A stretch of 64,000 nt of DNA from a virus. A model generated the notes under the pieces. The model made no database searches, was not told the origin of the DNA, and worked only from the letters and a program-made list of their open reading frames with translations. The stretch lies in IMG/VR virus record IMGVR_UViG_3300042541_001760, positions 117,689-181,688 of that record, one strand, 5' to 3'. This document shows, piece by piece, positions 1 to 64,000 of the stretch. Numbering within the stretch: the stretch's first letter is position 1; each line of letters opens with the position of its first letter. The position numbers and the translations under genes were made by a program.

Positions 1-2
1 AC

Positions 3-881
3 ACACTTTCGTCCTTAGATGTATATAATTGTAATGCTTGGAGAATCGCGGCAAGTAGTCCAGGGTTCGGTATTTACAATATACAAGGTATCAGATTATT
101 CAATTGTAATTTTTGGGGTAATTTATCAACGGTCCATGGAAGTGTATACATAACTAGTGCCACAGGTGTTGAGTTATATAATTGTAATATGAGAGGAGGA
201 ACTACCGTAGTATCTACAAGGGGCATGGTTTTGTCAACGTTATTTGATGCGGTATTAAAAAATTGTACTTTTGGTACGGGTCAAACCAATTCATTTGCTG
301 ACGTTGTTATCAACGCCAACACTTATGATAAAAAAATATTATTCGAGAATTGCCTATTTAACTCTACTACTAAATTCTCAACTCTAACGAATTTAGTTTC
401 TAATGAATTTGTAAAATTACAAAGGTATCAACAGACGAATAATAATAATTATATATACACAAGAGCAGGAAACGCATCACAATATGATGGTGTCATTTAT
501 AAAACAGGTACCGCATCCACAAGGTTAATACCACTTTCAACCACATTCAAACACACCTCACCTGTAAAAATAATGCCAGTTGCGTCAGGACAATCTCCTA
601 CCGTTTCGGTTTGGGTTAGAAAATCGTCTGTATCGGATGCGTCAGGGGCGAATTACAACGGAGCACAACCAAGATTAATGTTAGGATATTCACCATCGGT
701 TTTTAACTATACAGGTAACTCAGACCAAGTATTGACAACAATGTCTTCGTCTCTCGGAACTTGGGAACAACTAACCGCAACCATACCATATACCGCAATT
801 TCAAATGGAGGTTTTGAAATTTATGTTGATTGTGATGGAACCACAGGATGGATAAACGTAGATGATTGGAGTTTATCGTAA
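3..881 (+). CDS. Tail fibre / beta-helix protein, C-terminal part (5' end outside window)
   Basis: The frame is open from the first bases of the window, so only the last ~292 residues are seen. The first half repeats turns with Asn-Cys at regular spacing (LYNCN, LFNCNF, LKNCTF, FENCLF), as in right-handed parallel beta-helix tail spikes. The last ~130 residues look like a jelly-roll carbohydrate-binding domain ending in VDDWSLS. Inferred role: receptor binding or polysaccharide degradation at the tail tip. Its stop overlaps the next start (TAATG). Fold assignment is by eye; the exact family is not recognised. Confidence 0.75.
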   Translation, partial: TLSSLDVYNCNAWRIAASSPGFGIYNIQGIRLFNCNFWGNLSTVHGSVYITSATGVELYNCNMRGGTTVVSTRGMVLSTLFDAVLKNCTFGTGQTNSFADVVINANTYDKKILFENCLFNSTTKFSTLTNLVSNEFVKLQRYQQTNNNNYIYTRAGNASQYDGVIYKTGTASTRLIPLSTTFKHTSPVKIMPVASGQSPTVSVWVRKSSVSDASGANYNGAQPRLMLGYSPSVFNYTGNSDQVLTTMSSSLGTWEQLTATIPYTAISNGGFEIYVDCDGTTGWINVDDWSLS

Positions 882-1072
882 TGCCACAGATAGATAACAC
901 AAATTTAGAAGAGTATTGGTTTGAAGGAGAACCTTTTAAAGGTGTTAATTCAACATTAGATACCGGTAGTCAGGAATATTGGTTTGAGGGTGAACCTATT
1001 AAAACTTTATTAACTCCACAAACAAATCAAAATCAACAAGGAAGTTTCTTTGCTTTTTTTGATGGTTTTTAA
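881..1072 (+). CDS. Small protein with repeated EYWFEGEP motif, probably structural
   Basis: 63 residues starting at an ATG that overlaps the tail-fibre stop (TAATG). A TTG 15 nt upstream is in frame but lies inside the previous gene. The motif EYWFEGEP occurs twice (residues 11-18 and 32-39), and the C-terminus is aromatic and Gly-rich (FFAFFDGF). Coupling to the fibre gene suggests a virion or fibre-associated protein. It is convergent with the next gene, overlapping by 4 nt. Function unknown. Confidence 0.65.
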   Translation: MPQIDNTNLEEYWFEGEPFKGVNSTLDTGSQEYWFEGEPIKTLLTPQTNQNQQGSFFAFFDGF

Positions 1073-2100
1073 ATACCGTAAGGGGTTCTACTCCAACGAA
1101 TGTTAATGTACATATTAACTTTTTTTCTCAATGTCGTCTCAATGTAAATTTGAAATTTTTGTGAATCCTCAAATGATGTTAATTCCCCATCTTCATATAG
1201 GTGATACTCACCAACTTCCTCCAACACATCCAATTTATTTAGAACGATATTGGTAACACCATTTATTTTACAAGATTTAATTAGTGAATCCAAGTCCAAC
1301 CAATTAATCTGTCGGGATCTTCCTGTTGTTGCCCCAAACTCATTACCAATCTGACGAATTTTTTCAAACGATTCACCGAATTTATCCTTAGTCCATTGGT
1401 CGCCCTCAAAATCTTTTGACCCAACATAAGTTCTATACGCTTTGGCAACCCCATATACTCGTCTAATTTTACTCGGAGGTATTCCATTAAGTATTGCTCC
1501 CCCAACCGTACAATGAGACGATGTAACGTAAGGATAATCACCCCAATCAATATCTAATTCAAATCCTTGTGCTCCTTCAAACAATACTTTAACTTTATCG
1601 TCGTTTTCGTGGAACTCTTCATAGATATCAATTAAGAAACTTTTAAGTTCTTCTACGGATTCCGCTCTTATCCCTTTACGAGAGTATTTGTCTCGGTAAG
1701 CAGGTCCGTTACCCCTTTTGGTTGTTCCGATCTTGGTCTCACCATTCTCCTCATTGAGATGCTCATCGGTAATTACGTGAGTTCTCTTATCAATGAATAG
1801 ATTACCTTTAACATCAAACCCACCTTTCTCCAATTCTTCAATTTCCTTGAATAATCCCTCTACATTAACCACGCAACCAGGTCCGATGATTGATTTAATA
1901 CCATAAATCACCCCAACAGGTATATAATGGGTAACAAACTTCTGATCGTTATGGTAAATGGTGTGTCCGGCGTTACCACCCCCATTATATCTAACTACGT
2001 GAGTGTATTCATTTGATTGTTTAGCCAAATGATGGGCTACTTTTCCTTTTCCGGTGTCTCCCGCTTGGAGATCAACGATAACATCAGCGTATTGTATCAT
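1069..2100 (-). CDS. purA: Adenylosuccinate synthetase family protein (PurA/PurZ)
   Basis: 343 residues, close to phage PurZ and archaeal PurA and shorter than E. coli PurA (~430). The family joins IMP (PurA) or dGMP (PurZ) to aspartate using a nucleoside triphosphate. The P-loop reads DLQAGDTGKGK (residues 10-20) and keeps the catalytic Asp (D15) of PurA, which described PurZ enzymes replace. The next residue is Thr, as in PurZ (GSTGKG), not Glu as in PurA (GDEGKG). NAGHT carries the catalytic His (H46). EGAQG, YPYVTSS and GNEFGATTGR are all present. The start overlaps the DHFR stop (ATGA). The substrate, IMP or dGMP, cannot be settled from sequence. Confidence 0.9.
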   Translation of the reverse strand: MIQYADVIVDLQAGDTGKGKVAHHLAKQSNEYTHVVRYNGGGNAGHTIYHNDQKFVTHYIPVGVIYGIKSIIGPGCVVNVEGLFKEIEELEKGGFDVKGNLFIDKRTHVITDEHLNEENGETKIGTTKRGNGPAYRDKYSRKGIRAESVEELKSFLIDIYEEFHENDDKVKVLFEGAQGFELDIDWGDYPYVTSSHCTVGGAILNGIPPSKIRRVYGVAKAYRTYVGSKDFEGDQWTKDKFGESFEKIRQIGNEFGATTGRSRQINWLDLDSLIKSCKINGVTNIVLNKLDVLEEVGEYHLYEDGELTSFEDSQKFQIYIETTLRKKVNMYINIRWSRTPYGI

Positions 2101-2486
2101 AAATTAGGTTCAAAATGGTAATTAAAGATTTTACAATCTGGATTTAGGTTTTTTAGGTCGGGAAATGTCGTATCTCCCACCTGATTATCATTAATATGTG
2201 AAATATGTAACTCTGTAAATAGATGACAGAAGGTTTCATACGTTTTTTTACCCCCAATACACCAATTACACCCAAAAAGGTCGTTATTTATGGTATATTC
2301 CCTCTTATATATGAATATTTCCCTGTTTTTAAGGGGTGGGAGGGTTAAAGAGGTGTTATAACCCACTAATAACGTCCCTCCTGTGGTTAATCTCTTAAAA
2401 TGTTGTAAATCTTCGGTACATTTCCACAGGAGGGTGTTATTTTTACCTATAAACCCCAAATTATTGGTTGCGATGATGGCTTTCAT
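2097..2486 (-). CDS. folA: Dihydrofolate reductase, short form
   Basis: 129 residues, about 30 shorter than E. coli DHFR. It reduces dihydrofolate with NADPH, regenerating the cofactor consumed by the ThyA encoded at 50.8-52.0 kb. Visible motifs: IGKNNTLLWK near the N-terminus, TEDLQHFKR with the catalytic acidic residue D26, CIGGKKTYETF (the IGG nucleotide-binding turn) and GDTTFPD near the end. The last strand is reduced. It lies between the phosphoesterase and PurA-family genes and overlaps the latter by 4 nt, so they are probably co-transcribed. Confidence 0.9.
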   Translation of the reverse strand: MKAIIATNNLGFIGKNNTLLWKCTEDLQHFKRLTTGGTLLVGYNTSLTLPPLKNREIFIYKREYTINNDLFGCNWCIGGKKTYETFCHLFTELHISHINDNQVGDTTFPDLKNLNPDCKIFNYHFEPNL

Positions 2487-2489
2487 AGG

Positions 2490-3140
2490 TTAAAACTCAA
2501 AATCAAGGGTAATTGGGTCATTTTGATACAAATAATCCTCACCAAGGCTAGATGCGTTGATAAATGTCATTCCATCCATCTCTTTCATCCCATACGAACT
2601 GTGAATGTGCCCAAATGCGTGTACTTTTGGCTTGATTTCCATTACTCTATTGTATAAATCCTCACAACCTACTCTTTCGCTTATATTGGTAATGTCTAAA
2701 ATACCCAATAATGGTCCGTGAGTAATCAAAATATCGGTATCTTGGGGTATTCTTTCCCATTTTTGAGCAATATCCCAACCACGATTAACATTAAACGCCC
2801 AATTATGAAACCGAGGTTGCCAAGGAGACCCGTAAATCTTGATACCATCAATGATTATACTATTATCCTCCAAATAGGTGACACTAGGGTAGTTTTTAAG
2901 TAGTTCAAAGCACTCCTTTGGGTTATCTTGGAATCCGAAATCGTGATTTCCTGCGATGAATATCTTATATTCATACCCTTTTATACCATCAAACCAACCA
3001 AGGAAGTTTTCAATCTCATTCTTATAACCCCGACTACTGATATCACCACAATGTATGAGGATATCCCCACCAGGTAAGTCATTTGTTAGATGCCTATGTT
3101 TGGTGTGGGTATCACTTATGAATGTTATCTTCTTTTTCAT
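2490..3140 (-). CDS. Calcineurin-like metallophosphoesterase
   Basis: 216 residues with the full metallophosphoesterase signature: SDTH (D10, H12), HCGD (D33), GNHD near residue 66, ITHGP near 140 and GHIH near 177. The layout matches the MPPED-type branch of the family. The substrate (cyclic nucleotide, nucleic acid end or phosphoester) cannot be told. It heads the DHFR-PurA operon; a TAnnTTTG element ends 4 nt before the ATG. Confidence 0.9.
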   Translation of the reverse strand: MKKKITFISDTHTKHRHLTNDLPGGDILIHCGDISSRGYKNEIENFLGWFDGIKGYEYKIFIAGNHDFGFQDNPKECFELLKNYPSVTYLEDNSIIIDGIKIYGSPWQPRFHNWAFNVNRGWDIAQKWERIPQDTDILITHGPLLGILDITNISERVGCEDLYNRVMEIKPKVHAFGHIHSSYGMKEMDGMTFINASSLGEDYLYQNDPITLDFEF

Positions 3141-3144
3141 ACTA

Positions 3145-3152
3145 CAAATATA
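3145..3152 (-). promoter_or_regulatory. Host-type -7 element TATATTTG, 4 nt before ATG
   Basis: The coding strand reads TATATTTG-TAGT-ATG. It matches the Bacteroidota -7 consensus TAnnTTTG. At the usual spacing transcription would begin at or next to the A of the ATG, giving a leaderless mRNA. No clear TTTG is present at -33. Confidence 0.55.
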
Positions 3153-3164
3153 GTGTTTTTTTTG

Positions 3165-3830
3165 TTAATCCCACCAATGATCCATCTTTCGTTCAAGTAT
3201 TTTAAACAAAAGTTTCTTAGCCTTAATGTGATTATGTAATCCAACTCTGTGAGGTATAATAGATTTATCTGACTCCTTATCTTTGAACTTGTTTTTAACA
3301 ATTCTTGTTGAGTTTTTGTAGATATTTAAGTAATCCTCAAAATTTTCTGATATTATATCAGATTTAACTTCATACAACTTACCACCTTTTTCATCCTTAC
3401 GATCAACCTCAACAAAATCAAATGTTGATTCGTAATAATCAAAATACTCGGTATTATAATATTCATTTTTGACTTTATCAATCAAATTCAAAACTATTGT
3501 CATATCGCGATTATTAATATCAACTCCTGAATGTCTATTATTTGACACAAGATACTCTCTTTGGAGATATATTTTTCTTTCGAGTACGGTGTATATGTAT
3601 GAGTGATCCCAATTCCTGTCTTTCCAAATGGTTGGAATCCAATAATACAAATTAGCGAATCCAACTCCGACATCATTAAGGAAGTTTAGTATTTTCATCA
3701 AGAAACTACCGATACTTGTATTACGATACTTATCGTATATAAACCAATTAAGTAATGTTATTGGGTTGTAGGTCTTTCTACCGAATGCTGAATCTTTTGG
3801 TAAGATTAAAGGTTTATATTTATTTTCCAT
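3165..3830 (-). CDS. Conserved phage protein of unknown function
   Basis: 221 residues from the ATG beginning MENKYKP. An ATG 15 nt upstream is in frame but lies within the -7 element. The central region is rich in aromatics (YYWIPTIWKDRNWDHSY, ~residues 62-78), and the C-terminal third is basic and charged with HRVGLHNH. It resembles a family I associate with tailed phages (the WIPxIWKDRxWDH pattern) whose role is unknown. No membrane segment is clear. Confidence 0.7.
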   Translation of the reverse strand: MENKYKPLILPKDSAFGRKTYNPITLLNWFIYDKYRNTSIGSFLMKILNFLNDVGVGFANLYYWIPTIWKDRNWDHSYIYTVLERKIYLQREYLVSNNRHSGVDINNRDMTIVLNLIDKVKNEYYNTEYFDYYESTFDFVEVDRKDEKGGKLYEVKSDIISENFEDYLNIYKNSTRIVKNKFKDKESDKSIIPHRVGLHNHIKAKKLLFKILERKMDHWWD

Positions 3831-3834
3831 AGCA

Positions 3835-3842
3835 CAAATATA
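3835..3842 (-). promoter_or_regulatory. Host-type -7 element TATATTTG, 4 nt before ATG
   Basis: The coding strand reads TATATTTG-TGCT-ATGG, with the same 4-nt gap to the start codon as at 3140, 6318, 34712 and 59044. This placement decides the MENK start of the gene at 3165-3830. Confidence 0.5.
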
Positions 3843-3860
3843 CATAAAAATATTTAATAA

Positions 3861-4292
3861 TCAAAGGTGTTCTGACATTCTATCCTCAATATCTTCCAAT
3901 AAGGAAGTATCAAAAGGAACTCCGTGGCGACCCTCAAAGTTCTCAATAAGAATCTCAATAGAATCGTTAAAATTAAATTTTCTCAATAGGAGATACGCTC
4001 CGAGATCAGCTTCCATTTCATCTTTTTGATTTCTTATCTGATCGTGACCCAAGATAATGTGACTTACTTCGTGAGCCTCAATAAATTTCAAGACATCACC
4101 ATTAAATCCATCCTCATTTAGAAATACCTCACCATCAATAAAAACTTTTTTACTATCAGGGGTTACAAAACCATATCCCAAATTATTAAACAATGGCGCG
4201 AATGAGTCATAATCTTCGTGACCCTTAAAAATTAAAATAATATCCACATCCGGTAGGAAAGTGCTCTTATAACCTGTTACGTCTTCTTCCAT
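3861..4292 (-). CDS. HExxH zinc-peptidase-like protein
   Basis: About 143 residues from the ATG (MEEDVTGYK) placed 2 nt after the upstream stop. It has HEVSHIILGH (HExxH near residue 74) followed by DEMEADLGAYLLL, which supplies the third zinc ligand and helix seen in M48/M78 (IrrE-like) peptidases. It is small for a processed protease and has no signal peptide. Its neighbour also carries HExxH, so the two may act together. Target unknown. Confidence 0.75.
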   Translation of the reverse strand: MEEDVTGYKSTFLPDVDIILIFKGHEDYDSFAPLFNNLGYGFVTPDSKKVFIDGEVFLNEDGFNGDVLKFIEAHEVSHIILGHDQIRNQKDEMEADLGAYLLLRKFNFNDSIEILIENFEGRHGVPFDTSLLEDIEDRMSEHL

Positions 4293-4294
4293 AA

Positions 4295-4681
4295 TTAAAT
4301 TACTCCGTTTCTCTTTAAATATGCGTAACAAGTGCGATAGTGCTTCAATTCGGACTCATAAGCCTCAATTTCCATTGGGTGTGATTCATATGAGAAATTT
4401 TTGCTGAGTTTCTCGTATTTCGCCATATCATTAATTTTTGGCATTTGAAGAAAGTGGGTGTATTCGTGGATAACGACTCTGATTAATCCGGAGATGGATT
4501 TGCAGTTGTGAGCGTAGATAGTGATAAGACGCTCAGAGTATTCTCCTTGACAATCTTTGAACTTATAGTTCTTGCTTACCTCCAAATCAGGTACGAGACC
4601 AGATTTTAAAGGACTACCAAACTTATTAACACACCATTCGTATGTCTTTTCTACAATCAAACCTTTTCTCATCCGTTTCAT
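4295..4681 (-). CDS. HExxH zinc-peptidase-like protein
   Basis: About 128 residues from the ATG (MKRMRKGLIV). Start chosen because a perfect host-type promoter lies just upstream of this ATG and would exclude the in-frame upstream codons. VVIHEYTHFLQ carries HExxH near residue 73, and HPMEIEAYE follows ~25 residues later with a likely glutamate zinc ligand. Two Cys occur in YAHNCKS and HYRTCYAY. It is probably translated together with the next HExxH gene. Confidence 0.75.
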   Translation of the reverse strand: MKRMRKGLIVEKTYEWCVNKFGSPLKSGLVPDLEVSKNYKFKDCQGEYSERLITIYAHNCKSISGLIRVVIHEYTHFLQMPKINDMAKYEKLSKNFSYESHPMEIEAYESELKHYRTCYAYLKRNGVI

Positions 4682-4701
4682 ATCGTTTAGTTTTGTGATG
4701 A

Positions 4702-4732
4702 CAAATATACAAAACTTTCTGATAAACACAAA
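4702..4732 (-). promoter_or_regulatory. Host-type promoter TTTG-N19-TATATTTG
   Basis: On the minus strand TTTG (4732-4729), 19 nt, then TATATTTG (4709-4702). This is an exact Bacteroidota sigma-A consensus with ideal spacing. It drives the two HExxH genes with a ~20-nt leader. Confidence 0.75.
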
Positions 4733-4743
4733 ATAAAATTCGG

Positions 4744-5022
4744 CTATTTTATATTTTCAAATGGTACGGGATTGAAGTTGATTGAAGTAACGTCGTTAAG
4801 TGTAGATTTTATTATTTTAGTTACCTTATATAATTGATCGAACCATTCAGGGACATTAATATCCTTCCAATCTAAAAGAGCAATATAAACAACATAATGA
4901 CCCCCATAAACCTCATTAACCTCACCCACATATAATTTAGGCGCATTAGGCATAGTTTTAGGTATGGTTCTATTACCATATACCTCAATCATTTTTTTAA
5001 TGAAAATTTTATTATTGTCCAT
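4744..5022 (-). CDS. Hypothetical phage protein
   Basis: 92 residues, not recognised. It starts with a basic helix (MDNNKIFIKKMIEVYG), followed by beta-rich YVGEVNEVYGGHYVVYIALLDW and a C-terminal helix with WFDQLYKVTKII. The helix-strand-helix plan is like the ~100-residue family common in this window. It follows the gene at 5024-5323 by 1 nt, so the two are co-translated. Confidence 0.55.
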   Translation of the reverse strand: MDNNKIFIKKMIEVYGNRTIPKTMPNAPKLYVGEVNEVYGGHYVVYIALLDWKDINVPEWFDQLYKVTKIIKSTLNDVTSINFNPVPFENIK

Positions 5023-5023
5023 A

Positions 5024-5323
5024 TTATTTGGTTGATATAATCATATCAATATATTTCTTAATCGTTCTTCTGATAATATCTTCAGATAAATTAGGAAAAG
5101 ATTCAGAGACGTAAAGATACATCTTATTTACCAAATATTTCTTATTACCCTCAACAAAATAACGCTTATCATCAACATTAATGAATGTATGATCCTTATC
5201 AAGGATTGTTTGGGTATGAATGGGATAGTGTCTCCTTAAATGAGTCAGGACACCATTATCAGTGTTATCCTTATACTTATTCAGGATATCATCTTTTTCG
5301 TCTTGTTCAATTACTAACTTCAT
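5024..5323 (-). CDS. Small protein of the window-wide helix-strand-helix family
   Basis: 99 residues. N-terminus MKLVIEQDEKDDILNKY, middle strands FINVDDKRYFVEGNKKYLVN, and C-terminal helices SESFPNLSEDIIRRTIKKYID. This is the same plan as the family found at 12.8-19.7, 38.7-40.8 and 59.2-59.9 kb. TATATTTA lies 9 nt before the ATG. Function unknown. Confidence 0.6.
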   Translation of the reverse strand: MKLVIEQDEKDDILNKYKDNTDNGVLTHLRRHYPIHTQTILDKDHTFINVDDKRYFVEGNKKYLVNKMYLYVSESFPNLSEDIIRRTIKKYIDMIISTK

Positions 5324-5339
5324 ATTAGTAAATATACGA

Positions 5340-6230
5340 TTAAAAGTATTTCACCGCACTACCATCCTCAAAAATAAGTATTTTCATACCATCATAATCC
5401 ATATCAACTTCATTACCAACAACATTTAATATCTTGATAGGTCTTTTCAGTTTTATGTTAGTGAAAATTGGGTCATACACTTTATTATTACCATTAAAGT
5501 CATACTGAATTAATCTATAATAAGAAACACCATCATAAGGAGTTCTATCTAAATATTCATAATCAACTCTGTAGTTTGAATTACCTTTAGATGTAACTTT
5601 TGCTACTTGTCTATATGTCACCAAATCTTTTGATGTTTCCACAGAAAAATAACTTGAGTTTGACTCGCTCATTGTTGTCCATTTCAACATAACACCCCCT
5701 TCTGTTGGTGTTGCGGTAAATAGAGTTAGATTAACAGGTAATAAAGAAGCGTTTGACCAGTAAGGACAAATTGTTGATAGTCCTTGACAGAAGAAACCAA
5801 TAGCATTTCCGGTAACACACCAAACATAACGATTTCCGGTGGTAAGATTATTAAAAAACTGACCTTGACCAACAACAACATCTGATGTCATATCACAAAG
5901 AGTTAGTTGTGTAAAATTTACGGTCGTACAACCAAGAGCGGTAAAACCTGAATTCAAATACACTCCACCTCCTTGAGCAATAAACTCAAAACAAAATGTG
6001 AAAGCGATTTGAGGTTGGTCAAGATAATAACAATACCCATTAGATTCCAAATAACCATACGAGGGGATGGGAGTACTCGATTGGTTCACAGGTCCAATAA
6101 CTGAATCACACATAGATGTGAATCTACCATTAGTTAATGTATCTAACTGAATACTATACAATTGTGATTGTTGAGCACTCAAAGATAAACCAAAACTAAG
6201 GAATATTAATATGGAAAGTAGAGTTTTCAT
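5340..6230 (-). CDS. Secreted protein with T9SS-like C-terminal region
   Basis: 296 residues from the ATG that begins a clean signal peptide (MKTLLSILIFLSFGLSLSAQQ). The longer in-frame start would bury the signal, and TATTTATA lies 3 nt before this ATG. The middle part is Cys-containing and beta-rich. The C-terminal half has LPVNLTLFTATP, the linker that usually precedes T9SS sorting domains in Bacteroidota, then YYRLIQYDFNG and a final KILIFEDGSAVKYF that resembles the end of a type A sorting domain. Inferred: exported by the host and derived from a host gene; possibly surface modification during infection. Confidence 0.7.
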   Translation of the reverse strand: MKTLLSILIFLSFGLSLSAQQSQLYSIQLDTLTNGRFTSMCDSVIGPVNQSSTPIPSYGYLESNGYCYYLDQPQIAFTFCFEFIAQGGGVYLNSGFTALGCTTVNFTQLTLCDMTSDVVVGQGQFFNNLTTGNRYVWCVTGNAIGFFCQGLSTICPYWSNASLLPVNLTLFTATPTEGGVMLKWTTMSESNSSYFSVETSKDLVTYRQVAKVTSKGNSNYRVDYEYLDRTPYDGVSYYRLIQYDFNGNNKVYDPIFTNIKLKRPIKILNVVGNEVDMDYDGMKILIFEDGSAVKYF

Positions 6231-6282
6231 ATCTATAAATATCTGGATATTTGTGTTTAGGTGTGCTAATATATAATTAAAT

Positions 6283-6313
6283 TTTGAATAGTAAATACTT
6301 TTTATTACATTTG
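6283..6313 (+). promoter_or_regulatory. Host-type promoter TTTG-N19-TACATTTG
   Basis: TTTG at 6283-6286, 19 nt, TACATTTG at 6306-6313, then 4 nt before the ATG of the gene at 6318. Ideal Bacteroidota spacing. The predicted transcription start coincides with the start codon. Confidence 0.75.
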
Positions 6314-6317
6314 TCAT

Positions 6318-6785
6318 ATGAATATTTTCGTTTTAGATTGGGATATTAAACAGTGCGCAAAAGACCATTGTGATAAACATTGCGTTAAAATGATTCTTGA
6401 GACCGCTCAATTATTGTGTGGTGTTCATTGGTTGTTGGGTAATGACGCTCCATATAAATTGAGTCATAGGAATCACCCGTGTTCTATATGGACAAGAAAA
6501 TCATTAAGTAACTATCTTTGGTTATGTGAATTAGGTTTAGAGTTATGTAACGAGTATACTCGTAGGTATGGTAAAACTCATAAGACTAAACAAATACTTG
6601 AATGGTGTTTAGATAATAAACCTCAAATCCCTGATATAGGTTTTACAGAACCATCATTAGCAATGCCTGACGATTATAAAACTAATGATGTTGTTGAATC
6701 TTATAGGAGATACTACGTTAATGATAAGAAAGAAATTGCTAAGTGGAAAGATGGATATGTTCCAAGTTGGTTTAAATTATCCTAA
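6318..6785 (+). CDS. Conserved phage protein (MNIFVLD family), function unknown
   Basis: 155 residues. It resembles a family I associate with T4-like and cyanophages: MNIFVLDWD start, DKHCVKMILETAQLL, HRNHPCSIWTRKS, ELCNEYTRRYGKTHKT, AMPDDYK and a C-terminal WKDGYVPSWF. The conserved His, Cys and Arg residues suggest an enzyme, but none has been assigned as far as I know. It is one of few plus-strand genes here, with its own consensus promoter, and is convergent with the endolysin. Confidence 0.75.
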   Translation: MNIFVLDWDIKQCAKDHCDKHCVKMILETAQLLCGVHWLLGNDAPYKLSHRNHPCSIWTRKSLSNYLWLCELGLELCNEYTRRYGKTHKTKQILEWCLDNKPQIPDIGFTEPSLAMPDDYKTNDVVESYRRYYVNDKKEIAKWKDGYVPSWFKLS

Positions 6786-7669
6786 GCAGTACAACCACCA
6801 TCTCTACAGAATAAATTCTTTTCTTTTTCTCTTCTTGTTTTTAATCCTGAAAATCCGGCTTTATCTGAGTTGAATGTGAGTATCCTTTTTGATGCCTCAG
6901 CAAATTTACCCGCTCTAACATAATCAATTAAATCGTTTTGGGCTGAATCTCCTCGTATTGATCCACATCCAGCATTAAACGTTAAAGAAGTTAAAGCATC
7001 AAACATGCTTTGAGTTATCGTTCTATTAATGTTATTTCTTTTCCACTCACCGAATATTCTTTTAACGCAATCGGATGCGGTTTTAGTATCCTTTTGTAAT
7101 AATTGCTCCGCCTTTGATTGGTTTATTGTCATATTAGGTTTTACATTTTCACCTGTATGACCAAATCCTACGGTCCATTTATCACCTGGTACTCTATAAG
7201 ATTTTAACATAGGTTGACAATTAGAACCCGGTTTACCTTCTTCACATTTCAAAAACTTAATAAGTTCTTCGGAAGGTTGTAATGATAAAGGGTCTAGTAA
7301 TGTTTTTTGTTGTGATGATGTCTTTTTTTGTGATGGTAATGTATTTTGTTTTTTACCATTTAAAATTAGATTTAAAAGTCCGTTGGTTTTAAAAATATTG
7401 TAAATTGTTTTTTTCTCCTCATCGGTAAACTCATAAGGTTCTAATATTATTTGTTGTAGATTTTGACTATGATTCTTAACTAATATATTATTAACAGAAT
7501 TTAAAATATTCTGATTATTTATTAGTTTTAATGCGGAATACATTTTTTCTTCATCCGTACCAACACCACTAACAGACGACCATATAGTGTCGGCAATTTC
7601 TTGGGGGTTCGGGGATTTTAATTGCTCAATTAAAATTTTACACTGACTTTCATTAATTATTAACTTCAT
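6782..7669 (-). CDS. Endolysin: GH24-type lysozyme with N-terminal GxGTDE module
   Basis: 295 residues. The N-terminal MKLIINESQCKILIEQ is one of the shared leaders. A module near residues 25-65 (VSGVGTDEEKMYSALKLI) resembles an annexin-like GxGT repeat. The C-terminal half (~140-290) is a GH24 muramidase: LKCEEG with the catalytic Glu, KWTVGFGHTG, a long helix and LTSLTFNAGCGSI. It cleaves peptidoglycan between MurNAc and GlcNAc. There is no signal peptide, so release depends on a holin or on being a virion enzyme. The leader and the same module in the metalloprotease at 21371-22642 favour a virion-associated role. Confidence 0.82.
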   Translation of the reverse strand: MKLIINESQCKILIEQLKSPNPQEIADTIWSSVSGVGTDEEKMYSALKLINNQNILNSVNNILVKNHSQNLQQIILEPYEFTDEEKKTIYNIFKTNGLLNLILNGKKQNTLPSQKKTSSQQKTLLDPLSLQPSEELIKFLKCEEGKPGSNCQPMLKSYRVPGDKWTVGFGHTGENVKPNMTINQSKAEQLLQKDTKTASDCVKRIFGEWKRNNINRTITQSMFDALTSLTFNAGCGSIRGDSAQNDLIDYVRAGKFAEASKRILTFNSDKAGFSGLKTRREKEKNLFCRDGGCTA

Positions 7670-7742
7670 ACATATAAATATACCGAAGTTGTATTGATAT
7701 TAAGGATTTTTATATTTATGATTTGAAAAAACAGAAACTATT

Positions 7743-8168
7743 ATGAAAAAAATTCAGAGCGGAGACACCGTAAAAGTAAATTACACAGGTAAATTTGAAG
7801 ATGGATCAGTATTTGACACATCTATGGTTGAAGGTAGAGAACCTTTGACAGTAACTTTGGGTCAAGGACAACTTATCCCAGGTTTTGAAAATGGTCTAAT
7901 TGATATGACTATTGGTGAAACAAAAACTATTGAGATTGAACCGAAAGACGCTTATGGTGAACCTGTTGAGGGTATGCTACAAGAGGTTGATAAATCTCAG
8001 CTTCCTGAAGAACTTGAGGTTGGTGGTATGTTACAAGCACAAGGACCGGAAGGGGTATTTAATGTTGTTATCAAGGAAATTAAAGAAACTACCGTTATTT
8101 TGGATGCTAATCACCCATTAGCAGGTAAAAAATTGGTATTTGATTTAGAAGTTGTTGAGGTAATGTAA
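7743..8168 (+). CDS. FKBP-type peptidyl-prolyl isomerase (SlyD-like)
   Basis: 141 residues with FKBP motifs: VKVNYTGKFEDGSVFDTS, LGQGQLIPGFENGLIDM, then an inserted flap of the SlyD type (PKDAYGEPVEGML to VGGMLQAQGPEG), closing with DANHPLAGKKLVFDLEV. It catalyses proline cis-trans isomerisation and acts as a chaperone. The metal-binding His tail of SlyD is absent. Probably host-derived. A host-like TATGATTTG element lies upstream and a strong terminator follows. Confidence 0.92.
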   Translation: MKKIQSGDTVKVNYTGKFEDGSVFDTSMVEGREPLTVTLGQGQLIPGFENGLIDMTIGETKTIEIEPKDAYGEPVEGMLQEVDKSQLPEELEVGGMLQAQGPEGVFNVVIKEIKETTVILDANHPLAGKKLVFDLEVVEVM

Positions 8169-8174
8169 TAAATT

Positions 8175-8203
8175 AAAACCCCAATCAAAAGTTGGGGTTT
8201 TTT
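8175..8203 (+). terminator. Rho-independent terminator after FKBP gene
   Basis: AAAACCCCAA-loop-TTGGGGTTTTTT: a GC stem with a T tract, 6 nt after the FKBP stop. The A tract on the other side could also make it work in reverse. Confidence 0.85.
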
Positions 8204-8207
8204 AATT

Positions 8208-8336
8208 ATGAAAGTAACTATTTTAGAATATTTAGGTAAGGGTATGTATTTGGTTATGTCTGATGACGGACAAACCTCAATATGTTCAGAAGAGGATATT
8301 GAGAGACTAAGAGAAATCGGTAATCTCCACGAATAA
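8208..8336 (+). CDS. Small acidic hypothetical protein
   Basis: 42 residues (MKVTILEYLGKG to EIGNLHE), too short for most ORF lists. It fills the gap between the FKBP terminator and the convergent spanin-like gene, ending 2 nt before that gene's stop. The predicted form is two strands (VTILEYL, MYLVMSDDGQ) and an acidic helix (SEEDIERLREI). Function unknown. Confidence 0.55.
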   Translation: MKVTILEYLGKGMYLVMSDDGQTSICSEEDIERLREIGNLHE

Positions 8337-8338
8337 CT

Positions 8339-8836
8339 CTATCTCAATTTAACTTTTAACGAATCAATGGAGGTTAGTATTTTGGAGAAGTCCAATTTAA
8401 CCTTCTTTTTTTTGCGTTTCGGCGATGAAACCGATTTCCTCAATGGTTGGACAACCTCACAACTATCATAAACAACGATAGGGGTTACCACAATCTCTTC
8501 AGGTTGATATTCCACAGATTGATACTCCATTGACTTTATTCGGTCTCTAATCTCATCTAATTGATTTGTCATATCTCTTTTATCGGCAATTATTCGATCC
8601 TGTAATTCAACAATAGTTGTAGTACATTCCGACTTACTATCAATAATTTGTTTATTTAGGGATATAATCTCATCCCTTTGTTCTTTGGTGAGTTCTTTAA
8701 CATCCTTTTCATCAAATATATTAATTACGGACGGTCCTAAAACTATTAAGATAATTGAAAACACAACTATCAGTAATGCCAATATTCTCTGTCCTTGTGT
8801 AAAATTTTTTAGTATCTGAGATATATATTTAAACAT
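8339..8836 (-). CDS. Membrane-anchored coiled-coil protein, spanin-like
   Basis: 165 residues from the ATG (MFKYISQ) that follows TATTTATA. One N-terminal transmembrane helix (ILALLIVVFSIILIVLGP) is followed by ~75 residues of charged coiled coil and a very basic segment (SPKRKKKKVK). This is the layout of an inner-membrane Rz-type spanin, and the endolysin lies 1 kb away. No outer-membrane partner was found next to it, so the assignment rests on topology only. Confidence 0.5.
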   Translation of the reverse strand: MFKYISQILKNFTQGQRILALLIVVFSIILIVLGPSVINIFDEKDVKELTKEQRDEIISLNKQIIDSKSECTTTIVELQDRIIADKRDMTNQLDEIRDRIKSMEYQSVEYQPEEIVVTPIVVYDSCEVVQPLRKSVSSPKRKKKKVKLDFSKILTSIDSLKVKLR

Positions 8837-8877
8837 ATATATAAATATCTTACTATTTATATTAAACACACAAAATT

Positions 8878-10038
8878 ATGGTCAAATTTACGAAAGATGT
8901 TTTATTGGAGGCGTTAGGAGTCCCTGAAGGGATATTAAAGTCGGCGGAATCAATGTATAAGAAATTAATTAAATTTATTTCTGAGGAGGGTGATAATGAT
9001 GTTGATGATGAAAATTATTATTTTAAGTTGGATGGACCTTTTAAAATTAATGAATATAAAATTAAATCAATAAATTTAAGATTAACATTTATAACAACAG
9101 ATAATGTTGATACCATAACTCTTGTTAGTATGGGATTTTCATCTAAGGTTAGATTTGATGATGTTAATTTAACACTTATTGACACTAACGATAAAAAGAA
9201 TTTGGATATGTCTATTAATATAGCAATACCAGATACAATAACTTTCTCTGAATTATATCAATTTATTAAAGTTAAGGATAAAGACATAATATCGTCTTTT
9301 GCACACGAACTTAAACACTCTTACGATTCAGTTAAAAAACCTTTGGAGTCCATTGGAGACAGATCAAAATATGTCGCATACACTTCTTTTGGTATTGGAT
9401 TAGAATCGATTGATAAATTTATTTTTAACCTTTATTATACAACAGTAATAGAATCGTTAGTTAGACCTACGGAAGTTATGTCATTACTAAAACAAAATAA
9501 GGTTAAGAGGAAAAATTTCATAGATTTCCTTTTAAATAATGAGACATACACCACACTTAAAAAAATATATAACTTCTCATTAGAAAATTTAAGAATGGAG
9601 TTATCTAAAGAAATACCAACCATTAATAAGATTTTAACTCAGTTAAATGAGCGTGGGAGATATAAAACTAACGAAGAAAAGATAGACAGGATATTATACC
9701 TAACATATATTAATTTAGGTAATGATATGGGTAGAACATTCCAATCCGTCTTAACAACTCACCCATTTGAAGGTATTTTTGGTTTTATGGATAAAAGAAA
9801 GGATATGATGTTCAATGACTTCATTAAGGAAATATCAAAATTTAACGATAACCCTAATGATTTTTTTGAATATGAAGAAAAAAAGTTTAAATTTGTATCA
9901 AGTAAGATGATGAAAAAACTATCCAAACTTTACGCTATGTTACCTGAAGATAAGAAATCAATCAAAAATTGGGATTTACATCAAAAAATAACTAAGAGGG
10001 CTCCGCTTGAATCAGTATCTATATTTAAAAAGGATTAA
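8878..10038 (+). CDS. HExxH metallopeptidase-like phage protein
   Basis: 386 residues. ISSFAHELKHSYD gives HExxH near residue 144, placed mid-protein after a beta-rich region. The rest is helical and charged with many Lys. The N-terminus (MVKFTKDVLLEALG) contains an LLE that could act as an [I/L]-x-E processing site. TATTTATA lies upstream and a divergent TATTTATA serves the gene at 8339-8836. Inferred: a protease carried in the virion or acting late. Confidence 0.65.
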   Translation: MVKFTKDVLLEALGVPEGILKSAESMYKKLIKFISEEGDNDVDDENYYFKLDGPFKINEYKIKSINLRLTFITTDNVDTITLVSMGFSSKVRFDDVNLTLIDTNDKKNLDMSINIAIPDTITFSELYQFIKVKDKDIISSFAHELKHSYDSVKKPLESIGDRSKYVAYTSFGIGLESIDKFIFNLYYTTVIESLVRPTEVMSLLKQNKVKRKNFIDFLLNNETYTTLKKIYNFSLENLRMELSKEIPTINKILTQLNERGRYKTNEEKIDRILYLTYINLGNDMGRTFQSVLTTHPFEGIFGFMDKRKDMMFNDFIKEISKFNDNPNDFFEYEEKKFKFVSSKMMKKLSKLYAMLPEDKKSIKNWDLHQKITKRAPLESVSIFKKD

Positions 10039-10367
10039 TCCCAAACACTATCATATACAACCATAACTGAAAACTTTTCTGAGAACCATTTATTTATTGC
10101 ATCACAAGTAATATCGTAGAAATCTTGCGGAGCCATATCTGAAGGTTTTAACGTCCTTGTTATTTGGTCTATAATTGACCCTTTATATTCCAACACCCTA
10201 CCCTTTTTATTATACAATAGTTCCCAATAATAATCTTCAGAATCATAATCAGCATCCATACTGCTAAATTTTTTTTTATCACAATATATATACTTACCAT
10301 TCTCCTCAACATCTTTACAATAATGTCTATCCATCCACTTACCTATTAATTTATCATATTTACTCAT
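10035..10367 (-). CDS. Hypothetical protein, helix-strand-helix family
   Basis: About 110 residues from MSKYDKLIGKWMDRHY. Strands around YYWELLYNKKGRVLEYKG are followed by helices ending in INKWFSEKFSVMVVYD. The order (WMxxHY, strands, KWFxExF) is that of the MDIQV-type family. It overlaps the convergent neighbour by 4 nt. Function unknown. Confidence 0.55.
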   Translation of the reverse strand: MSKYDKLIGKWMDRHYCKDVEENGKYIYCDKKKFSSMDADYDSEDYYWELLYNKKGRVLEYKGSIIDQITRTLKPSDMAPQDFYDITCDAINKWFSEKFSVMVVYDSVWD

Positions 10368-10423
10368 AATCATTCTATTTAATTATTCTGGTATATTTAT
10401 AAATATCAATTTTTATATAAAAT

Positions 10424-10738
10424 ATGAATCACAGGTTACCAATAATAGAAAAATTTATAATTAAATACTATCCTGATGTTATGGATGTTTATTTTACCGA
10501 AACAAGTGTATATTTAGCGAGTTCTTTTGAATTACCTGAAGAAGAAAGGACTATTACTCAGACGGTAATAAATATAGTTATTAATAACTTAAAAAATAAT
10601 TTACGTAATAGAAGTCAAAAAAATGAACTTATTAGTAATATAAACGATAGATTAAGTGGTTTTGGTGTTGACCAATTTGAATACGGTTCTAAATGGGGTA
10701 CTCAATATCATATTGCTGAGATTAAAAAGTATGAATAA
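10424..10738 (+). CDS. Hypothetical phage protein
   Basis: 104 residues. N-terminal helix IIEKFIIKYYPDVMDVYF, strands, a helix with many Asn and Arg, and a C-terminal YGSKWGTQYHIAEIKKYE. The start region resembles that of the plus-strand protein at 29263 (helix ending KYPxxxDV). ATATTTATAAATATC lies upstream. Confidence 0.55.
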   Translation: MNHRLPIIEKFIIKYYPDVMDVYFTETSVYLASSFELPEEERTITQTVINIVINNLKNNLRNRSQKNELISNINDRLSGFGVDQFEYGSKWGTQYHIAEIKKYE

Positions 10739-10744
10739 GTTATT

Positions 10745-12325
10745 ATGAAAAAAAGATTAGACGAACAGATTAATAAAATAAAAAACATAATGGGTATTTC
10801 TGAATTAATAACGGAAGTATCCAAAAAAGACATTTTAATTAATAAATTAGGTTTTAATGAGGGTAATGCAAATTATTTAGATAAATTGTGTGGTCCGTTA
10901 TCTGTAATAATCGGCAAAAAACTTATTGATAGATTTGAAGATACTCAATCGGGGTTAAAACGTTTGAACGATTTCGGAATTAATAGATTATTTATGGGTG
11001 ATATAACATCAATAATGGATTGGATTAGAGTCGGTTTAAATGGTAATTTTACTTCATATAAAAATTTAACATTTGACGAACTTTATAATAAATCAATAGA
11101 ATGGCATGACTCACTTCAAATTGGTCAAGGAGAAATTAACTATGTTGAGAACCATCCAATTGCGGTAGATTTCAGGAAAGAGGATGGTACCGGTTTTTAT
11201 TGGGTTGATTTGGAAACCAATGAGTCGGATGAAGAATGTGATAGAATGGGTCATTGTGGAAGAACAGATAAGGGTAATAACCTATTCTCATTAAGAGAAA
11301 CGATTAAACTACCAGGTGGAAAATACACATTGAATAGGAGTCATTTAACCGCATCTATAAGTGATGAGGGTATTCTATATCAATTAAAAGGTTCAAAAAA
11401 CTCAAAACCTAAAGCTGAATTTCACCAATATATAGTTCCGTTATTTTTTATGATAGGTGGTGGGGGAGAAGAACACGATTATTATATTAATGGTTTTGGA
11501 TCTGAATACGCATCAAACTTAGATTTTAAATTATCCGATTTACCTGAAGAAAGTATTAAAGTATTATATAGAGATAGACCTGAATTATTTTCTGGTTATG
11601 GAATGCAGAAATTATTAATTAAGATGGGTATAATTGAAAACAAAATATCTAGTGTTTTTGAACTTGAATTAGATACTGATGAAATTAGTGAATATGTTAA
11701 TGGTGACTATGCCATATCCACAAGGAAATGGGTGGATGATAACGGTAATAAAAGAACGTCATCAAATTACCTATTTAAAGCCATTATGGAAGACCCTTGG
11801 GATTTGTGGAATAATTATGATGTTGATTGGGAAAGTTCCTTACAATATCATGTTAACGATAAAAACGAAGCAAAGATAAGAGAAATTTTATCTAAGGATA
11901 CGGAAGAAGACACGTCAGAATATTCAATAGAGGATTTGATTGAAGAATTTGATGGTGGTGATATTGTTACGGCAATATCAATTGTGACAAGTGAAGCCGA
12001 ACGTGATAGTTACGGAAATATGTTAAGAAATACTTTAAAATCTTGTTTAGAAGAATATGGTAAAGTAACTAAATTTGATGATGAGGGTGTGAAAGTTACA
12101 ATAGATTTGGATAACTTCACAGATAACGTTGATGAGGAAGATTTAAATGAGTTTTTTGAAAATTGTAAAGATGAGCCCTCTTGCGTTTTTTATGATATAA
12201 TGAATGGTAGTGGTTATGGTGGTTATGTAGACAAACCAAAATTTAGTGTTGATGAAAGATGGTATCCTGATATTAACGAGACGTATTTTAACGAATATTT
12301 AAGTGAAAGATTATCTGAAATATAA
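10745..12325 (+). CDS. Large phage protein with CDRMGHCG motif and N-terminal leader
   Basis: 526 residues. The first ~25 are a leader-like basic helix ending in ELITE (an [I/L]-x-E site), then a helical region. In the middle, ESDEECDRMGHCGRTD (~residues 160-175) resembles a Cys/His pattern seen in PcfJ-like and other phage proteins; a long acidic C-terminal half (TDEISEY, DWESSLQY, EEFDGGDIV) follows. Possibly nucleic-acid or metal binding through CxxMGHCG; this is not proven. It is one of the largest accessory genes in the window. Confidence 0.6.
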   Translation: MKKRLDEQINKIKNIMGISELITEVSKKDILINKLGFNEGNANYLDKLCGPLSVIIGKKLIDRFEDTQSGLKRLNDFGINRLFMGDITSIMDWIRVGLNGNFTSYKNLTFDELYNKSIEWHDSLQIGQGEINYVENHPIAVDFRKEDGTGFYWVDLETNESDEECDRMGHCGRTDKGNNLFSLRETIKLPGGKYTLNRSHLTASISDEGILYQLKGSKNSKPKAEFHQYIVPLFFMIGGGGEEHDYYINGFGSEYASNLDFKLSDLPEESIKVLYRDRPELFSGYGMQKLLIKMGIIENKISSVFELELDTDEISEYVNGDYAISTRKWVDDNGNKRTSSNYLFKAIMEDPWDLWNNYDVDWESSLQYHVNDKNEAKIREILSKDTEEDTSEYSIEDLIEEFDGGDIVTAISIVTSEAERDSYGNMLRNTLKSCLEEYGKVTKFDDEGVKVTIDLDNFTDNVDEEDLNEFFENCKDEPSCVFYDIMNGSGYGGYVDKPKFSVDERWYPDINETYFNEYLSERLSEI

Positions 12326-12841
12326 TTATAGGTAATCTACACTAATATTAAAACTTAAACCATTGTAGGGTTTATGTATCTTAGAATATATTGCCGATAC
12401 TATATCACCTATTTCATCACTTATTTCCCATAAGATATCTTCATACTCTTTATCACCCAAATTATTAAAATCAATACGATGTCCAGAATCAATTAAAGTC
12501 AGTTCTCCATCCATTATTTGAGCCAAGACAGTTATATCTTCACCCCAATCACTACCATCTAATATTTCCATCATAAACCTAAATGAATACGACCCCATAT
12601 TAACCACATCCGCATAGTCGTCTGTATTGAAAACTTTATTTTTAGTAATTCTGGTAAGATTACTTATTACATTATCCATACCACCAAAATACTCAATAAA
12701 AATCATTCTAATAACCGCTTCATCAAATCCTGTAAGGATGGCTTTAACCACGGGATCATCAACTCTAGGTTTTTTACCTTGTAGTTTTATCTTATCGTAA
12801 TAATTAAAAACTACTTTTTTTAAAGGTTCGTATTCTTCCAT
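12326..12841 (-). CDS. Hypothetical phage protein
   Basis: About 171 residues from MEEYEPLKKV, which begins right after the upstream stop (TAGTATGG). Helical N-terminus (FDEAVIRMIFIEYFGGMDNVI), then an acidic region with LTLIDSGHRIDF, ending in strands (GLSFNISVDYL). No known domain recognised. Confidence 0.6.
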   Translation of the reverse strand: MEEYEPLKKVVFNYYDKIKLQGKKPRVDDPVVKAILTGFDEAVIRMIFIEYFGGMDNVISNLTRITKNKVFNTDDYADVVNMGSYSFRFMMEILDGSDWGEDITVLAQIMDGELTLIDSGHRIDFNNLGDKEYEDILWEISDEIGDIVSAIYSKIHKPYNGLSFNISVDYL

Positions 12842-12842
12842 A

Positions 12843-13181
12843 CTAAAAATCATACCCCCCTAAGTATGTAAATTTTTTTCTAAGTTTCATCCCTGATATT
12901 TTAGAGAAATATTTAGTTACGATCTTATTAATTTCGTCTTCATCAGTCGCTCTAAAAATACTTGATACTCTTTCTAATAATTGTAAAGATATAGACCATT
13001 TGTGTCCGGATTCACCATCCCCAATCTTTAAGTCAACAACAAATACTAATCTTTCCTTATCATCAAAATAAGCGACTCTTGTATTAAGTTGGTTTTTCTC
13101 CCCTTCTAATACACCTAAAATATTGTCAATGTATTTAGTTACTAAACTATATAATCTTTCTTCACTTATTACTATATTCAT
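12843..13181 (-). CDS. Helix-strand-helix family protein with MNIVISEE leader
   Basis: 112 residues: helix SEERLYSLVTKYIDNIL, strands RVAYFDDKERLVFVVDLK, then LLERVSSIFRATDEDEINKIVTKYF. This is the same plan as MDIQVNK..IWSKxESIFHLxxD..WLKETY at 38.7 kb, so it is a distant paralogue. TATTTATT lies 3 nt before the ATG. Confidence 0.65.
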   Translation of the reverse strand: MNIVISEERLYSLVTKYIDNILGVLEGEKNQLNTRVAYFDDKERLVFVVDLKIGDGESGHKWSISLQLLERVSSIFRATDEDEINKIVTKYFSKISGMKLRKKFTYLGGYDF

Positions 13182-13210
13182 ATGAATAAATAGTGTGAAT
13201 ATAATAAAAA

Positions 13211-13396
13211 TTAACGCATCATTTCGTTAATAATATTCATAAGATAGGTTTGTTTTTCTGATAAAACTCTAATCCGTTTTAATTGGGTTTCATTTAAATC
13301 AAATGATTCTGATTTAACTTGGGAAATTTGATTTCCTAAGTGGTGATATTCCGACATCAATTGGTCGTATTTTTTTGCTTTGTTCTCGTTGTCCAT
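13211..13396 (-). CDS. Short coiled-coil protein
   Basis: 61 residues, wholly helical with heptad-like spacing (YDQLMSEYHHLGNQISQVK, LKRIRVLSEKQTYLMNIIN). No enzyme motif. Perhaps an assembly or adaptor peptide. Confidence 0.5.
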   Translation of the reverse strand: MDNENKAKKYDQLMSEYHHLGNQISQVKSESFDLNETQLKRIRVLSEKQTYLMNIINEMMR

Positions 13397-13437
13397 ATTA
13401 TGAAATATATGTGGTATGGTGTGTTAGTCAATAGATG

Positions 13438-13719
13438 TTAAACTGCAAAAAACGTAACATCAACATCATAACTTTTTTCAAACCATACAACTAAATCATT
13501 TTTATTAATAAAAGGAAATGCGGATTTTAACATTTGGTAAAAATCATTATGAATATGTAACTTTTCATCCTTAAAATCGTAATATAATACCAAGTCCTTA
13601 TTAAGTGTTACCCAAATACTGGTTTCCTGATGGTCATGACCAAACTTTAAATTATTCATATAGTCATAGAAGATTTCCATCAACCGACCATTCTGAGATT
13701 CAGAAATTAGTATCTTCAT
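13438..13719 (-). CDS. Helix-strand-helix family protein with MKILISES leader
   Basis: About 93 residues from MKILISESQNGRLMEIF; an ATG 9 nt earlier is also possible. Strands SIWVTLNKDLVLYYDF are followed by MLKSAFPFINKNDLVVWFEKSYDVD. It overlaps the upstream tagged gene by 20 nt, so the two are translationally coupled. Function unknown. Confidence 0.6.
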   Translation of the reverse strand: MKILISESQNGRLMEIFYDYMNNLKFGHDHQETSIWVTLNKDLVLYYDFKDEKLHIHNDFYQMLKSAFPFINKNDLVVWFEKSYDVDVTFFAV

Positions 13720-13987
13720 AATCGGCAATATTATCCGAATCTTCAGCCCATTGTGTAAAATAGTCCAATTCCATATTATAGGACATACCTATTGAATCCT
13801 TAACATATTGTTCAAACATATCTTCAATTCTATCTTCACTAACACCCAACTCCATTGCTTTTTCAATAATACTTTCAGGAACTTCCAGTGTAATATATTT
13901 TAATTCACCTTCTAATGGTTGTTCGCTAATAACTCTTTTAACTAAACGAGTTAAATCTTTTTCTGTTAATTTTATAATTTTTTTCAT
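13700..13987 (-). CDS. Small acidic protein with class A leader (RVISE/Q)
   Basis: 95 residues. Residues 1-22 are the shared leader (MKKIIKLTEKDLTRLVKRVI then SE), with a predicted cut after E22. The remaining 73 residues are acidic and helical (MELGVSEDRIEDMFEQYV). If processed, the mature product is a small acidic internal protein. The start overlaps the upstream stop by 4 nt. Confidence 0.65.
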   Translation of the reverse strand: MKKIIKLTEKDLTRLVKRVISEQPLEGELKYITLEVPESIIEKAMELGVSEDRIEDMFEQYVKDSIGMSYNMELDYFTQWAEDSDNIADYEDTNF

Positions 13988-14301
13988 ACGCTTGCTTTAG
14001 ATATTTTAACACCTACGGTCCTATATTCAGGAAAATTATCCTTAAACCAATTATAAATATCGTCTTGATCAATAAACACAAATATGGATGTTATTCTTTC
14101 ATAGAATTTCAACGATATGTAAAGATAATATTCACCTTCATAATCTTGTTTTAGTAAAAAAACAAAATCTTTACCGGACTCAAATGCTGGTATGCCGAGA
14201 CCCAACCAATTATCATTCACTTTTAAATTAAGTTTGGACATATAATCCTCAAAGTGTTTATATAACCTGTCTTTACGTTCTTGTGATATTATTATTTTCA
14301 T
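13984..14301 (-). CDS. Helix-strand-helix family protein with MKIIISQE leader
   Basis: 105 residues: SQERKDRLYKHFEDYMSKLN, strands DFVFLLKQDYEGEYYLYISL, then YERITSIFVFIDQDDIYNWFKDNF. Clear distant paralogue of the MDIQV family. It overlaps both neighbours (ATGA), in an operon of tagged genes. Confidence 0.65.
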   Translation of the reverse strand: MKIIISQERKDRLYKHFEDYMSKLNLKVNDNWLGLGIPAFESGKDFVFLLKQDYEGEYYLYISLKFYERITSIFVFIDQDDIYNWFKDNFPEYRTVGVKISKASV

Positions 14302-14633
14302 TTTATTCTAAAGTATGGATTACCATATGGTTTTAATTCCCTTGTTAAAAATTCAGTAATGGTTGGTATCCAATATTCCTCAACATCTTTACGATACCAT
14401 TTAACATCTATTGGTACCAACATTCTATTATCAACCAGTACGGGTGTACCCAAAACAATAATTTTATCAACATTAGAAAAAATACTTAGATACCAATTTT
14501 CAGATGATATCTCTTGCTCTTTATATTTTTGTTTCAAGTTAGATAATGTCTTATCTAATAAGTTTTGATACATGTTTTTTATGACAATATCTTTTGATTG
14601 TTCAGTTAATATGTTTTTAATAATCTCTCTCAT
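14298..14633 (-). CDS. Hypothetical protein with short leader MREIIKNILTE
   Basis: 111 residues. The first 11 residues form a basic amphipathic leader ending in LTE before Gln-Ser. The body is beta-rich (IIVLGTPVLVDNRMLVPIDV) with aromatic C-terminal helices (YWIPTITEFLTRELK). Function unknown. Confidence 0.6.
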   Translation of the reverse strand: MREIIKNILTEQSKDIVIKNMYQNLLDKTLSNLKQKYKEQEISSENWYLSIFSNVDKIIVLGTPVLVDNRMLVPIDVKWYRKDVEEYWIPTITEFLTRELKPYGNPYFRIK

Positions 14634-14635
14634 AA

Positions 14636-15145
14636 TTAGTAACTATATTCTTCTCTATATAAATATAAATATTCCAATAATAGACCATACACTTCATTTA
14701 AATATGTGGTATTAAACCAATGAACTAATTCACTAACACTATTAAATGGGTCTAGATTATCTAACTTGATTGTGGTATTATCCAAATCATATACGGAATC
14801 ATTATTACGATAAGTATATTCTGTCATATCTATTGGTATATATTTCCCACCATCCCAAAATGGGGTACACATAGCATCCATATTCTCACCAGGTAGATTA
14901 AGTGTCCAATGGACAATACCATCTATTTCACTAAATCTCAACTTAGCATATCCGATTTTATCGTGTAATAAATTAGTATTTTTCTTTAATTCAAATAATA
15001 ATTGATATGCGGTTTCAGAATCTATCTTAATTTTATCTTCAAGAGCCATAAAAAGTTCAAGTATGCTATACCCTGTAATATCTAATGTTTTTTGGACTCC
15101 ACTCTTATTAACGAGTTTCGCTAATACCTCTGATTTTGATTTCAT
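14636..15145 (-). CDS. Hypothetical phage protein
   Basis: 169 residues. Helical N-terminal half, then a central region with VHWTLNLPGENMDAMCTPFW and an aromatic C-terminus (LLLEYLYLYREEYSY). No domain recognised. First gene of an operon: TATTTATA lies 6 nt before the ATG. Confidence 0.6.
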   Translation of the reverse strand: MKSKSEVLAKLVNKSGVQKTLDITGYSILELFMALEDKIKIDSETAYQLLFELKKNTNLLHDKIGYAKLRFSEIDGIVHWTLNLPGENMDAMCTPFWDGGKYIPIDMTEYTYRNNDSVYDLDNTTIKLDNLDPFNSVSELVHWFNTTYLNEVYGLLLEYLYLYREEYSY

Positions 15146-15178
15146 ATTACTTATAAATATAAAATATTTTGAAATTGT

Positions 15179-15208
15179 TTTGTAGTGTTGTTTTTTTGCC
15201 TATCTTTG
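15179..15208 (+). promoter_or_regulatory. Host-type promoter TTTG-N18-TATCTTTG
   Basis: TTTG at 15179-15182, 18 nt, TATCTTTG at 15201-15208. Near-perfect Bacteroidota consensus. It shows that the DUF932 gene starts at the ATG pair ~24 nt downstream, not at the TTG inside the promoter. Confidence 0.8.
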
Positions 15209-15231
15209 TAAAACCAAAAACTAAACGACCT

Positions 15232-15984
15232 ATGATGACTCACGAAATGATTAAACAAGTTGCTCCCTCAGTGTTCGCAACATCTCCATCTCCAAAAGTA
15301 TCTAGCAGATACGTATTCGTTCCGACTATGGACATTATTGAAAACTTTGAACGCGAAGGTTGGAATGTCGCCTCAGCAAAACAAACAGGTCGTGGCATAC
15401 ACGGACTCCACGAGATTAAATTCCGAAATGGTGACTTACCAAATGTTGGTGACACATTAATTGAAGCAATTATTAAGAACTCCCACAACGGGGTGGCAAC
15501 ATTAAACATTAGTTCAGGATTACACCGATTAGTATGTTCAAATGGTCTAACGGTACCGACATCAGTATCGGATTCATTTAAAGTTAGACACTCAGGATTT
15601 GAATTTGAGGATGTGAAACGATTAACAGAAGATTTCTCAAAGCGTCTTCCTATCATCCAAGGTTCTGTAAACAGAATGATGGAACACCAATTAACAATGG
15701 ACGAGAAATTAAAATTCGCAAAGAAGTCCGCTGAGGTTCGTTGGGGTATTGGATCAGTTCCCGTAACTTTAAATTACGATAGTATCTTAAATCCTCTCCG
15801 TGATGAGGACAAAGGTGACTCACTATGGCAAGTATTCAATGTCGTTCAAGAGAAGTTTATTCGTGGTGGTGTGGAATATACAACAAACTCAGGAAGAAAG
15901 ACAGGGTTGAGAACAATGAACGACATTTATAATGTCAATAGAATTAACACCAAACTTTGGGAATTAGCTGAAGATATGTTTTAA
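15232..15984 (+). CDS. DUF932 family protein
   Basis: 250 residues from the first ATG of MMTHEM downstream of a consensus promoter. It matches the DUF932 (phage/plasmid-like) pattern: FVPTMDIIENFEREGW, LHEIKFRNGDLPNVGDTL, GLHRLVCSNGLTV, and a C-terminal half with WQVFNVVQEKFIRGG. The family is common on plasmids and phages; its function is unproven, though links to DNA or replication are often suspected. Base composition is somewhat richer in GC than its neighbours. Confidence 0.85.
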   Translation: MMTHEMIKQVAPSVFATSPSPKVSSRYVFVPTMDIIENFEREGWNVASAKQTGRGIHGLHEIKFRNGDLPNVGDTLIEAIIKNSHNGVATLNISSGLHRLVCSNGLTVPTSVSDSFKVRHSGFEFEDVKRLTEDFSKRLPIIQGSVNRMMEHQLTMDEKLKFAKKSAEVRWGIGSVPVTLNYDSILNPLRDEDKGDSLWQVFNVVQEKFIRGGVEYTTNSGRKTGLRTMNDIYNVNRINTKLWELAEDMF

Positions 15985-15990
15985 CTAAAC

Positions 15991-16008
15991 GGGGGTGGAA
16001 ACACCCCC
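15991..16008 (+). other. GAAA-tetraloop hairpin after DUF932 gene
   Basis: GGGGGTG-GAAA-CACCCCC: 7 perfect GC-rich pairs closed by a GNRA-type tetraloop, 7 nt after the DUF932 stop. No T tract follows, so it may be a 3'-end stabiliser or weak terminator rather than a classic terminator. Confidence 0.7.
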
Positions 16009-16021
16009 ACTTTCTACTTAT

Positions 16022-16354
16022 ATGGACAATATTTCACTCTGCGAATCACATATTTCATTATTTCACAAATTCTTTAAGATTGGTGAAATTAAGATAGGAC
16101 CTAAGGTTATAACCGGAACCGGAATGACATATGGTAGAGTTCAAATTATATCAAGAAAACCAAATCCATTTTTGGATGATTATCGATATATTAGTATATA
16201 CGATGATGATATTTTGGGTTGTAATGTTTTTTCAGTTTTTTTTGATAGGTATCTTTCGGTAACATCAAGTAACCAATTTACATTATATCTACATTTAAAA
16301 CAAATCTACGCTAGTGTGGATAAAGAATTTAATAAAAATGTTTTAGATAGTTAA
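16022..16354 (+). CDS. Hypothetical phage protein
   Basis: 110 residues from MDNISLCESH, after the hairpin. Beta-rich with ISLFHKFFKIGEIKIGP, YGRVQIISRKP, YRYISIYDDDILG. Last gene of the short plus-strand unit; convergent overlap of 4 nt with the next gene. Not recognised. Confidence 0.55.
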   Translation: MDNISLCESHISLFHKFFKIGEIKIGPKVITGTGMTYGRVQIISRKPNPFLDDYRYISIYDDDILGCNVFSVFFDRYLSVTSSNQFTLYLHLKQIYASVDKEFNKNVLDS

Positions 16355-17145
16355 ATATTTTTATCCTCTTTTAATATTCTGAATCTTAATAGTGGTTTTC
16401 CGTTAATTGTAATATCACCCTTTTCATTTTTACCAATTGTCTTAACAATAACTTTTTTATTTTTAAACTTACCACCCATAACGACATCACCAACATTAAT
16501 ATCAAGTTTTATCATTTCGGATAGGGGGTTATTTTGTGTTTTTAACTTATAGGCAACTATTTCATAAGCCTTTCTAAGGTCGTGACTCCAAGCGTTATCA
16601 AGCCATCCTTCACTATATTCGTTTGAGTTGGATCTGATAAAATCCATCATTTCACCATCTGAAATTTTTTCAGGTATTTCTATCTCACCTGGACATATAG
16701 CACCTTTAAAATCATAACTTTCACAATACGAAACTTCTATCTCAGGATGACCCATCTCCTCACCAAATTTAGTGGTATAGTTGTCGTCATACCACTCCGC
16801 AATAACATTTAAGACATAACTTTCTCTAATGGAAAATAACCTTTTAATGTCATCAATAATTTTTTTTGAAAAAACTATGTGTCCTTCATTAAAATTATGA
16901 AGTTCAGGACCGTCATCGTCTTCATCATTATTAAAATAATAAATCGATCTGGCAATTACAACACCGTTCTTACACCAGTGTTCATCAAGGTTACCATAAA
17001 ATTCTTTAGGGTCACCGACAATCCTTTTAGCTCCGACCATTTGTTTATTTAGGTAAGATATAATAACCTTTTCCATATTAGCATTTGATCTAACATATTT
17101 TTTTTGACTTTCTTCTCGTAATACTTTTCTAATTAGGTCTTTCAT
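16351..17145 (-). CDS. Two-part hypothetical protein with leader MKDLIRKVLRE
   Basis: 264 residues. Leader of 11 residues ending LRE. The N-terminal half follows the family plan (SKKIIDDIKRLFSIRESYVLNVIAEWYDDNY). A Cys pair lies mid-protein (SYCESYDFKGAICPGE). The C-terminal ~60 residues (VGDVVMGGKFKNKKVIV) look like a KOW/SH3-type barrel. Inferred: a family member fused to a binding barrel. Confidence 0.6.
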   Translation of the reverse strand: MKDLIRKVLREESQKKYVRSNANMEKVIISYLNKQMVGAKRIVGDPKEFYGNLDEHWCKNGVVIARSIYYFNNDEDDDGPELHNFNEGHIVFSKKIIDDIKRLFSIRESYVLNVIAEWYDDNYTTKFGEEMGHPEIEVSYCESYDFKGAICPGEIEIPEKISDGEMMDFIRSNSNEYSEGWLDNAWSHDLRKAYEIVAYKLKTQNNPLSEMIKLDINVGDVVMGGKFKNKKVIVKTIGKNEKGDITINGKPLLRFRILKEDKNI

Positions 17146-17148
17146 ATT

Positions 17149-17475
17149 TTAAGGGCAGTTATCTGAATATTTATCTCTAATTAAAGTTCCGTATTTCTCT
17201 TCAAGATAAGTATTAATAATATCATAATACGATTCAAGAATTTCTGTATTTAAATTTTCATCTTCACCAAAATGACTTAAATACTTATGATAAAACATTT
17301 CAAAAACATACTGAAACACAACCTCAAAGAACGTATTTTCATTATCATATTCATCACAATTATATTCTAACATTTTATTGCTATATATTGACTCAAATTT
17401 AGTGGTCATAATTTCGTCAACATAAGACAATCTCCTTAACACAAAACTTTGATTCTCATTAATTATAATCTTCAT
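17149..17475 (-). CDS. Hypothetical acidic protein with MKIIINENQ leader
   Basis: 108 residues. Leader-like start, then an acidic, aromatic helical body (FFEVVFQYVFEMFYHKYLSHF, YYDIINTYLEEKYG). TATTTATT lies 3 nt before the ATG. Function unknown. Confidence 0.6.
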   Translation of the reverse strand: MKIIINENQSFVLRRLSYVDEIMTTKFESIYSNKMLEYNCDEYDNENTFFEVVFQYVFEMFYHKYLSHFGEDENLNTEILESYYDIINTYLEEKYGTLIRDKYSDNCP

Positions 17476-17550
17476 ATCAATAAATACATAAAAAAGGGGG
17501 TAGGGGGAAATTTTCTGAAAAAAAATTATTAAAATTTATCTTTTTTTAGT

Positions 17551-18666
17551 TCATTTTTCATATAATGGTTTGTCGTTAAACGTGATAAATTTACCACCTC
17601 CTGATACAACATAATCCTTATTATCAAATATATAGTATTTGTCACCCTTAGTGTTTATGAAAATGAATCTATCCACGGTAGTTCCGTATTTTTTCATACT
17701 ATGAGTCGGGATTAAATATTTACCATCTTCGGTCATTTTCATATCACCCGTCAAAGGTTTAACCTGATAATACATATTCTCCCCATTTATTCTCAAATCC
17801 CTCCCGTTTTTAGTATCCTCAATTGATCCGGGACAGTATTGGGTTATTCCACCCTCATCAACACTATGTAACGGCATTAGAATCCCCAACGCCATTTGTT
17901 CTCTGATATAACCTGGTCTTAGTGTGCTTAAATTTAACTCTTCAAGTTTCGGTAAATGGTCTGATTTAGGTGCGAATAACTCACGTTTGTTATTTTCCAA
18001 CCATTTAAAAAAATCTTTGGATTTAAATTTATCTGGAGTAATATCACTTTCATTTAAAAATAGATTAACCAAGTATGTTATTACTTTACTATTTGTGTTG
18101 AAGTAATTAAGAATAGACCAATCAGACACCAACTTATCATTAGGTCCGTATTTAACCCCCATAAAATTGATTACACCACTATTAGTCTTACAATTATCGT
18201 CCTTAACTGACTCCCCATACATCGGCTCGCCCACATCATTAGTTAAATCACCATATAATGATTTCATTATAGAATTCATTTTGGTCATAAAGAAACTTTT
18301 ACTCTTAATATCACTAACAATTGAACCTACGGTAATGTTTAAATCAAAGTCGGGGTTGTATTTTTTAAAATTATCTACAGTGATAAAAAACGCTTTATTA
18401 TTTGTTGTTGATTTTAAAACAGATTTTCCTTTCACATCCATAGAAGGAAATAGGAATGTTCCTCCTTCACCGACCAATTTAAATTCGGGGGTTGGCGCTT
18501 CATCATCCTTATACCACCCAAATATTGGATTATCATCTACTAATTCAATATTATTAAAATAAATTATATCCTCTCTTACATTAATGTCGGAAAATTTATA
18601 AGTGCCAGAATCAAAATCCATGGCCTGTTCCAATATTATATCCCTTACTAAATTAACTAATTTCAT
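17551..18666 (-). CDS. Large accessory protein with leader ending DIILE/Q
   Basis: 371 residues. Leader MKLVNLVRDIILE, then a beta-rich body. Conserved-looking stretches are MGVKYGPNDKLVSDWSI, REQMALGILMPLHSVDEGGI and GENMYYQVKPLTGDMKM. The last resembles, weakly, the E-x-K strand of a nuclease fold, but the acidic partners are not certain. No homologue recognised. The leader suggests virion packaging and so a possible injected effector. A TATTTATA element is placed 15 nt before the ATG. Confidence 0.6.
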   Translation of the reverse strand: MKLVNLVRDIILEQAMDFDSGTYKFSDINVREDIIYFNNIELVDDNPIFGWYKDDEAPTPEFKLVGEGGTFLFPSMDVKGKSVLKSTTNNKAFFITVDNFKKYNPDFDLNITVGSIVSDIKSKSFFMTKMNSIMKSLYGDLTNDVGEPMYGESVKDDNCKTNSGVINFMGVKYGPNDKLVSDWSILNYFNTNSKVITYLVNLFLNESDITPDKFKSKDFFKWLENNKRELFAPKSDHLPKLEELNLSTLRPGYIREQMALGILMPLHSVDEGGITQYCPGSIEDTKNGRDLRINGENMYYQVKPLTGDMKMTEDGKYLIPTHSMKKYGTTVDRFIFINTKGDKYYIFDNKDYVVSGGGKFITFNDKPLYEK

Positions 18667-18705
18667 TTAAATTGTGTTATATAACTATAAATATACAAAA
18701 AATTT

Positions 18706-19068
18706 TTATTGTTCGTCTTCTTCAAAATAGATATCAATTATCTCATTCATAGACAAACCCAATTTATCAATACCACACATCTTCATAAACTCACGATCGG
18801 TAAGCCAACCGTCCTCATCAAACATCAGGTGGTCATCACCATTTATATGTTGTTGATATATATAAACCGCATCCTTATTCATAGTAATTAGATACATGGG
18901 ACCATGATTATTTAAAAGATAATTAACTCTGTCAGTTGGAATTATGCCGTCAAAAGAGGATGGAACTTGATACCTATTTGTAATCATTTTAATTTTTCCT
19001 GTAAGGTCAAAATTAAATTTGTTCCTCAAAAACTCTTTGAACTTAGATTGGTTAACTATATATTTCAT
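18706..19068 (-). CDS. Hypothetical protein with MKYIVNQSK start
   Basis: 120 residues. Helix KFKEFLRNKFNFD, strands GPMYLITMNKDAVYIYQQHI, acidic C-terminal helices (LSMNEIIDIYFEEDEQ). Broadly similar to the small-protein family. TATATTTA lies just before the start. Confidence 0.55.
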   Translation of the reverse strand: MKYIVNQSKFKEFLRNKFNFDLTGKIKMITNRYQVPSSFDGIIPTDRVNYLLNNHGPMYLITMNKDAVYIYQQHINGDDHLMFDEDGWLTDREFMKMCGIDKLGLSMNEIIDIYFEEDEQ

Positions 19069-19131
19069 TTATAGTAAATATATACTTAAAAGGTAATTTA
19101 ATCTATTTATATATAAATAACTAACACAATT

Positions 19132-19425
19132 ATGGATTATAGAGATAAACTTGATAGTAGAGTTCTTAGAAGGCTTAACGATGATGATTTGGAGTACGAA
19201 TTTAATTTCCTATTGGATGAAGATATGTCGGGGGTGGGATTCAACCCCTGTGATTATGATTACGTCGGTTATTTTGTTGAGGACGTATGTGAGGAACTAA
19301 GGGGTAGTTATCTTGATAATATTGAAATAAAGACAGACCCCAAGACAAGTGACTTTTTATATTCTTATCTTATTGATAAATTTGGGGATACCCTAGCGGA
19401 GATTTATTATAAGAGGAAATGTTAA
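19132..19425 (+). CDS. Small acidic hypothetical protein
   Basis: 97 residues, strongly acidic (NDDDLEYEFNFLLDEDM, YFVEDVCEELRG). TATTTATA and TATAAATA lie upstream. Convergent with the next gene (4-nt overlap). Not recognised. Confidence 0.55.
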   Translation: MDYRDKLDSRVLRRLNDDDLEYEFNFLLDEDMSGVGFNPCDYDYVGYFVEDVCEELRGSYLDNIEIKTDPKTSDFLYSYLIDKFGDTLAEIYYKRKC

Positions 19426-19727
19426 TTTGGTATGGTTGGATACATACTAAAATCGTAATTAAGTTTCTCGGATAAGTATTCCCTAAATATATCGGATAGG
19501 TCTCCGTAACTAACACCGAAGAAAGAATGCATCTTAGCAAATAGTTCGTGGCTGACCAATATCCTATCCCTACGTAAAGTAATGTGAATTATGTACTCCT
19601 TATCATCACTACTAATAACTAGATAATTTTCTTCTCTAAGTAAATCCTTATCAAATCCGCTAGCATCAAAATTGGTGTCCAACCACCTAAACAAAAACCC
19701 CTTAAATTTATCCGTTATTTCATTCAT
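19422..19727 (-). CDS. Helix-strand-helix family protein
   Basis: 101 residues: FLFRWLDTNFDASG, strands NYLVISSDDKEYIIHITL, then LFAKMHSFFGVSYGDLSDIFREYL. Distant MDIQV-type paralogue. TATTTATA-AATT-ATG at the start. Confidence 0.6.
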   Translation of the reverse strand: MNEITDKFKGFLFRWLDTNFDASGFDKDLLREENYLVISSDDKEYIIHITLRRDRILVSHELFAKMHSFFGVSYGDLSDIFREYLSEKLNYDFSMYPTIPN

Positions 19728-19750
19728 AATTTATAAATACTCAGTAAAAC

Positions 19751-19780
19751 AAAAAACCCCACCTTTGTGGGATGGGGTTT
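19751..19780 (-). terminator. Rho-independent terminator (minus strand)
   Basis: On the minus strand AAACCCCATCC-loop-GGTGGGGTTTTTT. It lies ~10 nt after the stop of the gene at 19791 and ends the operon from 25 kb downwards. Confidence 0.8.
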
Positions 19781-19790
19781 AAAATATATA

Positions 19791-20948
19791 TTAATATGTT
19801 ATTTTTACATCGGGGAAAGCTTCTTTGGCACATCCAAATAGTAATTTCGCATCTTTACCTAAGTCAACCGCACATTTACCTGTATCCCACATAGATGGCA
19901 CTTCACCCTTTTTTGCGGAATTAATAACCGATGTACAAGATTCCGTCATTTTTTTATTGGGGAAATTTTTCTGGTAACAAGCGTTAAATTTTTTAATGGT
20001 GTCCGATGGTTTTCCTTGTGTTTGTTGTTCATTAATCTTACTTTTAACCATCTTTTTATTCTCAAGTATTATTGTCATGTTTCCACCAACAGTACTCACA
20101 ATTGTAGGTTTACCACTTCTTTTTGCTATCATATTTAAATGATTAACAATTTTATACTTTTCCGCCGAGTCGTCAAATAATTGGTCATTTAAGAAATTTT
20201 GTAAACTACCCATTCTAGCGTCTACCATTGCTCTATTTAAATCTTTAATATCAGAATATGTTTGTAGTTTTAAAATTCCCGCAAGTATATCTTGTTCATC
20301 GACATTATCCACCAACCAATTATTAACAATTGAACTAGCATCAATTAACTTACCACTAATATTACCAATTTGTACGTCATTAAGACCTTTGGTTGTTATT
20401 GGTTCAATAACTATTGAACATATTCTTTCCTCGGAATCTGGTTTAACTTTAGCAGGATCATAAAAATCTCTATCAATTTTAGATGGGGTGTATGATTTAT
20501 TGCTTTGGACTAATAGTTTATAAGCAACGTCATCTCTAATACCCAATTCGCTCATTACCTGAAGGTAAAGATTGGTTAAATATGACATTCTCTTCTCAGC
20601 AACCCTTTTATTAGTACCGAAATCACCAGTTGATGATGTACCAACATAAAAAGTCACCAATTGAGGTAAATCAAATTTATTACTATTATGGAATTTTTGT
20701 ATTGTAGGTATGGAACTTGTAATACGTTCTTTAATAAATTCTTTAACTTTGTTAGATGTTTCAGGTTTAAATTGATACTGACCTTCACCAAATAAAAACA
20801 TACCTACACTAGTATCTCCACCATCGGTAGGTACCGGCTCAGGTTCAGGCATTGGGCTAGCCTCATTAATCTTAGATTTCAATATTCTATTTTCAAGAAT
20901 CATATTAGATTCCTGCATGTGTCTTATTTTACTGTAACTTTTTCTCAT
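19791..20948 (-). CDS. OmpA-like / annexin-module protein with two KSKINE sites
   Basis: 385 residues. The N-terminal leader ends KSKINE before Ala-Ser (~residue 28), followed by a Pro/Glu linker (PMPEPEPVP). Residues ~45-170 have an OmpA-like outline (FLFGEGQYQFKPE, VGTSSTGDFGTNKRVAEKRMSYL). A helical part (DILAGILKLQTYSDIKDLNRAM) resembles the GxGT module of the endolysin. A second KSKINE before Gln-Gln (~residue 310) precedes a Cys-containing C-terminal domain (CYQKNF, SCTSVI, GKCAVDLG, FGCAKEAF). Cleavage at both sites would yield three products. Role inferred: virion protein that touches peptidoglycan. Confidence 0.6.
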   Translation of the reverse strand: MRKSYSKIRHMQESNMILENRILKSKINEASPMPEPEPVPTDGGDTSVGMFLFGEGQYQFKPETSNKVKEFIKERITSSIPTIQKFHNSNKFDLPQLVTFYVGTSSTGDFGTNKRVAEKRMSYLTNLYLQVMSELGIRDDVAYKLLVQSNKSYTPSKIDRDFYDPAKVKPDSEERICSIVIEPITTKGLNDVQIGNISGKLIDASSIVNNWLVDNVDEQDILAGILKLQTYSDIKDLNRAMVDARMGSLQNFLNDQLFDDSAEKYKIVNHLNMIAKRSGKPTIVSTVGGNMTIILENKKMVKSKINEQQTQGKPSDTIKKFNACYQKNFPNKKMTESCTSVINSAKKGEVPSMWDTGKCAVDLGKDAKLLFGCAKEAFPDVKITY

Positions 20949-20961
20949 AATATATTAATTA

Positions 20962-21330
20962 TTAAACGTAACTACTATCGTTTGACTTTGATTTATTTTG
21001 TGTAAACTCCTCACAAAAAGATTGAAAGTATTTATCACCTTCAGGGGTAAATTTGTATCTATAAAAATCTCTAAAATCGTCTTTTACTTTATGTCCTGGA
21101 CAACTGTACCAAAATTCATGAACTTCTTCCCCTCCACTAGCTTTAAAGTATATATCAATACCTTTAGGTTCGGTACTATATACCGTAATGTTACTGAACA
21201 AGGCTCCTGTCACATCATTTAACAATTTTAATTTTTTTCCAGATCCACCTTCATTATTGGATTGTTCACTTAGAACTCTTTTTACTAATCTAACTAGATC
21301 GTTTTCTGTTAATCTTACAATTTTTCTCAT
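20962..21330 (-). CDS. Small protein with class A leader (RVLSE/Q)
   Basis: 122 residues. Leader residues 1-22 (MRKIVRLTENDLVRLVKRVL then SE), predicted cut before Gln-Ser. The body is beta-rich with VHEFWYSCPGHKVKDDFRDF and a hydrophilic tail. The ATG is preceded by GAGTATTTATAATTAAAAATATATT, split here only to describe: TATTTATA then a ~16-nt AT leader, as at 22642 and 25756. Confidence 0.65.
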   Translation of the reverse strand: MRKIVRLTENDLVRLVKRVLSEQSNNEGGSGKKLKLLNDVTGALFSNITVYSTEPKGIDIYFKASGGEEVHEFWYSCPGHKVKDDFRDFYRYKFTPEGDKYFQSFCEEFTQNKSKSNDSSYV

Positions 21331-21370
21331 AATATATTTTTAATTATAAATACTCAGATTTTCTAAAAAA

Positions 21371-22642
21371 TTATGCAGTTGGGTTGGTGGGTGATGTATT
21401 ATTTTGTTTTAGTGCCAATTGATTAATATTTTGCCACATTTGATTTACATCAGTAAAACCTCTTTGGGCCCAACATAAAAATAACCAATAGATATCTACA
21501 CTAGATTTCTCTCTAGTAATATATGGTTTTATCATATCTAAAGTTATGTTCTGACCTGGTTTTATCCCTAGAAGCCGTCTAATACCGGTAATATTTGACA
21601 TTTTTTCAGTTTCTCTACAAATATATCCAGGGTCATGGGCGTAGTCCTTAATGATTTCATTTTTTCTTGCATCTATAATTGATATATATTTTGGATCCAC
21701 ATTTAATTTTTTCGCCGCCGCGGTAATTTCTGGTGAATACGTTGTGGTTTTATTGGAAGGGTTATAAAGGAAACTACTTTTGATTTGTTCTTTTGATTTT
21801 TTTTCGGAATCATTTTTACCAAAAACAGAAGATATTTTCTCTTCAGGATTAAGTGGTTTTATGTCATAAATCATATGTTGAATTTCATGTATCAATATTT
21901 CATCAATTTCTTCTTCGTACGAAGACGAAAAAGAACAATTTACATATATGTTCCCATCAGGTCCATTAACAAATGCTATAGCATCATCGTGATCCGGATG
22001 AATACCATTAATTTTTATTGTTCTATCATTATAAAAATTTAATTTTATTTTATTAAGTAATTCAAAGTATTTTGGATAGTATAAGGTGACCGCATACGGT
22101 TTATCGATATAATTTGACAAAAACTTCTTTTTAGTTATTGGATCTGAGAGCCAATCTCTCCACCATTTTATAGCTCCAGGTAATGACTTACTCCAAAGTG
22201 ATTTACATGATGCCATATCTGTAGTTGTAACGGAGTATCCATCACCCCCTGATAGTCGGAAACCCTCCATAAAGGTAGTCATACCACCATTATTTTTCCC
22301 AAAATTTGCCGTAGTGAAAACATTTATGTTATGAAGCGTAGCGATTAGAGACTCAACATCTTCCGCATTATCCCTTTCATATTCTTCGTTAATCATCTCA
22401 AAAAAATCGGAATATCCCGTTTTTTTGTCTTTAAATAATGTTAATAAATATTTGAACTCATTTTGGTTCTTCAATTTTTTTATGGCTGAGAGTACTCCAT
22501 CCGGATCGGTTCCCCAACCCTCAACCGCATCAATTATTTCGTTATAAATGGTAATTACAGAACTATTTGATTGGTCTTCCATAATAACCCTTTTAACAAT
22601 ACGAGTTAAATCAGATTCCGTTAATTTTATAACTTTTTTCAT
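21371..22642 (-). CDS. Tagged zinc metallopeptidase with GxGT module
   Basis: 423 residues. Class A leader ending VIME before Asp-Gln. A module EGWGTDPDGVLSAIKKLKNQ (~residues 38-58) matches that of the endolysin. The catalytic part has ILIHEIQHMIYD, an HExxH site near residue 255, with a downstream acidic stretch. The C-terminus holds a helix with FLCWAQRGFTDV. Inferred: a capsid-packaged protease, delivered with DNA or used in head maturation. The leader is the best argument for packaging. Confidence 0.75.
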   Translation of the reverse strand: MKKVIKLTESDLTRIVKRVIMEDQSNSSVITIYNEIIDAVEGWGTDPDGVLSAIKKLKNQNEFKYLLTLFKDKKTGYSDFFEMINEEYERDNAEDVESLIATLHNINVFTTANFGKNNGGMTTFMEGFRLSGGDGYSVTTTDMASCKSLWSKSLPGAIKWWRDWLSDPITKKKFLSNYIDKPYAVTLYYPKYFELLNKIKLNFYNDRTIKINGIHPDHDDAIAFVNGPDGNIYVNCSFSSSYEEEIDEILIHEIQHMIYDIKPLNPEEKISSVFGKNDSEKKSKEQIKSSFLYNPSNKTTTYSPEITAAAKKLNVDPKYISIIDARKNEIIKDYAHDPGYICRETEKMSNITGIRRLLGIKPGQNITLDMIKPYITREKSSVDIYWLFLCWAQRGFTDVNQMWQNINQLALKQNNTSPTNPTA

Positions 22643-22673
22643 AATATAATTTTAATTATAAATACTAAGGGGG

Positions 22674-23000
22674 TTAAAAATATTGATTCATAAAAAATTC
22701 TTTCGCTAATTCTCTTGCCTTACGTTCAAAATACTTGTTCACTTCGGGGTTATTACCAAGATAACTAAATATTCCACCTTCAAGTTCAATTAGACTATTT
22801 CCCGATTCATAAGAAACATCTTTCTTATTAAGATTAAAAGTATAACAATGATATTGTTCATAATTCTTTCTACCTTTATAATGAGCGGTTATCAATACAC
22901 AAATACTTTGACCGTCTTTTGTGTAGTATATATTACTTGCTCTTTTAATTTCTAATCGTATACCCAACCGATCAATAAATTTTTCAATAGCTCTATCCAT
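22674..23000 (-). CDS. Helix-strand-helix family protein
   Basis: 108 residues: MDRAIEKFIDRLGIRLE, strands SICVLITAHYKGRKNYEQYH, and C-terminal helices (VNKYFERKARELAKEFF). TATTTATT lies 3 nt before the ATG. Function unknown. Confidence 0.55.
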   Translation of the reverse strand: MDRAIEKFIDRLGIRLEIKRASNIYYTKDGQSICVLITAHYKGRKNYEQYHCYTFNLNKKDVSYESGNSLIELEGGIFSYLGNNPEVNKYFERKARELAKEFFMNQYF

Positions 23001-23018
23001 ATAAATAAATACTCAGGA

Positions 23019-23336
23019 TTACTTATTAAGTTCTTCATCCAATATCCTTCTTGATTCATTCACCACCCACATATCCAATTCATTATGTGAATGAAAAAAT
23101 CTTAACAAAGGCATTTCATCTTCAGTTATAAACCATATATCGCTAAGTTTAATTTGGTCGTCTGAATAAACGTTAAAATCCGCCAATGAGGACGTTTCTT
23201 CAGGAGTTAGGTAATATATTGTCTTAGGTTCAAATGATATTAAAATACTATAAACTGTTTTATCCCACTTTTCAACTACCATTATGGAGTGTGAGATATT
23301 ATAATGTTTGAAAATTAAGGTTAATAAAGATCCCAT
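23019..23336 (-). CDS. Hypothetical small protein
   Basis: About 105 residues from MGSLLTLIFKHYN. The longer in-frame start would run into the next gene. Strands SIMVVEKWDKTVYSILISF, then a C-terminal helix (FFHSHNELDMWVVNESRRIL). TATATTTAATTAT precedes the ATG. Probably another member of the small-protein family. Confidence 0.5.
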   Translation of the reverse strand: MGSLLTLIFKHYNISHSIMVVEKWDKTVYSILISFEPKTIYYLTPEETSSLADFNVYSDDQIKLSDIWFITEDEMPLLRFFHSHNELDMWVVNESRRILDEELNK

Positions 23337-23358
23337 ATAATTAAATATAATAAAACGG

Positions 23359-23676
23359 TTATCCCCACTTAACAATCTCCCAACGAATCTCAGGTCGGCT
23401 CTTTGTGCCCTTCTTAACTTGTTTAAGGTCAACTAACGCCTCGGCCCTTGTCTCATATGATTTTGGTGGAGTGTCCATCTCGTCATCCATCCTTCTTCTA
23501 AATTCAGAAGATGTGGGTATCATACTATAACCATCATCACCTGTATATATAAACATACCATTTCCATTAAGATGTCTAGGGTGAGCAACAATATAATATC
23601 GTTCTTCCATTTCATTAATAACCCTTTCAACAATCCTTGTTAAATCGGATTCCGTTAATCTTATAACTTTTTTCAT
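23359..23676 (-). CDS. Small protein with class A leader (RVINE/M)
   Basis: 105 residues. Leader MKKVIRLTESDLTRIVERVI then NE (cut after E22), followed by a compact domain with YYIVAHPRHLNGNGMFIYTG and a basic C-terminus ending EIRWEIVKWG. TATTTATA-TATT-ATG at the start. Confidence 0.65.
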   Translation of the reverse strand: MKKVIRLTESDLTRIVERVINEMEERYYIVAHPRHLNGNGMFIYTGDDGYSMIPTSSEFRRRMDDEMDTPPKSYETRAEALVDLKQVKKGTKSRPEIRWEIVKWG

Positions 23677-23705
23677 AATATATAAATACCCAAAATCATA
23701 CTTTT

Positions 23706-24032
23706 TTATTTAATAAACACAACACCAACATACTTCATGTTAATACCAAGATATTCAAACATTTTTTTAAATTCGGACCTGATTACAGAGATGTGAACAC
23801 CATCAGAGGTTATATTTTTTTCTTCCTTTACTTCAGGTCTATAATATAATGACTCCGGCATTGGTGGTTTAGAGTAAACCTCAATTACGTAATCATAAAT
23901 TTGATTATTTCTATCATACCTAATTTTTACCTCAAATTCAAATGGTTCGGTAATGAAGTTTTTGGTAAGATATCTATTGCCCAACTTATTATAAAGTTTT
24001 TCTACCGTTGCGGATAATTCATTCAGATTCAT
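23706..24032 (-). CDS. Hypothetical small protein
   Basis: 108 residues from MNLNELSATVEKLYNK, preceded by TATTTATC. Beta-rich middle (FEVKIRYDRNNQIYDYVIEV), then a helix and VGVVFIK. Not recognised. Confidence 0.55.
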   Translation of the reverse strand: MNLNELSATVEKLYNKLGNRYLTKNFITEPFEFEVKIRYDRNNQIYDYVIEVYSKPPMPESLYYRPEVKEEKNITSDGVHISVIRSEFKKMFEYLGINMKYVGVVFIK

Positions 24033-24055
24033 AACAGATAAATATATTGTAAAAT

Positions 24056-24079
24056 AAAAAACCCCATACAAAGATGGGG
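24056..24079 (-). terminator. Rho-independent terminator (minus strand)
   Basis: On the minus strand CCCCATC-loop-TATGGGGTTTTTT, 8 nt after the stop of the gene at 24087. It separates the secreted-protein operon from the tagged genes. Confidence 0.75.
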
Positions 24080-24086
24080 AATTTAA

Positions 24087-24293
24087 TTAACCATTCATTT
24101 CGGTTAAGAACTCACTAACGATTTGGTGACACTCATCATCGGTTAAATCTTGATCATAAAAATCAATCTCATCAGGGGTTACGTTCCATTCATCCCAATT
24201 GGCCATAATTGTAAACTCCTTACCTTGTTCGGTCTCACCTTTAAACCAAACCGTCTTTGATTGTAGTTTTCCGTTTTCGTAATCTATATTCAT
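24087..24293 (-). CDS. Small acidic hypothetical protein
   Basis: 68 residues, acidic, with strands QSKTVWFKGETEQGKEFTIM and a C-terminal helix DDECHQIVSEFLTEM. Last gene of the operon with the lipoprotein and secreted protein. Function unknown. Confidence 0.55.
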   Translation of the reverse strand: MNIDYENGKLQSKTVWFKGETEQGKEFTIMANWDEWNVTPDEIDFYDQDLTDDECHQIVSEFLTEMNG

Positions 24294-24304
24294 AATTATT
24301 ATTT

Positions 24305-24700
24305 TTAATAATTACCACTAACTGTGGCAATTGTATATGCCCCATATCCTGTATTTGTGGCAACAACAACATTGTTTCTATAAATTTTAACTGTCACATC
24401 ACCCGAAGAATTATTATTCTGAGCGGATACGTACAACCATCTAGTTTGGTTTTCTAGTGGAGTTCCATCCCCATCAACAGTTAATTTTTGAGTCCACGAA
24501 TAAACCCATCCATTACCAACACTAGACCATTGTTGTGTATTATCACTAGTGTTTTGTATTGTCATAGAATAATCACCGCCAGATCCACTAACTTCATACT
24601 TATAATTATAGGTTACTTCTTTTGTTAAATCCTCTTTTGAACAAGAACTTAATACTAAGCACATCATTAGTGCCATCATCGTCATCTTAATTGTTTTCAT
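24305..24700 (-). CDS. Lipoprotein
   Basis: 131 residues with a type II signal: Lys-rich n-region, MMALMMCLVLSSC lipobox. The mature part is beta-rich (TYNYKYEVSGSGGDYSMTI, VTVKIYRNNVVVATNTG) and resembles small Bacteroidota lipoproteins of host origin. Expressed with the next secreted protein from a host-type promoter; possible superinfection-exclusion or surface-change factor. Confidence 0.75.
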   Translation of the reverse strand: MKTIKMTMMALMMCLVLSSCSKEDLTKEVTYNYKYEVSGSGGDYSMTIQNTSDNTQQWSSVGNGWVYSWTQKLTVDGDGTPLENQTRWLYVSAQNNNSSGDVTVKIYRNNVVVATNTGYGAYTIATVSGNY

Positions 24701-24702
24701 AA

Positions 24703-25236
24703 TTATTTAATGAATTTAGATAGTTCAGATTTATTTGAATCAAATTCCTCCTGAGTAATTAAACCAAGTTCAAGTTTATCTTTACATTTCTTTAATTCGG
24801 ATAAGGCCTCATCACTTGTCATACCTAACCCTTTAACTTCACCTGTTTCAATTGCATTCTCTAATAGTATTCTATAACTACCTGACAAAGCGTAAGGACC
24901 TTTACAAACTAATAAGGCCGAGAAACCGACTCTCCTACTCCCACTATATGTAATACTTTTAATCTCCACAATTTGTCCCATTGCGGTAGCACCAGCATTT
25001 GTCATAGGGGTTAAAACATTATCACCAATAAAGATAAAGGCAAAAGTTTTATTTGATGAGGTAACCCCTATTTTGATTTTATCACCCACTTTATATAGAT
25101 AACCATCCTTACTTTCATACTGTTCAAATTTCCATTGAGATGGTTTTTCTGATAAGTCACTATATTTAAGGGTTTCTTGTCCAAAAGACACAATAGTTGA
25201 GTACATCATTAGTACCATCATCATAAGTTGTTTCAT
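24703..25236 (-). CDS. Secreted protein with SHOCT-like C-terminus
   Basis: 177 residues. Signal peptide MKQLMMMVLMMYSTIVSFGQ. A beta-rich central domain (IKIGVTSSNKTFAFIFIGD) is followed by a C-terminal short helix pair of SHOCT type: ALSELKKCKDKLELGLITQE then EFDSNKSELSKF. Likely exported to the periplasm or envelope. A consensus host-type promoter lies ~65 nt upstream, unlike the TATTTATA genes around it. Confidence 0.75.
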   Translation of the reverse strand: MKQLMMMVLMMYSTIVSFGQETLKYSDLSEKPSQWKFEQYESKDGYLYKVGDKIKIGVTSSNKTFAFIFIGDNVLTPMTNAGATAMGQIVEIKSITYSGSRRVGFSALLVCKGPYALSGSYRILLENAIETGEVKGLGMTSDEALSELKKCKDKLELGLITQEEFDSNKSELSKFIK

Positions 25237-25300
25237 AAAAATACATTAATATAATTTCCTACTCTAATCGGTTTTCGGATACCCCGTTCTTATAACACAA

Positions 25301-25333
25301 CAAAGATATAATAATAATCCCATAAAATCCAAA
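25301..25333 (-). promoter_or_regulatory. Host-type promoter TTTG-N21-TATCTTTG
   Basis: Minus strand TTTG (25333-25330), 21 nt, TATCTTTG (25308-25301). It drives the secreted protein and lipoprotein genes with a leader of about 60 nt. Confidence 0.7.
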
Positions 25334-25451
25334 AATTTTTCAGAAATTTTATTTCGTATATTAGGTCTTAAATTAAAACGGGGGTCAATGTTATGGAACG
25401 AAGGTAATTGTCACCCTCATTCAGAATACAAAGGCAAATATTACCCTTAAT

Positions 25452-25478
25452 AAAAAACCCCTCTTTATGGGAGGGGAT
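25452..25478 (-). terminator. Rho-independent terminator (minus strand)
   Basis: On the minus strand AATCCCCTCCC-loop-GAGGGGTTTTTTATT, about 25 nt after the stop of the gene at 25502. The 264-nt gap it lies in holds this and the promoter at 25301. Confidence 0.75.
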
Positions 25479-25501
25479 TAGTATTGATGTTATTAAAAAC
25501 C

Positions 25502-25756
25502 TCAATTTGTATCACTTTCATAAGAACTAAATATTCTATCACCGAAATATTTATTATACTCTTTTGGCCTGTAATGTCTTAAAAGATTTAAACCTTCTAA
25601 AACGGCCTCAATATTCAGATTATTTAAATCGTGTTTAAAGTCTTCGGCACCCCCAAAATACTCATTAATATTTGAGGAATCAAATTTATCTTCTTTAATG
25701 ACCCTCTTTACCAATCTAACAAGATCGGACTCTGTTAATCTTATAACTTTTTTCAT
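25502..25756 (-). CDS. Small protein with class A leader (RVIKE/D)
   Basis: 84 residues. Leader MKKVIRLTESDLVRLVKRVI then KE, cut predicted before Asp-Lys. Only ~62 residues follow (NEYFGGAEDFKHDLNNLN, VLEGLNLLRHYRPKEYNKYF), a small helical product. Upstream sequence is nearly identical to that of the genes at 20962 and 21371, ending in TATTTATA plus an AT leader. Confidence 0.65.
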   Translation of the reverse strand: MKKVIRLTESDLVRLVKRVIKEDKFDSSNINEYFGGAEDFKHDLNNLNIEAVLEGLNLLRHYRPKEYNKYFGDRIFSSYESDTN

Positions 25757-25876
25757 AATATATTTTTAATTATAAATACTCGGATTTTCTAAAAAATTTT
25801 CCAGAAAACTTTTTTTGACACCCTTATTTGTGAGAGGGGATTATCCCCCCTAAAACAGGTCAAAATGTCACTATAC

Positions 25877-25903
25877 GGAGGGGGGATACGGGGAGGGGAG
25901 GGG
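25877..25903 (+). other. G-quadruplex-type tract
   Basis: Four runs of at least four G on the plus strand (GGGGGG, GGGG, GGGG, GGGG) with loops of 1 to 4 nt, plus more G and C runs in the next 70 nt. This is exceptional in an AT-rich genome. It lies in the noncoding stretch 25757-26100 that precedes a host-type promoter. Possible roles: replication start or fork control, or a packaging or recombination signal. Confidence 0.7.
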
Positions 25904-26064
25904 TATCACCCCATACAGGGGGGTAGTACCACACCCATACCACCCCCTCATTACTGTTTTACCCCTCCCACCATAATATGATTCATCTAATGTGACCTAT
26001 TAAAGTTCTGACATAACCTAATTAAGTTATCAACTGACGATGTGACATTGTTAATAACTATCGC

Positions 26065-26095
26065 TTGTATATGTGGGGGAAAAGAATTATCTTTG
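26065..26095 (+). promoter_or_regulatory. Host-type promoter TTG-N20-TATCTTTG
   Basis: TTG at 26065-26067 (CTTG), 20 nt, TATCTTTG at 26088-26095. It would start transcription near 26100, just before the structured RNA segment. Confidence 0.65.
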
Positions 26096-26099
26096 TAGT

Positions 26100-26228
26100 G
26101 TGATAATGATTAAGTTCAGTCAAGGGTTGGGGACGTTGATGTTCGCTGGAGCGTATACTCCGTTACGTACTAACGTAAGTAACGTCGGTAGATGTTACGC
26201 TCCAACCTGCTTTATTATATATAATAAA
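26100..26228 (+). ncRNA. Putative structured RNA
   Basis: Begins at the predicted start of the promoter at 26065-26095. TGGAGCGTA (26147-26155) pairs with TACGCTCCA (26196-26204). Inside it CGTTAC (26161-26166) pairs with GTAACG (26179-26184), and TTACGT pairs with ACGTAA. The perfect palindrome TTTATTATA/TATAATAAA (26211-26228) follows. The stems are more ordered than expected for coding DNA, and the overlapping ORF has no recognisable protein features. Function unknown; possibly a small regulatory RNA. Confidence 0.5.
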
Positions 26229-26254
26229 TCCCCATCGTTTATTATGTACGGATG

Positions 26255-26286
26255 TTTGGCAGTGTCAGATATTAATTGTATCTTTG
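26255..26286 (+). promoter_or_regulatory. Host-type promoter TTTG-N20-TATCTTTG for tRNA-like RNA
   Basis: TTTG at 26255-26258, 20 nt, TATCTTTG at 26279-26286. The predicted start falls within a few nt of the tRNA-like 5' end at 26294, so this RNA has its own promoter. Confidence 0.75.
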
Positions 26287-26293
26287 TGGTGTT

Positions 26294-26362
26294 AGTTAGG
26301 TGGTGTAATTGGTAACACGGGAACTTATAGGCCAATCACAGGTTCGAGTCCTGTTCTGACTA
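26294..26362 (+). tRNA. tRNA-like RNA lacking a normal anticodon arm
   Basis: 69 nt. The acceptor AGTTAGG pairs with TCTGACT (two G-T wobbles) with discriminator A. D arm GTGT-AATTGGTA-ACAC. T arm ACAGG-TTCGAGT-CCTGT. Between the D and T arms there are only 19 nt (26319-26337) and no 5-bp stem with a 7-nt loop can be drawn, so no anticodon can be named. No CCA is encoded. Either a decayed tRNA or a reduced tRNA-like RNA. Its own promoter and intact arms argue for function. Confidence 0.6.
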
Positions 26363-26409
26363 CATCTGTATAACAGATTGGTGGAGCGACCTTTACGGTC
26401 CCAACTATT

Positions 26410-26432
26410 TGTGGGGGTTAAATTCCCCCACA
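26410..26432 (+). terminator. Strong hairpin after tRNA-like RNA
   Basis: TGTGGGGG-TTAAATT-CCCCCACA: 8 perfect pairs followed by TTTAGTTTG. It probably ends the tRNA-like transcript and trims its 3' side. Two smaller hairpins lie between it and the RNA (ATCTG/CAGAT and GACC/GGTC). Confidence 0.65.
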
Positions 26433-26473
26433 TTTAGTTTGTATATGTCAATATCTTTTTGTATATTAGCAAT

Positions 26474-26875
26474 ATGAAAGACGGACACATACTTCAGAGA
26501 GACATACACGTTAAGGCAATGAATAAACTTCTCCCCAAGTTTACCGTTGAACATAGCAGGATGTATAATATGGGTGAGACCGTTGTATCCTGTAAGATTA
26601 AGGTTAAGAGGGTTCGTAAGTATCACTATAACTATCTTCTTAATCCCCCTGATAAGATAAAGGCCATATACGAACTTGATGTTATTATTAGTGATGTTGT
26701 ATTTAATGATGTCACAGGTCGTACTCGTGACCCCAAGTTATTCATTATTAATAACAAGAGATCCTTTAATAGGGGGTTGAAATGGTTTGGTGTGGAAAAG
26801 ATTGAGAAGTATATTAATATGATTGACTCTGACCCTATGTCAATTAGAATATCAAAAATTGAATATAACCTCTAA
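26474..26875 (+). CDS. Hypothetical phage protein
   Basis: 133 residues from MKDGHILQRDIHVKAM. Basic and beta-rich (SCKIKVKRVRKYHYNYLL, YELDVIISDVVFND), with FIINNKRSFNRGLKWFG. No domain recognised. It sits alone in the gene-poor region, so it may relate to replication or control there. Confidence 0.55.
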   Translation: MKDGHILQRDIHVKAMNKLLPKFTVEHSRMYNMGETVVSCKIKVKRVRKYHYNYLLNPPDKIKAIYELDVIISDVVFNDVTGRTRDPKLFIINNKRSFNRGLKWFGVEKIEKYINMIDSDPMSIRISKIEYNL

Positions 26876-26879
26876 TTAA

Positions 26880-27072
26880 TTATCATATTGATAATTGAAC
26901 CTATTACCTTTTGATTATTATTCGTAATTATTCCCCACTTTTATTATCAATATGATAATATGGGGAATAATATAGGTAAAATATGGGGACTTTTTACATT
27001 ATAAATAATTAATCCCCCATTTCATTAACACATCTGTAATTAAACTACGTGGTTTGATTATCATAATGATAA
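26880..27072. repeat. Three palindromic sites TTATCA-N3-TGATAA
   Basis: Sites at 26880-26894, 26944-26958 and 27058-27072 all fit TTATCAnnnTGATAA. The middle one sits inside a larger stem: ATTATTCCCCA pairs with TGGGGAATAAT, flanked by ACCTAT and ATAGGT. The region lies between convergent genes. Candidates: operators for a dimeric regulator, origin iterons, or a bidirectional terminator. Confidence 0.6.
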
Positions 27073-27359
27073 TTTTCCACCATCTTCTTTGAGTGATCCA
27101 TAATTGCCACCCTGACATCATTGTAATCTTCCTCTGACAGTGGGGACATATCGTTGAAGTATGATATAATGTCAGTCATATCCGATGACAATAATATAAA
27201 GAACTCCTGTCTAATTGGTTTATTCACCCCAATCATCTTGGTCATCTCATAATGTACCTGTCCTTTTAGTCCATTAACTTCATAATTGGTGGTAAAAAGT
27301 GGGAACTCACTTTCAGTGTTAATAAATACGTGATTTAAGTGTTCGTAAAATTTATTCAT
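27045..27359 (-). CDS. Hypothetical phage protein
   Basis: 104 residues. MNKFYEHLNHVFINTESE, strands YEVNGLKGQVHYEMTKMIG, EFFILLSSDMTDIISYF, and an acidic helical C-terminus. It has a long structured leader (27360-27518), which suggests regulated translation. Not recognised. Confidence 0.55.
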   Translation of the reverse strand: MNKFYEHLNHVFINTESEFPLFTTNYEVNGLKGQVHYEMTKMIGVNKPIRQEFFILLSSDMTDIISYFNDMSPLSEEDYNDVRVAIMDHSKKMVENYHYDNQTT

Positions 27360-27526
27360 TGTTGATAACTTTATATGTCTGACACTATGTCAGGGGGTCA
27401 TTTTGTTGATAACTATATCTAAAATAACTTGTTTATGTCATAATGTCAGTCGGGGTTGAGATAGGGGATAATCCCCACGACAACGCTTCACAAGGTTTTT
27501 GTCTCCCACTTTCTACCACAAATATA
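27360..27526 (-). promoter_or_regulatory. Promoter element and structured leader of the 27045 gene
   Basis: A TATATTTG element (27526-27519) is flanked by the inverted repeat TTTCTAC/GTAGAAA. The ~160-nt leader holds hairpins GGGGATTATCCCC and CTGACA-TAG-TGTCAG. The start region AGTTATCAACAA-ATG occurs twice: once before a three-codon ORF (ATG ACC CCC TGA) and once, 2 nt shorter, before the real gene. This looks like an upstream-ORF control element. Confidence 0.45.
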
Positions 27527-27659
27527 GTAGAAATGGTTACTACATATCCGTGAAGGGTATTTTTCCCCTCTGACGCTATCTGTATGACCACTTTTTTAAC
27601 TACATACATTTCCCAGCAAAAAAATACACCCTTACAGGAGTATCGGCGGGAAGACACAT

Positions 27660-28127
27660 TTATGTGTTGTTGTAATAATTACTATATAATCTTCAACGGA
27701 TATCGTCAGATCCACCCATTAATAACACCTCAATAATACACCATTCATTCGTCCTTGTCAATAAATCCCCCCTTATTAATTTACTATATCCTTTAACATA
27801 TAAAAAACCATTTATGGTTACCATTATATCCATTCACATATAAATTACTTAATTGATTATCTTATACCCCTTCATCATTAAATCCCCTCAAATGGGTCGA
27901 TTCACACCCCTTTGGGTATAGTGGAAAATATTTTCCAAAAACAACGTTTTAGTGGAAAAAAAGTGTATTATATGACACTTTTATATGTTTATATAAGTTT
28001 ATTTTTATAAAAACCACTTGAAAGTGCAATTAAATACACTATTCGATGGGTATATTAATAACCCACCATAATGATTTACAAGAGTCCTTAATATGGACAA
28101 CTTAATTGGTGTGGTAATATGTGGGGG
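27660..28127. other. Noncoding stretch with short hairpins
   Basis: No convincing gene on either strand. Small inverted repeats are frequent: AAAAGTGT/ACACTTTT, GGAAAATATTTTCC, TGGGT/ACCCA and ACCATTTATGGT. Together with 25757-26100 and 26876-27044 it makes this the most gene-poor part of the window, a reasonable place to look for an origin or terminus. Confidence 0.5.
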
Positions 28128-28227
28128 TTTTAAGGTAAAGTATGAACGAACTTAAACGAGGTTTTGTGACCCCTTTTTTGGGGGAACAACTACCGAAGAT
28201 GGGGTGAGTGAATGATTTACCTTAAAA
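28128..28227 (+). repeat. 12-bp perfect inverted repeat enclosing a hairpin and mini-ORF
   Basis: TTTTAAGGTAAA (28128-28139) and TTTACCTTAAAA (28216-28227) can pair and enclose 76 nt that include the hairpin CCCC-TTTTTT-GGGG. A 21-codon ORF lies inside (28142-28207, MNELKRGFVTPFLGEQLPKM then G). It abuts the stop of the peptidoglycan-binding gene. Possible structured RNA or regulated micropeptide. Confidence 0.5.
28142..28207 (+). CDS. Possible 21-residue micropeptide
   Basis: ATG to TGA inside the inverted repeat at 28128-28227. Mildly amphipathic (ELKRGFVTPFLGEQLPKM). No ribosome-binding sequence or relative is recognised. The overlap with a stable structure is the only reason to list it. 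Confidence 0.25.
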   Translation: MNELKRGFVTPFLGEQLPKMG

Positions 28228-29238
28228 TCAAACAGCCCTAAGAGCCTCTGCGGTATCAGGTCCTACAAATCCATCAATAACTAAATCGTTTGCATCTTGG
28301 AACTCCTTAACCGCCGCAAGTGTTTTTTTGCCGAATGTTCCGTGACATTGTTTGTAGTCTTGTTTACACGCCTCGTTATCTTTTGCCAACTGAAATGCGG
28401 TGGTAAGTTGTCCACTGTTTAAAAGTGCTGATTGGATTCGTCTTACAATATCTCCTTTCATTCCATATTTAACGTATTTGTTACTATACGTTAAATCCTG
28501 TAAATCTAAATCAGTGGTACCTCTTCCTGTGGTTTTGGTTGATTTTCTATCTTTTTCGAAGGTAATTTTATTACCATCTAATACGTATTCTTTACTAAAT
28601 GAACCATTTCCATATGAAACGAATACTTCATAGCCAACTATATCTATACGTTTAACTTTGTTATCGGGATTTTTACTCTTAAAAACTAATTCGGGTAGGA
28701 TTTCTTTGATTTGGTTACCACCTTCTAAATATATATTTAAATTAATTAAATAAGCATCATATCCCTCTAAACTATTATTTTCATAGAACTCGTAAAATTT
28801 AGGGTAGTTCCCGTCTCCTTTGGATACAAGGTTTTTATCAAGTTTTCCGTTAACGACACTTTGAACTATAGTTTTAATGGTTTCAATCTTTGTTGTATTA
28901 TTTATATTGTTAATACTAAAAAAGGTATTATCATCTTTAAGATAGTTATTGGGTAATTTTGAATCTATCTTATCGATGAATATCTCCACCTCATTAGTAT
29001 CTCTTCTTAATAAAAGATTATAGTTACTACCATTACCCCCAAATAATTGATTACCGTTTTTTATATTATAATTAGATTCATCTAATTTTTCTAAATCTAA
29101 TCCCAAGTTAGTTACAATCTGATTAAATTCAGGAGTACCTGTTACGGTTTCATCTTCTGTAATTAATGGTCTAACATCACCCATTGTTGACTCCAATAGG
29201 TTATAAAATCTGTTTTTGTATTCATTAATAATATCCAT
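28228..29238 (-). CDS. Peptidoglycan-binding-domain protein with leader ending PLITE/D
   Basis: 336 residues. The N-terminal ~28 residues are leader-like and end in PLITE. The middle is beta-rich and Asn/Asp-rich (IKNGNQLFGGNGSNYNLLL). The C-terminal ~75 residues form a PG_binding_1 domain: KYGMKGDIVRRIQSALLNSG, then GTFGKKTLAAVKEFQDAN and VIDGFVGPDTAEAL, with a Cys-containing insertion (EACKQDYKQCHG). Inferred: a virion protein that contacts cell-wall peptidoglycan. TATTTATA lies upstream. Confidence 0.75.
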   Translation of the reverse strand: MDIINEYKNRFYNLLESTMGDVRPLITEDETVTGTPEFNQIVTNLGLDLEKLDESNYNIKNGNQLFGGNGSNYNLLLRRDTNEVEIFIDKIDSKLPNNYLKDDNTFFSINNINNTTKIETIKTIVQSVVNGKLDKNLVSKGDGNYPKFYEFYENNSLEGYDAYLINLNIYLEGGNQIKEILPELVFKSKNPDNKVKRIDIVGYEVFVSYGNGSFSKEYVLDGNKITFEKDRKSTKTTGRGTTDLDLQDLTYSNKYVKYGMKGDIVRRIQSALLNSGQLTTAFQLAKDNEACKQDYKQCHGTFGKKTLAAVKEFQDANDLVIDGFVGPDTAEALRAV

Positions 29239-29262
29239 AATATTGTTTTATATATAAATATA

Positions 29263-29610
29263 ATGATTCATATTAAACAACACCACGATATATTTATTGT
29301 TATGATTGAAAAATATGATAATATAATCCGTAAAGTTATCTTGAGAAAGTACCCCTTAATAACTGATGTTAAAGTTAATGACGAATATGAAGGATGGGGT
29401 TATCCATTTATTGGTAATTCTTATGTTGTATTATATAAAACGGAAGAATGTTTACCTGATGAAATGATGCGGAAGATTGATAAGGACACCAAATCATTGG
29501 TAAAATATTTTCCTAATGGTAGTCCCCTAAATATTACTCACGACGCAAAATGTTATTTTGATTGTGGGAATGGTTATGAATTCCGTGGGGGTTTAGGTTA
29601 TAAACATTAA
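29263..29610 (+). CDS. Hypothetical phage protein
   Basis: 115 residues, or 102 if the ATG of MIEKYDNIIRKVIL is used. Helix then KYPLITDVKVNDEYEGW, strands, and an aromatic C-terminus (CYFDCGNGYEFRGGLGYKH). Similar in outline to the protein at 10424. TATAAATATA is next to the first ATG. Confidence 0.5.
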   Translation: MIHIKQHHDIFIVMIEKYDNIIRKVILRKYPLITDVKVNDEYEGWGYPFIGNSYVVLYKTEECLPDEMMRKIDKDTKSLVKYFPNGSPLNITHDAKCYFDCGNGYEFRGGLGYKH

Positions 29611-29641
29611 ATAACCCCACCATCTGTATAGTCGCAATGTT

Positions 29642-30013
29642 TTATCGGGTATCACGTAATTTAACACACATTTCATAGTTTTCATTATCTATACATTCTT
29701 GAAGTGCTTTTTCACGTTGTTTTTTTATTATAAATTGCTCTAAATCATTTTCGTACTCTTTTATTTGATTTTCTTTAAAAATTGATAAATACTCATCAAA
29801 ATATTCTATCATAGTATTATCAGAGATAAAAAAATTTGAACAAACAATAGCAAAATCATGTTTAACTGAATCTATTGAATATGATTCTGATGGTTCTTCC
29901 CATAAATCAAATTCAGTTCTGTCATAATTTTCTTTAATATGTTTGATTAATAATGATAACTTATCAATAAAATATTTAGGTGCGTTTGGACAAAATTCAT
30001 TCATATACTCCAT
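29642..30013 (-). CDS. Acidic helical hypothetical protein
   Basis: 123 residues. The C-terminal third is a long charged helix (EYENDLEQFIIKKQREKALQ) ending in ECIDNENYEMCVKLRD, which resembles the UVR-like helix pair found in Clp adaptor and UvrB/C proteins (E-x-x-x-Y-E-x-C-x-x-L-R-D). Function unknown; a partner-binding role is possible. Confidence 0.55.
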   Translation of the reverse strand: MEYMNEFCPNAPKYFIDKLSLLIKHIKENYDRTEFDLWEEPSESYSIDSVKHDFAIVCSNFFISDNTMIEYFDEYLSIFKENQIKEYENDLEQFIIKKQREKALQECIDNENYEMCVKLRDTR

Positions 30014-30044
30014 ACTTTAAATATGATATTATTAATTGGTAATG

Positions 30045-30256
30045 TCAAATTTCAACCGCACCAGTATCGTCATATCTCAAGGTCGGCTCCACTATTGCAC
30101 CCGTAGATGTGTTTCTCAGCCTCTGACGTATCCTGATATACTGTAGTTGTGCAGTATAGATGGTTTTTGTCACGGTACCACCAACCTCATCACCCTTCTT
30201 TAGGGGGTCTGCGCAGTCTCACCTATTTCAGAGGATAATACACCTCACCTGCCGTT
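30045..30256 (-). pseudogene. Remnant coding fragment with a frameshift at C5
   Basis: Between the tRNA-like RNA and the next gene an open frame of 57 codons without ATG runs to a TGA at 30045-30047 (…GAIVEPTLRYDDTGAVEI). The adjacent frame upstream (SSEIGETAQTP) joins it through a -1 shift at a run of five C. Codon content looks protein-like, and G+C is near 47% by count, well above the neighbours. Probably the broken 3' end of a gene acquired from elsewhere; the C-run indel could also be a read error. It contains the hairpin TATACTG/CAGTATA. Confidence 0.4.
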
Positions 30257-30257
30257 G

Positions 30258-30383
30258 TAGTCAGGACAGGATTCGAACCTGCATCGCTTCCGCACTTCTG
30301 CGTTGATACCCTTTTTATTTAATGTGAGGGTTGGAAATACCTCATTACAGTTTTTCATCGTCTTCCATTTCCGCCACCTGACT
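30258..30383 (-). ncRNA. tRNA-like RNA with enlarged, non-canonical core (126 nt)
   Basis: The 5' end AGTCAGG-TG-GCGGAAATGGAAGACG is a tRNA-Leu-like acceptor and D arm. The 3' end TGCAGG-TTCGAAT-CCTGT-CCTGACT-A is a perfect T arm and acceptor. The two acceptor strands pair over all 7 bp. The ~70 nt between hold stems ACCCT/AGGGT and CGCA/TGCG but no standard anticodon arm. The 5' end lies in the TAG stop of the upstream gene. The ends are shared with the RNA at 30814, as is an internal GGAAGCG. Confidence 0.55.
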
Positions 30384-30738
30384 ATAATCCTTTTCTCATT
30401 ATTTCACTGTGGTAATTCTTTAATTTACTAATTCTATTTATTAACGTAGTACAAACGAATCTACCAAAACTTCTTTTAGTATAGTCAAACTTAATTTGTG
30501 TTCCCGTACTAGTCCCTGCGAATTTTGTATAACCTTTACCCCAATTCATTCCATTATCCACAACATCATACACTGAGAAAATGACATTTGTTTTTGTAAC
30601 CTTATGGAGGGTAACAATTACTTCGTGTAATGGGCTATATAACGATTGCTTACTATTAACCTCTCTTGGATTACTAACATATCCGTAAATGTTTCTTAGT
30701 TCGTCAAGAATATTATCTACCATTTCTGTCTCGTTCAT
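30382..30738 (-). CDS. Hypothetical protein upstream of a tRNA-like RNA
   Basis: 118 residues from MNETEMVDNILDELRN, the first ATG downstream of a consensus promoter. Strands EVIVTLHKVTKTNVIFSVYD, then GTSTGTQIKFDY and a basic C-terminus (KLKNYHSEIMRKGL). Its stop codon TAG overlaps the first base of the tRNA-like RNA, so both lie on one transcript. Function unknown. Confidence 0.6.
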   Translation of the reverse strand: MNETEMVDNILDELRNIYGYVSNPREVNSKQSLYSPLHEVIVTLHKVTKTNVIFSVYDVVDNGMNWGKGYTKFAGTSTGTQIKFDYTKRSFGRFVCTTLINRISKLKNYHSEIMRKGL

Positions 30739-30762
30739 AGTGTCGTCGTTTTTAGTACACAT

Positions 30763-30794
30763 CAAAGATACAATTAATATTTGAATCCACCAAA
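30763..30794 (-). promoter_or_regulatory. Host-type promoter TTTG-N20-TATCTTTG (unit 1)
   Basis: Minus strand TTTG (30794-30791), 20 nt, TATCTTTG (30770-30763). The spacer and the downstream GTGTACTAAAAACGA are almost identical to those of the promoter at 31276-31307, showing that the unit was duplicated. Confidence 0.8.
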
Positions 30795-30813
30795 CATCCG
30801 TATAAAATAAATG

Positions 30814-31028
30814 TAGTCAGGACAGGATTCGAACCTGCATGAGATGAGGAGTCAACTTAACTATCTCCTACGCTTCCCTTGTATATTTCTACAGACATTA
30901 CTGTCGGGCATCTCTAACCTAGATAATGTAGCGTCTACCAAGAAATAACATTGACCTCGTTGTGGATTTTCACCACTATTAGTTAATCTTCCGATACGAG
31001 GTTAATTAAATCATTCCGCCACCTGACT
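30814..31028 (-). ncRNA. tRNA-like RNA with D-loop insertion and enlarged core (215 nt)
   Basis: The acceptor AGTCAGG/CCTGACT-A (7 of 7 pairs) and T arm are the same as at 30258. The D arm GCG-GAAT … TGGTAGA-CGC is a tRNA-Leu pattern split by ~72 nt that fold on their own (ACCTCGT/ACGAGGT enclosing GTGG/CCAC). About 66 further nt separate the D arm from GGAGATA-GTTAAGT-TGACTCC, a possible anticodon-like hairpin with TAA at positions 34-36 and one mismatch. Options: an intron-bearing tRNA-Leu(UAA), or a tRNA-like regulatory or tmRNA-like RNA. Confidence 0.55.
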
Positions 31029-31031
31029 ATT

Positions 31032-31253
31032 TTATTCTAACTCTTTTATCATTTTCAATATCTTATCAATACTCTCAATGACTTTGAAACCACCGTTATT
31101 GTGGGTTGTTACACCAACCAAAGTATGAGCGACTGTCTGTTCAAGTCGGCCGTATTTGTACTTTTCAGTTACTTCGTATATATGCCCGATAAATGCAGGA
31201 TTAATGAAGATTGTTGATTTGTCCTGTAAACTCGTGAGTTTAATGAATTTCAT
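31032..31253 (-). CDS. FlbD-like small protein upstream of a tRNA-like RNA
   Basis: 73 residues from MKFIKLTSLQDKSTIFINPA. Pattern: FIKLTS, a conserved IN.xFI, then VGVTTHNNGGFKVIESIDKI. It is paralogous to the protein at 33899 (FIKLTTSTDLPVYINIRNI). Such beta-rich FlbD-like proteins are common small phage genes of unknown role. A consensus promoter lies upstream and a tRNA-like RNA 3 nt downstream of the stop. Confidence 0.65.
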   Translation of the reverse strand: MKFIKLTSLQDKSTIFINPAFIGHIYEVTEKYKYGRLEQTVAHTLVGVTTHNNGGFKVIESIDKILKMIKELE

Positions 31254-31275
31254 ATCTATCGTTTTTAGTACACAC

Positions 31276-31307
31276 CAAAGATACAATTAATATTTGAATC
31301 TGCCAAA
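31276..31307 (-). promoter_or_regulatory. Host-type promoter TTTG-N20-TATCTTTG (unit 2)
   Basis: Minus strand TTTG (31307-31304), 20 nt, TATCTTTG (31283-31276). Twin of the promoter at 30763-30794. Confidence 0.8.
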
Positions 31308-31317
31308 CACCAAAGTT

Positions 31318-31725
31318 TTAATATCCCGTCTCTTTTCCCCAACTTTCTGAATTATTTATTTCTTTTCCTATCATCGCAGCCATATATCCCTTGATATAGA
31401 AATACTTATCATTCTCTGTACATCCATCACATCCCTCCCAAGAATTTTCCGCCATCTTTTGGTAATCGGATGTCTTTACTTCTTTATCACTTTTGTCAGG
31501 TATTATGTTTACTAACTTAGCATAGGGAACTCTATTACTTAGGTATTCCTTAACTACCACATCTACATGGATGATTTCAAACTCAATATCTCTTGTGAAT
31601 GATGAAGTGAAGACTGACTTCACCATTTCCACATCTTTTGGATGGAGTGGTAATCTACTATTATTAAATGCTTGGGGGTAATCCACCATCCATCCTTCTT
31701 CTGTTTTATGTAAAAATCCTTTCAT
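31318..31725 (-). CDS. MKG-family small protein
   Basis: 135 residues. It begins MKGFLHKTEEGWMVDY, then LPLHPKDVEMVKSVF, a charged stretch and YAKLVNII. The same order is found at 36947 and 49985, giving three paralogues. The C-terminal extension has CDGCTENDKYFYIKGYMAA. ATGA overlap with the upstream gene. The family recurs in flavobacterial phages as far as I know; function unknown. Confidence 0.65.
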   Translation of the reverse strand: MKGFLHKTEEGWMVDYPQAFNNSRLPLHPKDVEMVKSVFTSSFTRDIEFEIIHVDVVVKEYLSNRVPYAKLVNIIPDKSDKEVKTSDYQKMAENSWEGCDGCTENDKYFYIKGYMAAMIGKEINNSESWGKETGY

Positions 31726-31940
31726 TTGTTGTAAGTTTTGTTATAATAGTCGTTTCCATCTTCATAGGTAATATCAGTCCATTCAGATTCACCGATCTCA
31801 TAAGCCTCAATTATCTGACCCTTCTCCATTATTTTGGCAAAGTCAAACGCAACTGTATTCTTAATATCTATGTGGGTGTGGTAGGTTTCTAATTCCTCCA
31901 CCAACCATTCTACTGCGGTTCGTTTTTCCATTCTTTCCAT
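31722..31940 (-). CDS. TAVEWL-family small protein (copy 1)
   Basis: 72 residues. RTAVEWLVEELETYHTH at the N-terminus, then AKIMEKGQIIEAYEIG. Paralogue of three neighbours. It overlaps the upstream gene by ~30 nt; a second ATG 9 nt in is possible. Family role unknown. Confidence 0.65.
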   Translation of the reverse strand: MERMEKRTAVEWLVEELETYHTHIDIKNTVAFDFAKIMEKGQIIEAYEIGESEWTDITYEDGNDYYNKTYNK

Positions 31941-32113
31941 TTTTCAAAATCTTTTAATTCTTCCATCTGAGCCTTCTCCATTTCTTTAGCCTTTTCAAAG
32001 TATGGATTTAAGTCCACTGTTTCTCTAAATGAAGACCATCTTTGCCCAAACCCATCGTCATATGTTATTTCTTCTAATAACCACTCAACTGCCGTTTGCT
32101 TTTTAGTTTCCAT
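31910..32113 (-). CDS. TAVEWL-family small protein (copy 2)
   Basis: 67 residues from METKKQTAVEWLLEEI. Then FEKAKEMEKAQMEEL, the second half of the family signature. The longer in-frame start would overlap the upstream gene by ~50 nt, so the inner ATG is preferred. Confidence 0.65.
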   Translation of the reverse strand: METKKQTAVEWLLEEITYDDGFGQRWSSFRETVDLNPYFEKAKEMEKAQMEELKDFEKWKEWKNEPQ

Positions 32114-32312
32114 AAATGTAGTCGTAGTATTCTTCTTCTGATGTGTTTCCACCTCTGAAAATATAAGAATCGTATTCCTCTAAAAAATTCATTACGTGTT
32201 GTTTCTCCATTGCTTTGGCTTGCTGAATTTCATCATCTGTTACTACTTGAGAAAATCCTTGCTTGTTTAATTGGCTAACCAACCACTCAACTGCCGTTTG
32301 CTTATTTTCCAT
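32103..32312 (-). CDS. TAVEWL-family small protein (copy 3)
   Basis: 69 residues from MENKQTAVEWLVSQLNK, whose ATG directly follows the upstream stop (TAATATG). Signature second part: IQQAKAMEKQHVMNFL, then an acidic Tyr-rich tail. Confidence 0.65.
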   Translation of the reverse strand: MENKQTAVEWLVSQLNKQGFSQVVTDDEIQQAKAMEKQHVMNFLEEYDSYIFRGGNTSEEEYYDYIYGN

Positions 32313-32313
32313 A

Positions 32314-32571
32314 TTAGTATTTTTCAAAACTGTCTTCTAATTCTTTGAGTTCTTGAGTTAAATTTTTGTGATGTGATTTTAATATTTTATTAGTTAATTC
32401 TTTATCGTAAAATTCATATTCTCTTTTGTTAAATGAACCACGAGAAGTTCCTGATATTTTACAACTAACTCCACAACTTTTGGAAAGTGAATCAATCACA
32501 TTTAATTTTATTTTTATATTCTCAATTTTTGATTCGAGTTCCTTCAACTCCTTTAATTTTTCCTGTGTCAT
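32314..32571 (-). CDS. Coiled-coil protein inside the TAVEWL array
   Basis: 85 residues. Two helices (KLKELKELESKIENIKIKL and HHKNLTQELKELEDSF) with heptad spacing flank a short Cys-containing link (SCGVSCKISG). Possibly a dimeric adaptor. ATGA overlap with the gene at 32568. Confidence 0.55.
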   Translation of the reverse strand: MTQEKLKELKELESKIENIKIKLNVIDSLSKSCGVSCKISGTSRGSFNKREYEFYDKELTNKILKSHHKNLTQELKELEDSFEKY

Positions 32572-32783
32572 TTGGATTTTATATATTTAATGTAATTTTC
32601 TAAATGATTTGGGTTATTATCAAGACCTCTATTATATCCCGCCATATAAGCGAATCTAATTTTACTTTCTTCTATGTTTTCTTCCATCTTTTTGGCTTGT
32701 TCAAATAATGATGTGGGAATAAAATCAATCCCCTCCTCAATTTTCAATTGTTCAACCAACCACTCAACTGCCGTTTGTTTCAT
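32568..32783 (-). CDS. TAVEWL-family small protein (copy 4)
   Basis: 71 residues from MKQTAVEWLVEQLKIE; the longer in-frame start would overlap the upstream gene. Signature second part: FEQAKKMEENIEESK, then a Tyr-rich tail (FAYMAGYNRGLDNN) similar to copies in other Bacteroidota phages. Confidence 0.65.
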   Translation of the reverse strand: MKQTAVEWLVEQLKIEEGIDFIPTSLFEQAKKMEENIEESKIRFAYMAGYNRGLDNNPNHLENYIKYIKSK

Positions 32784-32790
32784 ATTTTTT

Positions 32791-33543
32791 CTATTTCTTT
32801 TTAAATTGTTCAAACCATTCATTAAAATCAGAAGAGTTTTTTGCAGCCATCCAAGCAGCTCTTAAATCTTCCTTACTATAACTTCTTTCTTGTTGCCATT
32901 TAATTATTTCTTTACAAACAGCAATCATTAACATTCCATTTGGAGTAGTAGTTTCAAATGATTTTGTATCTGCTCTTGTTTCATAACCAAAATTTGGTGC
33001 TAAATTCTCATAAGTATTATGAAATAAAATAGCTAATTGAACTTCTTCAAGTGTTTCTTGTTTAGGCTCTTCATATATCCCCAATTCTTCATCTCCTCTC
33101 ATCATGTCAATAAGATGTTGCTTTTGCTCTTCTTGTGGAATGATTCTTAATTTATATTCCCAACTTTTATCTAATGGGTAATTCCAATTTTTGTCAACCT
33201 TAACCTTCTCACAACTTGGATTCTTAACAAACCACTCTAAGAACTCATTATCGATATCTTGTACACCATCTTTGATTAAGTCTTGGTCTGTTGTTAGGAT
33301 GATTTTTTTACTTAAATGAAAAAGTTCATTATCACCTCTTCCTATCTTAAAAACTTTATTATTATAAATAACCCAATCTCCTTCTTTAATATCTTCATCA
33401 GAAGTGATGTAGATGTGTCGGTTTGTGTAAGAATCATTTTTACTTACAATATAACTTTGTACTAATCCTAATACAAAGTTAAAATTGGATCCAATTCTTA
33501 ACCTACTTGGTTTATCTGTTGGCAATACATATATGTTTTTCAT
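32791..33543 (-). CDS. KNIYVLPTDKPSRL family phage protein
   Basis: 250 residues from the ATG that overlaps the upstream TGA. N-terminal KNIYVLPTDKPSRLRIG, then IYITSDEDIKEGDWVIY, KKIILTTDQDLIKDGVQ, FLEWFVKNPSCEKVKVD, a Glu/Gln-rich link, and the C-terminal signature KWQQERSYSKEDLR to EWFEQFKKK. This modular family is frequent in flavobacterial phages and unassigned. Its C-terminal part is repeated as a separate gene at 35785. Confidence 0.75.
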   Translation of the reverse strand: MKNIYVLPTDKPSRLRIGSNFNFVLGLVQSYIVSKNDSYTNRHIYITSDEDIKEGDWVIYNNKVFKIGRGDNELFHLSKKIILTTDQDLIKDGVQDIDNEFLEWFVKNPSCEKVKVDKNWNYPLDKSWEYKLRIIPQEEQKQHLIDMMRGDEELGIYEEPKQETLEEVQLAILFHNTYENLAPNFGYETRADTKSFETTTPNGMLMIAVCKEIIKWQQERSYSKEDLRAAWMAAKNSSDFNEWFEQFKKK

Positions 33544-33902
33544 ATCCACTCCTTATCTTTTAAGTATTGTAAAAACGCCATTAAGAATTTAATATCTTCA
33601 CTTCCCAAATCAGGTAATTCTTTCCACGATCCAGAATCGTATTCTAAAATACCTCTCATCCAATTGTTATTATCCCAATTATCTTCCTTCCAAGGTTTGC
33701 TTCTTTTATCGGTAACTTTAATATCAACACCCTCATAAAAACCACCTTTATCATTACCAATTCTTGTTGCTTCATAAGAAAAGTTGGTGTTTTCCACATG
33801 ACATCCATGCGTTTCCATAACATCCAATTTAATTGGTTCATCGTTTTGGTTGTCCTCTTTGACATACCAAACTCCGTCTATTTGAATCCTATCTTTAATC
33901 AT
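33540..33902 (-). CDS. Hypothetical phage protein
   Basis: 120 residues from MIKDRIQIDGVWYVKED (ATGA overlap). Beta-rich: SYEATRIGNDKGGFYEG, VDIKVTDKRSKPWKED, and a helix MAFLQYLKDKEWI. Recognisable as a phage accessory protein by context only. Confidence 0.6.
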   Translation of the reverse strand: MIKDRIQIDGVWYVKEDNQNDEPIKLDVMETHGCHVENTNFSYEATRIGNDKGGFYEGVDIKVTDKRSKPWKEDNWDNNNWMRGILEYDSGSWKELPDLGSEDIKFLMAFLQYLKDKEWI

Positions 33903-34096
33903 AACCATCGTTGTTGTTCTTTGTTAATAATTTGCATTACTTCTTCTTGCGATTCTTTTACGTTATAAGTTCCTCTTACGGTTTGTATTCTTACGGTTTG
34001 TATTGTTGCGGTACCACCAATATCAACAATATTTCTTATATTGATGTATACAGGAAGGTCTGTACTTGTAGTTAATTTAATGAATATTTCTTTCAT
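33899..34096 (-). CDS. FlbD-like small protein
   Basis: 65 residues: IFIKLTTSTDLPVYINIRNI, then TVRIQTVRGTYNVKESQEEV. Paralogue of the protein at 31032. ATGA overlaps on both sides place it firmly in the operon. Confidence 0.65.
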   Translation of the reverse strand: MKEIFIKLTTSTDLPVYINIRNIVDIGGTATIQTVRIQTVRGTYNVKESQEEVMQIINKEQQRWL

Positions 34097-34515
34097 TGTT
34101 GTTTCGTTTTTACAATTTCTATTAATTTTTTAAGACAAGCAAGTTCTGCTTCTTCGTATGTATCTAACCCAGGTCGAGATGGATGCCATTTACCATTAAT
34201 ACTATAAACGTAATATCTTTTGTGGTCATATCCTTTTCCTTCTACAACGCCAAATAAATCATACTTCTCTCTAAACCATCTAAATGCTTGTGAGAATGTT
34301 GGTGCAGTTACAACTATTTTATTTGGATTATCAATATCATGATTACTAAGAGTATGAAAACCAAATCTTTGATAGTATGGTTCAACACCACCTAATTCTT
34401 CCATACCTAAATTAATACCCCTGAGTTCACCATCAACATAATATCCAAAACAAGGTTCATCAAATCCTAATTCTTTTAAAGCAAATGCTTGTTCGTACGG
34501 GATGAAGTCTTTCAT
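34093..34515 (-). CDS. KDFIPYEQA family phage protein
   Basis: 140 residues. MKDFIPYEQAFALKELGFDE, CFGYY, then SQAFRWFREKYDLFG and a C-terminal TYEEAELACLKKLIEIVK. This is a family I associate with flavobacterial phages, function unknown. In the long operon 31-38 kb. Confidence 0.7.
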   Translation of the reverse strand: MKDFIPYEQAFALKELGFDEPCFGYYVDGELRGINLGMEELGGVEPYYQRFGFHTLSNHDIDNPNKIVVTAPTFSQAFRWFREKYDLFGVVEGKGYDHKRYYVYSINGKWHPSRPGLDTYEEAELACLKKLIEIVKTKQQ

Positions 34516-34517
34516 AG

Positions 34518-34712
34518 TTATTTAATATCTTCGTTAATTGATTCCACAGGTTGTTCCCAAGTTCTACAAAAGAAGTATTCACCCAAGTTGTCTATTTCTT
34601 TTTGTGGATATCCTTCTTCCACAAGCCACTTCAATTGGTCATTAATTCTATCATCAGGAATTGGTTTAGGAAATCCGTATTTCCATCCTGAAGGGGGATC
34701 TATCATTTTCAT
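34518..34712 (-). CDS. MIDPPSGWKYGFPKP family small protein
   Basis: 64 residues: IDPPSGWKYGFPKPIPDD, LKWLVEEGYPQKEIDNLG, FFCRTWEQP. Typical flavobacterial phage small gene of unknown role. First gene after a terminator, with TATCTTTG 4 nt before the ATG; a second ATG lies 6 nt inside. Confidence 0.7.
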   Translation of the reverse strand: MKMIDPPSGWKYGFPKPIPDDRINDQLKWLVEEGYPQKEIDNLGEYFFCRTWEQPVESINEDIK

Positions 34713-34716
34713 ATGT

Positions 34717-34724
34717 CAAAGATA
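34717..34724 (-). promoter_or_regulatory. Host-type -7 element TATCTTTG, 4 nt before ATG
   Basis: Coding strand TATCTTTG-ACAT-ATG. It drives the next stretch of small genes and lies just beyond the terminator at 34743. Confidence 0.55.
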
Positions 34725-34742
34725 TACAAAATATTTGACATA

Positions 34743-34773
34743 AAAAAACCCCATCATTATTTTGTGGGGTTTT
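34743..34773 (-). terminator. Rho-independent terminator (minus strand)
   Basis: Minus strand AAAACCCCAC-loop-GATGGGGTTTTTTT, directly after the gene at 34781. Confidence 0.8.
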
Positions 34774-34780
34774 AATTGTA

Positions 34781-35314
34781 TTATTCTCCGATCCAAGCCT
34801 TTATTTTAACTTTTCTCCATTTCTTATAGTTATTCGTACCATCCGAACCTAAAGAAAGTATTGACATTGTTCTATGCCAACCCTCCATTAAATCATATCC
34901 CTTATTTGTTTTTATTAAGATGACAGGTTCGTTATTACCTTCACCATATTTATCCATAAGTTCTTTTTGTTTCTCATTTCTTTGGATATCGTTCGGAACT
35001 CCTTCCTCTTCCTTTTGTCCCATTTTTCTTCTAACCATATCTCTCTGTGATGACTTAGTGAAGTCGGATATGTTAACCGTAATAACTTTCTTGCTCCATT
35101 GTAGGTCTATGAAATCCTCAAATTGCTCGTAAATATCATCGTCATCCGCACCTTCATTAGATAACCTCTCAAACTCTGTCTTGAAGAATCCATCCTTTAC
35201 ATAAAATAACTCCTTGAAAACATATTCTGGTGTTGAGTCAAAGAAGGGTCTCATCTCGGAGTATGTACCCTTATCTCTTATCTCTTTTAATACTTTCTTT
35301 ATTAAACCTCTCAT
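34781..35314 (-). CDS. ParB-like (GWHR) protein with leader MRGLIKKVLKE
   Basis: 177 residues from the ATG preceded by TATTTATT, not the GTG upstream. Short leader ending LKE. N-terminal YSEMRPFFDSTPEYVFKEL. The C-terminal part has PVILIKTNKGYDLMEGWHRT, the strand-GxHR pattern of ParB/sulfiredoxin-like domains, here with W in the motif. Could be an NTP-binding or nuclease-like protein. The leader makes a virion link possible. Confidence 0.65.
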   Translation of the reverse strand: MRGLIKKVLKEIRDKGTYSEMRPFFDSTPEYVFKELFYVKDGFFKTEFERLSNEGADDDDIYEQFEDFIDLQWSKKVITVNISDFTKSSQRDMVRRKMGQKEEEGVPNDIQRNEKQKELMDKYGEGNNEPVILIKTNKGYDLMEGWHRTMSILSLGSDGTNNYKKWRKVKIKAWIGE

Positions 35315-35369
35315 AATGTAATAAATACCCACATATCATTAATTACTTCTTTATGTGATGGTATATCCA

Positions 35370-35498
35370 TTAATTTTTTTCGTTAATTCGTTTCAACAAC
35401 TTTGATATGATATCATCATTGAATTTTATTACCTTTGTATTCTTATTTATGTTCTCTTTGTTACCTCTTGGTTTCTGTGGATTCTTAGATTTTCCCAT
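35370..35498 (-). CDS. Small basic protein
   Basis: 42 residues: MGKSKNPQKPRGNKENINKN then TKVIKFNDDIISKLLKRINEKN. The C-terminal half has the strand-helix look of a ribbon-helix-helix N-terminus. Too short for ordinary ORF lists but fills an otherwise empty gap. Confidence 0.5.
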   Translation of the reverse strand: MGKSKNPQKPRGNKENINKNTKVIKFNDDIISKLLKRINEKN

Positions 35499-35536
35499 GA
35501 TTAGTGTTTTACCATAAATATTACAACTTACAGTAA

Positions 35537-35788
35537 TTAACTAATAATTTCAATTTCGTCCATCTTATATCTTACACCACTACTAGAAATTACGCAGTAT
35601 ATATCCTCTTTATCGTATTCTCTATGAAATGGTATTGTCCCTTTGTGAGTTTCTATGAATTTTATTGGTTCTCCAAGACCTTTTACACGTACGTGACTCT
35701 TTACCACATCAGCAATTTCATCGGTCCAATCGGATAATCCTGAATATTTGGACTTGTATTTGAATTTACAACCTATGAGATGTTTCAT
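35537..35788 (-). CDS. Small beta-rich hypothetical protein
   Basis: 83 residues: CKFKYKSKYSGLSDWTDEI, VRVKGLGEPIKFIETHKG, DIYCVISSSGVRYKMDEIEI. Probably a small barrel. ATGA overlap with the gene at 35785. Confidence 0.6.
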   Translation of the reverse strand: MKHLIGCKFKYKSKYSGLSDWTDEIADVVKSHVRVKGLGEPIKFIETHKGTIPFHREYDKEDIYCVISSSGVRYKMDEIEIIS

Positions 35789-36063
35789 TTATTTTTAAAT
35801 TGTTCAAACCATTGATTGAATTCTTCTTCAAATGTTTCTTCTATATTAGGATTGTTACCTTGGGCGTACTCTCCATTCCAACCTTCTCCTGTTGATTTGA
35901 TTGCTGAGAAATAAGCAGTTTTTAAATCTTCCTCACTATACATTCTTTCTTCTTGCCATTTAGCACCATTGAAGAAATCATTTGCCGAACCTACATAACC
36001 ATAAGGTATTGGATAATCTATATTACCATAAGATGCCGCTGCTTCTTCAAGTGTTTCTTTCAT
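35785..36063 (-). CDS. GAKWQEERMYSEE family protein (C-terminal module of the KNIYVLP family)
   Basis: 92 residues: KETLEEAAASYG, FFNGAKWQEERMYSEEDL, ending in EEFNQWFEQFKNK. It matches the C-terminal half of the protein at 32791, so this module exists both fused and alone. Confidence 0.7.
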   Translation of the reverse strand: MKETLEEAAASYGNIDYPIPYGYVGSANDFFNGAKWQEERMYSEEDLKTAYFSAIKSTGEGWNGEYAQGNNPNIEETFEEEFNQWFEQFKNK

Positions 36064-36070
36064 AACTTTT

Positions 36071-36289
36071 TTATTTTAAACTACGGATGATGTCAAATAT
36101 TTGTGAGTCGGCCTTCATAAGCAAACTCTTATTAAAATCAAATGGAACTTCATATGTGTATGTTCGGGTTAAGATTCTTCCCGTCCCATTACACTTACCA
36201 CAAACATTATTATCAAACTCATTTGTAATACGTTCTCTGACGATTAACTCACCATTACCACTACAATTAGGACATATCTTGATTTCCAT
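36071..36289 (-). CDS. DnaJ-type zinc-finger protein
   Basis: 72 residues with two CxxCxGxG units: CPNCSGNG at ~6-13 and CGKCNGTG at ~31-38, a single zinc site as in DnaJ cysteine-rich domains. No J domain. Possibly a folding or RNA-related helper. A TACCTTTG element lies ~35 nt upstream. Confidence 0.75.
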   Translation of the reverse strand: MEIKICPNCSGNGELIVRERITNEFDNNVCGKCNGTGRILTRTYTYEVPFDFNKSLLMKADSQIFDIIRSLK

Positions 36290-36333
36290 AGGTTAGTTTT
36301 TTAGTTTGTGTTTCACAAAGGTAATGATAATTT

Positions 36334-36564
36334 TTAACTTTTCCTATGTAAGACAAAAGTTTTTATTCCGAACATATTTAGGTAATGGGTCAGAACTTCT
36401 CTGAGATTACCACTATATTTATACCCTGGTTGTATAACATAAATCACCCTAAGAGCGTTTTTAGATTGGATCATATCATCCAATTTTATTTCGTAATTAC
36501 CACTATAACCATCAACTTTAATGACTTTACCGATTAGTGATTTTTTAGCCAACTCTATGTTCAT
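36334..36564 (-). CDS. Small protein, LNMFGI pair (copy 1)
   Basis: 76 residues from MNIELAKKSLIGKV. The longer start would overlap the previous gene. C-terminal NLREVLTHYLNMFGIKTFVL matches the protein at 36611 (YIREVLKYHLNMFGIVNFII). A tandem duplicate pair of unknown role. Confidence 0.6.
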   Translation of the reverse strand: MNIELAKKSLIGKVIKVDGYSGNYEIKLDDMIQSKNALRVIYVIQPGYKYSGNLREVLTHYLNMFGIKTFVLHRKS

Positions 36565-36610
36565 AACTTTATTTTTTGTAAACCTACAAAAAATAATTGA
36601 CATTACCAAA

Positions 36611-36862
36611 TTATTCAGAAGAGTCAACGTATATAATAAAATTAACAATACCAAACATATTTAAATGGTATTTTAGTACTTCACGAATATAACTCGCACT
36701 TGAGAATTTATCTTTTTCAAATCGTATTATGATTTCATACTTGTCGTCATGCGGTAATTTTATTATCGCCATTATTAATAAATAATATTCGCCAAATATC
36801 TTATCATTTATCTTAAAGACCTTATCTTTGACGTATTTCTTGGCAATATCAACATTTGTCAT
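36611..36862 (-). CDS. Small protein, LNMFGI pair (copy 2)
   Basis: 83 residues: DIAKKYVKDKVFKINDKIFG, strands, then the shared REVLKYHLNMFGI helix. ATGA overlap with the upstream micro-memb gene at 36859. Confidence 0.6.
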   Translation of the reverse strand: MTNVDIAKKYVKDKVFKINDKIFGEYYLLIMAIIKLPHDDKYEIIIRFEKDKFSSASYIREVLKYHLNMFGIVNFIIYVDSSE

Positions 36863-36939
36863 AACTTTTTTCTATTGGCGATAAGAAGTATTGCGTATAT
36901 AACCGAAACTACACCCCAAATATATAGTAATACCTCCAT
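36859..36939 (-). CDS. 26-residue membrane peptide
   Basis: MEVLLYIWGVVSVIYAILLI then ANRKKL: a single transmembrane helix with a positive C-terminus. Its TGA overlaps the next ATG (ATGA), as for verified genes around it, which supports translation. Confidence 0.5.
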   Translation of the reverse strand: MEVLLYIWGVVSVIYAILLIANRKKL

Positions 36940-36946
36940 CTTAGTT

Positions 36947-37156
36947 TCAGAATATTAACTTAGCCTTACCATCAATAACATCGTAGGAGAAGAATTTAAA
37001 CTCGTGGTCTTTTTGATTAATCTTATCAATACTCTCAGGATGTAATGGAAGTTCCAAATCGTATTTCACATTCTCATCTATCCAATAATTTTGACTCTTT
37101 AATATCTTCCAAGTAAATTCATTTCCCTTCTTAATTTTTCTTAATACTCCCTTCAT
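36947..37156 (-). CDS. MKG-family small protein (short form)
   Basis: 69 residues: MKGVLRKIKKGNEFTWKIL, LELPLHPESIDKINQKD, then IDGKAKLIF. The minimal form of the family seen at 31318 and 49985. Confidence 0.65.
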   Translation of the reverse strand: MKGVLRKIKKGNEFTWKILKSQNYWIDENVKYDLELPLHPESIDKINQKDHEFKFFSYDVIDGKAKLIF

Positions 37157-37165
37157 AATACGTTT

Positions 37166-38038
37166 TTAAAATTTTTTAAAGTTATAATCTTTTATATGTT
37201 CCTTCACTGATTTATAGTGTTCAATAATTTCTTCACTAACGTAAGCATTTTCTAAAGCCGTAAGTATTTCGTCAGCAACTTTTGTTGACATAATTACTAT
37301 ATCCATCTGTGATATATGGAAACGATAATTCTTAAAGTAACTCACTATTCTTTCCGCATCTTCATATGGTGTTGAATAAACCCGAATATTCTCATATGCT
37401 CCATCAGGACCAATTTGAAAGTCATCACTCACATAAGGTGGTTTAGCGTCAAGCATCGCCTCGTATTTTTCCTTGGCAGATATCAATGCTTCGTTTGGTT
37501 CGGGGGATTCATATTCCACCTCATTAAGGTAATAGGAGAATCCTTTACTATCGTAATCACCATACTCTTTGTTATCGGTTAAGTCCTTACCATCATATGT
37601 AAAATCTGTAATTATTTCAAGATTCTCACATAAATCAAGTACAACGGGTTTTAGTTTTCCAATGTCAAACTCATCCTCAATATCAATTTCATAATTCAGG
37701 ATATTACCCTTAACTTGGTCACTAATGATTAGGTAATTATCGTCACGATAAATTGACGTATAATCATAATCATCAAAATAGTATTCTATGAGCTCTAATG
37801 TTTTATTATCATCAACATATCTAATCGTTATATTATAGTTTTCAGAGTCATTATAGAACCCCGTATGGACTAAATCAGTGTCAAATACATCATCAATTGA
37901 TAAGATATTGGCAACATCGTCAATTGAATCAACATTCATTTCAATCTCATTGTCAATTAAATCATTTTTTTGGAACTCAGTTATCTTATGGACATAACAA
38001 TCCACACCGCGACCTGTTATTTCTATTTTATATTTCAT
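37166..38038 (-). CDS. Acidic hypothetical protein
   Basis: 290 residues, very acidic (many Asp, Tyr): DDVANILSIDDVFDTDLV, YYFDDYDYTSIYRDDNYLI. The C-terminal half is helical (NEALISAKEKYEAMLDAK). Could mimic DNA charge, but no known inhibitor family is recognised. It is next to the methyltransferase gene. Confidence 0.6.
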   Translation of the reverse strand: MKYKIEITGRGVDCYVHKITEFQKNDLIDNEIEMNVDSIDDVANILSIDDVFDTDLVHTGFYNDSENYNITIRYVDDNKTLELIEYYFDDYDYTSIYRDDNYLIISDQVKGNILNYEIDIEDEFDIGKLKPVVLDLCENLEIITDFTYDGKDLTDNKEYGDYDSKGFSYYLNEVEYESPEPNEALISAKEKYEAMLDAKPPYVSDDFQIGPDGAYENIRVYSTPYEDAERIVSYFKNYRFHISQMDIVIMSTKVADEILTALENAYVSEEIIEHYKSVKEHIKDYNFKKF

Positions 38039-38061
38039 AGTTAAATGATAATTATAATTTT

Positions 38062-38703
38062 TTACACTTTCAATCTGTTCTCAATAATTTTACAATAAGT
38101 CCCATCAACTTCATAACCGATCGTATCATAACCCAAATCCTGAGCAACCTTTAATGTTGTTCCACTACCGGCAAAGATATCAATAATGGTTTCACCCTCC
38201 TTTGCGGTTGTTAAGATTATTTTCCTAATAACTTCTTCGGGTATCTGACAAGGATGTTCAGTTTTTTCCTTACTTACATTCTTAACTTGGTTAATCTCCC
38301 ACCAATCATATAACTTAGCACCCGTCTTACCCTCAGATATTCTCTGTTGTATTCTTTTATCTTTAAGGTTTTTATATGGTTGTAGAACTTTCTTAAAGTC
38401 AGGTTTACATCCCCACCAAGAGATTAATCTGCTCTGTTTCCCTGTGTTTGAATTATATACCCAACAAACAACTTGGTCACACTTTTCCTTGATTGCTCTC
38501 GGTAATAAATTAATTGTTTCTTCGGGGTAATGAATGATAACACAAGGCGTTGGAATGTGTGATAACAACTCCACATAATCCTCCTCGGACATTCTATCTT
38601 TATATTCGTTATATGCGTAACCTTGATTGTATGGTGGGTCGGTTATTACTAAACCATCAGGTATTTCACACTCTCTAAAATCTTCATTAATTATTTTAAC
38701 CAT
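38062..38703 (-). CDS. DNA methyltransferase (DPPY, likely N6-adenine)
   Basis: 213 residues. Catalytic motif IV DPPY near residue 23 and, at the C-terminus, motif I IDIFAGSGTTLKVAQ, the order of beta-class enzymes. TEHPCQIPEEVIRKII is the usual motif X region. The short target-recognition part suggests a small phage orphan enzyme for self-modification against host restriction. No matching endonuclease gene is nearby. Confidence 0.88.
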   Translation of the reverse strand: MVKIINEDFRECEIPDGLVITDPPYNQGYAYNEYKDRMSEEDYVELLSHIPTPCVIIHYPEETINLLPRAIKEKCDQVVCWVYNSNTGKQSRLISWWGCKPDFKKVLQPYKNLKDKRIQQRISEGKTGAKLYDWWEINQVKNVSKEKTEHPCQIPEEVIRKIILTTAKEGETIIDIFAGSGTTLKVAQDLGYDTIGYEVDGTYCKIIENRLKV

Positions 38704-38726
38704 TGGATAATGATAATGATTATCCT

Positions 38727-39044
38727 CTAATAAGTCAAACCTCCCATTACTGGTGTTACATTATCTAAGTTATAAGTTTCTTTCAACCACCCCTTCAAAA
38801 TTAATCTCTCATCATCCTGACTAAGATGGAAAATAGATTCAACTTTTGACCAAATATGTTTATAACTAATAAAAATAAATCCATTTTTTTCATTGTGTTC
38901 CATTACTAACTCATGATCGGAATTCAAATAAAATACTTTATTAGAAAAATTATTATATTTGTTTGGTGTTAAATTACCGTAGTGTTGTTTTAACCACTTG
39001 ATAGCCACCCTATATAACTGATCCTTATTTACCTGTATGTCCAT
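38727..39044 (-). CDS. MDIQV-family paralogue 1
   Basis: 105 residues: MDIQVNKDQLYRVAIKWLKQ, YGNLTP, strands VFYLNSDHELVMEHNEK, IWSKVESIFHLSQDDERL, GWLKETYNLDNV. First and last thirds conserved, middle variable. TATTTATA-GATT-ATG. Function unknown. Confidence 0.75.
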   Translation of the reverse strand: MDIQVNKDQLYRVAIKWLKQHYGNLTPNKYNNFSNKVFYLNSDHELVMEHNEKNGFIFISYKHIWSKVESIFHLSQDDERLILKGWLKETYNLDNVTPVMGGLTY

Positions 39045-39062
39045 AATCTATAAATACCTTAA

Positions 39063-39371
39063 TTAAGGACTATAAGGTCTAAAACCACCCAATTTGTAAG
39101 TCTCTTTCAACCATTTATGAATAATTGATTCGCTATCTTCATAACTAAGATTAAAAATAGTTTTTATTTGTTCAAAAATTAAATCGTCAATATAAATATA
39201 TTTACCATATTTAGCTTTAAGGTGGGACATCATAATCTCATCACTTGAATTTACATAAAACATTTCGTCAGGATGATCATCAAACTCCTTTTGTTTTAAA
39301 TCACCATAGTATATGTTTAACCACTTTATAGCCACTCTCTCTAACTGATCCTTATTTACTTGTATGTCCAT
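39063..39371 (-). CDS. MDIQV-family paralogue 2
   Basis: 102 residues: MDIQVNKDQLERVAIKWLNI, then MFYVNSSDEIMMSH, FEQIKTIFNLSYEDSESII and KWLKETYKLGG. The Trp-Ser of the IWSK motif is lost. TATTTATA-TATT-ATG. Confidence 0.75.
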   Translation of the reverse strand: MDIQVNKDQLERVAIKWLNIYYGDLKQKEFDDHPDEMFYVNSSDEIMMSHLKAKYGKYIYIDDLIFEQIKTIFNLSYEDSESIIHKWLKETYKLGGFRPYSP

Positions 39372-39385
39372 AATATATAAATACC

Positions 39386-39739
39386 TTAACTATCCCAATC
39401 CGTAATCTCATCAAACCCCCAATTATTCTTTAGTGGTGTTACATCATCATCCAATCCGTATGTTTCTTTTAACCAAACGTTAATAATTGATTGTACTTCC
39501 AAATATTTAAGATGAAAAATGGAGTGAAGTTTTGACCATATACGGTCATTATCAATAAGAATATCTTTACGATGTCTAAGAATGTAATCGTATTCCATTA
39601 TTATTTCATTTTTGTTATTAACAAAAAAGATAGTATATGGCACGTTTGTATGTTTTTTTGGTGTTAGATTACCATAGTGTTGATTTAACCACTTTATAAC
39701 TACTCTCTCTAACTGATGTCTATTTACCTGTATGTCCAT
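39386..39739 (-). CDS. MDIQV-family paralogue 3
   Basis: 117 residues: MDIQVNRHQLERVVIKWLNQ, HYGNLTPKKH, IFFVNNKNEIIMEYD, IWSKLHSIFHLKYLEVQSII, VWLKETYGLDD. It has a longer acidic tail. Confidence 0.75.
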   Translation of the reverse strand: MDIQVNRHQLERVVIKWLNQHYGNLTPKKHTNVPYTIFFVNNKNEIIMEYDYILRHRKDILIDNDRIWSKLHSIFHLKYLEVQSIINVWLKETYGLDDDVTPLKNNWGFDEITDWDS

Positions 39740-39745
39740 AATATC

Positions 39746-40087
39746 TTATTCAAAACCAAAATTTAATGCTAAACGAGTCTGGCTTACCGTTATTCCCTCT
39801 AAGTTATATGTTTCTTTCAACCATACCTCTAATATTGATTGGATTTCATTATACTTAATATGGAAGATGTCTGTTATTTTTGACCAAAGGATATCACTAT
39901 CAACCCAAACAGTGGGTTCATATTTATTATCCTTTTCATATTCTAATACGGTTACCCCTCGTTTATCTACGTAAAATACTTTACCAGGGATATTCAAATA
40001 CGTTTTTGTTGTTAAGTCACCATAGTATATGTTTAACCACTTGATAACTACCCTAAACATTTGTTCTTTATTTACCTGTATGTCCAT
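39746..40087 (-). CDS. MDIQV-family paralogue 4
   Basis: 113 residues: MDIQVNKEQMFRVVIKWLNI, YYGDLTTKTY, VFYVDKRGVTVLEYEKD, LWSKITDIFHIKYNEIQSIL, WLKETYNLEGI. Confidence 0.75.
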   Translation of the reverse strand: MDIQVNKEQMFRVVIKWLNIYYGDLTTKTYLNIPGKVFYVDKRGVTVLEYEKDNKYEPTVWVDSDILWSKITDIFHIKYNEIQSILEVWLKETYNLEGITVSQTRLALNFGFE

Positions 40088-40093
40088 TATTTA

Positions 40094-40453
40094 TTAGTTT
40101 TTTTTATTAAGGCTATCCGCAACCTTCCTCCAACGGAACTCGTAAAACCCTGAATCACTGGAAGGTCTAACATCTTTTAATCCGTAAGTATCTCTCAACC
40201 ATACCTGCATAATTGATTGAGTATCCATTTCATTAAGGTGAAAGATAGATTCTATCATTAACCAAATATCAGTATCAACCCAAACATCTTCATGTTCTGG
40301 AACCCACTCCATTATAACTTTATTTTTGGGATCAACATAAAATAACGATTCAGAATAAGTATTATGTTCTACAGGTCTTAAATTACCAAAGTATTTATTT
40401 AACCACTTGATAACTACCCTATATACTTGTTCTTCATTTACCTCTATATCCAT
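40094..40453 (-). CDS. MDIQV-family paralogue 5
   Basis: 119 residues: MDIEVNEEQVYRVVIKWLNK, YFGNLRPVEH, LFYVDPKNKVIMEW, WLMIESIFHLNEMDTQSIM, WLRDTYGLKDV, with a basic tail. The N-terminus is slightly diverged (DIEVNEEQ). Confidence 0.75.
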   Translation of the reverse strand: MDIEVNEEQVYRVVIKWLNKYFGNLRPVEHNTYSESLFYVDPKNKVIMEWVPEHEDVWVDTDIWLMIESIFHLNEMDTQSIMQVWLRDTYGLKDVRPSSDSGFYEFRWRKVADSLNKKN

Positions 40454-40468
40454 AATTTATCCTAAATA

Positions 40469-40798
40469 TTATATTGTATGACCTTGCCAACTTGTATCCT
40501 CTAACGGCATCACACCCTCCAATTTGTATGTTTCTTCCAACCAAGCACTCATAATCGCTCTATTTTCACGAAGGCTAAGATGAAAAATGGATTCAACTTT
40601 TGACCAAATACCTTCTCTATCAATCCAAACACGATTGGTTTCTTGATTGTGCTCTATCATAATATAACTACCCGAATTTACATAAAATACTTTATTGGGG
40701 TAATCTTTATGCGTCTTTGGTGTTAAGTTTCCGTAGTGTTTGTTTAACCACTTGATAACTACCCTAAATACTTGTTCTCTATTTACCTGTATGTCCAT
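40469..40798 (-). CDS. MDIQV-family paralogue 6
   Basis: 109 residues from MDIQVNREQVFRVVIKWLNK (an upstream in-frame ATG is disfavoured because TATTTATT lies just before this one). HYGNLTPKTH, VFYVNSGSYIMIEHN, IWSKVESIFHLSLRENRAI, WLEETYKLEGV. First gene of the six-gene array. Confidence 0.75.
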   Translation of the reverse strand: MDIQVNREQVFRVVIKWLNKHYGNLTPKTHKDYPNKVFYVNSGSYIMIEHNQETNRVWIDREGIWSKVESIFHLSLRENRAIMSAWLEETYKLEGVMPLEDTSWQGHTI

Positions 40799-40822
40799 TA
40801 TCCAATAAATATATAATAAAAC

Positions 40823-40851
40823 AAAAAACCCCAATTAAAGTTGGGGTTTTA
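40823..40851 (-). terminator. Rho-independent terminator (minus strand)
   Basis: Minus strand AAAACCCCAACT-loop-TTGGGGTTTTTTG, directly after the gene at 40854 and before the MDIQV array. Confidence 0.8.
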
Positions 40852-40853
40852 TA

Positions 40854-41237
40854 TTAATCTTCGGGTACATTTAGATATATCCAAGATATATCAGTATACT
40901 CTATTAAGAGATACAATGTATTAGTTTCCAAATTATGACCTACATAAGTGAAGCATCTTTTACCATCGGGATCAACACATAAAAACTTTGTGGACTCAGA
41001 TAGTTTTTCACTACCACCGATTGTTCTGTAAACTTGTTCGTCTTTTGAATATATTGTTATTGTGTTATTAAGATATTTTATTAATACATTTGTCTTGATA
41101 GATTCACTCCAATCAACTTTACCTGTTGAGTCATTTTTAATTCCGTAACTGAAACTATAAGACCTCACATATGTTGGTTGTGAGAATCCGTAGGTTGTTA
41201 ATAAAAGTAATAGTAATATTGTTAGTATTTTTTTCAT
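40854..41237 (-). CDS. Secreted hypothetical protein
   Basis: 127 residues with signal peptide MKKILTILLLLLLTTYGFSQ. The mature part is beta-rich (VLIKYLNNTITIYSKDEQV, LYLLIEYTDISWIYL). Followed by a terminator. A typical small exported Bacteroidota protein; role unknown. Confidence 0.7.
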   Translation of the reverse strand: MKKILTILLLLLLTTYGFSQPTYVRSYSFSYGIKNDSTGKVDWSESIKTNVLIKYLNNTITIYSKDEQVYRTIGGSEKLSESTKFLCVDPDGKRCFTYVGHNLETNTLYLLIEYTDISWIYLNVPED

Positions 41238-41245
41238 AATATGTA

Positions 41246-41560
41246 TTAGTTATTTATTTTCCATTTTGTTTCCTCTTTATTGGTTGTCCAATATATTTTT
41301 AGGTCAGCCTCATTTGGATCAGTAACAAAAAATACTTTACGACCCCTTGAATATGTGATGGGGGCAAGGTAAATACATCCAGGTCTTGTACATTCAAGTT
41401 CTGACTTTACTTTAACACCAATGATGTCAGCCTCTGACTTTACTTTTGTTTCATATACAAGGTAGTCAGCCTGTAATCTGTTCTTAATAGGTTTCCAAAT
41501 CTGACCAAAAGATGTTATGGTGATTAACATTAATACCACAGAAAAAATCGCTTTAGACAT
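41246..41560 (-). CDS. Secreted DUF6150-like protein
   Basis: 104 residues. Signal peptide MSKAIFSVVLMLITITSFGQ, then repeats of the form x-AD-[IL]-xV-x: QADYLVYETKVKSEADIIGV, NEADLKIYWTTN, as in DUF6150. A Cys pair is present (ELECTRPGCIYLA). Probably periplasmic; paired with the secreted gene at 40854. Confidence 0.65.
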   Translation of the reverse strand: MSKAIFSVVLMLITITSFGQIWKPIKNRLQADYLVYETKVKSEADIIGVKVKSELECTRPGCIYLAPITYSRGRKVFFVTDPNEADLKIYWTTNKEETKWKINN

Positions 41561-41580
41561 AGTTAAGTTGTTTTTATATG

Positions 41581-41805
41581 TTAAAATCCTTCTTCGTCAA
41601 ATTCTTCACCAATACCCATAAAATAATCTTGTGCCTTATCATTGACGTATTTCTCAAGTTCGTTCGCGGCTTTAAGGTATTTTTTTCGTAGTTCGTGGAA
41701 TTTTTCGTCGTTAACTTCGGGGAATGAACTATAGTTTGCGAAACAATAGTGAAACCCCTCTTGATTCATTTTAGCCCTTACATATTCAAAATTTTCTCCG
41801 TCCAT
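41581..41805 (-). CDS. MDGENFEYV family small protein
   Basis: 74 residues from MDGENFEYVRAKMNQEGFHY; the upstream in-frame start would overlap the previous gene. CFANYSSFPEVNDEKFHELR, then a coiled-coil helix and an acidic end. Known to me as a recurrent flavobacterial phage protein; function unknown. Confidence 0.65.
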   Translation of the reverse strand: MDGENFEYVRAKMNQEGFHYCFANYSSFPEVNDEKFHELRKKYLKAANELEKYVNDKAQDYFMGIGEEFDEEGF

Positions 41806-41809
41806 AGTA

Positions 41810-42022
41810 TTATATGTTATGTTTTTTTCGTAAGTAATCAAAATATAAGTTCGATCCTTTATATACAAGGTAAAAACTCATACAAGTTGCGCCGAATATT
41901 ATCAACTCAATAAAGTTTGACAATACAAAATAAATCGCAAATACGATTATGAATATGGCGAACCAAACAGATGTTCGTACAATTGAACCTAAGAATCTAC
42001 CGAATTGATTGAATATTTCCAT
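41810..42022 (-). CDS. Small membrane protein with two TM helices
   Basis: 70 residues: SVWFAIFIIVFAIYFVLSNF and LIIFGATCMSFYLVYKGS, with a basic C-terminal tail (YLRKKHNI). Small integral membrane proteins of this kind include holins and exclusion proteins, but no such role is shown. Perfect host-type promoter upstream. Confidence 0.6.
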   Translation of the reverse strand: MEIFNQFGRFLGSIVRTSVWFAIFIIVFAIYFVLSNFIELIIFGATCMSFYLVYKGSNLYFDYLRKKHNI

Positions 42023-42041
42023 ATGAAAGTTTATTGATATA

Positions 42042-42072
42042 CAAATATACTTACTATATTTGACATATCAAA
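42042..42072 (-). promoter_or_regulatory. Host-type promoter TTTG-N19-TATATTTG
   Basis: Minus strand TTTG (42072-42069), 19 nt, TATATTTG (42049-42042), ~19 nt before the ATG at 42022. Exact consensus. Confidence 0.8.
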
Positions 42073-42086
42073 ATTTATTTTATGAC

Positions 42087-42524
42087 TTAACCTCCCTGTT
42101 TGTAAGTAAAATCTACATCTATATCAAATAATCCTTTCGGTAATAATCCATATAATCTGTCCGTTATTTGGCTAAATAGTTCCAACTCACCACCTGAAGG
42201 TACATCACGTCTCACAGGATTAATGTTAGTATCAGTTAATCCATCCATATCATAGGTTTCAATTTTTACAATTCTAACATACACAGTTCCATAATATTTT
42301 ACACCTTCTTGAATTCTATCTAAACCTCTGTGAGTTTTATTATGATTCTCAATATATTCCTCATCAATTTCAACTATATCTGTTTTAGGATCATACATAA
42401 CGGTAACGATATCTAAGTAATCGTCACCCATTGGTGATCCATATTGTATTTCATAACGATTAACTATGTTAACCATTTTTTCAATCACTCTTTCAATCCT
42501 TTTTTGTGTTGGTGTTTTTCCCAT
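42087..42524 (-). CDS. Hypothetical phage protein
   Basis: 145 residues. Basic N-terminal helix (KTPTQKRIERVIEKMVNIV), beta-rich middle (YLDIVTVMYDPKTDIVEIDE, GTVYVRIVKIETYDMDG). TATTTATT lies 3 nt before the ATG. Not recognised. Confidence 0.6.
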   Translation of the reverse strand: MGKTPTQKRIERVIEKMVNIVNRYEIQYGSPMGDDYLDIVTVMYDPKTDIVEIDEEYIENHNKTHRGLDRIQEGVKYYGTVYVRIVKIETYDMDGLTDTNINPVRRDVPSGGELELFSQITDRLYGLLPKGLFDIDVDFTYKQGG

Positions 42525-42616
42525 ATTAATAAATATAGTTATATTTGCGTTTATCTACACCATTTCCCATTGAGTATTTACTTAATTTGTTTTATTTTTA
42601 ATTAAAATTTATAGAA

Positions 42617-42967
42617 ATGCATCCAATTATACACGCAAAATCAAACGCAAAGAAGTTCGGAGGTAAGTGGGAGGATTATATTCACCTACACGAATGGATG
42701 GACTCAACTAAATCTTGGGTTTGTCATTCCATACATAGAATGTTCAGACATCATGCAGAGGGTATTTTTGATGGTGAAAAGGTATTTGGATCCCACTTTA
42801 CAAATTCCGATGGTAAAGTGGTATATACTCGTTATTGTTTGGAACAACACGTAAAGGAGGATTGTAATAATTATGTTCCAACGGCAAAGGAATGGTTGGA
42901 TGCTATTGACTCCAAAGAAAAACCATTATGGATGTTAAAAACAATGAAACTAAACATAGAAGATTGA
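42617..42967 (+). CDS. DUF6915-like His-rich protein
   Basis: 116 residues: HPIIHAKSNAKKFGGKWEDY, IHLHEWMDSTKSW, then HSIHRMFRHHAEGIFDGEKV FG (read as two parts), and YCLEQHVKED. The pattern of paired His matches a small family found on phages and bacterial genomes (DUF6915), which looks like a metal-dependent hydrolase or a binding protein. Function unproven. Confidence 0.7.
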   Translation: MHPIIHAKSNAKKFGGKWEDYIHLHEWMDSTKSWVCHSIHRMFRHHAEGIFDGEKVFGSHFTNSDGKVVYTRYCLEQHVKEDCNNYVPTAKEWLDAIDSKEKPLWMLKTMKLNIED

Positions 42968-42980
42968 TATTTATTAAATT

Positions 42981-43715
42981 ATGGAATTTAATTTTACAGA
43001 CGAGGACAAAAAAACCCTAAATGTTCTAAGAGCGAGATGTAAAGTCGCTGGGTTAGGTGATGGGATTATTAGAGAATTTAGAATAGATGAAAATGGTAAT
43101 CTTGACGACTCTTGGTATACGGATGATTTTACATCTATAACTAACGAGTTGACTATAGATTCATATCCCGAAATTAACAAATTATTTTATCAGATATATG
43201 AAGATAATCAATCTTATTTTTTATCACCATTTGATGAATATTCAGAGGAAACAAGGGGTAGGTTTATGTTTTACATAAACTTTAAAGATAAGATTATCTC
43301 ATTCTCATCAGTAATAAATTACTATACAACAAACGAATCCGAAACTGAGGGTATTGTTTCAGAATTATTTAATACAAAGCCTCAAGCTTATGATGAGTTT
43401 ATTGAGATATATCAAAACACAACACCTGAATATAGGAAGTTAACATTCACATTTGATGGTGGTGGTGATAGTGGTTATGTTGAGAATCAAGGTGAGAATG
43501 AAGATGGTGATTCTGTTGAACTAACGGGTCCGATTGAAGATGTTTGTTATGAAATATTAAATAAAGAATTTAGTGGTTGGGAAATTAACGAGGGATCAAA
43601 TGGAAGAATAGTTTTTGATTTTAGTGATGTTAATAATGTAACATACTATGTTGATTTTCATATGAATGTTGAGGCCGCTGATGACCACGAATATGAAGAA
43701 GTGTTAAAGTTTTAA
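42981..43715 (+). CDS. Acidic hypothetical protein
   Basis: 244 residues. Two halves: an N-terminal acidic domain, and a C-terminal domain with FTFDGGGDSGYVENQG, VELTGPIEDVCYEIL and VTYYVDFHMN, which resembles the GGGDSG pattern of DUF6878-type proteins. TATTTATT precedes the ATG. A bidirectional terminator follows. Confidence 0.6.
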   Translation: MEFNFTDEDKKTLNVLRARCKVAGLGDGIIREFRIDENGNLDDSWYTDDFTSITNELTIDSYPEINKLFYQIYEDNQSYFLSPFDEYSEETRGRFMFYINFKDKIISFSSVINYYTTNESETEGIVSELFNTKPQAYDEFIEIYQNTTPEYRKLTFTFDGGGDSGYVENQGENEDGDSVELTGPIEDVCYEILNKEFSGWEINEGSNGRIVFDFSDVNNVTYYVDFHMNVEAADDHEYEEVLKF

Positions 43716-43716
43716 T

Positions 43717-43757
43717 AAAAAACCCCACCTTAAATTAATAGAGTGGGGTTATTTTTT
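43717..43757. terminator. Bidirectional terminator
   Basis: AAAAAACCCCAC-loop-GTGGGGTTATTTTTT between two convergent genes; A and T tracts on both sides allow use in both directions. Confidence 0.8.
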
Positions 43758-43771
43758 GCCAGGTCGGGGTA

Positions 43772-44215
43772 TTATTTTAAGTTTTCCAACTTATATATTG
43801 TGGATTGGATTAACTCAACCGCACCATCAATTTGATTTTGAATGTAACTTTCCTGTATTGATTGACGAAGATTCTCAATATCCTCAGATAATCCTTTTAG
43901 AAACCCAATAACCTCATCAGATGTCGTATAATCAGCAACCTGATATGATTTATAACCTTTAAGGATTCCGTACTTACCTTGATATGATTCAACCAACCCA
44001 TCGGTAATATCAGGAACTCCATCATAATAAGTATTCAAAGCCATATGTTCTGAAAATGATTGACTTTGCCAGTGATATACGTGAGTTTGGTCTCTTGAGA
44101 ATACTAATTTAGATATCATCTCAACGAATGGATTTGTATCCATTATCTCTTGCTCTTTAAGAAGTCCTCTTTTTTTCATTTCTTGTTCTACTTGCTTTAA
44201 TGTATTATCTTCCAT
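43772..44215 (-). CDS. DUF5856-like phage protein
   Basis: 147 residues from MEDNTLKQVEQEMKKRG. SRDQTHVYHWQSQSFSEHMA, NTYYDGVPDITDGLVESYQG, KYGILKGY: conserved His and acidic residues in a helical fold resembling T4-like DUF5856 and ferritin/Dps-like four-helix proteins. Residues 19-21 (LKE before Gln) form a possible processing site. TATTTATT lies upstream. Confidence 0.65.
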   Translation of the reverse strand: MEDNTLKQVEQEMKKRGLLKEQEIMDTNPFVEMISKLVFSRDQTHVYHWQSQSFSEHMALNTYYDGVPDITDGLVESYQGKYGILKGYKSYQVADYTTSDEVIGFLKGLSEDIENLRQSIQESYIQNQIDGAVELIQSTIYKLENLK

Positions 44216-44251
44216 AATGTTTTTTATTAATAAATATATCAACTAACCTGT

Positions 44252-45061
44252 TTATTCTTGTAATAACTTATACGCTCTTGCTAATCTTGTGAGACCTATT
44301 CCTGCACCAAATCTGCTAAAGAAATTTAATGACAGGAACTCATCCAATTCTTTCTCAACTCTTTCTTTTCCGAACAGTTCAAAAAGTTTATCCGAGTATT
44401 TACCATCCTCAATTGTATAAAACAACTCTCTCATTTCTTTCACATCACAACTTCTCTCAGCGCTTCCGATTGTTTCTTGTCCGAACAATATAACATCAAC
44501 CTTATTAAATGTTCCATCCTCGTTTCTTTTCATATTCCAAAATGGATTGGTTCTTAATGGGAACTTTTGAAGTGATATTGACGATCCTAAACTTCCCCAC
44601 ATCATTGTCTCTTGTTCATCCTCTAAAATAGATACATTATATTTTCTACACATATCTTCATATGTAATTTCCAATGGTGGTTTAAACCCTAAGAATTCCA
44701 ATAACTCTTTTTCTAATTGTTTTAAATCCTCAAAAGTTCCTTTACTCTCCACCTCAAACATTGGGAATATTAATTCGTGTCTACCAGGGATTGGATTCTT
44801 CTCTTGTCTGTATGATGTTGATATACAAAATACACCTTCCCATTCAGGATTCTTCAATAATTCATACTCCAACCACATCTGTCCTGTTTGTGGTAATGGC
44901 CAAACCTCACCATTGTAATCAAATGTTGTGATTGAATGTGGATTCTCGCATGCCGCCAAAATTGATAATCTTGATTGTGTTGGTACCTCAACATACCCTT
45001 TACGAAGAAAAAATGTTCTCATTCGCTGAACTAACTCATTGTAAATTTTTGTGTCTTTCAT
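44252..45061 (-). CDS. Class II aminoacyl-tRNA-synthetase-like core (Asp/Asn type), no anticodon domain
   Basis: 269 residues. Motif 2 STSYRQEKNPIPGRHELIFP (Arg-x-Glu, near residue 81), FEVE, then FGQETIGSAERS and motif 3 GAGIGLTRLAR at the C-terminus. These place it with AspRS/AsnRS/LysRS and the related archaeal asparagine synthetase (AS-A/AsnRS paralogue). The N-terminal OB-fold anticodon-binding domain of AspRS/AsnRS is missing. Possible roles: amino acid activation or ligation, asparagine synthesis, or charging of a tRNA-like RNA. Confidence 0.85.
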   Translation of the reverse strand: MKDTKIYNELVQRMRTFFLRKGYVEVPTQSRLSILAACENPHSITTFDYNGEVWPLPQTGQMWLEYELLKNPEWEGVFCISTSYRQEKNPIPGRHELIFPMFEVESKGTFEDLKQLEKELLEFLGFKPPLEITYEDMCRKYNVSILEDEQETMMWGSLGSSISLQKFPLRTNPFWNMKRNEDGTFNKVDVILFGQETIGSAERSCDVKEMRELFYTIEDGKYSDKLFELFGKERVEKELDEFLSLNFFSRFGAGIGLTRLARAYKLLQE

Positions 45062-45088
45062 TTTTTATTTTTATTTTAGTTTATAGGC

Positions 45089-45118
45089 AAAAAAAATCCC
45101 CAAATAAGATGGGGATTA
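45089..45118 (-). terminator. Rho-independent terminator (minus strand)
   Basis: Minus strand AATCCCCATC-loop-TTGGGGATTTTTTTT, directly after the DoxX-like gene. Confidence 0.75.
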
Positions 45119-45121
45119 ATA

Positions 45122-45487
45122 TTACTTAATTAATTTTATGTATTCTTTTCGGTCAGAATAAAAACTGAAACAAGTTAATGCTACAAGTAAAAGTCCGATG
45201 CCAGGTGCTCCAACCATTAAAAGTTCAAACAATAGAATGTTAATCACAATTGGGGTTAACATAATAAGTGATATTTTTTTAAATCGTGGAATTAGTAATG
45301 TGATTCCCAATACAATCTCTAACACTTTAATTACGGATAGATATCCTGTTGAGTATAGAACTCCCATAAATGTTGCGGGGTCTCCTTCCATTGGTGGAAG
45401 CGGCATAAAGTTCAGAAAGAAATTTAATCCGAATACGATAAAGATTAATGATAGTAAGTAGTTTGGTAAGTTTTTTAAGTATTTCAT
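45122..45487 (-). CDS. DoxX-like membrane protein
   Basis: 121 residues, four hydrophobic segments (LLSLIFIVFGLNFFLNFM, VIKVLEIVLGITLLIP, IVINILLFELLMVGAPG, LLLVALTCFSFY). The spacing and the FGLNFF and GxxLLIP patterns are those of DoxX family proteins. Likely host-derived; inner membrane; role in the phage unknown. Confidence 0.75.
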   Translation of the reverse strand: MKYLKNLPNYLLSLIFIVFGLNFFLNFMPLPPMEGDPATFMGVLYSTGYLSVIKVLEIVLGITLLIPRFKKISLIMLTPIVINILLFELLMVGAPGIGLLLVALTCFSFYSDRKEYIKLIK

Positions 45488-45536
45488 AAGATATATTTTT
45501 TTATTAAACTTATGAAAAATAGTTGTATTGTAAACT

Positions 45537-46004
45537 CTACTTCTTGATTTTTATATCCGTATGACTATCGTAATACTCGGTATCTCTATGAATTCTATCT
45601 ACTTCGTAGTCATATTTGTTAATACCATCCGCACTATCATCATCTAAATAATATTCAATAATATCTCTTTCACCTTCAGAGTATGTTTCAATTTCAATAT
45701 AATAACTAGTATCAACTATCTCATGATGAGTTTCGGTATATGTGACCATTGCCGTTTTCAATTCGGGGATAATAATATTATCAACACTTAAAGTTCCATT
45801 TTTTAAATGTTCTTTATTCTTCTTTATTAAGGCATAAACATAATCGGCATCGGCCGTATATTCAGTTTTAATACCTAACTTTTTACTTGCATTATTTAAA
45901 TCACGATGAGTAAACCCATAATAATATTCCGCACTTAAAGTAGGATATACTTGTTTTAAAAAAAACACCAAAAAACGATTGTCAAATTCTGTAATTCTTA
46001 CCAT
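45537..46004 (-). CDS. Hypothetical phage protein
   Basis: 155 residues. N-terminal VRITEFDNRFLVFFLKQVYP, helices, then an acidic beta-rich half (YYIEIETYSEGERDIIEYYL). The VRITEFD start resembles the shared leaders. Not recognised. Confidence 0.55.
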   Translation of the reverse strand: MVRITEFDNRFLVFFLKQVYPTLSAEYYYGFTHRDLNNASKKLGIKTEYTADADYVYALIKKNKEHLKNGTLSVDNIIIPELKTAMVTYTETHHEIVDTSYYIEIETYSEGERDIIEYYLDDDSADGINKYDYEVDRIHRDTEYYDSHTDIKIKK

Positions 46005-46010
46005 TTTATT

Positions 46011-46592
46011 TTAATTAAACTCACAAATACCAAAATACTCAATATTAATCTTTCCTAATATACCTGACAATACACTACTAAATAAAGAACCCTCCTCACC
46101 ATATTTACCTCTTAAATGATTTTGTACCTCTAATACAATTTCAGTTGCTAGTGGGGTTTCGTCGGGGACTAAACTACCAATTAATTTTATTATCCCTTGA
46201 AACATCGGAGCGTTAAATGAGTTATAAAGGATTTTTATCGCCTCATTAACCGTACTAACCTTTAAATCTGTTTTAAGATTTACAAAAAAGTCATCTATTA
46301 CTCCAAAAATTGGTGTTAGTTTTGATTTAAGATACGGATCTAACTTAGCTTTATTCTCGCCACAATATTGGGTTGTCCATTCCTTATAATCACTCATATG
46401 ATTTGCGGGAAAAACGCTAACAAGTAGTTTAACTATGTTTTGTATTTGGTCTCTATATTTCCAAATTATCCCTATGCCGCCCTTTTCATCCGCTCCTTTA
46501 GTTGGGGTTTGTTTTGTTGTTCCTGAAGTTGTTTGTTCATACAGGCTCAATATTCTTTTTTTCTCTTCTTCGGTGATTACAAATTTTTTCAT
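46011..46592 (-). CDS. Helical protein with leader MKKFVITEEEKKRILSLYE
   Basis: 193 residues. The leader ends in LYE before Gln-Thr, followed by a Thr/Lys/Gly linker (TSGTTKQTPTKGADEKGG). Body: hydrophobic helices (IIWKYRDQIQNIVKLLVSVF, PMFQGIIKLIGSL). The leader is of a type that recurs in Bacteroidota phages. Virion packaging inferred. Confidence 0.6.
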   Translation of the reverse strand: MKKFVITEEEKKRILSLYEQTTSGTTKQTPTKGADEKGGIGIIWKYRDQIQNIVKLLVSVFPANHMSDYKEWTTQYCGENKAKLDPYLKSKLTPIFGVIDDFFVNLKTDLKVSTVNEAIKILYNSFNAPMFQGIIKLIGSLVPDETPLATEIVLEVQNHLRGKYGEEGSLFSSVLSGILGKINIEYFGICEFN

Positions 46593-46606
46593 ATATATAA
46601 ATATAC

Positions 46607-47335
46607 CTATCTTCCCATTTTAACATTTGATCTTGGTCTGACATTCATATTATTTTTATGAGATGGTTGTGGTGAATGTCTTGGTTGTTGTTTAACAGGT
46701 TGTTGATATTGTCTAACGTCTTGTCTTGGTTGTTGTCTAACAGGTTGTTGATACTCTTGTCTTTGTTGAACCTGTCTATCGGGTTGTTTGTATTGTCTGA
46801 TATCCTGTCTTGGTTGTTCCTTTACAGGTTGGGTATATTGTCTTACAGGATTATTATCAGAATATGTTTTATAGTTTGTTTGTTTTACCGAACTATAATT
46901 GTTTTGTTTTACAGAATTATAATTATTTTGTTGTACGGGTTTCCAACAATTATTTGCCGATTGATAAAAAGGATTGTAGTAATTGTGGTGGTGATGATGG
47001 TTGTGATAATTCCAATTATTATATCCGTATGTTGGATAAGGATTATACCAATTATAGTAATTATTATAACCATAAAATTGATAAGGATTCCAATTAAAAT
47101 TCCAACTATTAGCGTAGTAATTATAATTCACAAAATAGTATCTATAAAATGGTAGATAATAGTCGATCGAGTAGAAGGATGTGAACGAATATGTCGGAAC
47201 ATATGTTATCGTTGGGTAATCCTGAACTATAATTTCTTGTACTGGTGTATATGAACTCAGTGATTGACTCTTCACATAGTATCTTGAACAAGACGATAAT
47301 AATACAATTAATAGGATGTAGAATAAATTTTTCAT
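46607..47335 (-). CDS. Low-complexity lipoprotein (Tyr/Asn/His and Gln/Arg/Pro repeats)
   Basis: 242 residues. Lipobox LLSSC at ~14-18. Residues ~50-120 are rich in Tyr, Asn, Trp and Phe, with a run HHHHH. The last ~90 residues repeat RQYxQPVKxQPRQD-like units. Such a protein is likely unfolded, surface-anchored and metal- or polymer-binding. The antisense ORF of 159 codons is a shadow of this repetitive composition. Confidence 0.7.
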   Translation of the reverse strand: MKNLFYILLIVLLSSCSRYYVKSQSLSSYTPVQEIIVQDYPTITYVPTYSFTSFYSIDYYLPFYRYYFVNYNYYANSWNFNWNPYQFYGYNNYYNWYNPYPTYGYNNWNYHNHHHHHNYYNPFYQSANNCWKPVQQNNYNSVKQNNYSSVKQTNYKTYSDNNPVRQYTQPVKEQPRQDIRQYKQPDRQVQQRQEYQQPVRQQPRQDVRQYQQPVKQQPRHSPQPSHKNNMNVRPRSNVKMGR

Positions 47336-47508
47336 TTTTTGTTCTTAATTAGTTCCTTAATAATTAACAATTCTTGTTCCAAATATTTTACCTTTGAGAA
47401 GGTGGCGGCATTTACTAAAATTGATGTAATGCTAATTAACGATAAAGATATCAATGACATTATCGTTATGTTTTTCCATTTTGCTAGAGTTTGTCCGATT
47501 GTTTTCAT
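47332..47508 (-). CDS. Small membrane protein
   Basis: 58 residues from MKTIGQTLAKWKN. One TM helix (IMSLISLSLISITSILVNA) and a charged C-terminal helix (YLEQELLIIKELIKNKK). ATGA overlap with the lipoprotein start. May work with it at the membrane. Confidence 0.6.
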   Translation of the reverse strand: MKTIGQTLAKWKNITIMSLISLSLISITSILVNAATFSKVKYLEQELLIIKELIKNKK

Positions 47509-47510
47509 AG

Positions 47511-47837
47511 TTAGTCGTTTAAAGGTATAAAGAACCAAATCTCTTGGGAAACTTTGTCCGATAATATTTGACTATGAAATAGGTCATCAATGTCAAACTT
47601 TAGTTTCTTGAAACTTGTCTTGGTTGATCTCTCAAAATCATCAATAAACATTTTATACTTATCTTGGGGTATATCAATACCCATATCATATATATGTTTA
47701 TTTAAATGAACATTTATATAATAGATTACCGTTCCATTACTTAAAGTGTAATGGTAAGGAATGACAATGCGGTCAATCCACTCGTACTTGTGTTTTAGAA
47801 TTATATTCAAGAGTTTATCTAAATTAGAGTAATCCAT
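47511..47837 (-). CDS. Hypothetical small protein
   Basis: 108 residues: LDKLLNIILKHKYEWIDRIV, strands TVIYYINVHLNKHIYD, then a basic helix and VSQEIWFFIP. TATTTATA lies 6 nt before the ATG. Not recognised. Confidence 0.6.
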   Translation of the reverse strand: MDYSNLDKLLNIILKHKYEWIDRIVIPYHYTLSNGTVIYYINVHLNKHIYDMGIDIPQDKYKMFIDDFERSTKTSFKKLKFDIDDLFHSQILSDKVSQEIWFFIPLND

Positions 47838-47875
47838 ATTTGTTATAAATATCTAAGGATTACGTAATTTAGATA

Positions 47876-48073
47876 TTAAATATAATCAATAACAAAACAT
47901 TCTTCAATCTCCGCAATCATCGTTCCACTTCCATCGTCAACAAATATAGTTCCATCAATAATATCAGTTCCGATGTATGTTCCCATTTTTTGTTCTTTTT
48001 CGTCATATAACGTGACTCCTATTGGGTTAGGTTGATAATACGCCATATAGGTGTACAAAGGTATTTTATCCAT
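47876..48073 (-). CDS. Small beta-rich protein
   Basis: 65 residues: VTLYDEKEQKMGTYIGTD, IFVDDGSGTMIAEIEECFVI. Probably a small barrel. Function unknown. Confidence 0.55.
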   Translation of the reverse strand: MDKIPLYTYMAYYQPNPIGVTLYDEKEQKMGTYIGTDIIDGTIFVDDGSGTMIAEIEECFVIDYI

Positions 48074-48084
48074 AATTTAATTTT

Positions 48085-48216
48085 TTATTTACCTAGTAAG
48101 TGATATAGGATTATAAATTGTATAATCAATACTACAACACCAATACTAGTCCTGACCAACTCCATCCTATTTTTATATGGAACTAATCTTTCCTCAAAAC
48201 TTTTTATTTTCTTCAT
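48085..48216 (-). CDS. 43-residue membrane protein
   Basis: MKKIKSFEERLVPYKNRMEL then a TM helix (TSIGVVVLIIQFIILYHLL). Its start lies inside the end of the gene at 48194 (22-nt overlap). Too short for ordinary ORF lists but has good topology. Confidence 0.5.
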   Translation of the reverse strand: MKKIKSFEERLVPYKNRMELVRTSIGVVVLIIQFIILYHLLGK

Positions 48217-48385
48217 TTCTTTTTATCGGTTCTTTTTTAAATGTATATCCTGATATATCAACATACTTTAATAGTTCCCTATCTCCTTGAATTGATATAA
48301 TTCCGTTGCCTGTCTTAATCATCGCGATTTTAAATCCGAATCGGTTTGCCAACCATTTAACCAAGTTAATTTTTATTTTATTCAT
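48194..48385 (-). CDS. Small hypothetical protein
   Basis: 63 residues: NLVKWLANRFGFKIAMIKTG, NGIISIQGDRELLKYVDISG. Helix then strands with a basic tail. ATGA overlap with the upstream gene. Confidence 0.55.
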   Translation of the reverse strand: MNKIKINLVKWLANRFGFKIAMIKTGNGIISIQGDRELLKYVDISGYTFKKEPIKRNEENKKF

Positions 48386-49182
48386 TTGTTGTCCTCCAAG
48401 AATTTTTCAATTTCTTCTCTTGTTATTTTCATTGGGTCAGAACCTATTTCTTCCACAAATTTATCACGAAGTTCAATTGGGATTTGAATGGTTCTTAAGA
48501 CCAAAGATACTTCACCTTCTTTTGAGTTTTTTTCATCTTTTTCAAAAAAGTAAGCCGTCATATGTGTTTGTTTTTCAGGATTTATCCCTACTAAATCAGG
48601 TAACTCAACACCAGATGTGGAATGAACTTCCTCAAAATATCCTCTAACCAAAAGTCCTCTTTCACCTTTGACTTGATAATTTTCAGGGTTATCTAAAATT
48701 TTATCAAGTGTTTCGTGTAATTGTTTTCTTATAATTTTTTCTCCGTTTTTTTCGGCGTCTTCAATCATAGATGGACTACCTAACCCATAAATGTATTGGT
48801 CTTGTAAGGCTTCAGGTGAGAATTCCAATACAATTTTCTTTTTTGGTTCAAATGTCGTTGGGTCATACATAGTCGGTGTAATACAAGCACCATCTAAAAC
48901 GGGTGTGTGCATCATCTTGGGGTCAAACATTTGGGGTGTTAAAGATAATGACAACAAATAACATTTACCTTTAAATTTTTGACCTTCTTTGTGTTTATAT
49001 GTAACATTATGAACAGTTTTACCATCTTCTAATTTGGTTACAGGATATTTCATAATGATTAATTCTTCACATTCTGAGAATTCCTCTGTTTGTAATATTC
49101 TTTCTTTATATTGTTCCAAATCTTCACCATATAGGTATTCAAATGATGATGTAATTTCTGCTACTAATTCTCGTAATTTCAT
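48382..49182 (-). CDS. Hypothetical phage protein
   Basis: 266 residues. The central region has YLLSLSLTPQMFDPKMMHTP, VLDGACITPTMYDPTTFEPK, then HETLDKILDNPENYQVKGER and a Pro/Ile-rich C-terminus. Probably a conserved phage protein, but not recognised. AAATTATG start context. Confidence 0.6.
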   Translation of the reverse strand: MKLRELVAEITSSFEYLYGEDLEQYKERILQTEEFSECEELIIMKYPVTKLEDGKTVHNVTYKHKEGQKFKGKCYLLSLSLTPQMFDPKMMHTPVLDGACITPTMYDPTTFEPKKKIVLEFSPEALQDQYIYGLGSPSMIEDAEKNGEKIIRKQLHETLDKILDNPENYQVKGERGLLVRGYFEEVHSTSGVELPDLVGINPEKQTHMTAYFFEKDEKNSKEGEVSLVLRTIQIPIELRDKFVEEIGSDPMKITREEIEKFLEDNK

Positions 49183-49185
49183 AAT

Positions 49186-49344
49186 TTAATCTAATTCATT
49201 TTCATTTATTTCATCTTCTCCGAATAAATCTTCTCCTTTATAGTTTGGGTGATTGTTCTTCATGTTATCAATTCCTGTCGCCCAAAAATATCCGATGACC
49301 GACGATAACATTAAACATACTGATAATAAAATAAAACCCTTCAT
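49186..49344 (-). CDS. 52-residue membrane-anchored acidic protein
   Basis: MKGFILLSVCLMLSSVIGYF forms a TM or signal-anchor segment (a Cys is present but no clean lipobox). The rest is acidic (KGEDLFGEDEINENELD). It fills the gap between two genes with 3-6 nt spacing. Confidence 0.5.
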   Translation of the reverse strand: MKGFILLSVCLMLSSVIGYFWATGIDNMKNNHPNYKGEDLFGEDEINENELD

Positions 49345-49350
49345 ATCTTT

Positions 49351-49539
49351 TTAATATCCCAATTGTAATGAGAATCTGTATGACCATCTTAACCAAGCAA
49401 GTTGTATACCAAATGCCGGTGTTCCAACTCCCGTTTCTAAGAAAGTATATTTATCATACCATATACTAATACAAGGTATGATCCAAATCCTCCCTTTAAA
49501 AGTAGAGAATTTATTTTGACTTATAAACCATTTTTTCAT
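49351..49539 (-). CDS. Small aromatic-rich protein
   Basis: 62 residues: SISLYDK-like strands IWIIPCISIWYDKYTFLETG, VGTPAFGIQLAWLRWSYRFS. Resembles a small flavobacterial phage family ending W-[LS]-x-W-x-Y-[RS]-[FI]-S. Perhaps membrane-associated. Confidence 0.55.
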   Translation of the reverse strand: MKKWFISQNKFSTFKGRIWIIPCISIWYDKYTFLETGVGTPAFGIQLAWLRWSYRFSLQLGY

Positions 49540-49542
49540 AAT

Positions 49543-49728
49543 TTATTGTTTAATATTTAATACCCAACGCATTATAGCATTCATCTGATGTTGAGCGTTT
49601 TGCTCACAAATCATTACTTCAATTTGGTGATTTGTTAAGTCAGGCTCATTTTCTATATTACGCATTACGTGTTCAGTATGTTTTAACATCTCATCATACT
49701 TTTTTAATATTTCTTCTTCTGTTCTCAT
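49543..49728 (-). CDS. Small helical protein
   Basis: 61 residues, all helical: EEEILKKYDEMLKHTEHVMR, NIENEPDLTNHQIEVMICEQ. No domain recognised. AAACTATGAG start context. Confidence 0.5.
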   Translation of the reverse strand: MRTEEEILKKYDEMLKHTEHVMRNIENEPDLTNHQIEVMICEQNAQHQMNAIMRWVLNIKQ

Positions 49729-49739
49729 AGTTTAATTTT

Positions 49740-49988
49740 TTAAACGTCCATTTCATGTTCTTTACATAAACTATATTCCACACAATCAGGGTTTGAGGTA
49801 TCAACAGGATTTCCACAATAACATAATTCATTATCACTATCAATCTCAAACCATTGTCCGTTTAATGAATATGCAGTATCTTTTACTTTTTCACGTTCTT
49901 CTATACAGTGTTTACATTCCAAATCTTCCGATGAATGAACACATACCACCCTTTCGTGAAGTGGATTCCATCTAACATATACTTTCAT
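49740..49988 (-). CDS. Cys-rich small protein
   Basis: 82 residues with VYVRWNPLHERVVCVHSSED, LECKHC, LCYCGNP and YSLCKEH: enough Cys and His for one or two zinc sites. The start VYVRWNPLxxxVxCVH is typical of a small flavobacterial phage family. ATGA overlap with the gene at 49985. Confidence 0.6.
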   Translation of the reverse strand: MKVYVRWNPLHERVVCVHSSEDLECKHCIEEREKVKDTAYSLNGQWFEIDSDNELCYCGNPVDTSNPDCVEYSLCKEHEMDV

Positions 49989-50560
49989 AATTTAATTTTT
50001 TCAATTACCCTTTTGGCTTGTTCAAGATTATGCTGACAATCTTTTTTATATCTTTCTAATCTATCTAATATGTAAACTTGCTCAGGTTTATCTGTAATCA
50101 AATTTTCATCTGTGGTTGGATATTCACTATGGACTGTCCAATAATCTTTATGGATGTAAATTGGGTTTAATTTACTATGTGGCGGTCTAATTAACATAAT
50201 CGTACCACCATCCCTAATAGTTGACATACGGTCTATTGACCATAATATACCACCTTCTTTAATGTACTCATTAATATACTCTTTTTTTTCAAAAATATCA
50301 ACCTCTGGAAATATAAGTTTGGCTGAGTTAGTTGGAGTGTAATTTGTTTCATCATAACCGGTCGTTACCATTTCAAATTCAATATTTAAACCTTCTTCTA
50401 ATGGTTTAACCATAATCAGATTATCCTTTATGTATCGTATTGAATTTGAGTCAGATGATAACTCGGTATACATCCAATGTGTTCCGTGTCCGAATGAATG
50501 TAAATCTGACCATTTTACATTCCAAATACCTTGTTCGTCTCTTGTTAATATTCCTTTCAT
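49985..50560 (-). CDS. MKG-family protein, long form
   Basis: 191 residues. MKGILTRDEQGIWNVKWSDL, HSFGHGTHWMYTEL, then NIEFEMVTTGYDETNY and AKLIFPEVD: the family shared with 31318 and 36947. The C-terminal half adds IMLIRPPHSKLNPIYIHKDY and a charged helix. Function unknown. Confidence 0.65.
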   Translation of the reverse strand: MKGILTRDEQGIWNVKWSDLHSFGHGTHWMYTELSSDSNSIRYIKDNLIMVKPLEEGLNIEFEMVTTGYDETNYTPTNSAKLIFPEVDIFEKKEYINEYIKEGGILWSIDRMSTIRDGGTIMLIRPPHSKLNPIYIHKDYWTVHSEYPTTDENLITDKPEQVYILDRLERYKKDCQHNLEQAKRVIEKIKL

Positions 50561-50563
50561 AAT

Positions 50564-50773
50564 TTAATGTGTTCCGTTGGTTAAACTTACTCCGTGTCTA
50601 AATCCACTTATAAAGTCACTTATCTCTTCTTGTGTCATATTTTCAATAACAAAACCAACCGCAATTCCGATCTCATTTCCAATATCTGAGATGTCTCCCT
50701 CATCATATGGAATTGCCGGTAATTTCATATAAATTTCATTCATTGCTTTTTTAAAATCTATTTGTCGTTCCAT
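50564..50773 (-). CDS. Small phage protein (SDFISGFRHG family)
   Basis: 69 residues from MERQIDFKKAMNEIYMKLP; the upstream TTG start is unlikely. ISDIGNEIGIAVGFVIENM, then EEISDFISGFRHGVSLTNGT. This pattern recurs among Bacteroidota phages. Role unknown. Confidence 0.6.
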   Translation of the reverse strand: MERQIDFKKAMNEIYMKLPAIPYDEGDISDIGNEIGIAVGFVIENMTQEEISDFISGFRHGVSLTNGTH

Positions 50774-50823
50774 AGGTTTAAAATTAATCTTTATATCTGT
50801 AATTGCCAACTCTAATTTTAAAT

Positions 50824-52032
50824 TTAATTAGAGAGGGGCGCTTTAATTGTTGGGTGTGATTGATAGTTCTCCAAAATAACATCATTGACTGAACTACAGA
50901 ATATACCATCTCTAACGTGTACTGTTGGTAGTGGATATGGTTCTCTTGTTCGTATTGGGACTTTTAACTCATCCAAAAGTAGTGAAGAGATAACCTCCGG
51001 TTCATTTAAATCTTGTGATAATAATGATTTTGCGTCTTTGTTTGTTTCAAATAATTTTTCTATTCTTTCTATGTGAGTTAATTCTCTTCCAATCTGCTCC
51101 TTGGCTTGTTCAATATGATTCAAATACAAATGTGTATCACCTAAGTTTCCAATCAATTCATCAGGTACCATATTTACTTCATCAGCAATCATCATTAGTA
51201 ACAATCCATAAGAAGCAATGTTGAATGGTAAACCTAAGAATGTATCACAACTTCTCATATTAAACATTAAAGATATTGCTCTACGAGGTACCCCTCTTTT
51301 ATCTAATGTAATATGATGGTCTGGGTATTCACCAATTAAACTATCAAAATGATTATCATACTTCTGTCTTTCTTGAACTGACATTTCTCTTGTATAAACT
51401 TGAAAACTATAATGACAAGGCGGTAACACTTGATGTGGTAAATCTGCAGGATTCCACGCTGAGACCATTAATCGTCTTGAGTCTGGATTTGTTTTAAGGT
51501 CGTTGATTAGATTTGCGATTTGGTCTATTGGATTTCTTTCCCAACTCCCCCACTCCGTACCAATACCATTTTCTATTTTTCCTTTCTCTATTGTTAGTAT
51601 TTTAGGTACATCCCAACTTCTCCATTGTTTACCATACACGGGCCCGAGTTCCCCAATTCTCCAACCATTTGCGTCTACTCTACTCTCTTCACCGTTCTTT
51701 ATCATTTCAATAAATCTTTCTTTGGTTGCGGGTTCTAATCCATCACCAACCCGTTTAAGGTAACCTTGATAAGCATCACCATCCCAAATATGACAATCAT
51801 TATCAACAAGGTATTTGATATTGGTATCACCTCGTAAAAACCATAATAATTCAGTTACCATTGTTTTGAACGCCATTTTCTTAGTAGTCAAGAGTGGAAA
51901 TCCAGTTTTCATATCGTGACGGATTTGTCTACCAAACACTGAGATTGTTCCGCCATTTCTTGTTTCTTTCTTTACTCCATTATCAAGAATGTCTTGAAGG
52001 AGTGATGTGTATGTTTTATCTATGTTATTCAT
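50824..52032 (-). CDS. thyA: Thymidylate synthase
   Basis: 402 residues; E. coli ThyA has 264, so several insertions are present (around residues 105-165 and 330-370). Motifs: TGFPLLTTKKMAFKTMVTEL, WLRGDTN-type WFLRGDTNIKYL, RRLMVSAWNP, the catalytic Cys in LPPCHYSFQVY, FNMRSCDTFLGLPFNIASYG and GDTHLYLNHIEQ. It methylates dUMP using methylene-THF and so depends on the DHFR at 2097. The C-terminus ends IKAPLSN rather than IKAPVAV. Confidence 0.95.
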   Translation of the reverse strand: MNNIDKTYTSLLQDILDNGVKKETRNGGTISVFGRQIRHDMKTGFPLLTTKKMAFKTMVTELLWFLRGDTNIKYLVDNDCHIWDGDAYQGYLKRVGDGLEPATKERFIEMIKNGEESRVDANGWRIGELGPVYGKQWRSWDVPKILTIEKGKIENGIGTEWGSWERNPIDQIANLINDLKTNPDSRRLMVSAWNPADLPHQVLPPCHYSFQVYTREMSVQERQKYDNHFDSLIGEYPDHHITLDKRGVPRRAISLMFNMRSCDTFLGLPFNIASYGLLLMMIADEVNMVPDELIGNLGDTHLYLNHIEQAKEQIGRELTHIERIEKLFETNKDAKSLLSQDLNEPEVISSLLLDELKVPIRTREPYPLPTVHVRDGIFCSSVNDVILENYQSHPTIKAPLSN

Positions 52033-52408
52033 AACTTTCTATTATAGTGTCTTTGTATGTTATTGTGATTTGTTTGGTTGGGGTGTTATTATCGTCCAAA
52101 TTTTTATGTAATGTATGGTCTTCATCGATACCAGTAAACATCTTTATGTTCTGAGATACTTCATTATGGTTTGAACCTGCAATAATACTCCTCTCTTCTA
52201 AACTCAACTCTCTTTCCTCAATGGTTAATCCCCACTTTTCAGAGAACTCTGTATCGGTTTTGATTTTGTTGATGAATTCACCTCTAGTTAATATCCCTTC
52301 CCCATTTAATATAGGCTTACCGCTAACAGATGGTGCCGCATTATCATAAAACCATTTAGTATATTCTTGACCAACCAACTCAATAAGACCTTCTTGTTCT
52401 TTACTCAT
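52025..52408 (-). CDS. Hypothetical phage protein
   Basis: 127 residues: LVGQEYTKWFYDNAAPSVSG, FINKIKTDTEFSEKWG, then a beta-rich C-terminus ending in SYE. The last codons TAT-GAA-TAA contain the ThyA start codon (8-nt overlap). Confidence 0.6.
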   Translation of the reverse strand: MSKEQEGLIELVGQEYTKWFYDNAAPSVSGKPILNGEGILTRGEFINKIKTDTEFSEKWGLTIEERELSLEERSIIAGSNHNEVSQNIKMFTGIDEDHTLHKNLDDNNTPTKQITITYKDTIIESYE

Positions 52409-52847
52409 AACCTTCTATTTTAGTTCCTCTAATGACATATCTAATTTCGTTCATTACTCCATAATCACCAACAAAGGACGCTAATCTCTCCTCAATAACT
52501 TGGTAGATATGGGTGAAGTTATCATTTATAAAATCCTCCAACTCTTTTTTTATTTGAGAATTATCCGCAAGATTTGAAAAGTTCTCATCTAAATTATGGA
52601 TTCTTAATAAAGGTGCTTTTCTAATTCGACATTGGAATGACCGTCCATTGTATTCAAACACAGATTGTTCTACTTTTGTTATATTAATGTTTAATTCATT
52701 TAATGGAATGTTGTAGTTCCACGGGTCATTTCCTTCACCTATTTGAGATGTTTTTTCCTCAATGAATTTATTAAAACCTTCGGGAAATCCTGGTTGATTC
52801 CACACGGATTCATCACCAAATTTAGTCTTTATTATTTCGCTATTCAT
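52401..52847 (-). CDS. Hypothetical phage protein
   Basis: 148 residues: VWNQPGFPEGFNKFIEEKTS, NGRSFQCRIRKAPLLRI, HIYQVIEERLASFVGDYG, ending in GYE. Overlaps both neighbours through the same TTATGA junction. Not recognised. Confidence 0.6.
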   Translation of the reverse strand: MNSEIIKTKFGDESVWNQPGFPEGFNKFIEEKTSQIGEGNDPWNYNIPLNELNINITKVEQSVFEYNGRSFQCRIRKAPLLRIHNLDENFSNLADNSQIKKELEDFINDNFTHIYQVIEERLASFVGDYGVMNEIRYVIRGTKIEGYE

Positions 52848-53127
52848 AACTTTTTATTAATTTCATTATATCTCTAGTAAGAGAACCCGCAGTTTTAGTT
52901 CCGTCAATAGTCCATCGGATAATAAGATGTTCAATTTCTGAGTAGAGTGTTTCGTTGGATGGTCTAACTTCTTCCCACTCCTTATGTTCGTCATCACCAA
53001 CTAACTTATAGTGTTTACCGTCCTTTTCCCAAATACAATCCCAATTTTCTTTTATGTGTGGATTGTCGGGATATGCTCTACCTGATTGGTCAAAATTAAG
53101 ATTTCCTTTTTTGATTTCTTTTTCCAT
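52840..53127 (-). CDS. Hypothetical phage protein
   Basis: 95 residues from MEKEIKKGNLNFDQSGRAYP, whose ATG lies just after the upstream TGA; the TTG upstream is not needed. WEKDGKHYKLVGDDEHKEWE, LIIRWTIDGTKTAG, ending in SYE. Confidence 0.55.
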   Translation of the reverse strand: MEKEIKKGNLNFDQSGRAYPDNPHIKENWDCIWEKDGKHYKLVGDDEHKEWEEVRPSNETLYSEIEHLIIRWTIDGTKTAGSLTRDIMKLIKSYE

Positions 53128-53128
53128 A

Positions 53129-53557
53129 TCAATCAATTATTGTTTCTATTGTGTGAGGTACAATCCATCTAACACAATCTTGTGGTAATCGGTGAATGTG
53201 TTTATAATTATTAATGTAACCCATCATATTGGCGGATCCCACGGCATTTGCCGAATGAACCATTACCTTACAAACAGGTGACCCATCTAACCATTTTTCA
53301 ACTAACCACTTGGTACAATCCATTCCCGTTTTTTCGGTGATGTTTTCGTAGTTTAAAGTATAGTTGTGATAGACATTTGTATGCCATTCCTTCATCGCCG
53401 AATCACCTAAATCGTGGTCTAAGGAAATCAATTCAATGTTTTCCAATCCGATTTCGGTAATCTTCTCTACGAACTCATCGTAGTTTCTTACAACAACCCA
53501 ATCACCTGTTTCAGGTTTTGGTGTTCTAAGGTCATCTAGGTAAATGCTCTGTCCCAT
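53129..53557 (-). CDS. cREC-type receiver-like protein
   Basis: 142 residues: IYLDDLRTPKPETGDWVVVR, NIELISLDHDLGDSAM, WLVEKWLDG, VMVHSANAVGSANMMGYI. This is the cyclic-phosphate-processing receiver (cREC) domain, with the acidic pair LDD and the HDLG loop. Such proteins accompany nucleotide or RNA-repair genes in other phages. Substrate here unknown. Confidence 0.75.
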   Translation of the reverse strand: MGQSIYLDDLRTPKPETGDWVVVRNYDEFVEKITEIGLENIELISLDHDLGDSAMKEWHTNVYHNYTLNYENITEKTGMDCTKWLVEKWLDGSPVCKVMVHSANAVGSANMMGYINNYKHIHRLPQDCVRWIVPHTIETIID

Positions 53558-53559
53558 AA

Positions 53560-53808
53560 TTAATCTACTAAATTTAAATTGTGTGTATTGAGTATGTCTC
53601 GTAATTCTTCACGGATTTTCTCAGCGAAATCTATCTCTTCACTTGTTGCTTCTTGACCAGGATTGGATAAACTCACTGCGTATTTGGTTACGGTACGTAG
53701 TTTTTGGTCTAAGTCCCACATTGCCATTTTCCATTTCCAACCATCTAAGGCGGTTGCCGCCTCTTGTGATTCTTCAACCGAATCAAATTCCAATATTATC
53801 TTTCCCAT
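53560..53808 (-). CDS. Small phage protein (EEL DxxLRxxxKY family)
   Basis: 82 residues: ILEFDSVEESQEAATALDGW, KMAMWDLDQKLRTVTKYAVS, IREELRDILNTHNLNL. Resembles a common small family in which a strand-helix start is followed by LDxxLRxxxKY. Function unknown. Confidence 0.65.
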   Translation of the reverse strand: MGKIILEFDSVEESQEAATALDGWKWKMAMWDLDQKLRTVTKYAVSLSNPGQEATSEEIDFAEKIREELRDILNTHNLNLVD

Positions 53809-53809
53809 A

Positions 53810-54073
53810 TTAATCTACTTGAATTATTGTTTGGTTTACTGTTGCTTTACCTTGTTTTTGAGAATAATTTATGACTTGTGGTTGTTTGTCCGCACTATCT
53901 TTAGGATACATAATCCATATACCACTACAACCATCACAAGGTATAACATTCATTAGTTTATAGATTTTACCGTGAATTTCTATAAAATCTATAGGTTGTT
54001 GAGTAACTTTACCTCTATCTTCACAAGAGATTAATGTTGTAAGTAACCCCATTACTATTAGTATCTTTTTCAT
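53810..54073 (-). CDS. Lipoprotein
   Basis: 87 residues. Signal with lipobox LISC (MKKILIVMGLLTTLISC). The mature part has IHGKIYKLMNVIPCDGCSGI (CxxC) and a Gln-rich C-terminus. Periplasmic or outer-membrane anchor expected. A pseudogene follows upstream. Confidence 0.7.
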   Translation of the reverse strand: MKKILIVMGLLTTLISCEDRGKVTQQPIDFIEIHGKIYKLMNVIPCDGCSGIWIMYPKDSADKQPQVINYSQKQGKATVNQTIIQVD

Positions 54074-54074
54074 A

Positions 54075-54366
54075 TTATTGTTTTATAAAAAGTTCGTAAA
54101 CACTATTTGATGTTCTGAATTTAATGTAATCCTCTCTCTGTTCAATGATTTCGGTAATCGTGGTAGTCATCCAAGTGTAACTACCTAAGTAAGGATCTAA
54201 AATTAATGACCTTTCTAACTTTGGTTCGTCATGAGATGAATTAAATGTTCCATCTGTTTCCCAATCAATCCTTAGTTAAACCATCACTTTCTCGCACTAG
54301 TTTATACTTTTCCGTATTTACATCCTCAATGGATAATGAAATTATTGGTTGGTTGTCTATCTTCAT
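54075..54366 (-). pseudogene. Frameshifted gene
   Basis: From ATG 54366 the frame reads MKIDNQPIISLSIEDVNTEK to GLTKD then TGA. A +1 shift near 54272 continues into IDWETDGTFNSSHDEPKLER and a further ~45 residues to a TAA at 54075. The two parts together make one plausible ~97-residue protein with no other stop. Either a recent indel, a read error or a +1 programmed shift at ACT-AAG-GAT-TGA. A TATCTTTG element lies upstream. Confidence 0.65.
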
Positions 54367-54423
54367 TGTAATAGTTTTTTACAAAGATAAGACAAATTAA
54401 GTTAACATACAATATTATTAACC

Positions 54424-55437
54424 TTATCTTTTTAACAATTTACCATCAATACCATAATAATATTGAGTTTGTTTATCAATAGGTATTATTGGATATAGAT
54501 GTGGTACACTTAAAGGATTATATATTGTTATCACTTCTTGTATTGTCTTGGAACATCCATTTCTTGTTATCGTAAGCTTTAATATAAAAATCCCTGTCTC
54601 TGTATACCCGTGAACAGGATTAACATCGTTATAAAGGATTGGTGTTCCGTCTCCAAAATCCCAAGATATTTCATCATAAGGTTGTGCTGGTACTAAATAA
54701 GGGATGATATATGGATCTTGTATGGCTAATAAAGTATATGGAACGACTAACTCATCTTCAAATATTGTATTTGATACTCCGAATTGGACTTGTTCAAATA
54801 TGGTATCATTCAGGGTTAATAGGTAATCCCCATTCGGTAGATTAAATATTGTGTCCGTATTTGGTGGTAACTCATAGTATGTGGATGGATCATTATAAGG
54901 TGTTAGTTCGTAAGATGATGATGATTCGTCATTGTTAATAATGACATAACCCTCCTCACAACCGCCAACCACATCCACAGTTAAGGGATATTCAAAAAAA
55001 ACACTAAATCTTCCATTGGAGACAGGTCCTTGACAAGTGTATGGCATTTGATGGTAACCAGGATTTTGTGTATCTAATAATCTGTATGGGGGTATATCAC
55101 CGATTATAAAATCCTGACCTATAACGAATGTTCCCGTGTCAGGTGAGATAATAATATTTAACGGGATTATCTTATCTTCGGTTAAGTTGGGAAAGCAATT
55201 AAAGACGTATGAAGTGTTTCCTATGGTTGTTGTTATGGAATTTAAATTGGATCCGAATTGTATTGCGTCATAATCCCAATCCAAACCATCGGTACAAGAA
55301 TCTGAAAAGATTAATATGGTATTACTTCCATTCCAAACATTTGGTTTATTAATAAAAATTCGTATGTATTTCGCATCTGATTGTCCATAACCAAATAGAC
55401 AAGTAATAATTAATAGTATCGTTAATAAGTTTTTCAT
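54424..55437 (-). CDS. Secreted PKD-domain protein with sorting-like C-terminus
   Basis: 337 residues. Signal peptide MKNLLTILLIITCLFGYGQ. PKD-like domain near residues 245-300: EISWDFGDGTPILYND, VHGYTETGIFILKLTIT, NGCSKTIQEVITIYN. The last ~25 residues (IPIDKQTQYYYGIDGKLLKR) look like a shortened T9SS type A sorting end. Probably host-derived, exported; role at the cell surface inferred. TATTTATC lies 5 nt before the ATG. Confidence 0.7.
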   Translation of the reverse strand: MKNLLTILLIITCLFGYGQSDAKYIRIFINKPNVWNGSNTILIFSDSCTDGLDWDYDAIQFGSNLNSITTTIGNTSYVFNCFPNLTEDKIIPLNIIISPDTGTFVIGQDFIIGDIPPYRLLDTQNPGYHQMPYTCQGPVSNGRFSVFFEYPLTVDVVGGCEEGYVIINNDESSSSYELTPYNDPSTYYELPPNTDTIFNLPNGDYLLTLNDTIFEQVQFGVSNTIFEDELVVPYTLLAIQDPYIIPYLVPAQPYDEISWDFGDGTPILYNDVNPVHGYTETGIFILKLTITRNGCSKTIQEVITIYNPLSVPHLYPIIPIDKQTQYYYGIDGKLLKR

Positions 55438-55459
55438 ATAACGATAAATATATGAAAAA

Positions 55460-55915
55460 TTATCTATAAGTCCGCATCAATCTTAAGTATTGGAAGTGAA
55501 AATAACTTATTAATAACACTGAAACCAACTCAAAATGATAAATTGATAGTATTAGAAGAGGTAATGAACCCAAAATACAATAAGAGACCCATTTGAATCT
55601 CTTATCCGTGTAAATTAAAAATGTACTGTGTGTGAAGAATATAAACGCCGATAAATTATGGATTAAGGCGAAATCGGTACAATTAAAATAGGTAAGTAAT
55701 AACAGAGTTATTGATGGGATAATCCACTTTCTGTTTATAGTTACGAAACTAATTGCGATGATGGTAAGTGATACTATAAAAACTAACTTGGCATCGGTGA
55801 AGTAATACCTTGAAAAGGATTTCTCATTAAATCCCCCAATTAAACCTAACAATATTGGCAACAAAAACCCTAATATATTCCCTATTGTACTGAATACTCT
55901 CAGGAGGGTTTTCAT
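55460..55915 (-). CDS. Integral membrane protein
   Basis: 151 residues, about five hydrophobic segments (IGNILGFLLPILLGLIGGF, AKLVFIVSLTIIAISFVTI, WIIPSITLLLLTYFNC, and two more). No known transporter motif. Could be an exclusion or holin-like protein; no direct evidence. Confidence 0.65.
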   Translation of the reverse strand: MKTLLRVFSTIGNILGFLLPILLGLIGGFNEKSFSRYYFTDAKLVFIVSLTIIAISFVTINRKWIIPSITLLLLTYFNCTDFALIHNLSAFIFFTHSTFLIYTDKRFKWVSYCILGSLPLLILSIYHFELVSVLLISYFHFQYLRLMRTYR

Positions 55916-55936
55916 CCCTTTAATGTTATTTAAGGT

Positions 55937-56242
55937 TTATTGTCCAATTACCAAATCATCAAAATTTAATTTACCCATTCCTTTGTCACCCTCAACAAAC
56001 TCATCATAAAAATAGGCTTTAACAACGGAAGTAATACTTTGTTCGGCTTGAGCGATTTTACTTTCCATCCAATCGTCCATATCACCATTCTCTTCAAGGC
56101 TCTCCCACATTTTATAAGCCAATGTAGCGATGGTGAATAATTGTTGTTTCGCCATTTTATTTCCATCAGCATCTTCATTAATAGGTTTCAATTTATTAAT
56201 GATTCTTTGTAGTTGATCCTCCGTTAATACGATATTTGCCAT
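55937..56242 (-). CDS. T4-like small protein with leader ending KPINE
   Basis: 101 residues. Leader MANIVLTEDQLQRIINKLKP then INE before Asp-Ala (E23). Body: ATLAYKMWESLEENGDMDDW, MESKIAQAEQSITSVVKAYF, a pattern I know from T4-like cyanophage proteins. The leader and body together suggest a virion or head-associated protein. TATTTATT lies upstream. Confidence 0.7.
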   Translation of the reverse strand: MANIVLTEDQLQRIINKLKPINEDADGNKMAKQQLFTIATLAYKMWESLEENGDMDDWMESKIAQAEQSITSVVKAYFYDEFVEGDKGMGKLNFDDLVIGQ

Positions 56243-56288
56243 AATAGTTTCTTTATTAATAAATAGTCGTGTATGAGTAAAAATATTT

Positions 56289-56726
56289 TTAGATTTTTCT
56301 CATCCAAATTATCCATTTTTGGTTTCTATTATAGACATTAATAAATTCTTGTTGTAATAGTTCCCCATAATTTATTGGACCTTCACTAACAAATGAATTA
56401 ACACTACCGACAAATCTTGGTGTCTGTTTCAATTCAAAATACCACAAGTATCCACTTGGGTAAAACGAATATTCACATTGAATCCCATTATAAAACAGTT
56501 CTGAATTATTAACAAACATCAATGTATCTGAAACCAATTCAGGTTCGGTGATAAAATTAAGTGATTGGAATTTATATATCACCCAAGTCGTATTAACAAA
56601 AGACGGAATATCGGATGTTGGTGGTTGAGTAATTTGTTTGTATATTGGTGGTTCAATTGGGTCTTTTTCCTGACAAGATGTCATAAGACCCAAAATAAGT
56701 GATAAAATAACAATTACGTTTTTCAT
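56289..56726 (-). CDS. Lipoprotein
   Basis: 145 residues. Lipobox LMTSC, then a Pro/Glu-rich linker (QEKDPIEPPIYKQITQPPT), and a beta-rich domain (NTTWVIYKFQSLNFI, YSFYPSGYLWYFEL) of the lipocalin-like type common in Bacteroidota. Ends 1 nt before the next gene's stop. Likely host-derived. Confidence 0.7.
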   Translation of the reverse strand: MKNVIVILSLILGLMTSCQEKDPIEPPIYKQITQPPTSDIPSFVNTTWVIYKFQSLNFITEPELVSDTLMFVNNSELFYNGIQCEYSFYPSGYLWYFELKQTPRFVGSVNSFVSEGPINYGELLQQEFINVYNRNQKWIIWMRKI

Positions 56727-57146
56727 TTAATTTAATGATATTTCAAGTTCCTCAATTAACTTTTTAACCAATTTATTTGAGTTTTTATTCTCAACTTCTT
56801 CGGTCATTTCCTCTTCTTGTGGTCTTTCGTCCGTGAGAGCGAATCTACTTTGACACGCCCAACGAATGCCTCTACCCGGTATGGGATGGTCATTTCCATC
56901 ACAATGACAAGTTGTATATTTATCATCAAGAGGTTCTCCTGAATTTCTAATTGATAATCCAACATCGTAAGCCACGGTATCACAACAAGGTGTTCTTATC
57001 ACATCCAACACTTTATAGACCTTACCATATACAACACAATGTTCCCTATCGTCAATACACTTAACAAATTCACCGGGTTTTGCATATCTCGGCTCATTAC
57101 TTTTAATATCTTCGGTTTTTTTCTCTCCGAACCAATTTTTAAACAT
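56727..57146 (-). CDS. Hypothetical Cys/His-containing protein
   Basis: 139 residues. EFVKCIDDREHCVVYGKVYK, RTPCCDTVAYDVGL, TCHCDGNDHPIPGRGIRW, AC: several Cys and His could bind zinc. The C-terminus is an acidic helix. Function unknown. Confidence 0.6.
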   Translation of the reverse strand: MFKNWFGEKKTEDIKSNEPRYAKPGEFVKCIDDREHCVVYGKVYKVLDVIRTPCCDTVAYDVGLSIRNSGEPLDDKYTTCHCDGNDHPIPGRGIRWACQSRFALTDERPQEEEMTEEVENKNSNKLVKKLIEELEISLN

Positions 57147-57147
57147 A

Positions 57148-57354
57148 CTATTGTGCTTTAATTTTTTCGCAGTTTGAATAAATCTGATTAATCATCTCCT
57201 TCTCGTCAGATATTAAATCTTTAAGTTTATTTACAATTTCACTAACAATTTCAATTTTTGTTTGCGCATCATCGTAATTGGTGCGAGACATAATTTCAAG
57301 TTGAGTCATCTTGTCATCACAAAACGACAAGGCTTTTTGGATAGGTGTTTCCAT
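57148..57354 (-). CDS. Small helical protein
   Basis: 68 residues, coiled-coil-like (YDDAQTKIEIVSEIVNKLKD). Overlap-free array position between two small genes. No domain recognised. Confidence 0.55.
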   Translation of the reverse strand: METPIQKALSFCDDKMTQLEIMSRTNYDDAQTKIEIVSEIVNKLKDLISDEKEMINQIYSNCEKIKAQ

Positions 57355-57355
57355 A

Positions 57356-57577
57356 TTAGTTACAGGTTAGGATTTTAGAGAAACCTTTAACGAATTCATT
57401 TCCAATGAAATAATTAACGCAAAGGACTTCTGATTGATGTGATAATTGATTATAAAGATTTTCGGATTTTAGGACATCACCCCTTCGGGAAACATCAAAG
57501 TCAAAAAACTCAGATTCGTCTTTGTCCTTGAATGTACATAGGATTGTGATTTGAGTATTTTTCTCTATCGTTATCAT
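57356..57577 (-). CDS. Small beta-rich protein
   Basis: 73 residues: TIEKNTQITILCTFKDKDES, EFFDFDVSRRGDVLKS, VLCVNYFIGNEFVKGF. A TACATTTG element lies ~20 nt before the ATG. Not recognised. Confidence 0.55.
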   Translation of the reverse strand: MITIEKNTQITILCTFKDKDESEFFDFDVSRRGDVLKSENLYNQLSHQSEVLCVNYFIGNEFVKGFSKILTCN

Positions 57578-57611
57578 CGTTTAGGTTTTTGGTTATACAA
57601 ATGTAGTTCTT

Positions 57612-58121
57612 TTAAACGACAATCACAAATTTATTGTCTATCAAATGTGGTTTAAAGTTAGCGTCGGAGAATTCATGACAATTACAATTAGCGCAAGAAG
57701 CTCCATCACACTCATTATTAATCTCTCGTATCTGACAGGACATAAAATTCTTTACAATCATATTGAGATGTGTCACAGAGAAAGGATATATTTGATTCTC
57801 CTTTACATTATAAAACCAAGCAATCTGTTCAGGTAAAACATAAACCCTTTTCTGATTGGTATTAAATTTACCTTTGGTCAGTACATGATCTATCTCGGTA
57901 TTAAACTTAACTTGGGGTTTCTTATCAAAGTCAATGTAATACTTGTTTTGAGTTATAGGTTCGTTGTCAATCAAGTATGGTGTGACTGGTGTAAGTTTTA
58001 TTGTATTGTCATTCATAAGGGGTTCGGTAACAACTAATACCTCACCCGTTTCATCTATCGCGTATGATCCTTGGGATAACTTATCTCCCTCTATTAATAT
58101 TAAATTTACTTGTTTGTTCAT
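57612..58121 (-). CDS. Hypothetical phage protein with C-terminal Cys cluster
   Basis: 169 residues. Beta-rich: LILIEGDKLSQGSYAIDETG, VYVLPEQIAWFYNVKENQIY. C-terminal CDGASCANCNCHEFSDANF holds four Cys and one His. ATGA overlap with the membrane peptide at 58118. Resembles the KVYILPxQIAWxY proteins of flavobacterial phages. Confidence 0.6.
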   Translation of the reverse strand: MNKQVNLILIEGDKLSQGSYAIDETGEVLVVTEPLMNDNTIKLTPVTPYLIDNEPITQNKYYIDFDKKPQVKFNTEIDHVLTKGKFNTNQKRVYVLPEQIAWFYNVKENQIYPFSVTHLNMIVKNFMSCQIREINNECDGASCANCNCHEFSDANFKPHLIDNKFVIVV

Positions 58122-58195
58122 TTCCTGTATCTATATGCGAAATTTATCCTTATCATAAGGGTTAAATAAGCAACTACTAATATTATATCTAACAT
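58118..58195 (-). CDS. 25-residue membrane peptide
   Basis: MLDIILVVAYLTLMIRINFA then YRYRK: a TM helix with a positive end. Its TGA overlaps the next ATG (ATGA), the same coupling as at 36859 and 58472, so translation is likely. Confidence 0.45.
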   Translation of the reverse strand: MLDIILVVAYLTLMIRINFAYRYRK

Positions 58196-58199
58196 TAAA

Positions 58200-58475
58200 T
58201 TATCTTGTTACTAAGGCTTCAACCTTGCTCTTCATTTGTTCAACCAAGTCGTATTGACCGACTGAGGTAATGATAATTGATTCGCAAAGAAATTTATAGG
58301 GAATATTAAATAAAAAGTCATCTCCGTTGAAGAATGTCATATTATTTTTAAGTTCCAAACATCCGTGAATGGTCTTTAAGAAAATTTTGAACTGTATGCT
58401 ATCAACGAATACTTCGTCAATCAATACACCAAATTTTTCGTGTTCTATTTTGATTCTATGTGTCGTTTTCATCAT
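58200..58475 (-). CDS. Hypothetical small protein
   Basis: 91 residues: THRIKIEHEKFGVLIDEVFV, IPYKFLCESIIITSVGQYDL, then a charged helix. ATGATG start with the upstream stop overlapping. Not recognised. Confidence 0.55.
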   Translation of the reverse strand: MMKTTHRIKIEHEKFGVLIDEVFVDSIQFKIFLKTIHGCLELKNNMTFFNGDDFLFNIPYKFLCESIIITSVGQYDLVEQMKSKVEALVTR

Positions 58476-58570
58476 TTTACAATTTTTCCGTCGTTAAAAA
58501 TCATTACGTAAATTAGGTAGAGACATATACATCCCATCACAACTGCTCTTACAATTTCGCTTGTAGCCAT
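58472..58570 (-). CDS. 32-residue membrane peptide
   Basis: MATSEIVRAVVMGCICLYLI then YVMIFNDGKIVK: one TM helix. A TATCTTTG host-type element at 58598-58591 lies 20 nt upstream and the stop overlaps the next ATG. Confidence 0.5.
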   Translation of the reverse strand: MATSEIVRAVVMGCICLYLIYVMIFNDGKIVK

Positions 58571-58590
58571 AGTTTATGTCTTTAGTTTTA

Positions 58591-58598
58591 CAAAGATA
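58591..58598 (-). promoter_or_regulatory. Host-type -7 element TATCTTTG
   Basis: Coding strand TATATATCTTTG, then TAAAACTAAAGACATAAACT and ATG. It drives the operon from 58570 downwards, just after the SmpB stop. Confidence 0.55.
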
Positions 58599-58609
58599 TA
58601 TAAAATATT

Positions 58610-59044
58610 TTAATCCACCAAATTTAATTGTCGGGTAATATCTCTCTCCTTGATTGTGTTGCGTTTATCATACTCTTTCTTACCCTTACAAACAGAAATC
58701 TCCATCTTTAAGAATCCCCTCTCATTTAAGTATAATCTTGTTGGTATGATTGTTACCCCCTTTATAAGTTCTTTCTTTAACTTATCCAACTCTTTGCGTT
58801 TGAGTAATAACTTACGATGTCTTAACGGATCGTGTGAGTATGCGGTGTTGTTACCGGGTATGTTCATCCCAACAACGAATAGTTCATCACCTTGAAACAT
58901 ACAATAACTATCTACGAGTGATACCTGACCCGCTCTGATTGCCTTTACTTCGGATCCCACCAATTGGATACCCGCATGTTCCTGACGAAGAAAGTGATAA
59001 TCAAATTTTGCCTTTTTATTAACAATATTTATTGTCTGTTTCAT
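58610..59044 (-). CDS. smpB: SmpB, tmRNA-binding protein
   Basis: 144 residues, full length. Clear SmpB signature: GSEVKAIRAGQVSLVDSYC, FVVGMNIPGNNTAYSHDPLR, HRKLLLKRKELDKLKKELIK, CKGKKEYDKRNTIKERDIT. SmpB binds the tRNA-like domain of tmRNA, stands in for the missing anticodon arm in the ribosomal decoding site and starts trans-translation. The C-terminal tail has KGKKxYDKR intact. A phage copy is unusual. In this window there are tRNA-like RNAs without ordinary anticodon arms, which could be partners. A TAAATTTG element lies 4 nt before the ATG. Confidence 0.95.
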   Translation of the reverse strand: MKQTINIVNKKAKFDYHFLRQEHAGIQLVGSEVKAIRAGQVSLVDSYCMFQGDELFVVGMNIPGNNTAYSHDPLRHRKLLLKRKELDKLKKELIKGVTIIPTRLYLNERGFLKMEISVCKGKKEYDKRNTIKERDITRQLNLVD

Positions 59045-59048
59045 TCTC

Positions 59049-59056
59049 CAAATTTA
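59049..59056 (-). promoter_or_regulatory. Host-type -7 element TAAATTTG before smpB
   Basis: Coding strand TAAATTTG-GAGA-ATG. The 4-nt gap again predicts a leaderless or near-leaderless smpB mRNA. No exact TTTG at -33. Confidence 0.5.
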
Positions 59057-59071
59057 CGAAAAATATTTGAA

Positions 59072-59114
59072 ATAAAAAACCCCACCTTACAAAAACTAAT
59101 CTGATGGCGGGGTT
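59072..59114 (-). terminator. Rho-independent terminator (minus strand)
   Basis: Minus strand AAACCCCGCC, a ~20-nt loop, GGTGGGGTTTTTT. It insulates smpB from the MDIQV genes upstream. The rest of the gap up to 59241 shows a GT-rich stretch and nothing else clear. Confidence 0.7.
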
Positions 59115-59241
59115 TAAAGTATAAACCAACTAAATGTGGGGGGTTTGTTGGCTAATATTATGATAAGATAAATATATGATAATTATGTAAAAGTCAACAA
59201 TAACTCAAATAAATTTAATTCTACCTTTGGGGGCTTGTGAT

Positions 59242-59583
59242 TTATCGTCCTTTGGGATAAACAAAATCACCTTCAAATTTTTTTACTCTTAGATTAAACA
59301 GATCCATTTTGTAAGTTTCTTTCAACCACACAGGAATAATTGATTTAACATCATCATTATGAAGGTGAAAAAAGTTTACTAAATGTGACCAAATATAATT
59401 ATCACTAACAAAAACTTCCCAATAAGGTGTGGAAAATTGTAATAAAATTTGATTTTCGGAATCAATAAAAAATGTGTCGTTGGGATAATCCTCGTGTTTC
59501 CTTAGCGTTAAATCACCATAGTGTTTATCTAACCACTTGATAACTACTCTTTCTAACTGATGTTTATTTACCTGTATGTCCAT
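59242..59583 (-). CDS. MDIQV-family paralogue 7
   Basis: 113 residues: MDIQVNKHQLERVVIKWLDK, HYGDLTLRKH, TFFIDSENQILLQFS, IWSHLVNFFHLHNDDVKSII, VWLKETYKMDL. TATTTATA-TATT-ATG. It is 18 kb from the main array, so the family spreads or is retained at a second site. Confidence 0.75.
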   Translation of the reverse strand: MDIQVNKHQLERVVIKWLDKHYGDLTLRKHEDYPNDTFFIDSENQILLQFSTPYWEVFVSDNYIWSHLVNFFHLHNDDVKSIIPVWLKETYKMDLFNLRVKKFEGDFVYPKGR

Positions 59584-59597
59584 AATATATAAATACC

Positions 59598-59936
59598 TTA
59601 ATCATTTTCCAACCATGCGGTTGGAATGTCCTTGATACTTACAGGTCTTACTCCCTCTAAGTTGTAATCCTCCTCCATCCATACTCTCATAACTGATTGA
59701 GTGTCATCATAGTTAATGTGAAATAATGATTCAATTTTTGACCAAATTTCGTCATAATGAACATAAACATTATTATATTTTTTATCGTATTCCATCATAA
59801 CATAATTGTTTGAATTTATGTAAAATACTGAGTTAGGGTCATTCTTATCTTTTTTTGGTATTAAGTTACCGTAGTATTTATTTAACCACTTGATAACTAC
59901 TCTTTCTAATTGGTCTTTATTTACCTGTATGTTCAT
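59598..59936 (-). CDS. MDIQV-family paralogue 8
   Basis: 112 residues: MNIQVNKDQLERVVIKWLNK, YYGNLIPKKD, VFYINSNNYVMMEYDKK, IWSKIESLFHINYDDTQSVM, VWMEEDYNLEGV. The start overlaps the Nudix stop (ATGA). Confidence 0.75.
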   Translation of the reverse strand: MNIQVNKDQLERVVIKWLNKYYGNLIPKKDKNDPNSVFYINSNNYVMMEYDKKYNNVYVHYDEIWSKIESLFHINYDDTQSVMRVWMEEDYNLEGVRPVSIKDIPTAWLEND

Positions 59937-60358
59937 TGTCTTACACTCAACACTTTTAATATTATCTCCTTCATTTCATTACCCAACGGACTAGGAAGAT
60001 TATCCGCAGTAAAATAACCACAATCGGTATGTTCCTCACCATCTTTCGCATTATCCAAGTCAGGTGACACCTCCTCATTTACATCATATAGGAATAAACT
60101 CATTACCCCCTTTAATTTTGTGGTGTCTCTGTTATATCTCTTGATACCACCAATATAACTAAGGTCGCCCGGTGATACCTCAATCATCGTTTCTTCATAT
60201 AACTCACGAACTGCGCAAGTTAATTTATCTTCATTGGGTTCTTGGTGACCACAAGGAACTGACCATTCGCCAGGTAAACTCTCATAGGCGTTTCTTTTAC
60301 ACAAAAGAACTTTGTCCTCAAAACGTATTAAAACACCGGAATACTGCTTATATTTCAT
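59933..60358 (-). CDS. Nudix hydrolase
   Basis: 141 residues: VLIRFEDKVLLCKRNAYE, LPGEWSVPCGHQEPNE, then the Nudix box GHQEPNE…CAVRELYEETMIEV with Arg-Glu-x-x-Glu-Glu intact. The last Gly of the box is Met. It hydrolyses a nucleoside diphosphate linked to another group; substrate unknown, but nucleotide sanitation or mRNA cap removal are options. Confidence 0.88.
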   Translation of the reverse strand: MKYKQYSGVLIRFEDKVLLCKRNAYESLPGEWSVPCGHQEPNEDKLTCAVRELYEETMIEVSPGDLSYIGGIKRYNRDTTKLKGVMSLFLYDVNEEVSPDLDNAKDGEEHTDCGYFTADNLPSPLGNEMKEIILKVLSVRQ

Positions 60359-60379
60359 TTCTATCGTATATTTATAAAT

Positions 60380-60727
60380 ATGATTTTAAGTATAAATAGT
60401 CAAAAGTTTAAAGTAAGAATTGTTTCATCCCCCAAAGATACAAAAAATGGTATGATGAAAAAAAAATTTAATGACGAATTTAATGGGATGTTATTTTTGA
60501 TGGGTGACGGAACTCATTCATTTTGGATGAAGAATTGTATTATACCATTGGATATCATCTATATTAAAGACAACAAGATTACAAAGATACATAACAATTG
60601 TCCTCCGTGTGATACGGACGATTGTGACCATTATCCCGGTACAGGTAACTTAGTATTGGAATTAAAGGGTGGTACTTGTAAAGATTCTGATATATCAGTT
60701 GGTGACTCAATTAAGTTTGAGTGGTAA
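60380..60727 (+). CDS. DUF192 family protein
   Basis: 115 residues: LMGDGTHSFWMKNCIIPLDI, IYIKDNKITKIHNNCPPCDT, YPGTGNLVLELKGGTCKDSD, VGDSIKF. The FWMKNxxIPLD and VLEL..G patterns define DUF192. No signal peptide is seen, unlike many bacterial members. Function unknown. Confidence 0.85.
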   Translation: MILSINSQKFKVRIVSSPKDTKNGMMKKKFNDEFNGMLFLMGDGTHSFWMKNCIIPLDIIYIKDNKITKIHNNCPPCDTDDCDHYPGTGNLVLELKGGTCKDSDISVGDSIKFEW

Positions 60728-60732
60728 TAAGA

Positions 60733-62127
60733 TTAATCTATCTTACTTTGTAACACTCTAACGAACTCAGCTTGTACCATTTTTACGAATTTAACATAAG
60801 GAGCGTCATCGTCATCCCCAAAAGATTTCCTACCTTTTGGTGGTCTTGTTGACCTTCCAAGATAATTTAATCCCGAAATGTTAGTTATACACTTATGACC
60901 ACCTGAATTAGATTCAATAATATCCCAAGCATTTACAGTAACATCATCCAACATCAACTTTTCCTCTTCGGTTAATTCATTAAAGTGTTTTGACATTGCC
61001 TTACCGATATCAGTTAGTACTTCCTTACCATTGTCCATAGTTTTGAACTTACTACCATATAAAGCCGCAAAGTCCTTGAATGTAAACCCTACCGAACCCT
61101 CTTTAACGGATGTCTCAGACACCCACTTAATAGTTGATAATGGTATTTGTCTTTCATTTAATTGTGACTCCCATTTTGATAATACCTCATCCTTAATCTC
61201 ACCTAAATTAATCCCCTTTAACTCTCTATCTTTCTTAAATGGATTACAAGATGCTTGAACTAATCCTAATGGCCAAGCAATAACCAAGAAGTCAGCCTCA
61301 GGATTGTTCTTGAATGGTGTATATCTATCATACGATCCAGGTTTCATCATGTTACCACCACCATACTGAGTAATTATATTACCACTGATTTTAACATTGG
61401 GGTTATTTTTCATACTACCTACATAAACATCCTTGTTTTTCTGTAAGGTGGGTATGTCAGCATAACCTTTTTCAACCATTATCCTTTTTATGTTTTGTAG
61501 GATGTTCATAATGGAGGGCGTGGATTTCATAACCAACTCTTCCAAGAATCCAGGTTTGTTTTTAAATGCTAACAATAATTTATTGGTAACCAATCCCAAT
61601 AACATTTTGTTTTTCTGTAATGACTTGTCTTTATCTAAGGAGAATAAATAGTTAATAACTTCTTCGGGTGATATGTCGTTTGTTGCGTAATTTGCCGAAT
61701 CTACCGTTGAGATTAGGTTAATATCCTCAGATGTGAATATGTCTTTTGGTGACAATACTTGTGATATTGTTTCAACATTGGATCTTGATGATCTAAAACT
61801 CTTTGACTTTGTGTCCTCGGCTCCGGCTTGGGTATCGTGGTGGTCTGTATGTATAACAAACATTGGTTTTCCGTGGGCAAAGTCAACTAAAACCGGCATA
61901 ACCTCGCCAGTCGCATCCGCCTTCTTTACCGAAAATTCTTTATCCCCATATTGGATTATCTCACAATCAACAACCTTAATACCATTATCTTCAAGATAAT
62001 TTTTCATCGCCAATGCGGTTGTGACCCCATCTAAATCTTGGTGAAAATATATTTTTGCTTTCTTGTATCTTTGGGATAACTTATTGATATCCCTTATCCC
62101 TGACTCTTTGATTAACCTTTTTTTCAT
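60733..62127 (-). CDS. DHH-family phosphoesterase with leader MKKRLIKE
   Basis: 464 residues from the ATG preceded by TATTTATT. Leader ending IKE before Ser. DHH motifs: IYFHQDLDGVTTALAM with HxDxD near residues 30-38, and the DHH motif itself in VIHTDHHDTQAG near residue 90; a DHHA1-like GGHKCITNISG lies near the C-terminus. Such proteins degrade short RNA, cyclic dinucleotides or DNA (NrnA/RecJ/GdpP group). A phage copy could destroy signalling dinucleotides or nano-RNA. The leader suggests that it may be packaged. Confidence 0.8.
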   Translation of the reverse strand: MKKRLIKESGIRDINKLSQRYKKAKIYFHQDLDGVTTALAMKNYLEDNGIKVVDCEIIQYGDKEFSVKKADATGEVMPVLVDFAHGKPMFVIHTDHHDTQAGAEDTKSKSFRSSRSNVETISQVLSPKDIFTSEDINLISTVDSANYATNDISPEEVINYLFSLDKDKSLQKNKMLLGLVTNKLLLAFKNKPGFLEELVMKSTPSIMNILQNIKRIMVEKGYADIPTLQKNKDVYVGSMKNNPNVKISGNIITQYGGGNMMKPGSYDRYTPFKNNPEADFLVIAWPLGLVQASCNPFKKDRELKGINLGEIKDEVLSKWESQLNERQIPLSTIKWVSETSVKEGSVGFTFKDFAALYGSKFKTMDNGKEVLTDIGKAMSKHFNELTEEEKLMLDDVTVNAWDIIESNSGGHKCITNISGLNYLGRSTRPPKGRKSFGDDDDAPYVKFVKMVQAEFVRVLQSKID

Positions 62128-62148
62128 AATAAATAAATACAATGAAAA

Positions 62149-62180
62149 ACAAAAAAGGAGGTTAAACTACCTCCTCTTTT
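62149..62180. terminator. Bidirectional terminator
   Basis: AAAAAAGGAGGT-loop-ACCTCCTCTTTTTT between divergent genes, with A and T tracts on both sides. Protects the DHH gene from antisense transcription. Confidence 0.75.
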
Positions 62181-62243
62181 TTGATAAAACTATTTATTCT
62201 ATATAAAGTAGGATTTTACTTACTTTACTGATATTTATAATAT

Positions 62244-62399
62244 ATGAAAGAATTAAAAAAATTAGAAGAAAAAAAAGTTAAAATATCAATAACTTTAAGT
62301 CCTGACTTAAATAAAAGAATGGAATACGAATTAACTAATAAATCTAAATTGATTGAGAAATTATTGAGAACATATTATGGAAACAAAAATTTGTTGTAG
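62244..62399 (+). CDS. Ribbon-helix-helix (RHH) protein
   Basis: 51 residues: MKELKKLEEKKVKISITLSP, DLNKRMEYELTNKSKLIEKL, LRTYYG. The strand KISITLS and following helices fit MetJ/Arc repressors. Its last 23 nt overlap the HNH gene start. Very A-rich, as is the HNH gene. Possibly a repressor of the endonuclease. TATTTATA lies 4 nt upstream. Confidence 0.65.
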   Translation: MKELKKLEEKKVKISITLSPDLNKRMEYELTNKSKLIEKLLRTYYGNKNLL

Positions 62400-63051
62400 A
62401 TGTAAGGAAGAAAAGGAGTTATGTGAATTTGGTAATTTAAAATCATCAAAAGATGGTCTAATGTATCATTGTAGGGTTTGTAATAGTAATAAAATGAAAA
62501 ACTACCGTGTAGAACACCAAGAAACATATAAAAAATCTTTAGAAGAAAATAAAGAAAAAATATCTAAATACCTGAAGGAATATAATAAAACTAATAAAGA
62601 CAAAATAGTAAAATTACGGAAAGAAAATTATATAACTAATCGTGATGAAATTTTATTAAAAAATAAAGAATATCATAAGAATAATAAAGAAAGTGTTAGA
62701 ATACGCAAAAATAATTACACCAAATATAAAAGAAATACGGATATTTTATATTACATAATACATATATCAAGAAAGAGGATTTATAATTTTTTAAAATCAA
62801 AAGAATTAAAAAAAAATAATAAAACATTTGATATTATAGGATGTTCTCCCGAATTTCTTAGAGAATATATTGAAAATCAATTCAGTAATGGAATGTCTTG
62901 GGAATTAATGGGTAAAGGTATTCATATTGACCATATTATTCCATTATCTTCCGCAAATACCGAAGAGGATATATATAAACTTTGTCATTACACTAACCTA
63001 CAACCATTGTGGGCGATAGATAATATTAAAAAGGGTAATAAAATATTATAA
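62377..63051 (+). CDS. HNH endonuclease
   Basis: 224 residues. N-terminal zinc finger CCRCKEEK and CRVCNSNK, then a long Lys/Asn/Glu-rich region, and C-terminal HNH motif IHIDHIIPLSSANTEEDIYK with CHYTNLQPLWAIDNIKKGNK. The layout matches phage free-standing homing endonucleases. Base composition is strikingly A-rich compared with the neighbours, suggesting recent acquisition. Convergent overlap with the methyltransferase gene. Confidence 0.88.
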   Translation: METKICCRCKEEKELCEFGNLKSSKDGLMYHCRVCNSNKMKNYRVEHQETYKKSLEENKEKISKYLKEYNKTNKDKIVKLRKENYITNRDEILLKNKEYHKNNKESVRIRKNNYTKYKRNTDILYYIIHISRKRIYNFLKSKELKKNNKTFDIIGCSPEFLREYIENQFSNGMSWELMGKGIHIDHIIPLSSANTEEDIYKLCHYTNLQPLWAIDNIKKGNKIL

Positions 63052-63894
63052 ATCAAAATTTAATTCTTTTTTACTTTCTATAAAAGAACTTATTCTCTTA
63101 GTCGCAACCTCTATGTAGTTTGGAGATAGTTCAATTCCTATCCATTTGCGTCCAAGAATTTGTGCTGCCACCAAACTTGTTCCGCTACCAGCGAATGGAT
63201 CCAATACCACATCATTCTTATAGGATAATATCTTAATCGCCTTACTTGGAATATCAAGACTGAAAGTCGCCTTGGTCATTGGTCTTGAATCATTCAGGTA
63301 TTTCCATTGTCCGAATACCAACTCCATAAACTCTTTCTTATCTTCGTCCTGATAAACCACTTTGTTTTTGAATGTTCCATCCTCTTGTTCTATTTGGGTT
63401 GGAACTCCCTTCCATTGTGGTTCTCCTTTAACTTTCTTAATGTGTTTGTGTTTGTATGCCAGTATTACACACTCCTTCGGATTATATATGTAGGGGCTCG
63501 ACGGACTCATCCACGAACCCCATGCGGTGGTCTTACTTCGGTGGGGGGAATCTTCTTCTAAGTCAACAATACCAAAAAACTTAAACCCAATTTTTTTCAT
63601 CAATTGATATATCTCTGACACAAAGAAAATCCGTCCACCTTTATCTTGGCGATTGATTTCATATGGAATGTTAATGGCTACTCTACCATCATCTTTTAAC
63701 ACTCTAAATGCTTGGGTTAACCAATTCTCCGAGAACTTTAAATACTCCTCAAAATAAACATCATCGTCGTGAACATCGTATGCGATACCCACGCCGTAGG
63801 GGGGACTACTCACAATTAAATCAATTGATGATTCAGGTAATGTTTTCATTACCTCAACACAGTCCCCATTTATAATTCTATTTGTCTCTAACAT
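63046..63894 (-). CDS. DNA methyltransferase (SPPY, likely N4-cytosine)
   Basis: 282 residues from MLETNRIINGDCVEVMK; longer upstream in-frame codons belong to another frame of the previous gene. Catalytic motif IV IVSSPPYGVGIAYD near residue 33, GRVAINIPYEI, then motif I VVLDPFAGSGTSLVAAQIL at the C-terminus (beta class). SPPY is typical of N4-cytosine enzymes. With the DPPY enzyme at 38062 it gives the phage two different DNA methylations. Confidence 0.88.
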   Translation of the reverse strand: MLETNRIINGDCVEVMKTLPESSIDLIVSSPPYGVGIAYDVHDDDVYFEEYLKFSENWLTQAFRVLKDDGRVAINIPYEINRQDKGGRIFFVSEIYQLMKKIGFKFFGIVDLEEDSPHRSKTTAWGSWMSPSSPYIYNPKECVILAYKHKHIKKVKGEPQWKGVPTQIEQEDGTFKNKVVYQDEDKKEFMELVFGQWKYLNDSRPMTKATFSLDIPSKAIKILSYKNDVVLDPFAGSGTSLVAAQILGRKWIGIELSPNYIEVATKRISSFIESKKELNFDL

Positions 63895-63895
63895 A

Positions 63896-64000
63896 TTAAT
63901 AATTTTTCCAAAGTGTCTCCACCTTTGTTTTAGGTTTTCTATTTCCGCTAACGGTATTAACATCAAAGTTAATTTTTGTAAATCCGTTTTCAGTTAATCT
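63896..64000 (-). CDS. C-terminal end of a gene running out of the window
   Basis: 34 residues (RLTENGFTKINFDVNTVSGN, then RKPKTKVETLWKNY) to a TAA that is followed at once by the methyltransferase ATG (TAATATG). The 5' part is beyond the window. Too short to identify. Confidence 0.5.
   Translation of the reverse strand, partial: RLTENGFTKINFDVNTVSGNRKPKTKVETLWKNY

What the first reader, a model, noticed from the sequence alone, without database searches (positions are those of the whole stretch)
26294..31028. Three tRNA-like RNAs without ordinary anticodon arms in a phage that encodes SmpB and an anticodon-domain-less class II synthetase core
Seen: RNAs at 26294-26362, 30258-30383 and 30814-31028 have paired 7-bp acceptors (nearly the same sequence), D arms and T arms, but the core between D and T arms is 19 nt, ~70 nt or >150 nt and does not give a plain anticodon arm. 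Known: SmpB (gene at 58610) replaces the anticodon arm for tmRNA; AspRS/AsnRS-type enzymes usually need an OB domain, absent in the protein at 44252. Inference: the phage may run its own trans-translation-like or tRNA-mimic system. The acceptors lack the G3:U70 pair for alanine, so this would not be a standard tmRNA.
Basis: partly seen in the sequence, partly recalled or inferred. Interest (0 to 1): 0.9.

Follow-up and report, generated by a model that had tools for sequence, protein, structure and literature searches.

The report
Phage RNAs built on tRNA frames
Viruses of Bacteroidota carry a large, apparently undescribed family of small RNAs that keep the outer frame of a transfer RNA but replace the part that reads the genetic code with interchangeable folded inserts, which suggests that they use the tRNA shape as a natural carrier for other functional RNAs.

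Summary
RNA1 (26294-26362 +), RNA2 (30258-30383 -) and RNA3 (30814-31028 -) have tRNA acceptor, D and T arms but no anticodon arm; a fourth copy lies elsewhere in the 261 kb phage genome. They belong to a large family: 348 distinct members in 207 fetched loci, up to 14 per contig, but only 4 exact hits among 85,462 bacterial genomes, all Bacteroidota MAG contigs. ARAGORN finds an anticodon arm no more often than after shuffling the middle (39/239 vs 21-35); ordinary tRNAs in the same loci score 204/219. The frame covaries. Inserts are diverse (169 clusters among 239) yet some are clearly conserved: one insert sits in frames with five different acceptors and shows its own compensatory changes. 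RNA3 also carries a conserved minihelix-like module in its D loop. In related phages the RNA at one locus is swapped for an unrelated one between similar flanks, or broken by deletion. The SmpB/synthetase idea fails: the genome has an ordinary tmRNA, and SmpB (4/50) and the synthetase (2/50) rarely accompany the family. Best reading: tRNA-processed, non-decoding, trans-acting accessory RNAs, a natural 'tRNA scaffold'. Expression, processing and cargo function are inferred, not shown.

The parts
26253..26293 (+). promoter block of RNA1 (TTTG 26255-26258, 20-nt spacer, TATCTTTG 26279-26286), shared in sequence with the promoter blocks of the RNA2 and RNA3 units
   Evidence: Bacteroidota-type consensus TTTG-N~20-TANNTTTG seen in the sequence (consensus from own knowledge); inverted repeats I1/I2 with the other blocks, 84-88%; such promoters stand directly upstream of 14 of 343 family members vs 1.4 shuffled
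26294..26362 (+). RNA1: tRNA frame, 69 nt, AGTTAGG/TCTGACT acceptor, no canonical anticodon arm
   Evidence: Rfam RF00005 41.5 bits; not called by ARAGORN; no exact homologue of its insert in viral contigs
26410..26432 (+). terminator-like hairpin after RNA1 (TGTGGGGG..CCCCCACA then TTTAGTTTGT): RNA1 looks like a stand-alone gene
30258..30383 (-). RNA2: tRNA frame, 126 nt, AGTCAGG/CCTGACT acceptor
   Evidence: Rfam tRNA 28.0 bits; insert conserved in 4 other contigs
30283..30358 (-). RNA2 insert in the anticodon position (76 nt; core ATGAAAAACTGYAATGAGG...CGCAGRAGTGCGG)
30382..30765 (-). ORF of 127 aa whose stop codon TAG overlaps the first two bases of RNA2; unit promoter-ORF-RNA2
   Evidence: no Pfam family, only a weak match to a PHROG of unknown function
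30757..30811 (-). promoter block of the ORF127-RNA2 unit
   Evidence: direct repeat D1 with 31259-31309, 94% over 51 nt; inverted repeat I1 with 26238-26292
30814..31028 (-). RNA3: tRNA frame, 215 nt, AGTCAGG/CCTGACT acceptor
   Evidence: 3' end identical to RNA2
30942..31012 (-). RNA3 D-loop module containing a tRNA-minihelix-like hairpin (7-bp ACCTCGT/ACGAGGT spanning 30954-31002, with a T-arm-like GTGG...CCAC inside)
   Evidence: homologous module in 10 other distinct sequences, in the D loop of such a frame in every one printed; 97.2% of cells paired vs 35-43% when slid
30839..30930 (-). RNA3 insert in the anticodon position (92 nt)
   Evidence: sequence between D arm and T arm
31032..31286 (-). 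ORF of 84 aa ending 3 nt before RNA3; unit promoter-ORF-RNA3
   Evidence: no family match
31259..31309 (-). promoter block of the ORF84-RNA3 unit
   Evidence: direct repeat D1

Best explanation
The three RNAs are members of a large family of phage small RNAs built on a tRNA frame. The acceptor stem, D arm and T arm are kept, so that the host's tRNA maturation enzymes (RNase P at the 5' end; RNase Z or exonucleases and CCA addition at the 3' end) cut out and stabilise the RNA. The anticodon arm, and sometimes the D loop, is replaced by an interchangeable, separately folded insert. The RNAs do not decode; each insert is the working part and acts in trans, most likely in takeover of, or counter-defence against, the host, which would explain the fast turnover. 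It is a natural counterpart of the laboratory 'tRNA scaffold'. Shown by sequence comparison: the frame, the missing anticodon arm, the conservation of some inserts, their exchange and loss. Inferred: expression, maturation by tRNA enzymes, action in trans, and the anti-host role (least certain).
For: Frame: 348 distinct members in 207 loci; D-stem variants paired in 63% vs 33 +/- 4% after shuffling, 0/500; A14 213/239, discriminator A 207/239, C74 234/239 as in ordinary phage tRNAs, 219/219. No decoding arm: ARAGORN full/239 vs 21-35 with shuffled middles, ordinary tRNAs 204/219; independent 5'-half sample 10/81 vs 6-10. Inserts selected: insert X occurs with acceptors AGTCAGG, GATCAAG, TGTTAGG, TGTTAAG and CATTAGG; on its alignment 99.7% of cells pair, with 38 two-sided changes vs 11.6 +/- 2.8 shuffled, including pairs inside the insert. 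The RNA3 D-loop module is in 11 distinct sequences and the RNA2 insert in 5. Related RNAs with and without a D-loop insert: L275 vs L281. Turnover: 169 clusters among 239; unrelated RNAs between homologous flanks (L286/L288, L205/L354) and internal deletions at 98-100% flank identity. Own promoters: 14/343 vs 1.4; RNA1 has a promoter and a terminator-like hairpin. 'tRNA scaffold' architecture: PMC3753655.
Against: No RNA data: transcription, ends and CCA addition are unproven. RNA1's own insert has no exact homologue, and 137 of 239 inserts are singletons, so many inserts could be neutral. Many members sit inside operons between genes (68/239 with a stop codon within 30 nt upstream, 64/239 with an ATG-ORF within 40 nt downstream), which also fits a processing role. 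No target was found: inserts of the four own RNAs are not complementary to the phage genome beyond chance. Middles are only modestly more structured than shuffles (median z -0.56).
Confidence: 0.58

Rival explanations
1. tRNA punctuation in cis: the frames are processing signals in polycistronic phage transcripts. RNase P and RNase Z cut at them and give mRNAs or other non-coding RNAs defined ends; the middle is filler that can be anything.
For: Tight placement between same-strand genes, with the downstream ATG mostly 14-17 nt after the RNA and 64 cases vs 1 in the antisense control; stop codons overlapping the 5' end; non-coding spacers of about 100-230 nt bounded by tRNAs or tRNA-like RNAs; extreme diversity of the middle.
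Against: Inserts such as X, the RNA2 insert and the RNA3 D-loop module are conserved across phages, more than the acceptor in the case of X, and X has compensatory changes. RNA1 and others have their own promoter directly upstream.
Confidence: 0.16
2. Decoys: the RNAs mimic tRNAs to occupy or mislead tRNA-directed host defences (anticodon nucleases, tRNA-cleaving effectors) or tRNA enzymes. Lack of an anticodon loop makes them uncuttable there, and the variable part escapes sequence-specific attackers.
For: tRNAs are known targets of bacterial immunity (e.g. PMC12851939, abstract); fast turnover, exchange and loss; elbow elements kept.
Against: A simple decoy does not need conserved inserts or nested modules; no link with a defence system was tested.
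Confidence: 0.13
3. Aminoacylated tRNA mimics that act on the ribosome in a trans-translation-like way, charged by an enzyme that does not read anticodons and helped by phage or host SmpB.
For: SmpB and an anticodon-domain-less class II synthetase core are encoded here; D-loop/T-loop elbow, A73 and C74 are kept; the D arm resembles tRNA-Leu, and leucyl- and seryl-tRNA synthetases need no anticodon (own knowledge).
Against: Ordinary tmRNA in the same genome with G3:U70; SmpB in 4/50 and the synthetase in 2/50 RNA-bearing contigs; acceptor sequence varies while insert X stays, which speaks against one acceptor-reading enzyme; pair 3:70 is U-A, not G-U.
Confidence: 0.06
4. Degenerate or intron-containing ordinary tRNA genes.
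For: RNA1 still passes the Rfam tRNA cut-off; the D arm looks like tRNA-Leu.
Against: Shortest members have no room for an intron; no group I or II intron in the Rfam scans; frame and inserts show compensatory changes; ordinary tRNAs in the same loci are intact.
Confidence: 0.03
5. DNA-level cassettes: the shared frame sequence is mainly a recombination or insertion site, and the RNA itself has no function.
For: Exchange of whole RNAs between homologous flanks; the ends form an inverted repeat.
Against: Frames with other acceptors keep pairing by compensatory change; no clean empty site was found, only one 25-nt remnant. A recombinase partner was not searched for systematically.
Confidence: 0.04

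Closest known systems
Engineered 'tRNA scaffold' for recombinant RNA (PMC3753655)
   Same: Acceptor stem, D arm and T arm kept; the anticodon stem-loop is the insertion region; works for structured RNAs up to at least 250 nt
   Different: Man-made; here natural, in hundreds of phage contigs, with many different inserts and also D-loop inserts
Pseudo-tRNA tRNA-Other of Bacillus cereus (PMC3399842)
   Same: tRNA-like RNA that does not work in translation
   Different: A single cellular RNA with a Trp anticodon; not modular, not a phage family
tmRNA
   Same: tRNA-like ends around a long non-tRNA middle
   Different: No tag reading frame identified, no G3:U70, no Rfam tmRNA match for the three RNAs; a separate true tmRNA exists in this genome
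Viral tRNA-like structures of RNA viruses (review PMC5723415)
   Same: Viral RNA mimicking tRNA
   Different: There part of an RNA genome; here separate RNA genes of DNA phages
GOLLD and ROOL (PMC12286853)
   Same: Large structured RNAs; in this phage a GOLLD lies next to a tRNA gene
   Different: Different RNA families; not on a tRNA frame

Membership tests
tRNA (RF00005, decoding) | 7-bp acceptor, D arm and T arm with conserved elbow residues | tested here: met
   Recovered in an independent 5'-half sample (81/104 with perfect T arm and 7-bp acceptor); D-stem covariation; Rfam 41.5 bits for RNA1
tRNA (RF00005, decoding) | 5-bp anticodon stem with 7-nt loop carrying an anticodon | tested here: not met
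   ARAGORN full calls at the level of shuffled middles, 39/239 vs 21-35 and 10/81 vs 6-10; none of the three window RNAs called
tmRNA (RF00023) | Match to the tmRNA covariance model, G3:U70 | tested here: not met
   No tmRNA hit in the window; pair 3:70 is U-A. The phage's true tmRNA is at C1:71764-72157
Trans-translation-like system with phage SmpB and the 44252 synthetase | Co-occurrence of the RNA with both partner proteins | tested here: not met
   SmpB 4/50, phrog_29758 2/50. In the reverse direction 17 of 44 synthetase contigs carry the 3'-half motif
Trans-translation-like system with phage SmpB and the 44252 synthetase | Aminoacylation and SmpB binding of the RNAs | not testable with these tools
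   Needs biochemistry
Intron-containing tRNA | Group I/II intron, or room for one | tested here: not met
   No intron family in the Rfam scans; members of 66-77 nt
tRNA-scaffold-like carrier RNAs (works like) | Same frame with different structured inserts | tested here: met
   169 insert clusters among 239; insert X in frames with five acceptors; exchange between homologous flanks
tRNA-scaffold-like carrier RNAs (works like) | Maturation by RNase P / RNase Z / CCA addition | not testable with these tools
   Only indirect: C74 and discriminator pattern as in the phages' ordinary tRNAs
Antisense or guide RNA | Insert complementary to a target | tested here: inconclusive
   Own-genome complementarity of the four inserts is at chance; host genomes not tested

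The most novel reading that the evidence does not exclude
Bacteroidota phages carry a general carrier system: a tRNA frame, matured by host tRNA enzymes, that displays a large and quickly exchanged repertoire of structured RNA effectors, each aimed at a different host or rival target.
Probability: 0.4. Interest if true: 0.93.

Novelty: categorically new. Interest (0 to 1): 0.83.

Why it matters
If right, phages use the tRNA body as a natural expression vehicle for many different functional RNAs, a large source of unknown RNA effectors that tRNA finders and Rfam largely miss. It makes testable what the inserts bind and whether RNA effectors take part in the phage-host conflict. The inserts and D-loop modules could also serve RNA engineering, where the same design was invented independently.

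Tried and rejected
Phage SmpB and the synthetase as partners. Introns or other Rfam families inside the RNAs. Antisense action on the phage genome. A near relative among annotated phage records: blastn of the RNA2-RNA3 region gave none; a search with the 3' half at E <= 0.05 gave one crAss-like record, cr4_1, whose acceptor differs and whose arms, by eye, look like an almost complete tRNA with a 9-nt anticodon loop, so it was not counted. A host tRNA as source of the 3' half: only 4 exact hits in 85,462 genomes, all on Bacteroidota MAG contigs that may themselves be phage DNA. Plain energy folding: uninformative. Reading of one fixed acceptor by one enzyme: disfavoured because insert X occurs with five acceptors. 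Homologues of RNA1's insert: none by exact match. Literature: nine full-text searches and five papers consulted gave no description of such a family (93-97); most subscription papers were not searchable, and the library says it holds no bioRxiv preprints.
Full report
What is in the window. The window is bases 117689-181688 of a 261 kb virus record. RNA1 (26294-26362 +), RNA2 (30258-30383 -) and RNA3 (30814-31028 -) are present as described. Rfam scores RNA1 as tRNA above its cut-off and RNA2 just under it; RNA3 is missed, and ARAGORN misses all three. A fourth copy (GGTCAGG/CCTGATC) lies at C1:84645-84728 near the phage's seven ordinary tRNAs. RNA1 has a Bacteroidota-type promoter directly upstream and a terminator-like hairpin downstream. 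The same promoter block stands before a 127-aa ORF whose stop codon overlaps RNA2 and before an 84-aa ORF that ends 3 nt before RNA3.

A large family. Nearly every hit had a matching acceptor strand upstream; RNA lengths ran from 62 to over 200 nt. Only 4 exact hits exist in 85,462 bacterial and archaeal genomes, all in Bacteroidota MAG contigs. With looser matching, the contigs carry 1 to 14 copies each, and the reversed-pattern control gives none. A scan of the loci that did not fix the acceptor sequence gave 239 distinct RNAs with AGTCAGG-type acceptors, median length about 102 nt, beside a similar number of ordinary tRNAs peaking at 70-75 nt. After more searches there were 348 in 207 loci; in the same scan 39 RNAs with other acceptors were not called by ARAGORN, and many of those look like the same kind. 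A second sample, selected only by its 5' half, showed the same architecture. Selection caveats: the first sample is fixed in its 3' half by the search pattern, and U8 was required by the scanner.

It is a tRNA frame without a decoding arm. D-stem variants pair in 63% against 33 +/- 4% when shuffled (0/500); A14, the D-loop GG, discriminator A and C74 are kept, C74 just as in the phages' ordinary tRNAs. ARAGORN full calls are 39/239 against 21-35 after shuffling the middle, while ordinary tRNAs give 204/219 against 56-97. The 5'-half sample gives 10/81 against 6-10.

The inserts are modular, and some are clearly selected. Among 239 RNAs the middles form 169 clusters, 137 of them singletons, so diversity is extreme. 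Yet clusters are conserved. Insert X (TAGTGGATATGTAAGCGGGC...) was found in 18 contigs and sits in frames with five different acceptors and several T stems, all fully paired; 99.7% of the cells of the proposed structure pair (28-42% when slid), with 38 two-sided changes against 11.6 +/- 2.8 shuffled, including changes in helices inside the insert. The structure was drawn from this alignment, so the shuffles are the fairer control. The RNA2 insert occurs in five distinct RNAs, with almost no informative covariation. The D-loop module of RNA3 occurs in 11 distinct sequences; it contains a 7-bp stem and a T-arm-like hairpin (one copy has the exact TTCGAAT loop), that is, a tRNA minihelix nested inside a tRNA frame. 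A second T-arm-like hairpin is found in 8 of 301 middles against 0.8 shuffled, four of the eight... being, in part, this same module. L275 and L281 are related RNAs with and without a D-loop insert.

Turnover. Of 35 pairs on different contigs with homologous upstream flanks abutting the RNA, 23 have middles at background identity (below 0.55) and none is at or above 0.75; downstream the figures are 26 and 2 of 40. At the same locus with 91%/99% flank identity, L288 carries a 137-nt RNA and L286/L291 an unrelated 67-nt one; L205 and L354 likewise. Internal deletions that break the RNA occur between phages with 98-100% identical flanks (L288, L330, L198). This is how accessory, exchangeable genes behave; that they serve the phage-host conflict is an inference.

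Partners. The phage has a normal tmRNA with G3:U70, which accounts for SmpB. Among 50 large contigs with the RNAs, SmpB is in 4 and the synthetase family in 2. Conversely 17 of 44 synthetase contigs carry the 3'-half motif. The contigs are fragments, so absences are soft, but a required partner would be seen more often.

Mechanism. The best account is a natural tRNA scaffold: host tRNA enzymes mature and protect the RNA through the frame, and the insert acts in trans. The laboratory design described in PMC3753655 has the same architecture. Promoters directly upstream (14/343 vs 1.4) favour RNA genes over mere processing sites, though many members sit tightly between genes of an operon and other conserved non-coding RNAs lie between them, so processing of neighbours may be a second effect. 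Antisense action on the phage itself was not supported. Which targets the inserts have is unknown.

Novelty. Rfam has no such family beyond partial tRNA hits, ARAGORN misses most members, and no paper in the searchable library describes it. Pseudo-tRNAs, tmRNA and viral tRNA-like structures are relatives in kind but not in architecture. I therefore call it categorically new, with the reserve that much literature was not searchable and that no RNA-level evidence exists.

Noticed in passing
L212:14730-14945 (-), about C1:84730-84945; relatives in L106, L176, L206, L222, L225, L230 and others: A conserved non-coding RNA of about 216 nt (starts CAATGAGTAAGAGATACTCA, ends CTCAAGGTGGGGAAA), no long ORF, bounded on both sides by tRNAs or tRNA-like RNAs; no Rfam match at gathering.
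   Followed up: partly
L114, L210, L218, L222 (spacers of 157-253 nt starting CACGTT): Another recurrent non-coding spacer family that begins right after a tRNA-like RNA.
   Followed up: no
L212:8473-8874 (-): GOLLD RNA (306 bits) next to a tRNA-Met in the same phage.
   Followed up: no
window 44252-45061 (-): Class II synthetase catalytic core without an anticodon-binding domain, closest to AsnRS among solved structures; same family as the P-SSM2 'tRNA ligase'; at least 592 matching stretches in viral contigs.
   Followed up: partly
window 25256-25288 (-): DUF805b RNA match above the Rfam cut-off, 39.3 vs 35.6 bits.
   Followed up: no
window 50824-52032 (-): Thymidylate synthase of 402 aa that matches the Pfam domain in two stretches, suggesting an internal insertion.
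   Followed up: no
L222:1191-1276 (-): Possible selenocysteine tRNA in a phage contig, 48 bits vs cut-off 47.
   Followed up: no
L283:1443-1525 (crAss-like phage cr4_1): By eye, a tRNA-like gene with a 5-bp anticodon stem and a 9-nt loop (ACTGATAAA), in an unannotated gap.
   Followed up: no
G039 (record of L080), loci L216 and L244: Several copies in one phage share a changed acceptor, AGTCCTG/CAGGACT, instead of AGTCAGG/CCTGACT.
   Followed up: partly
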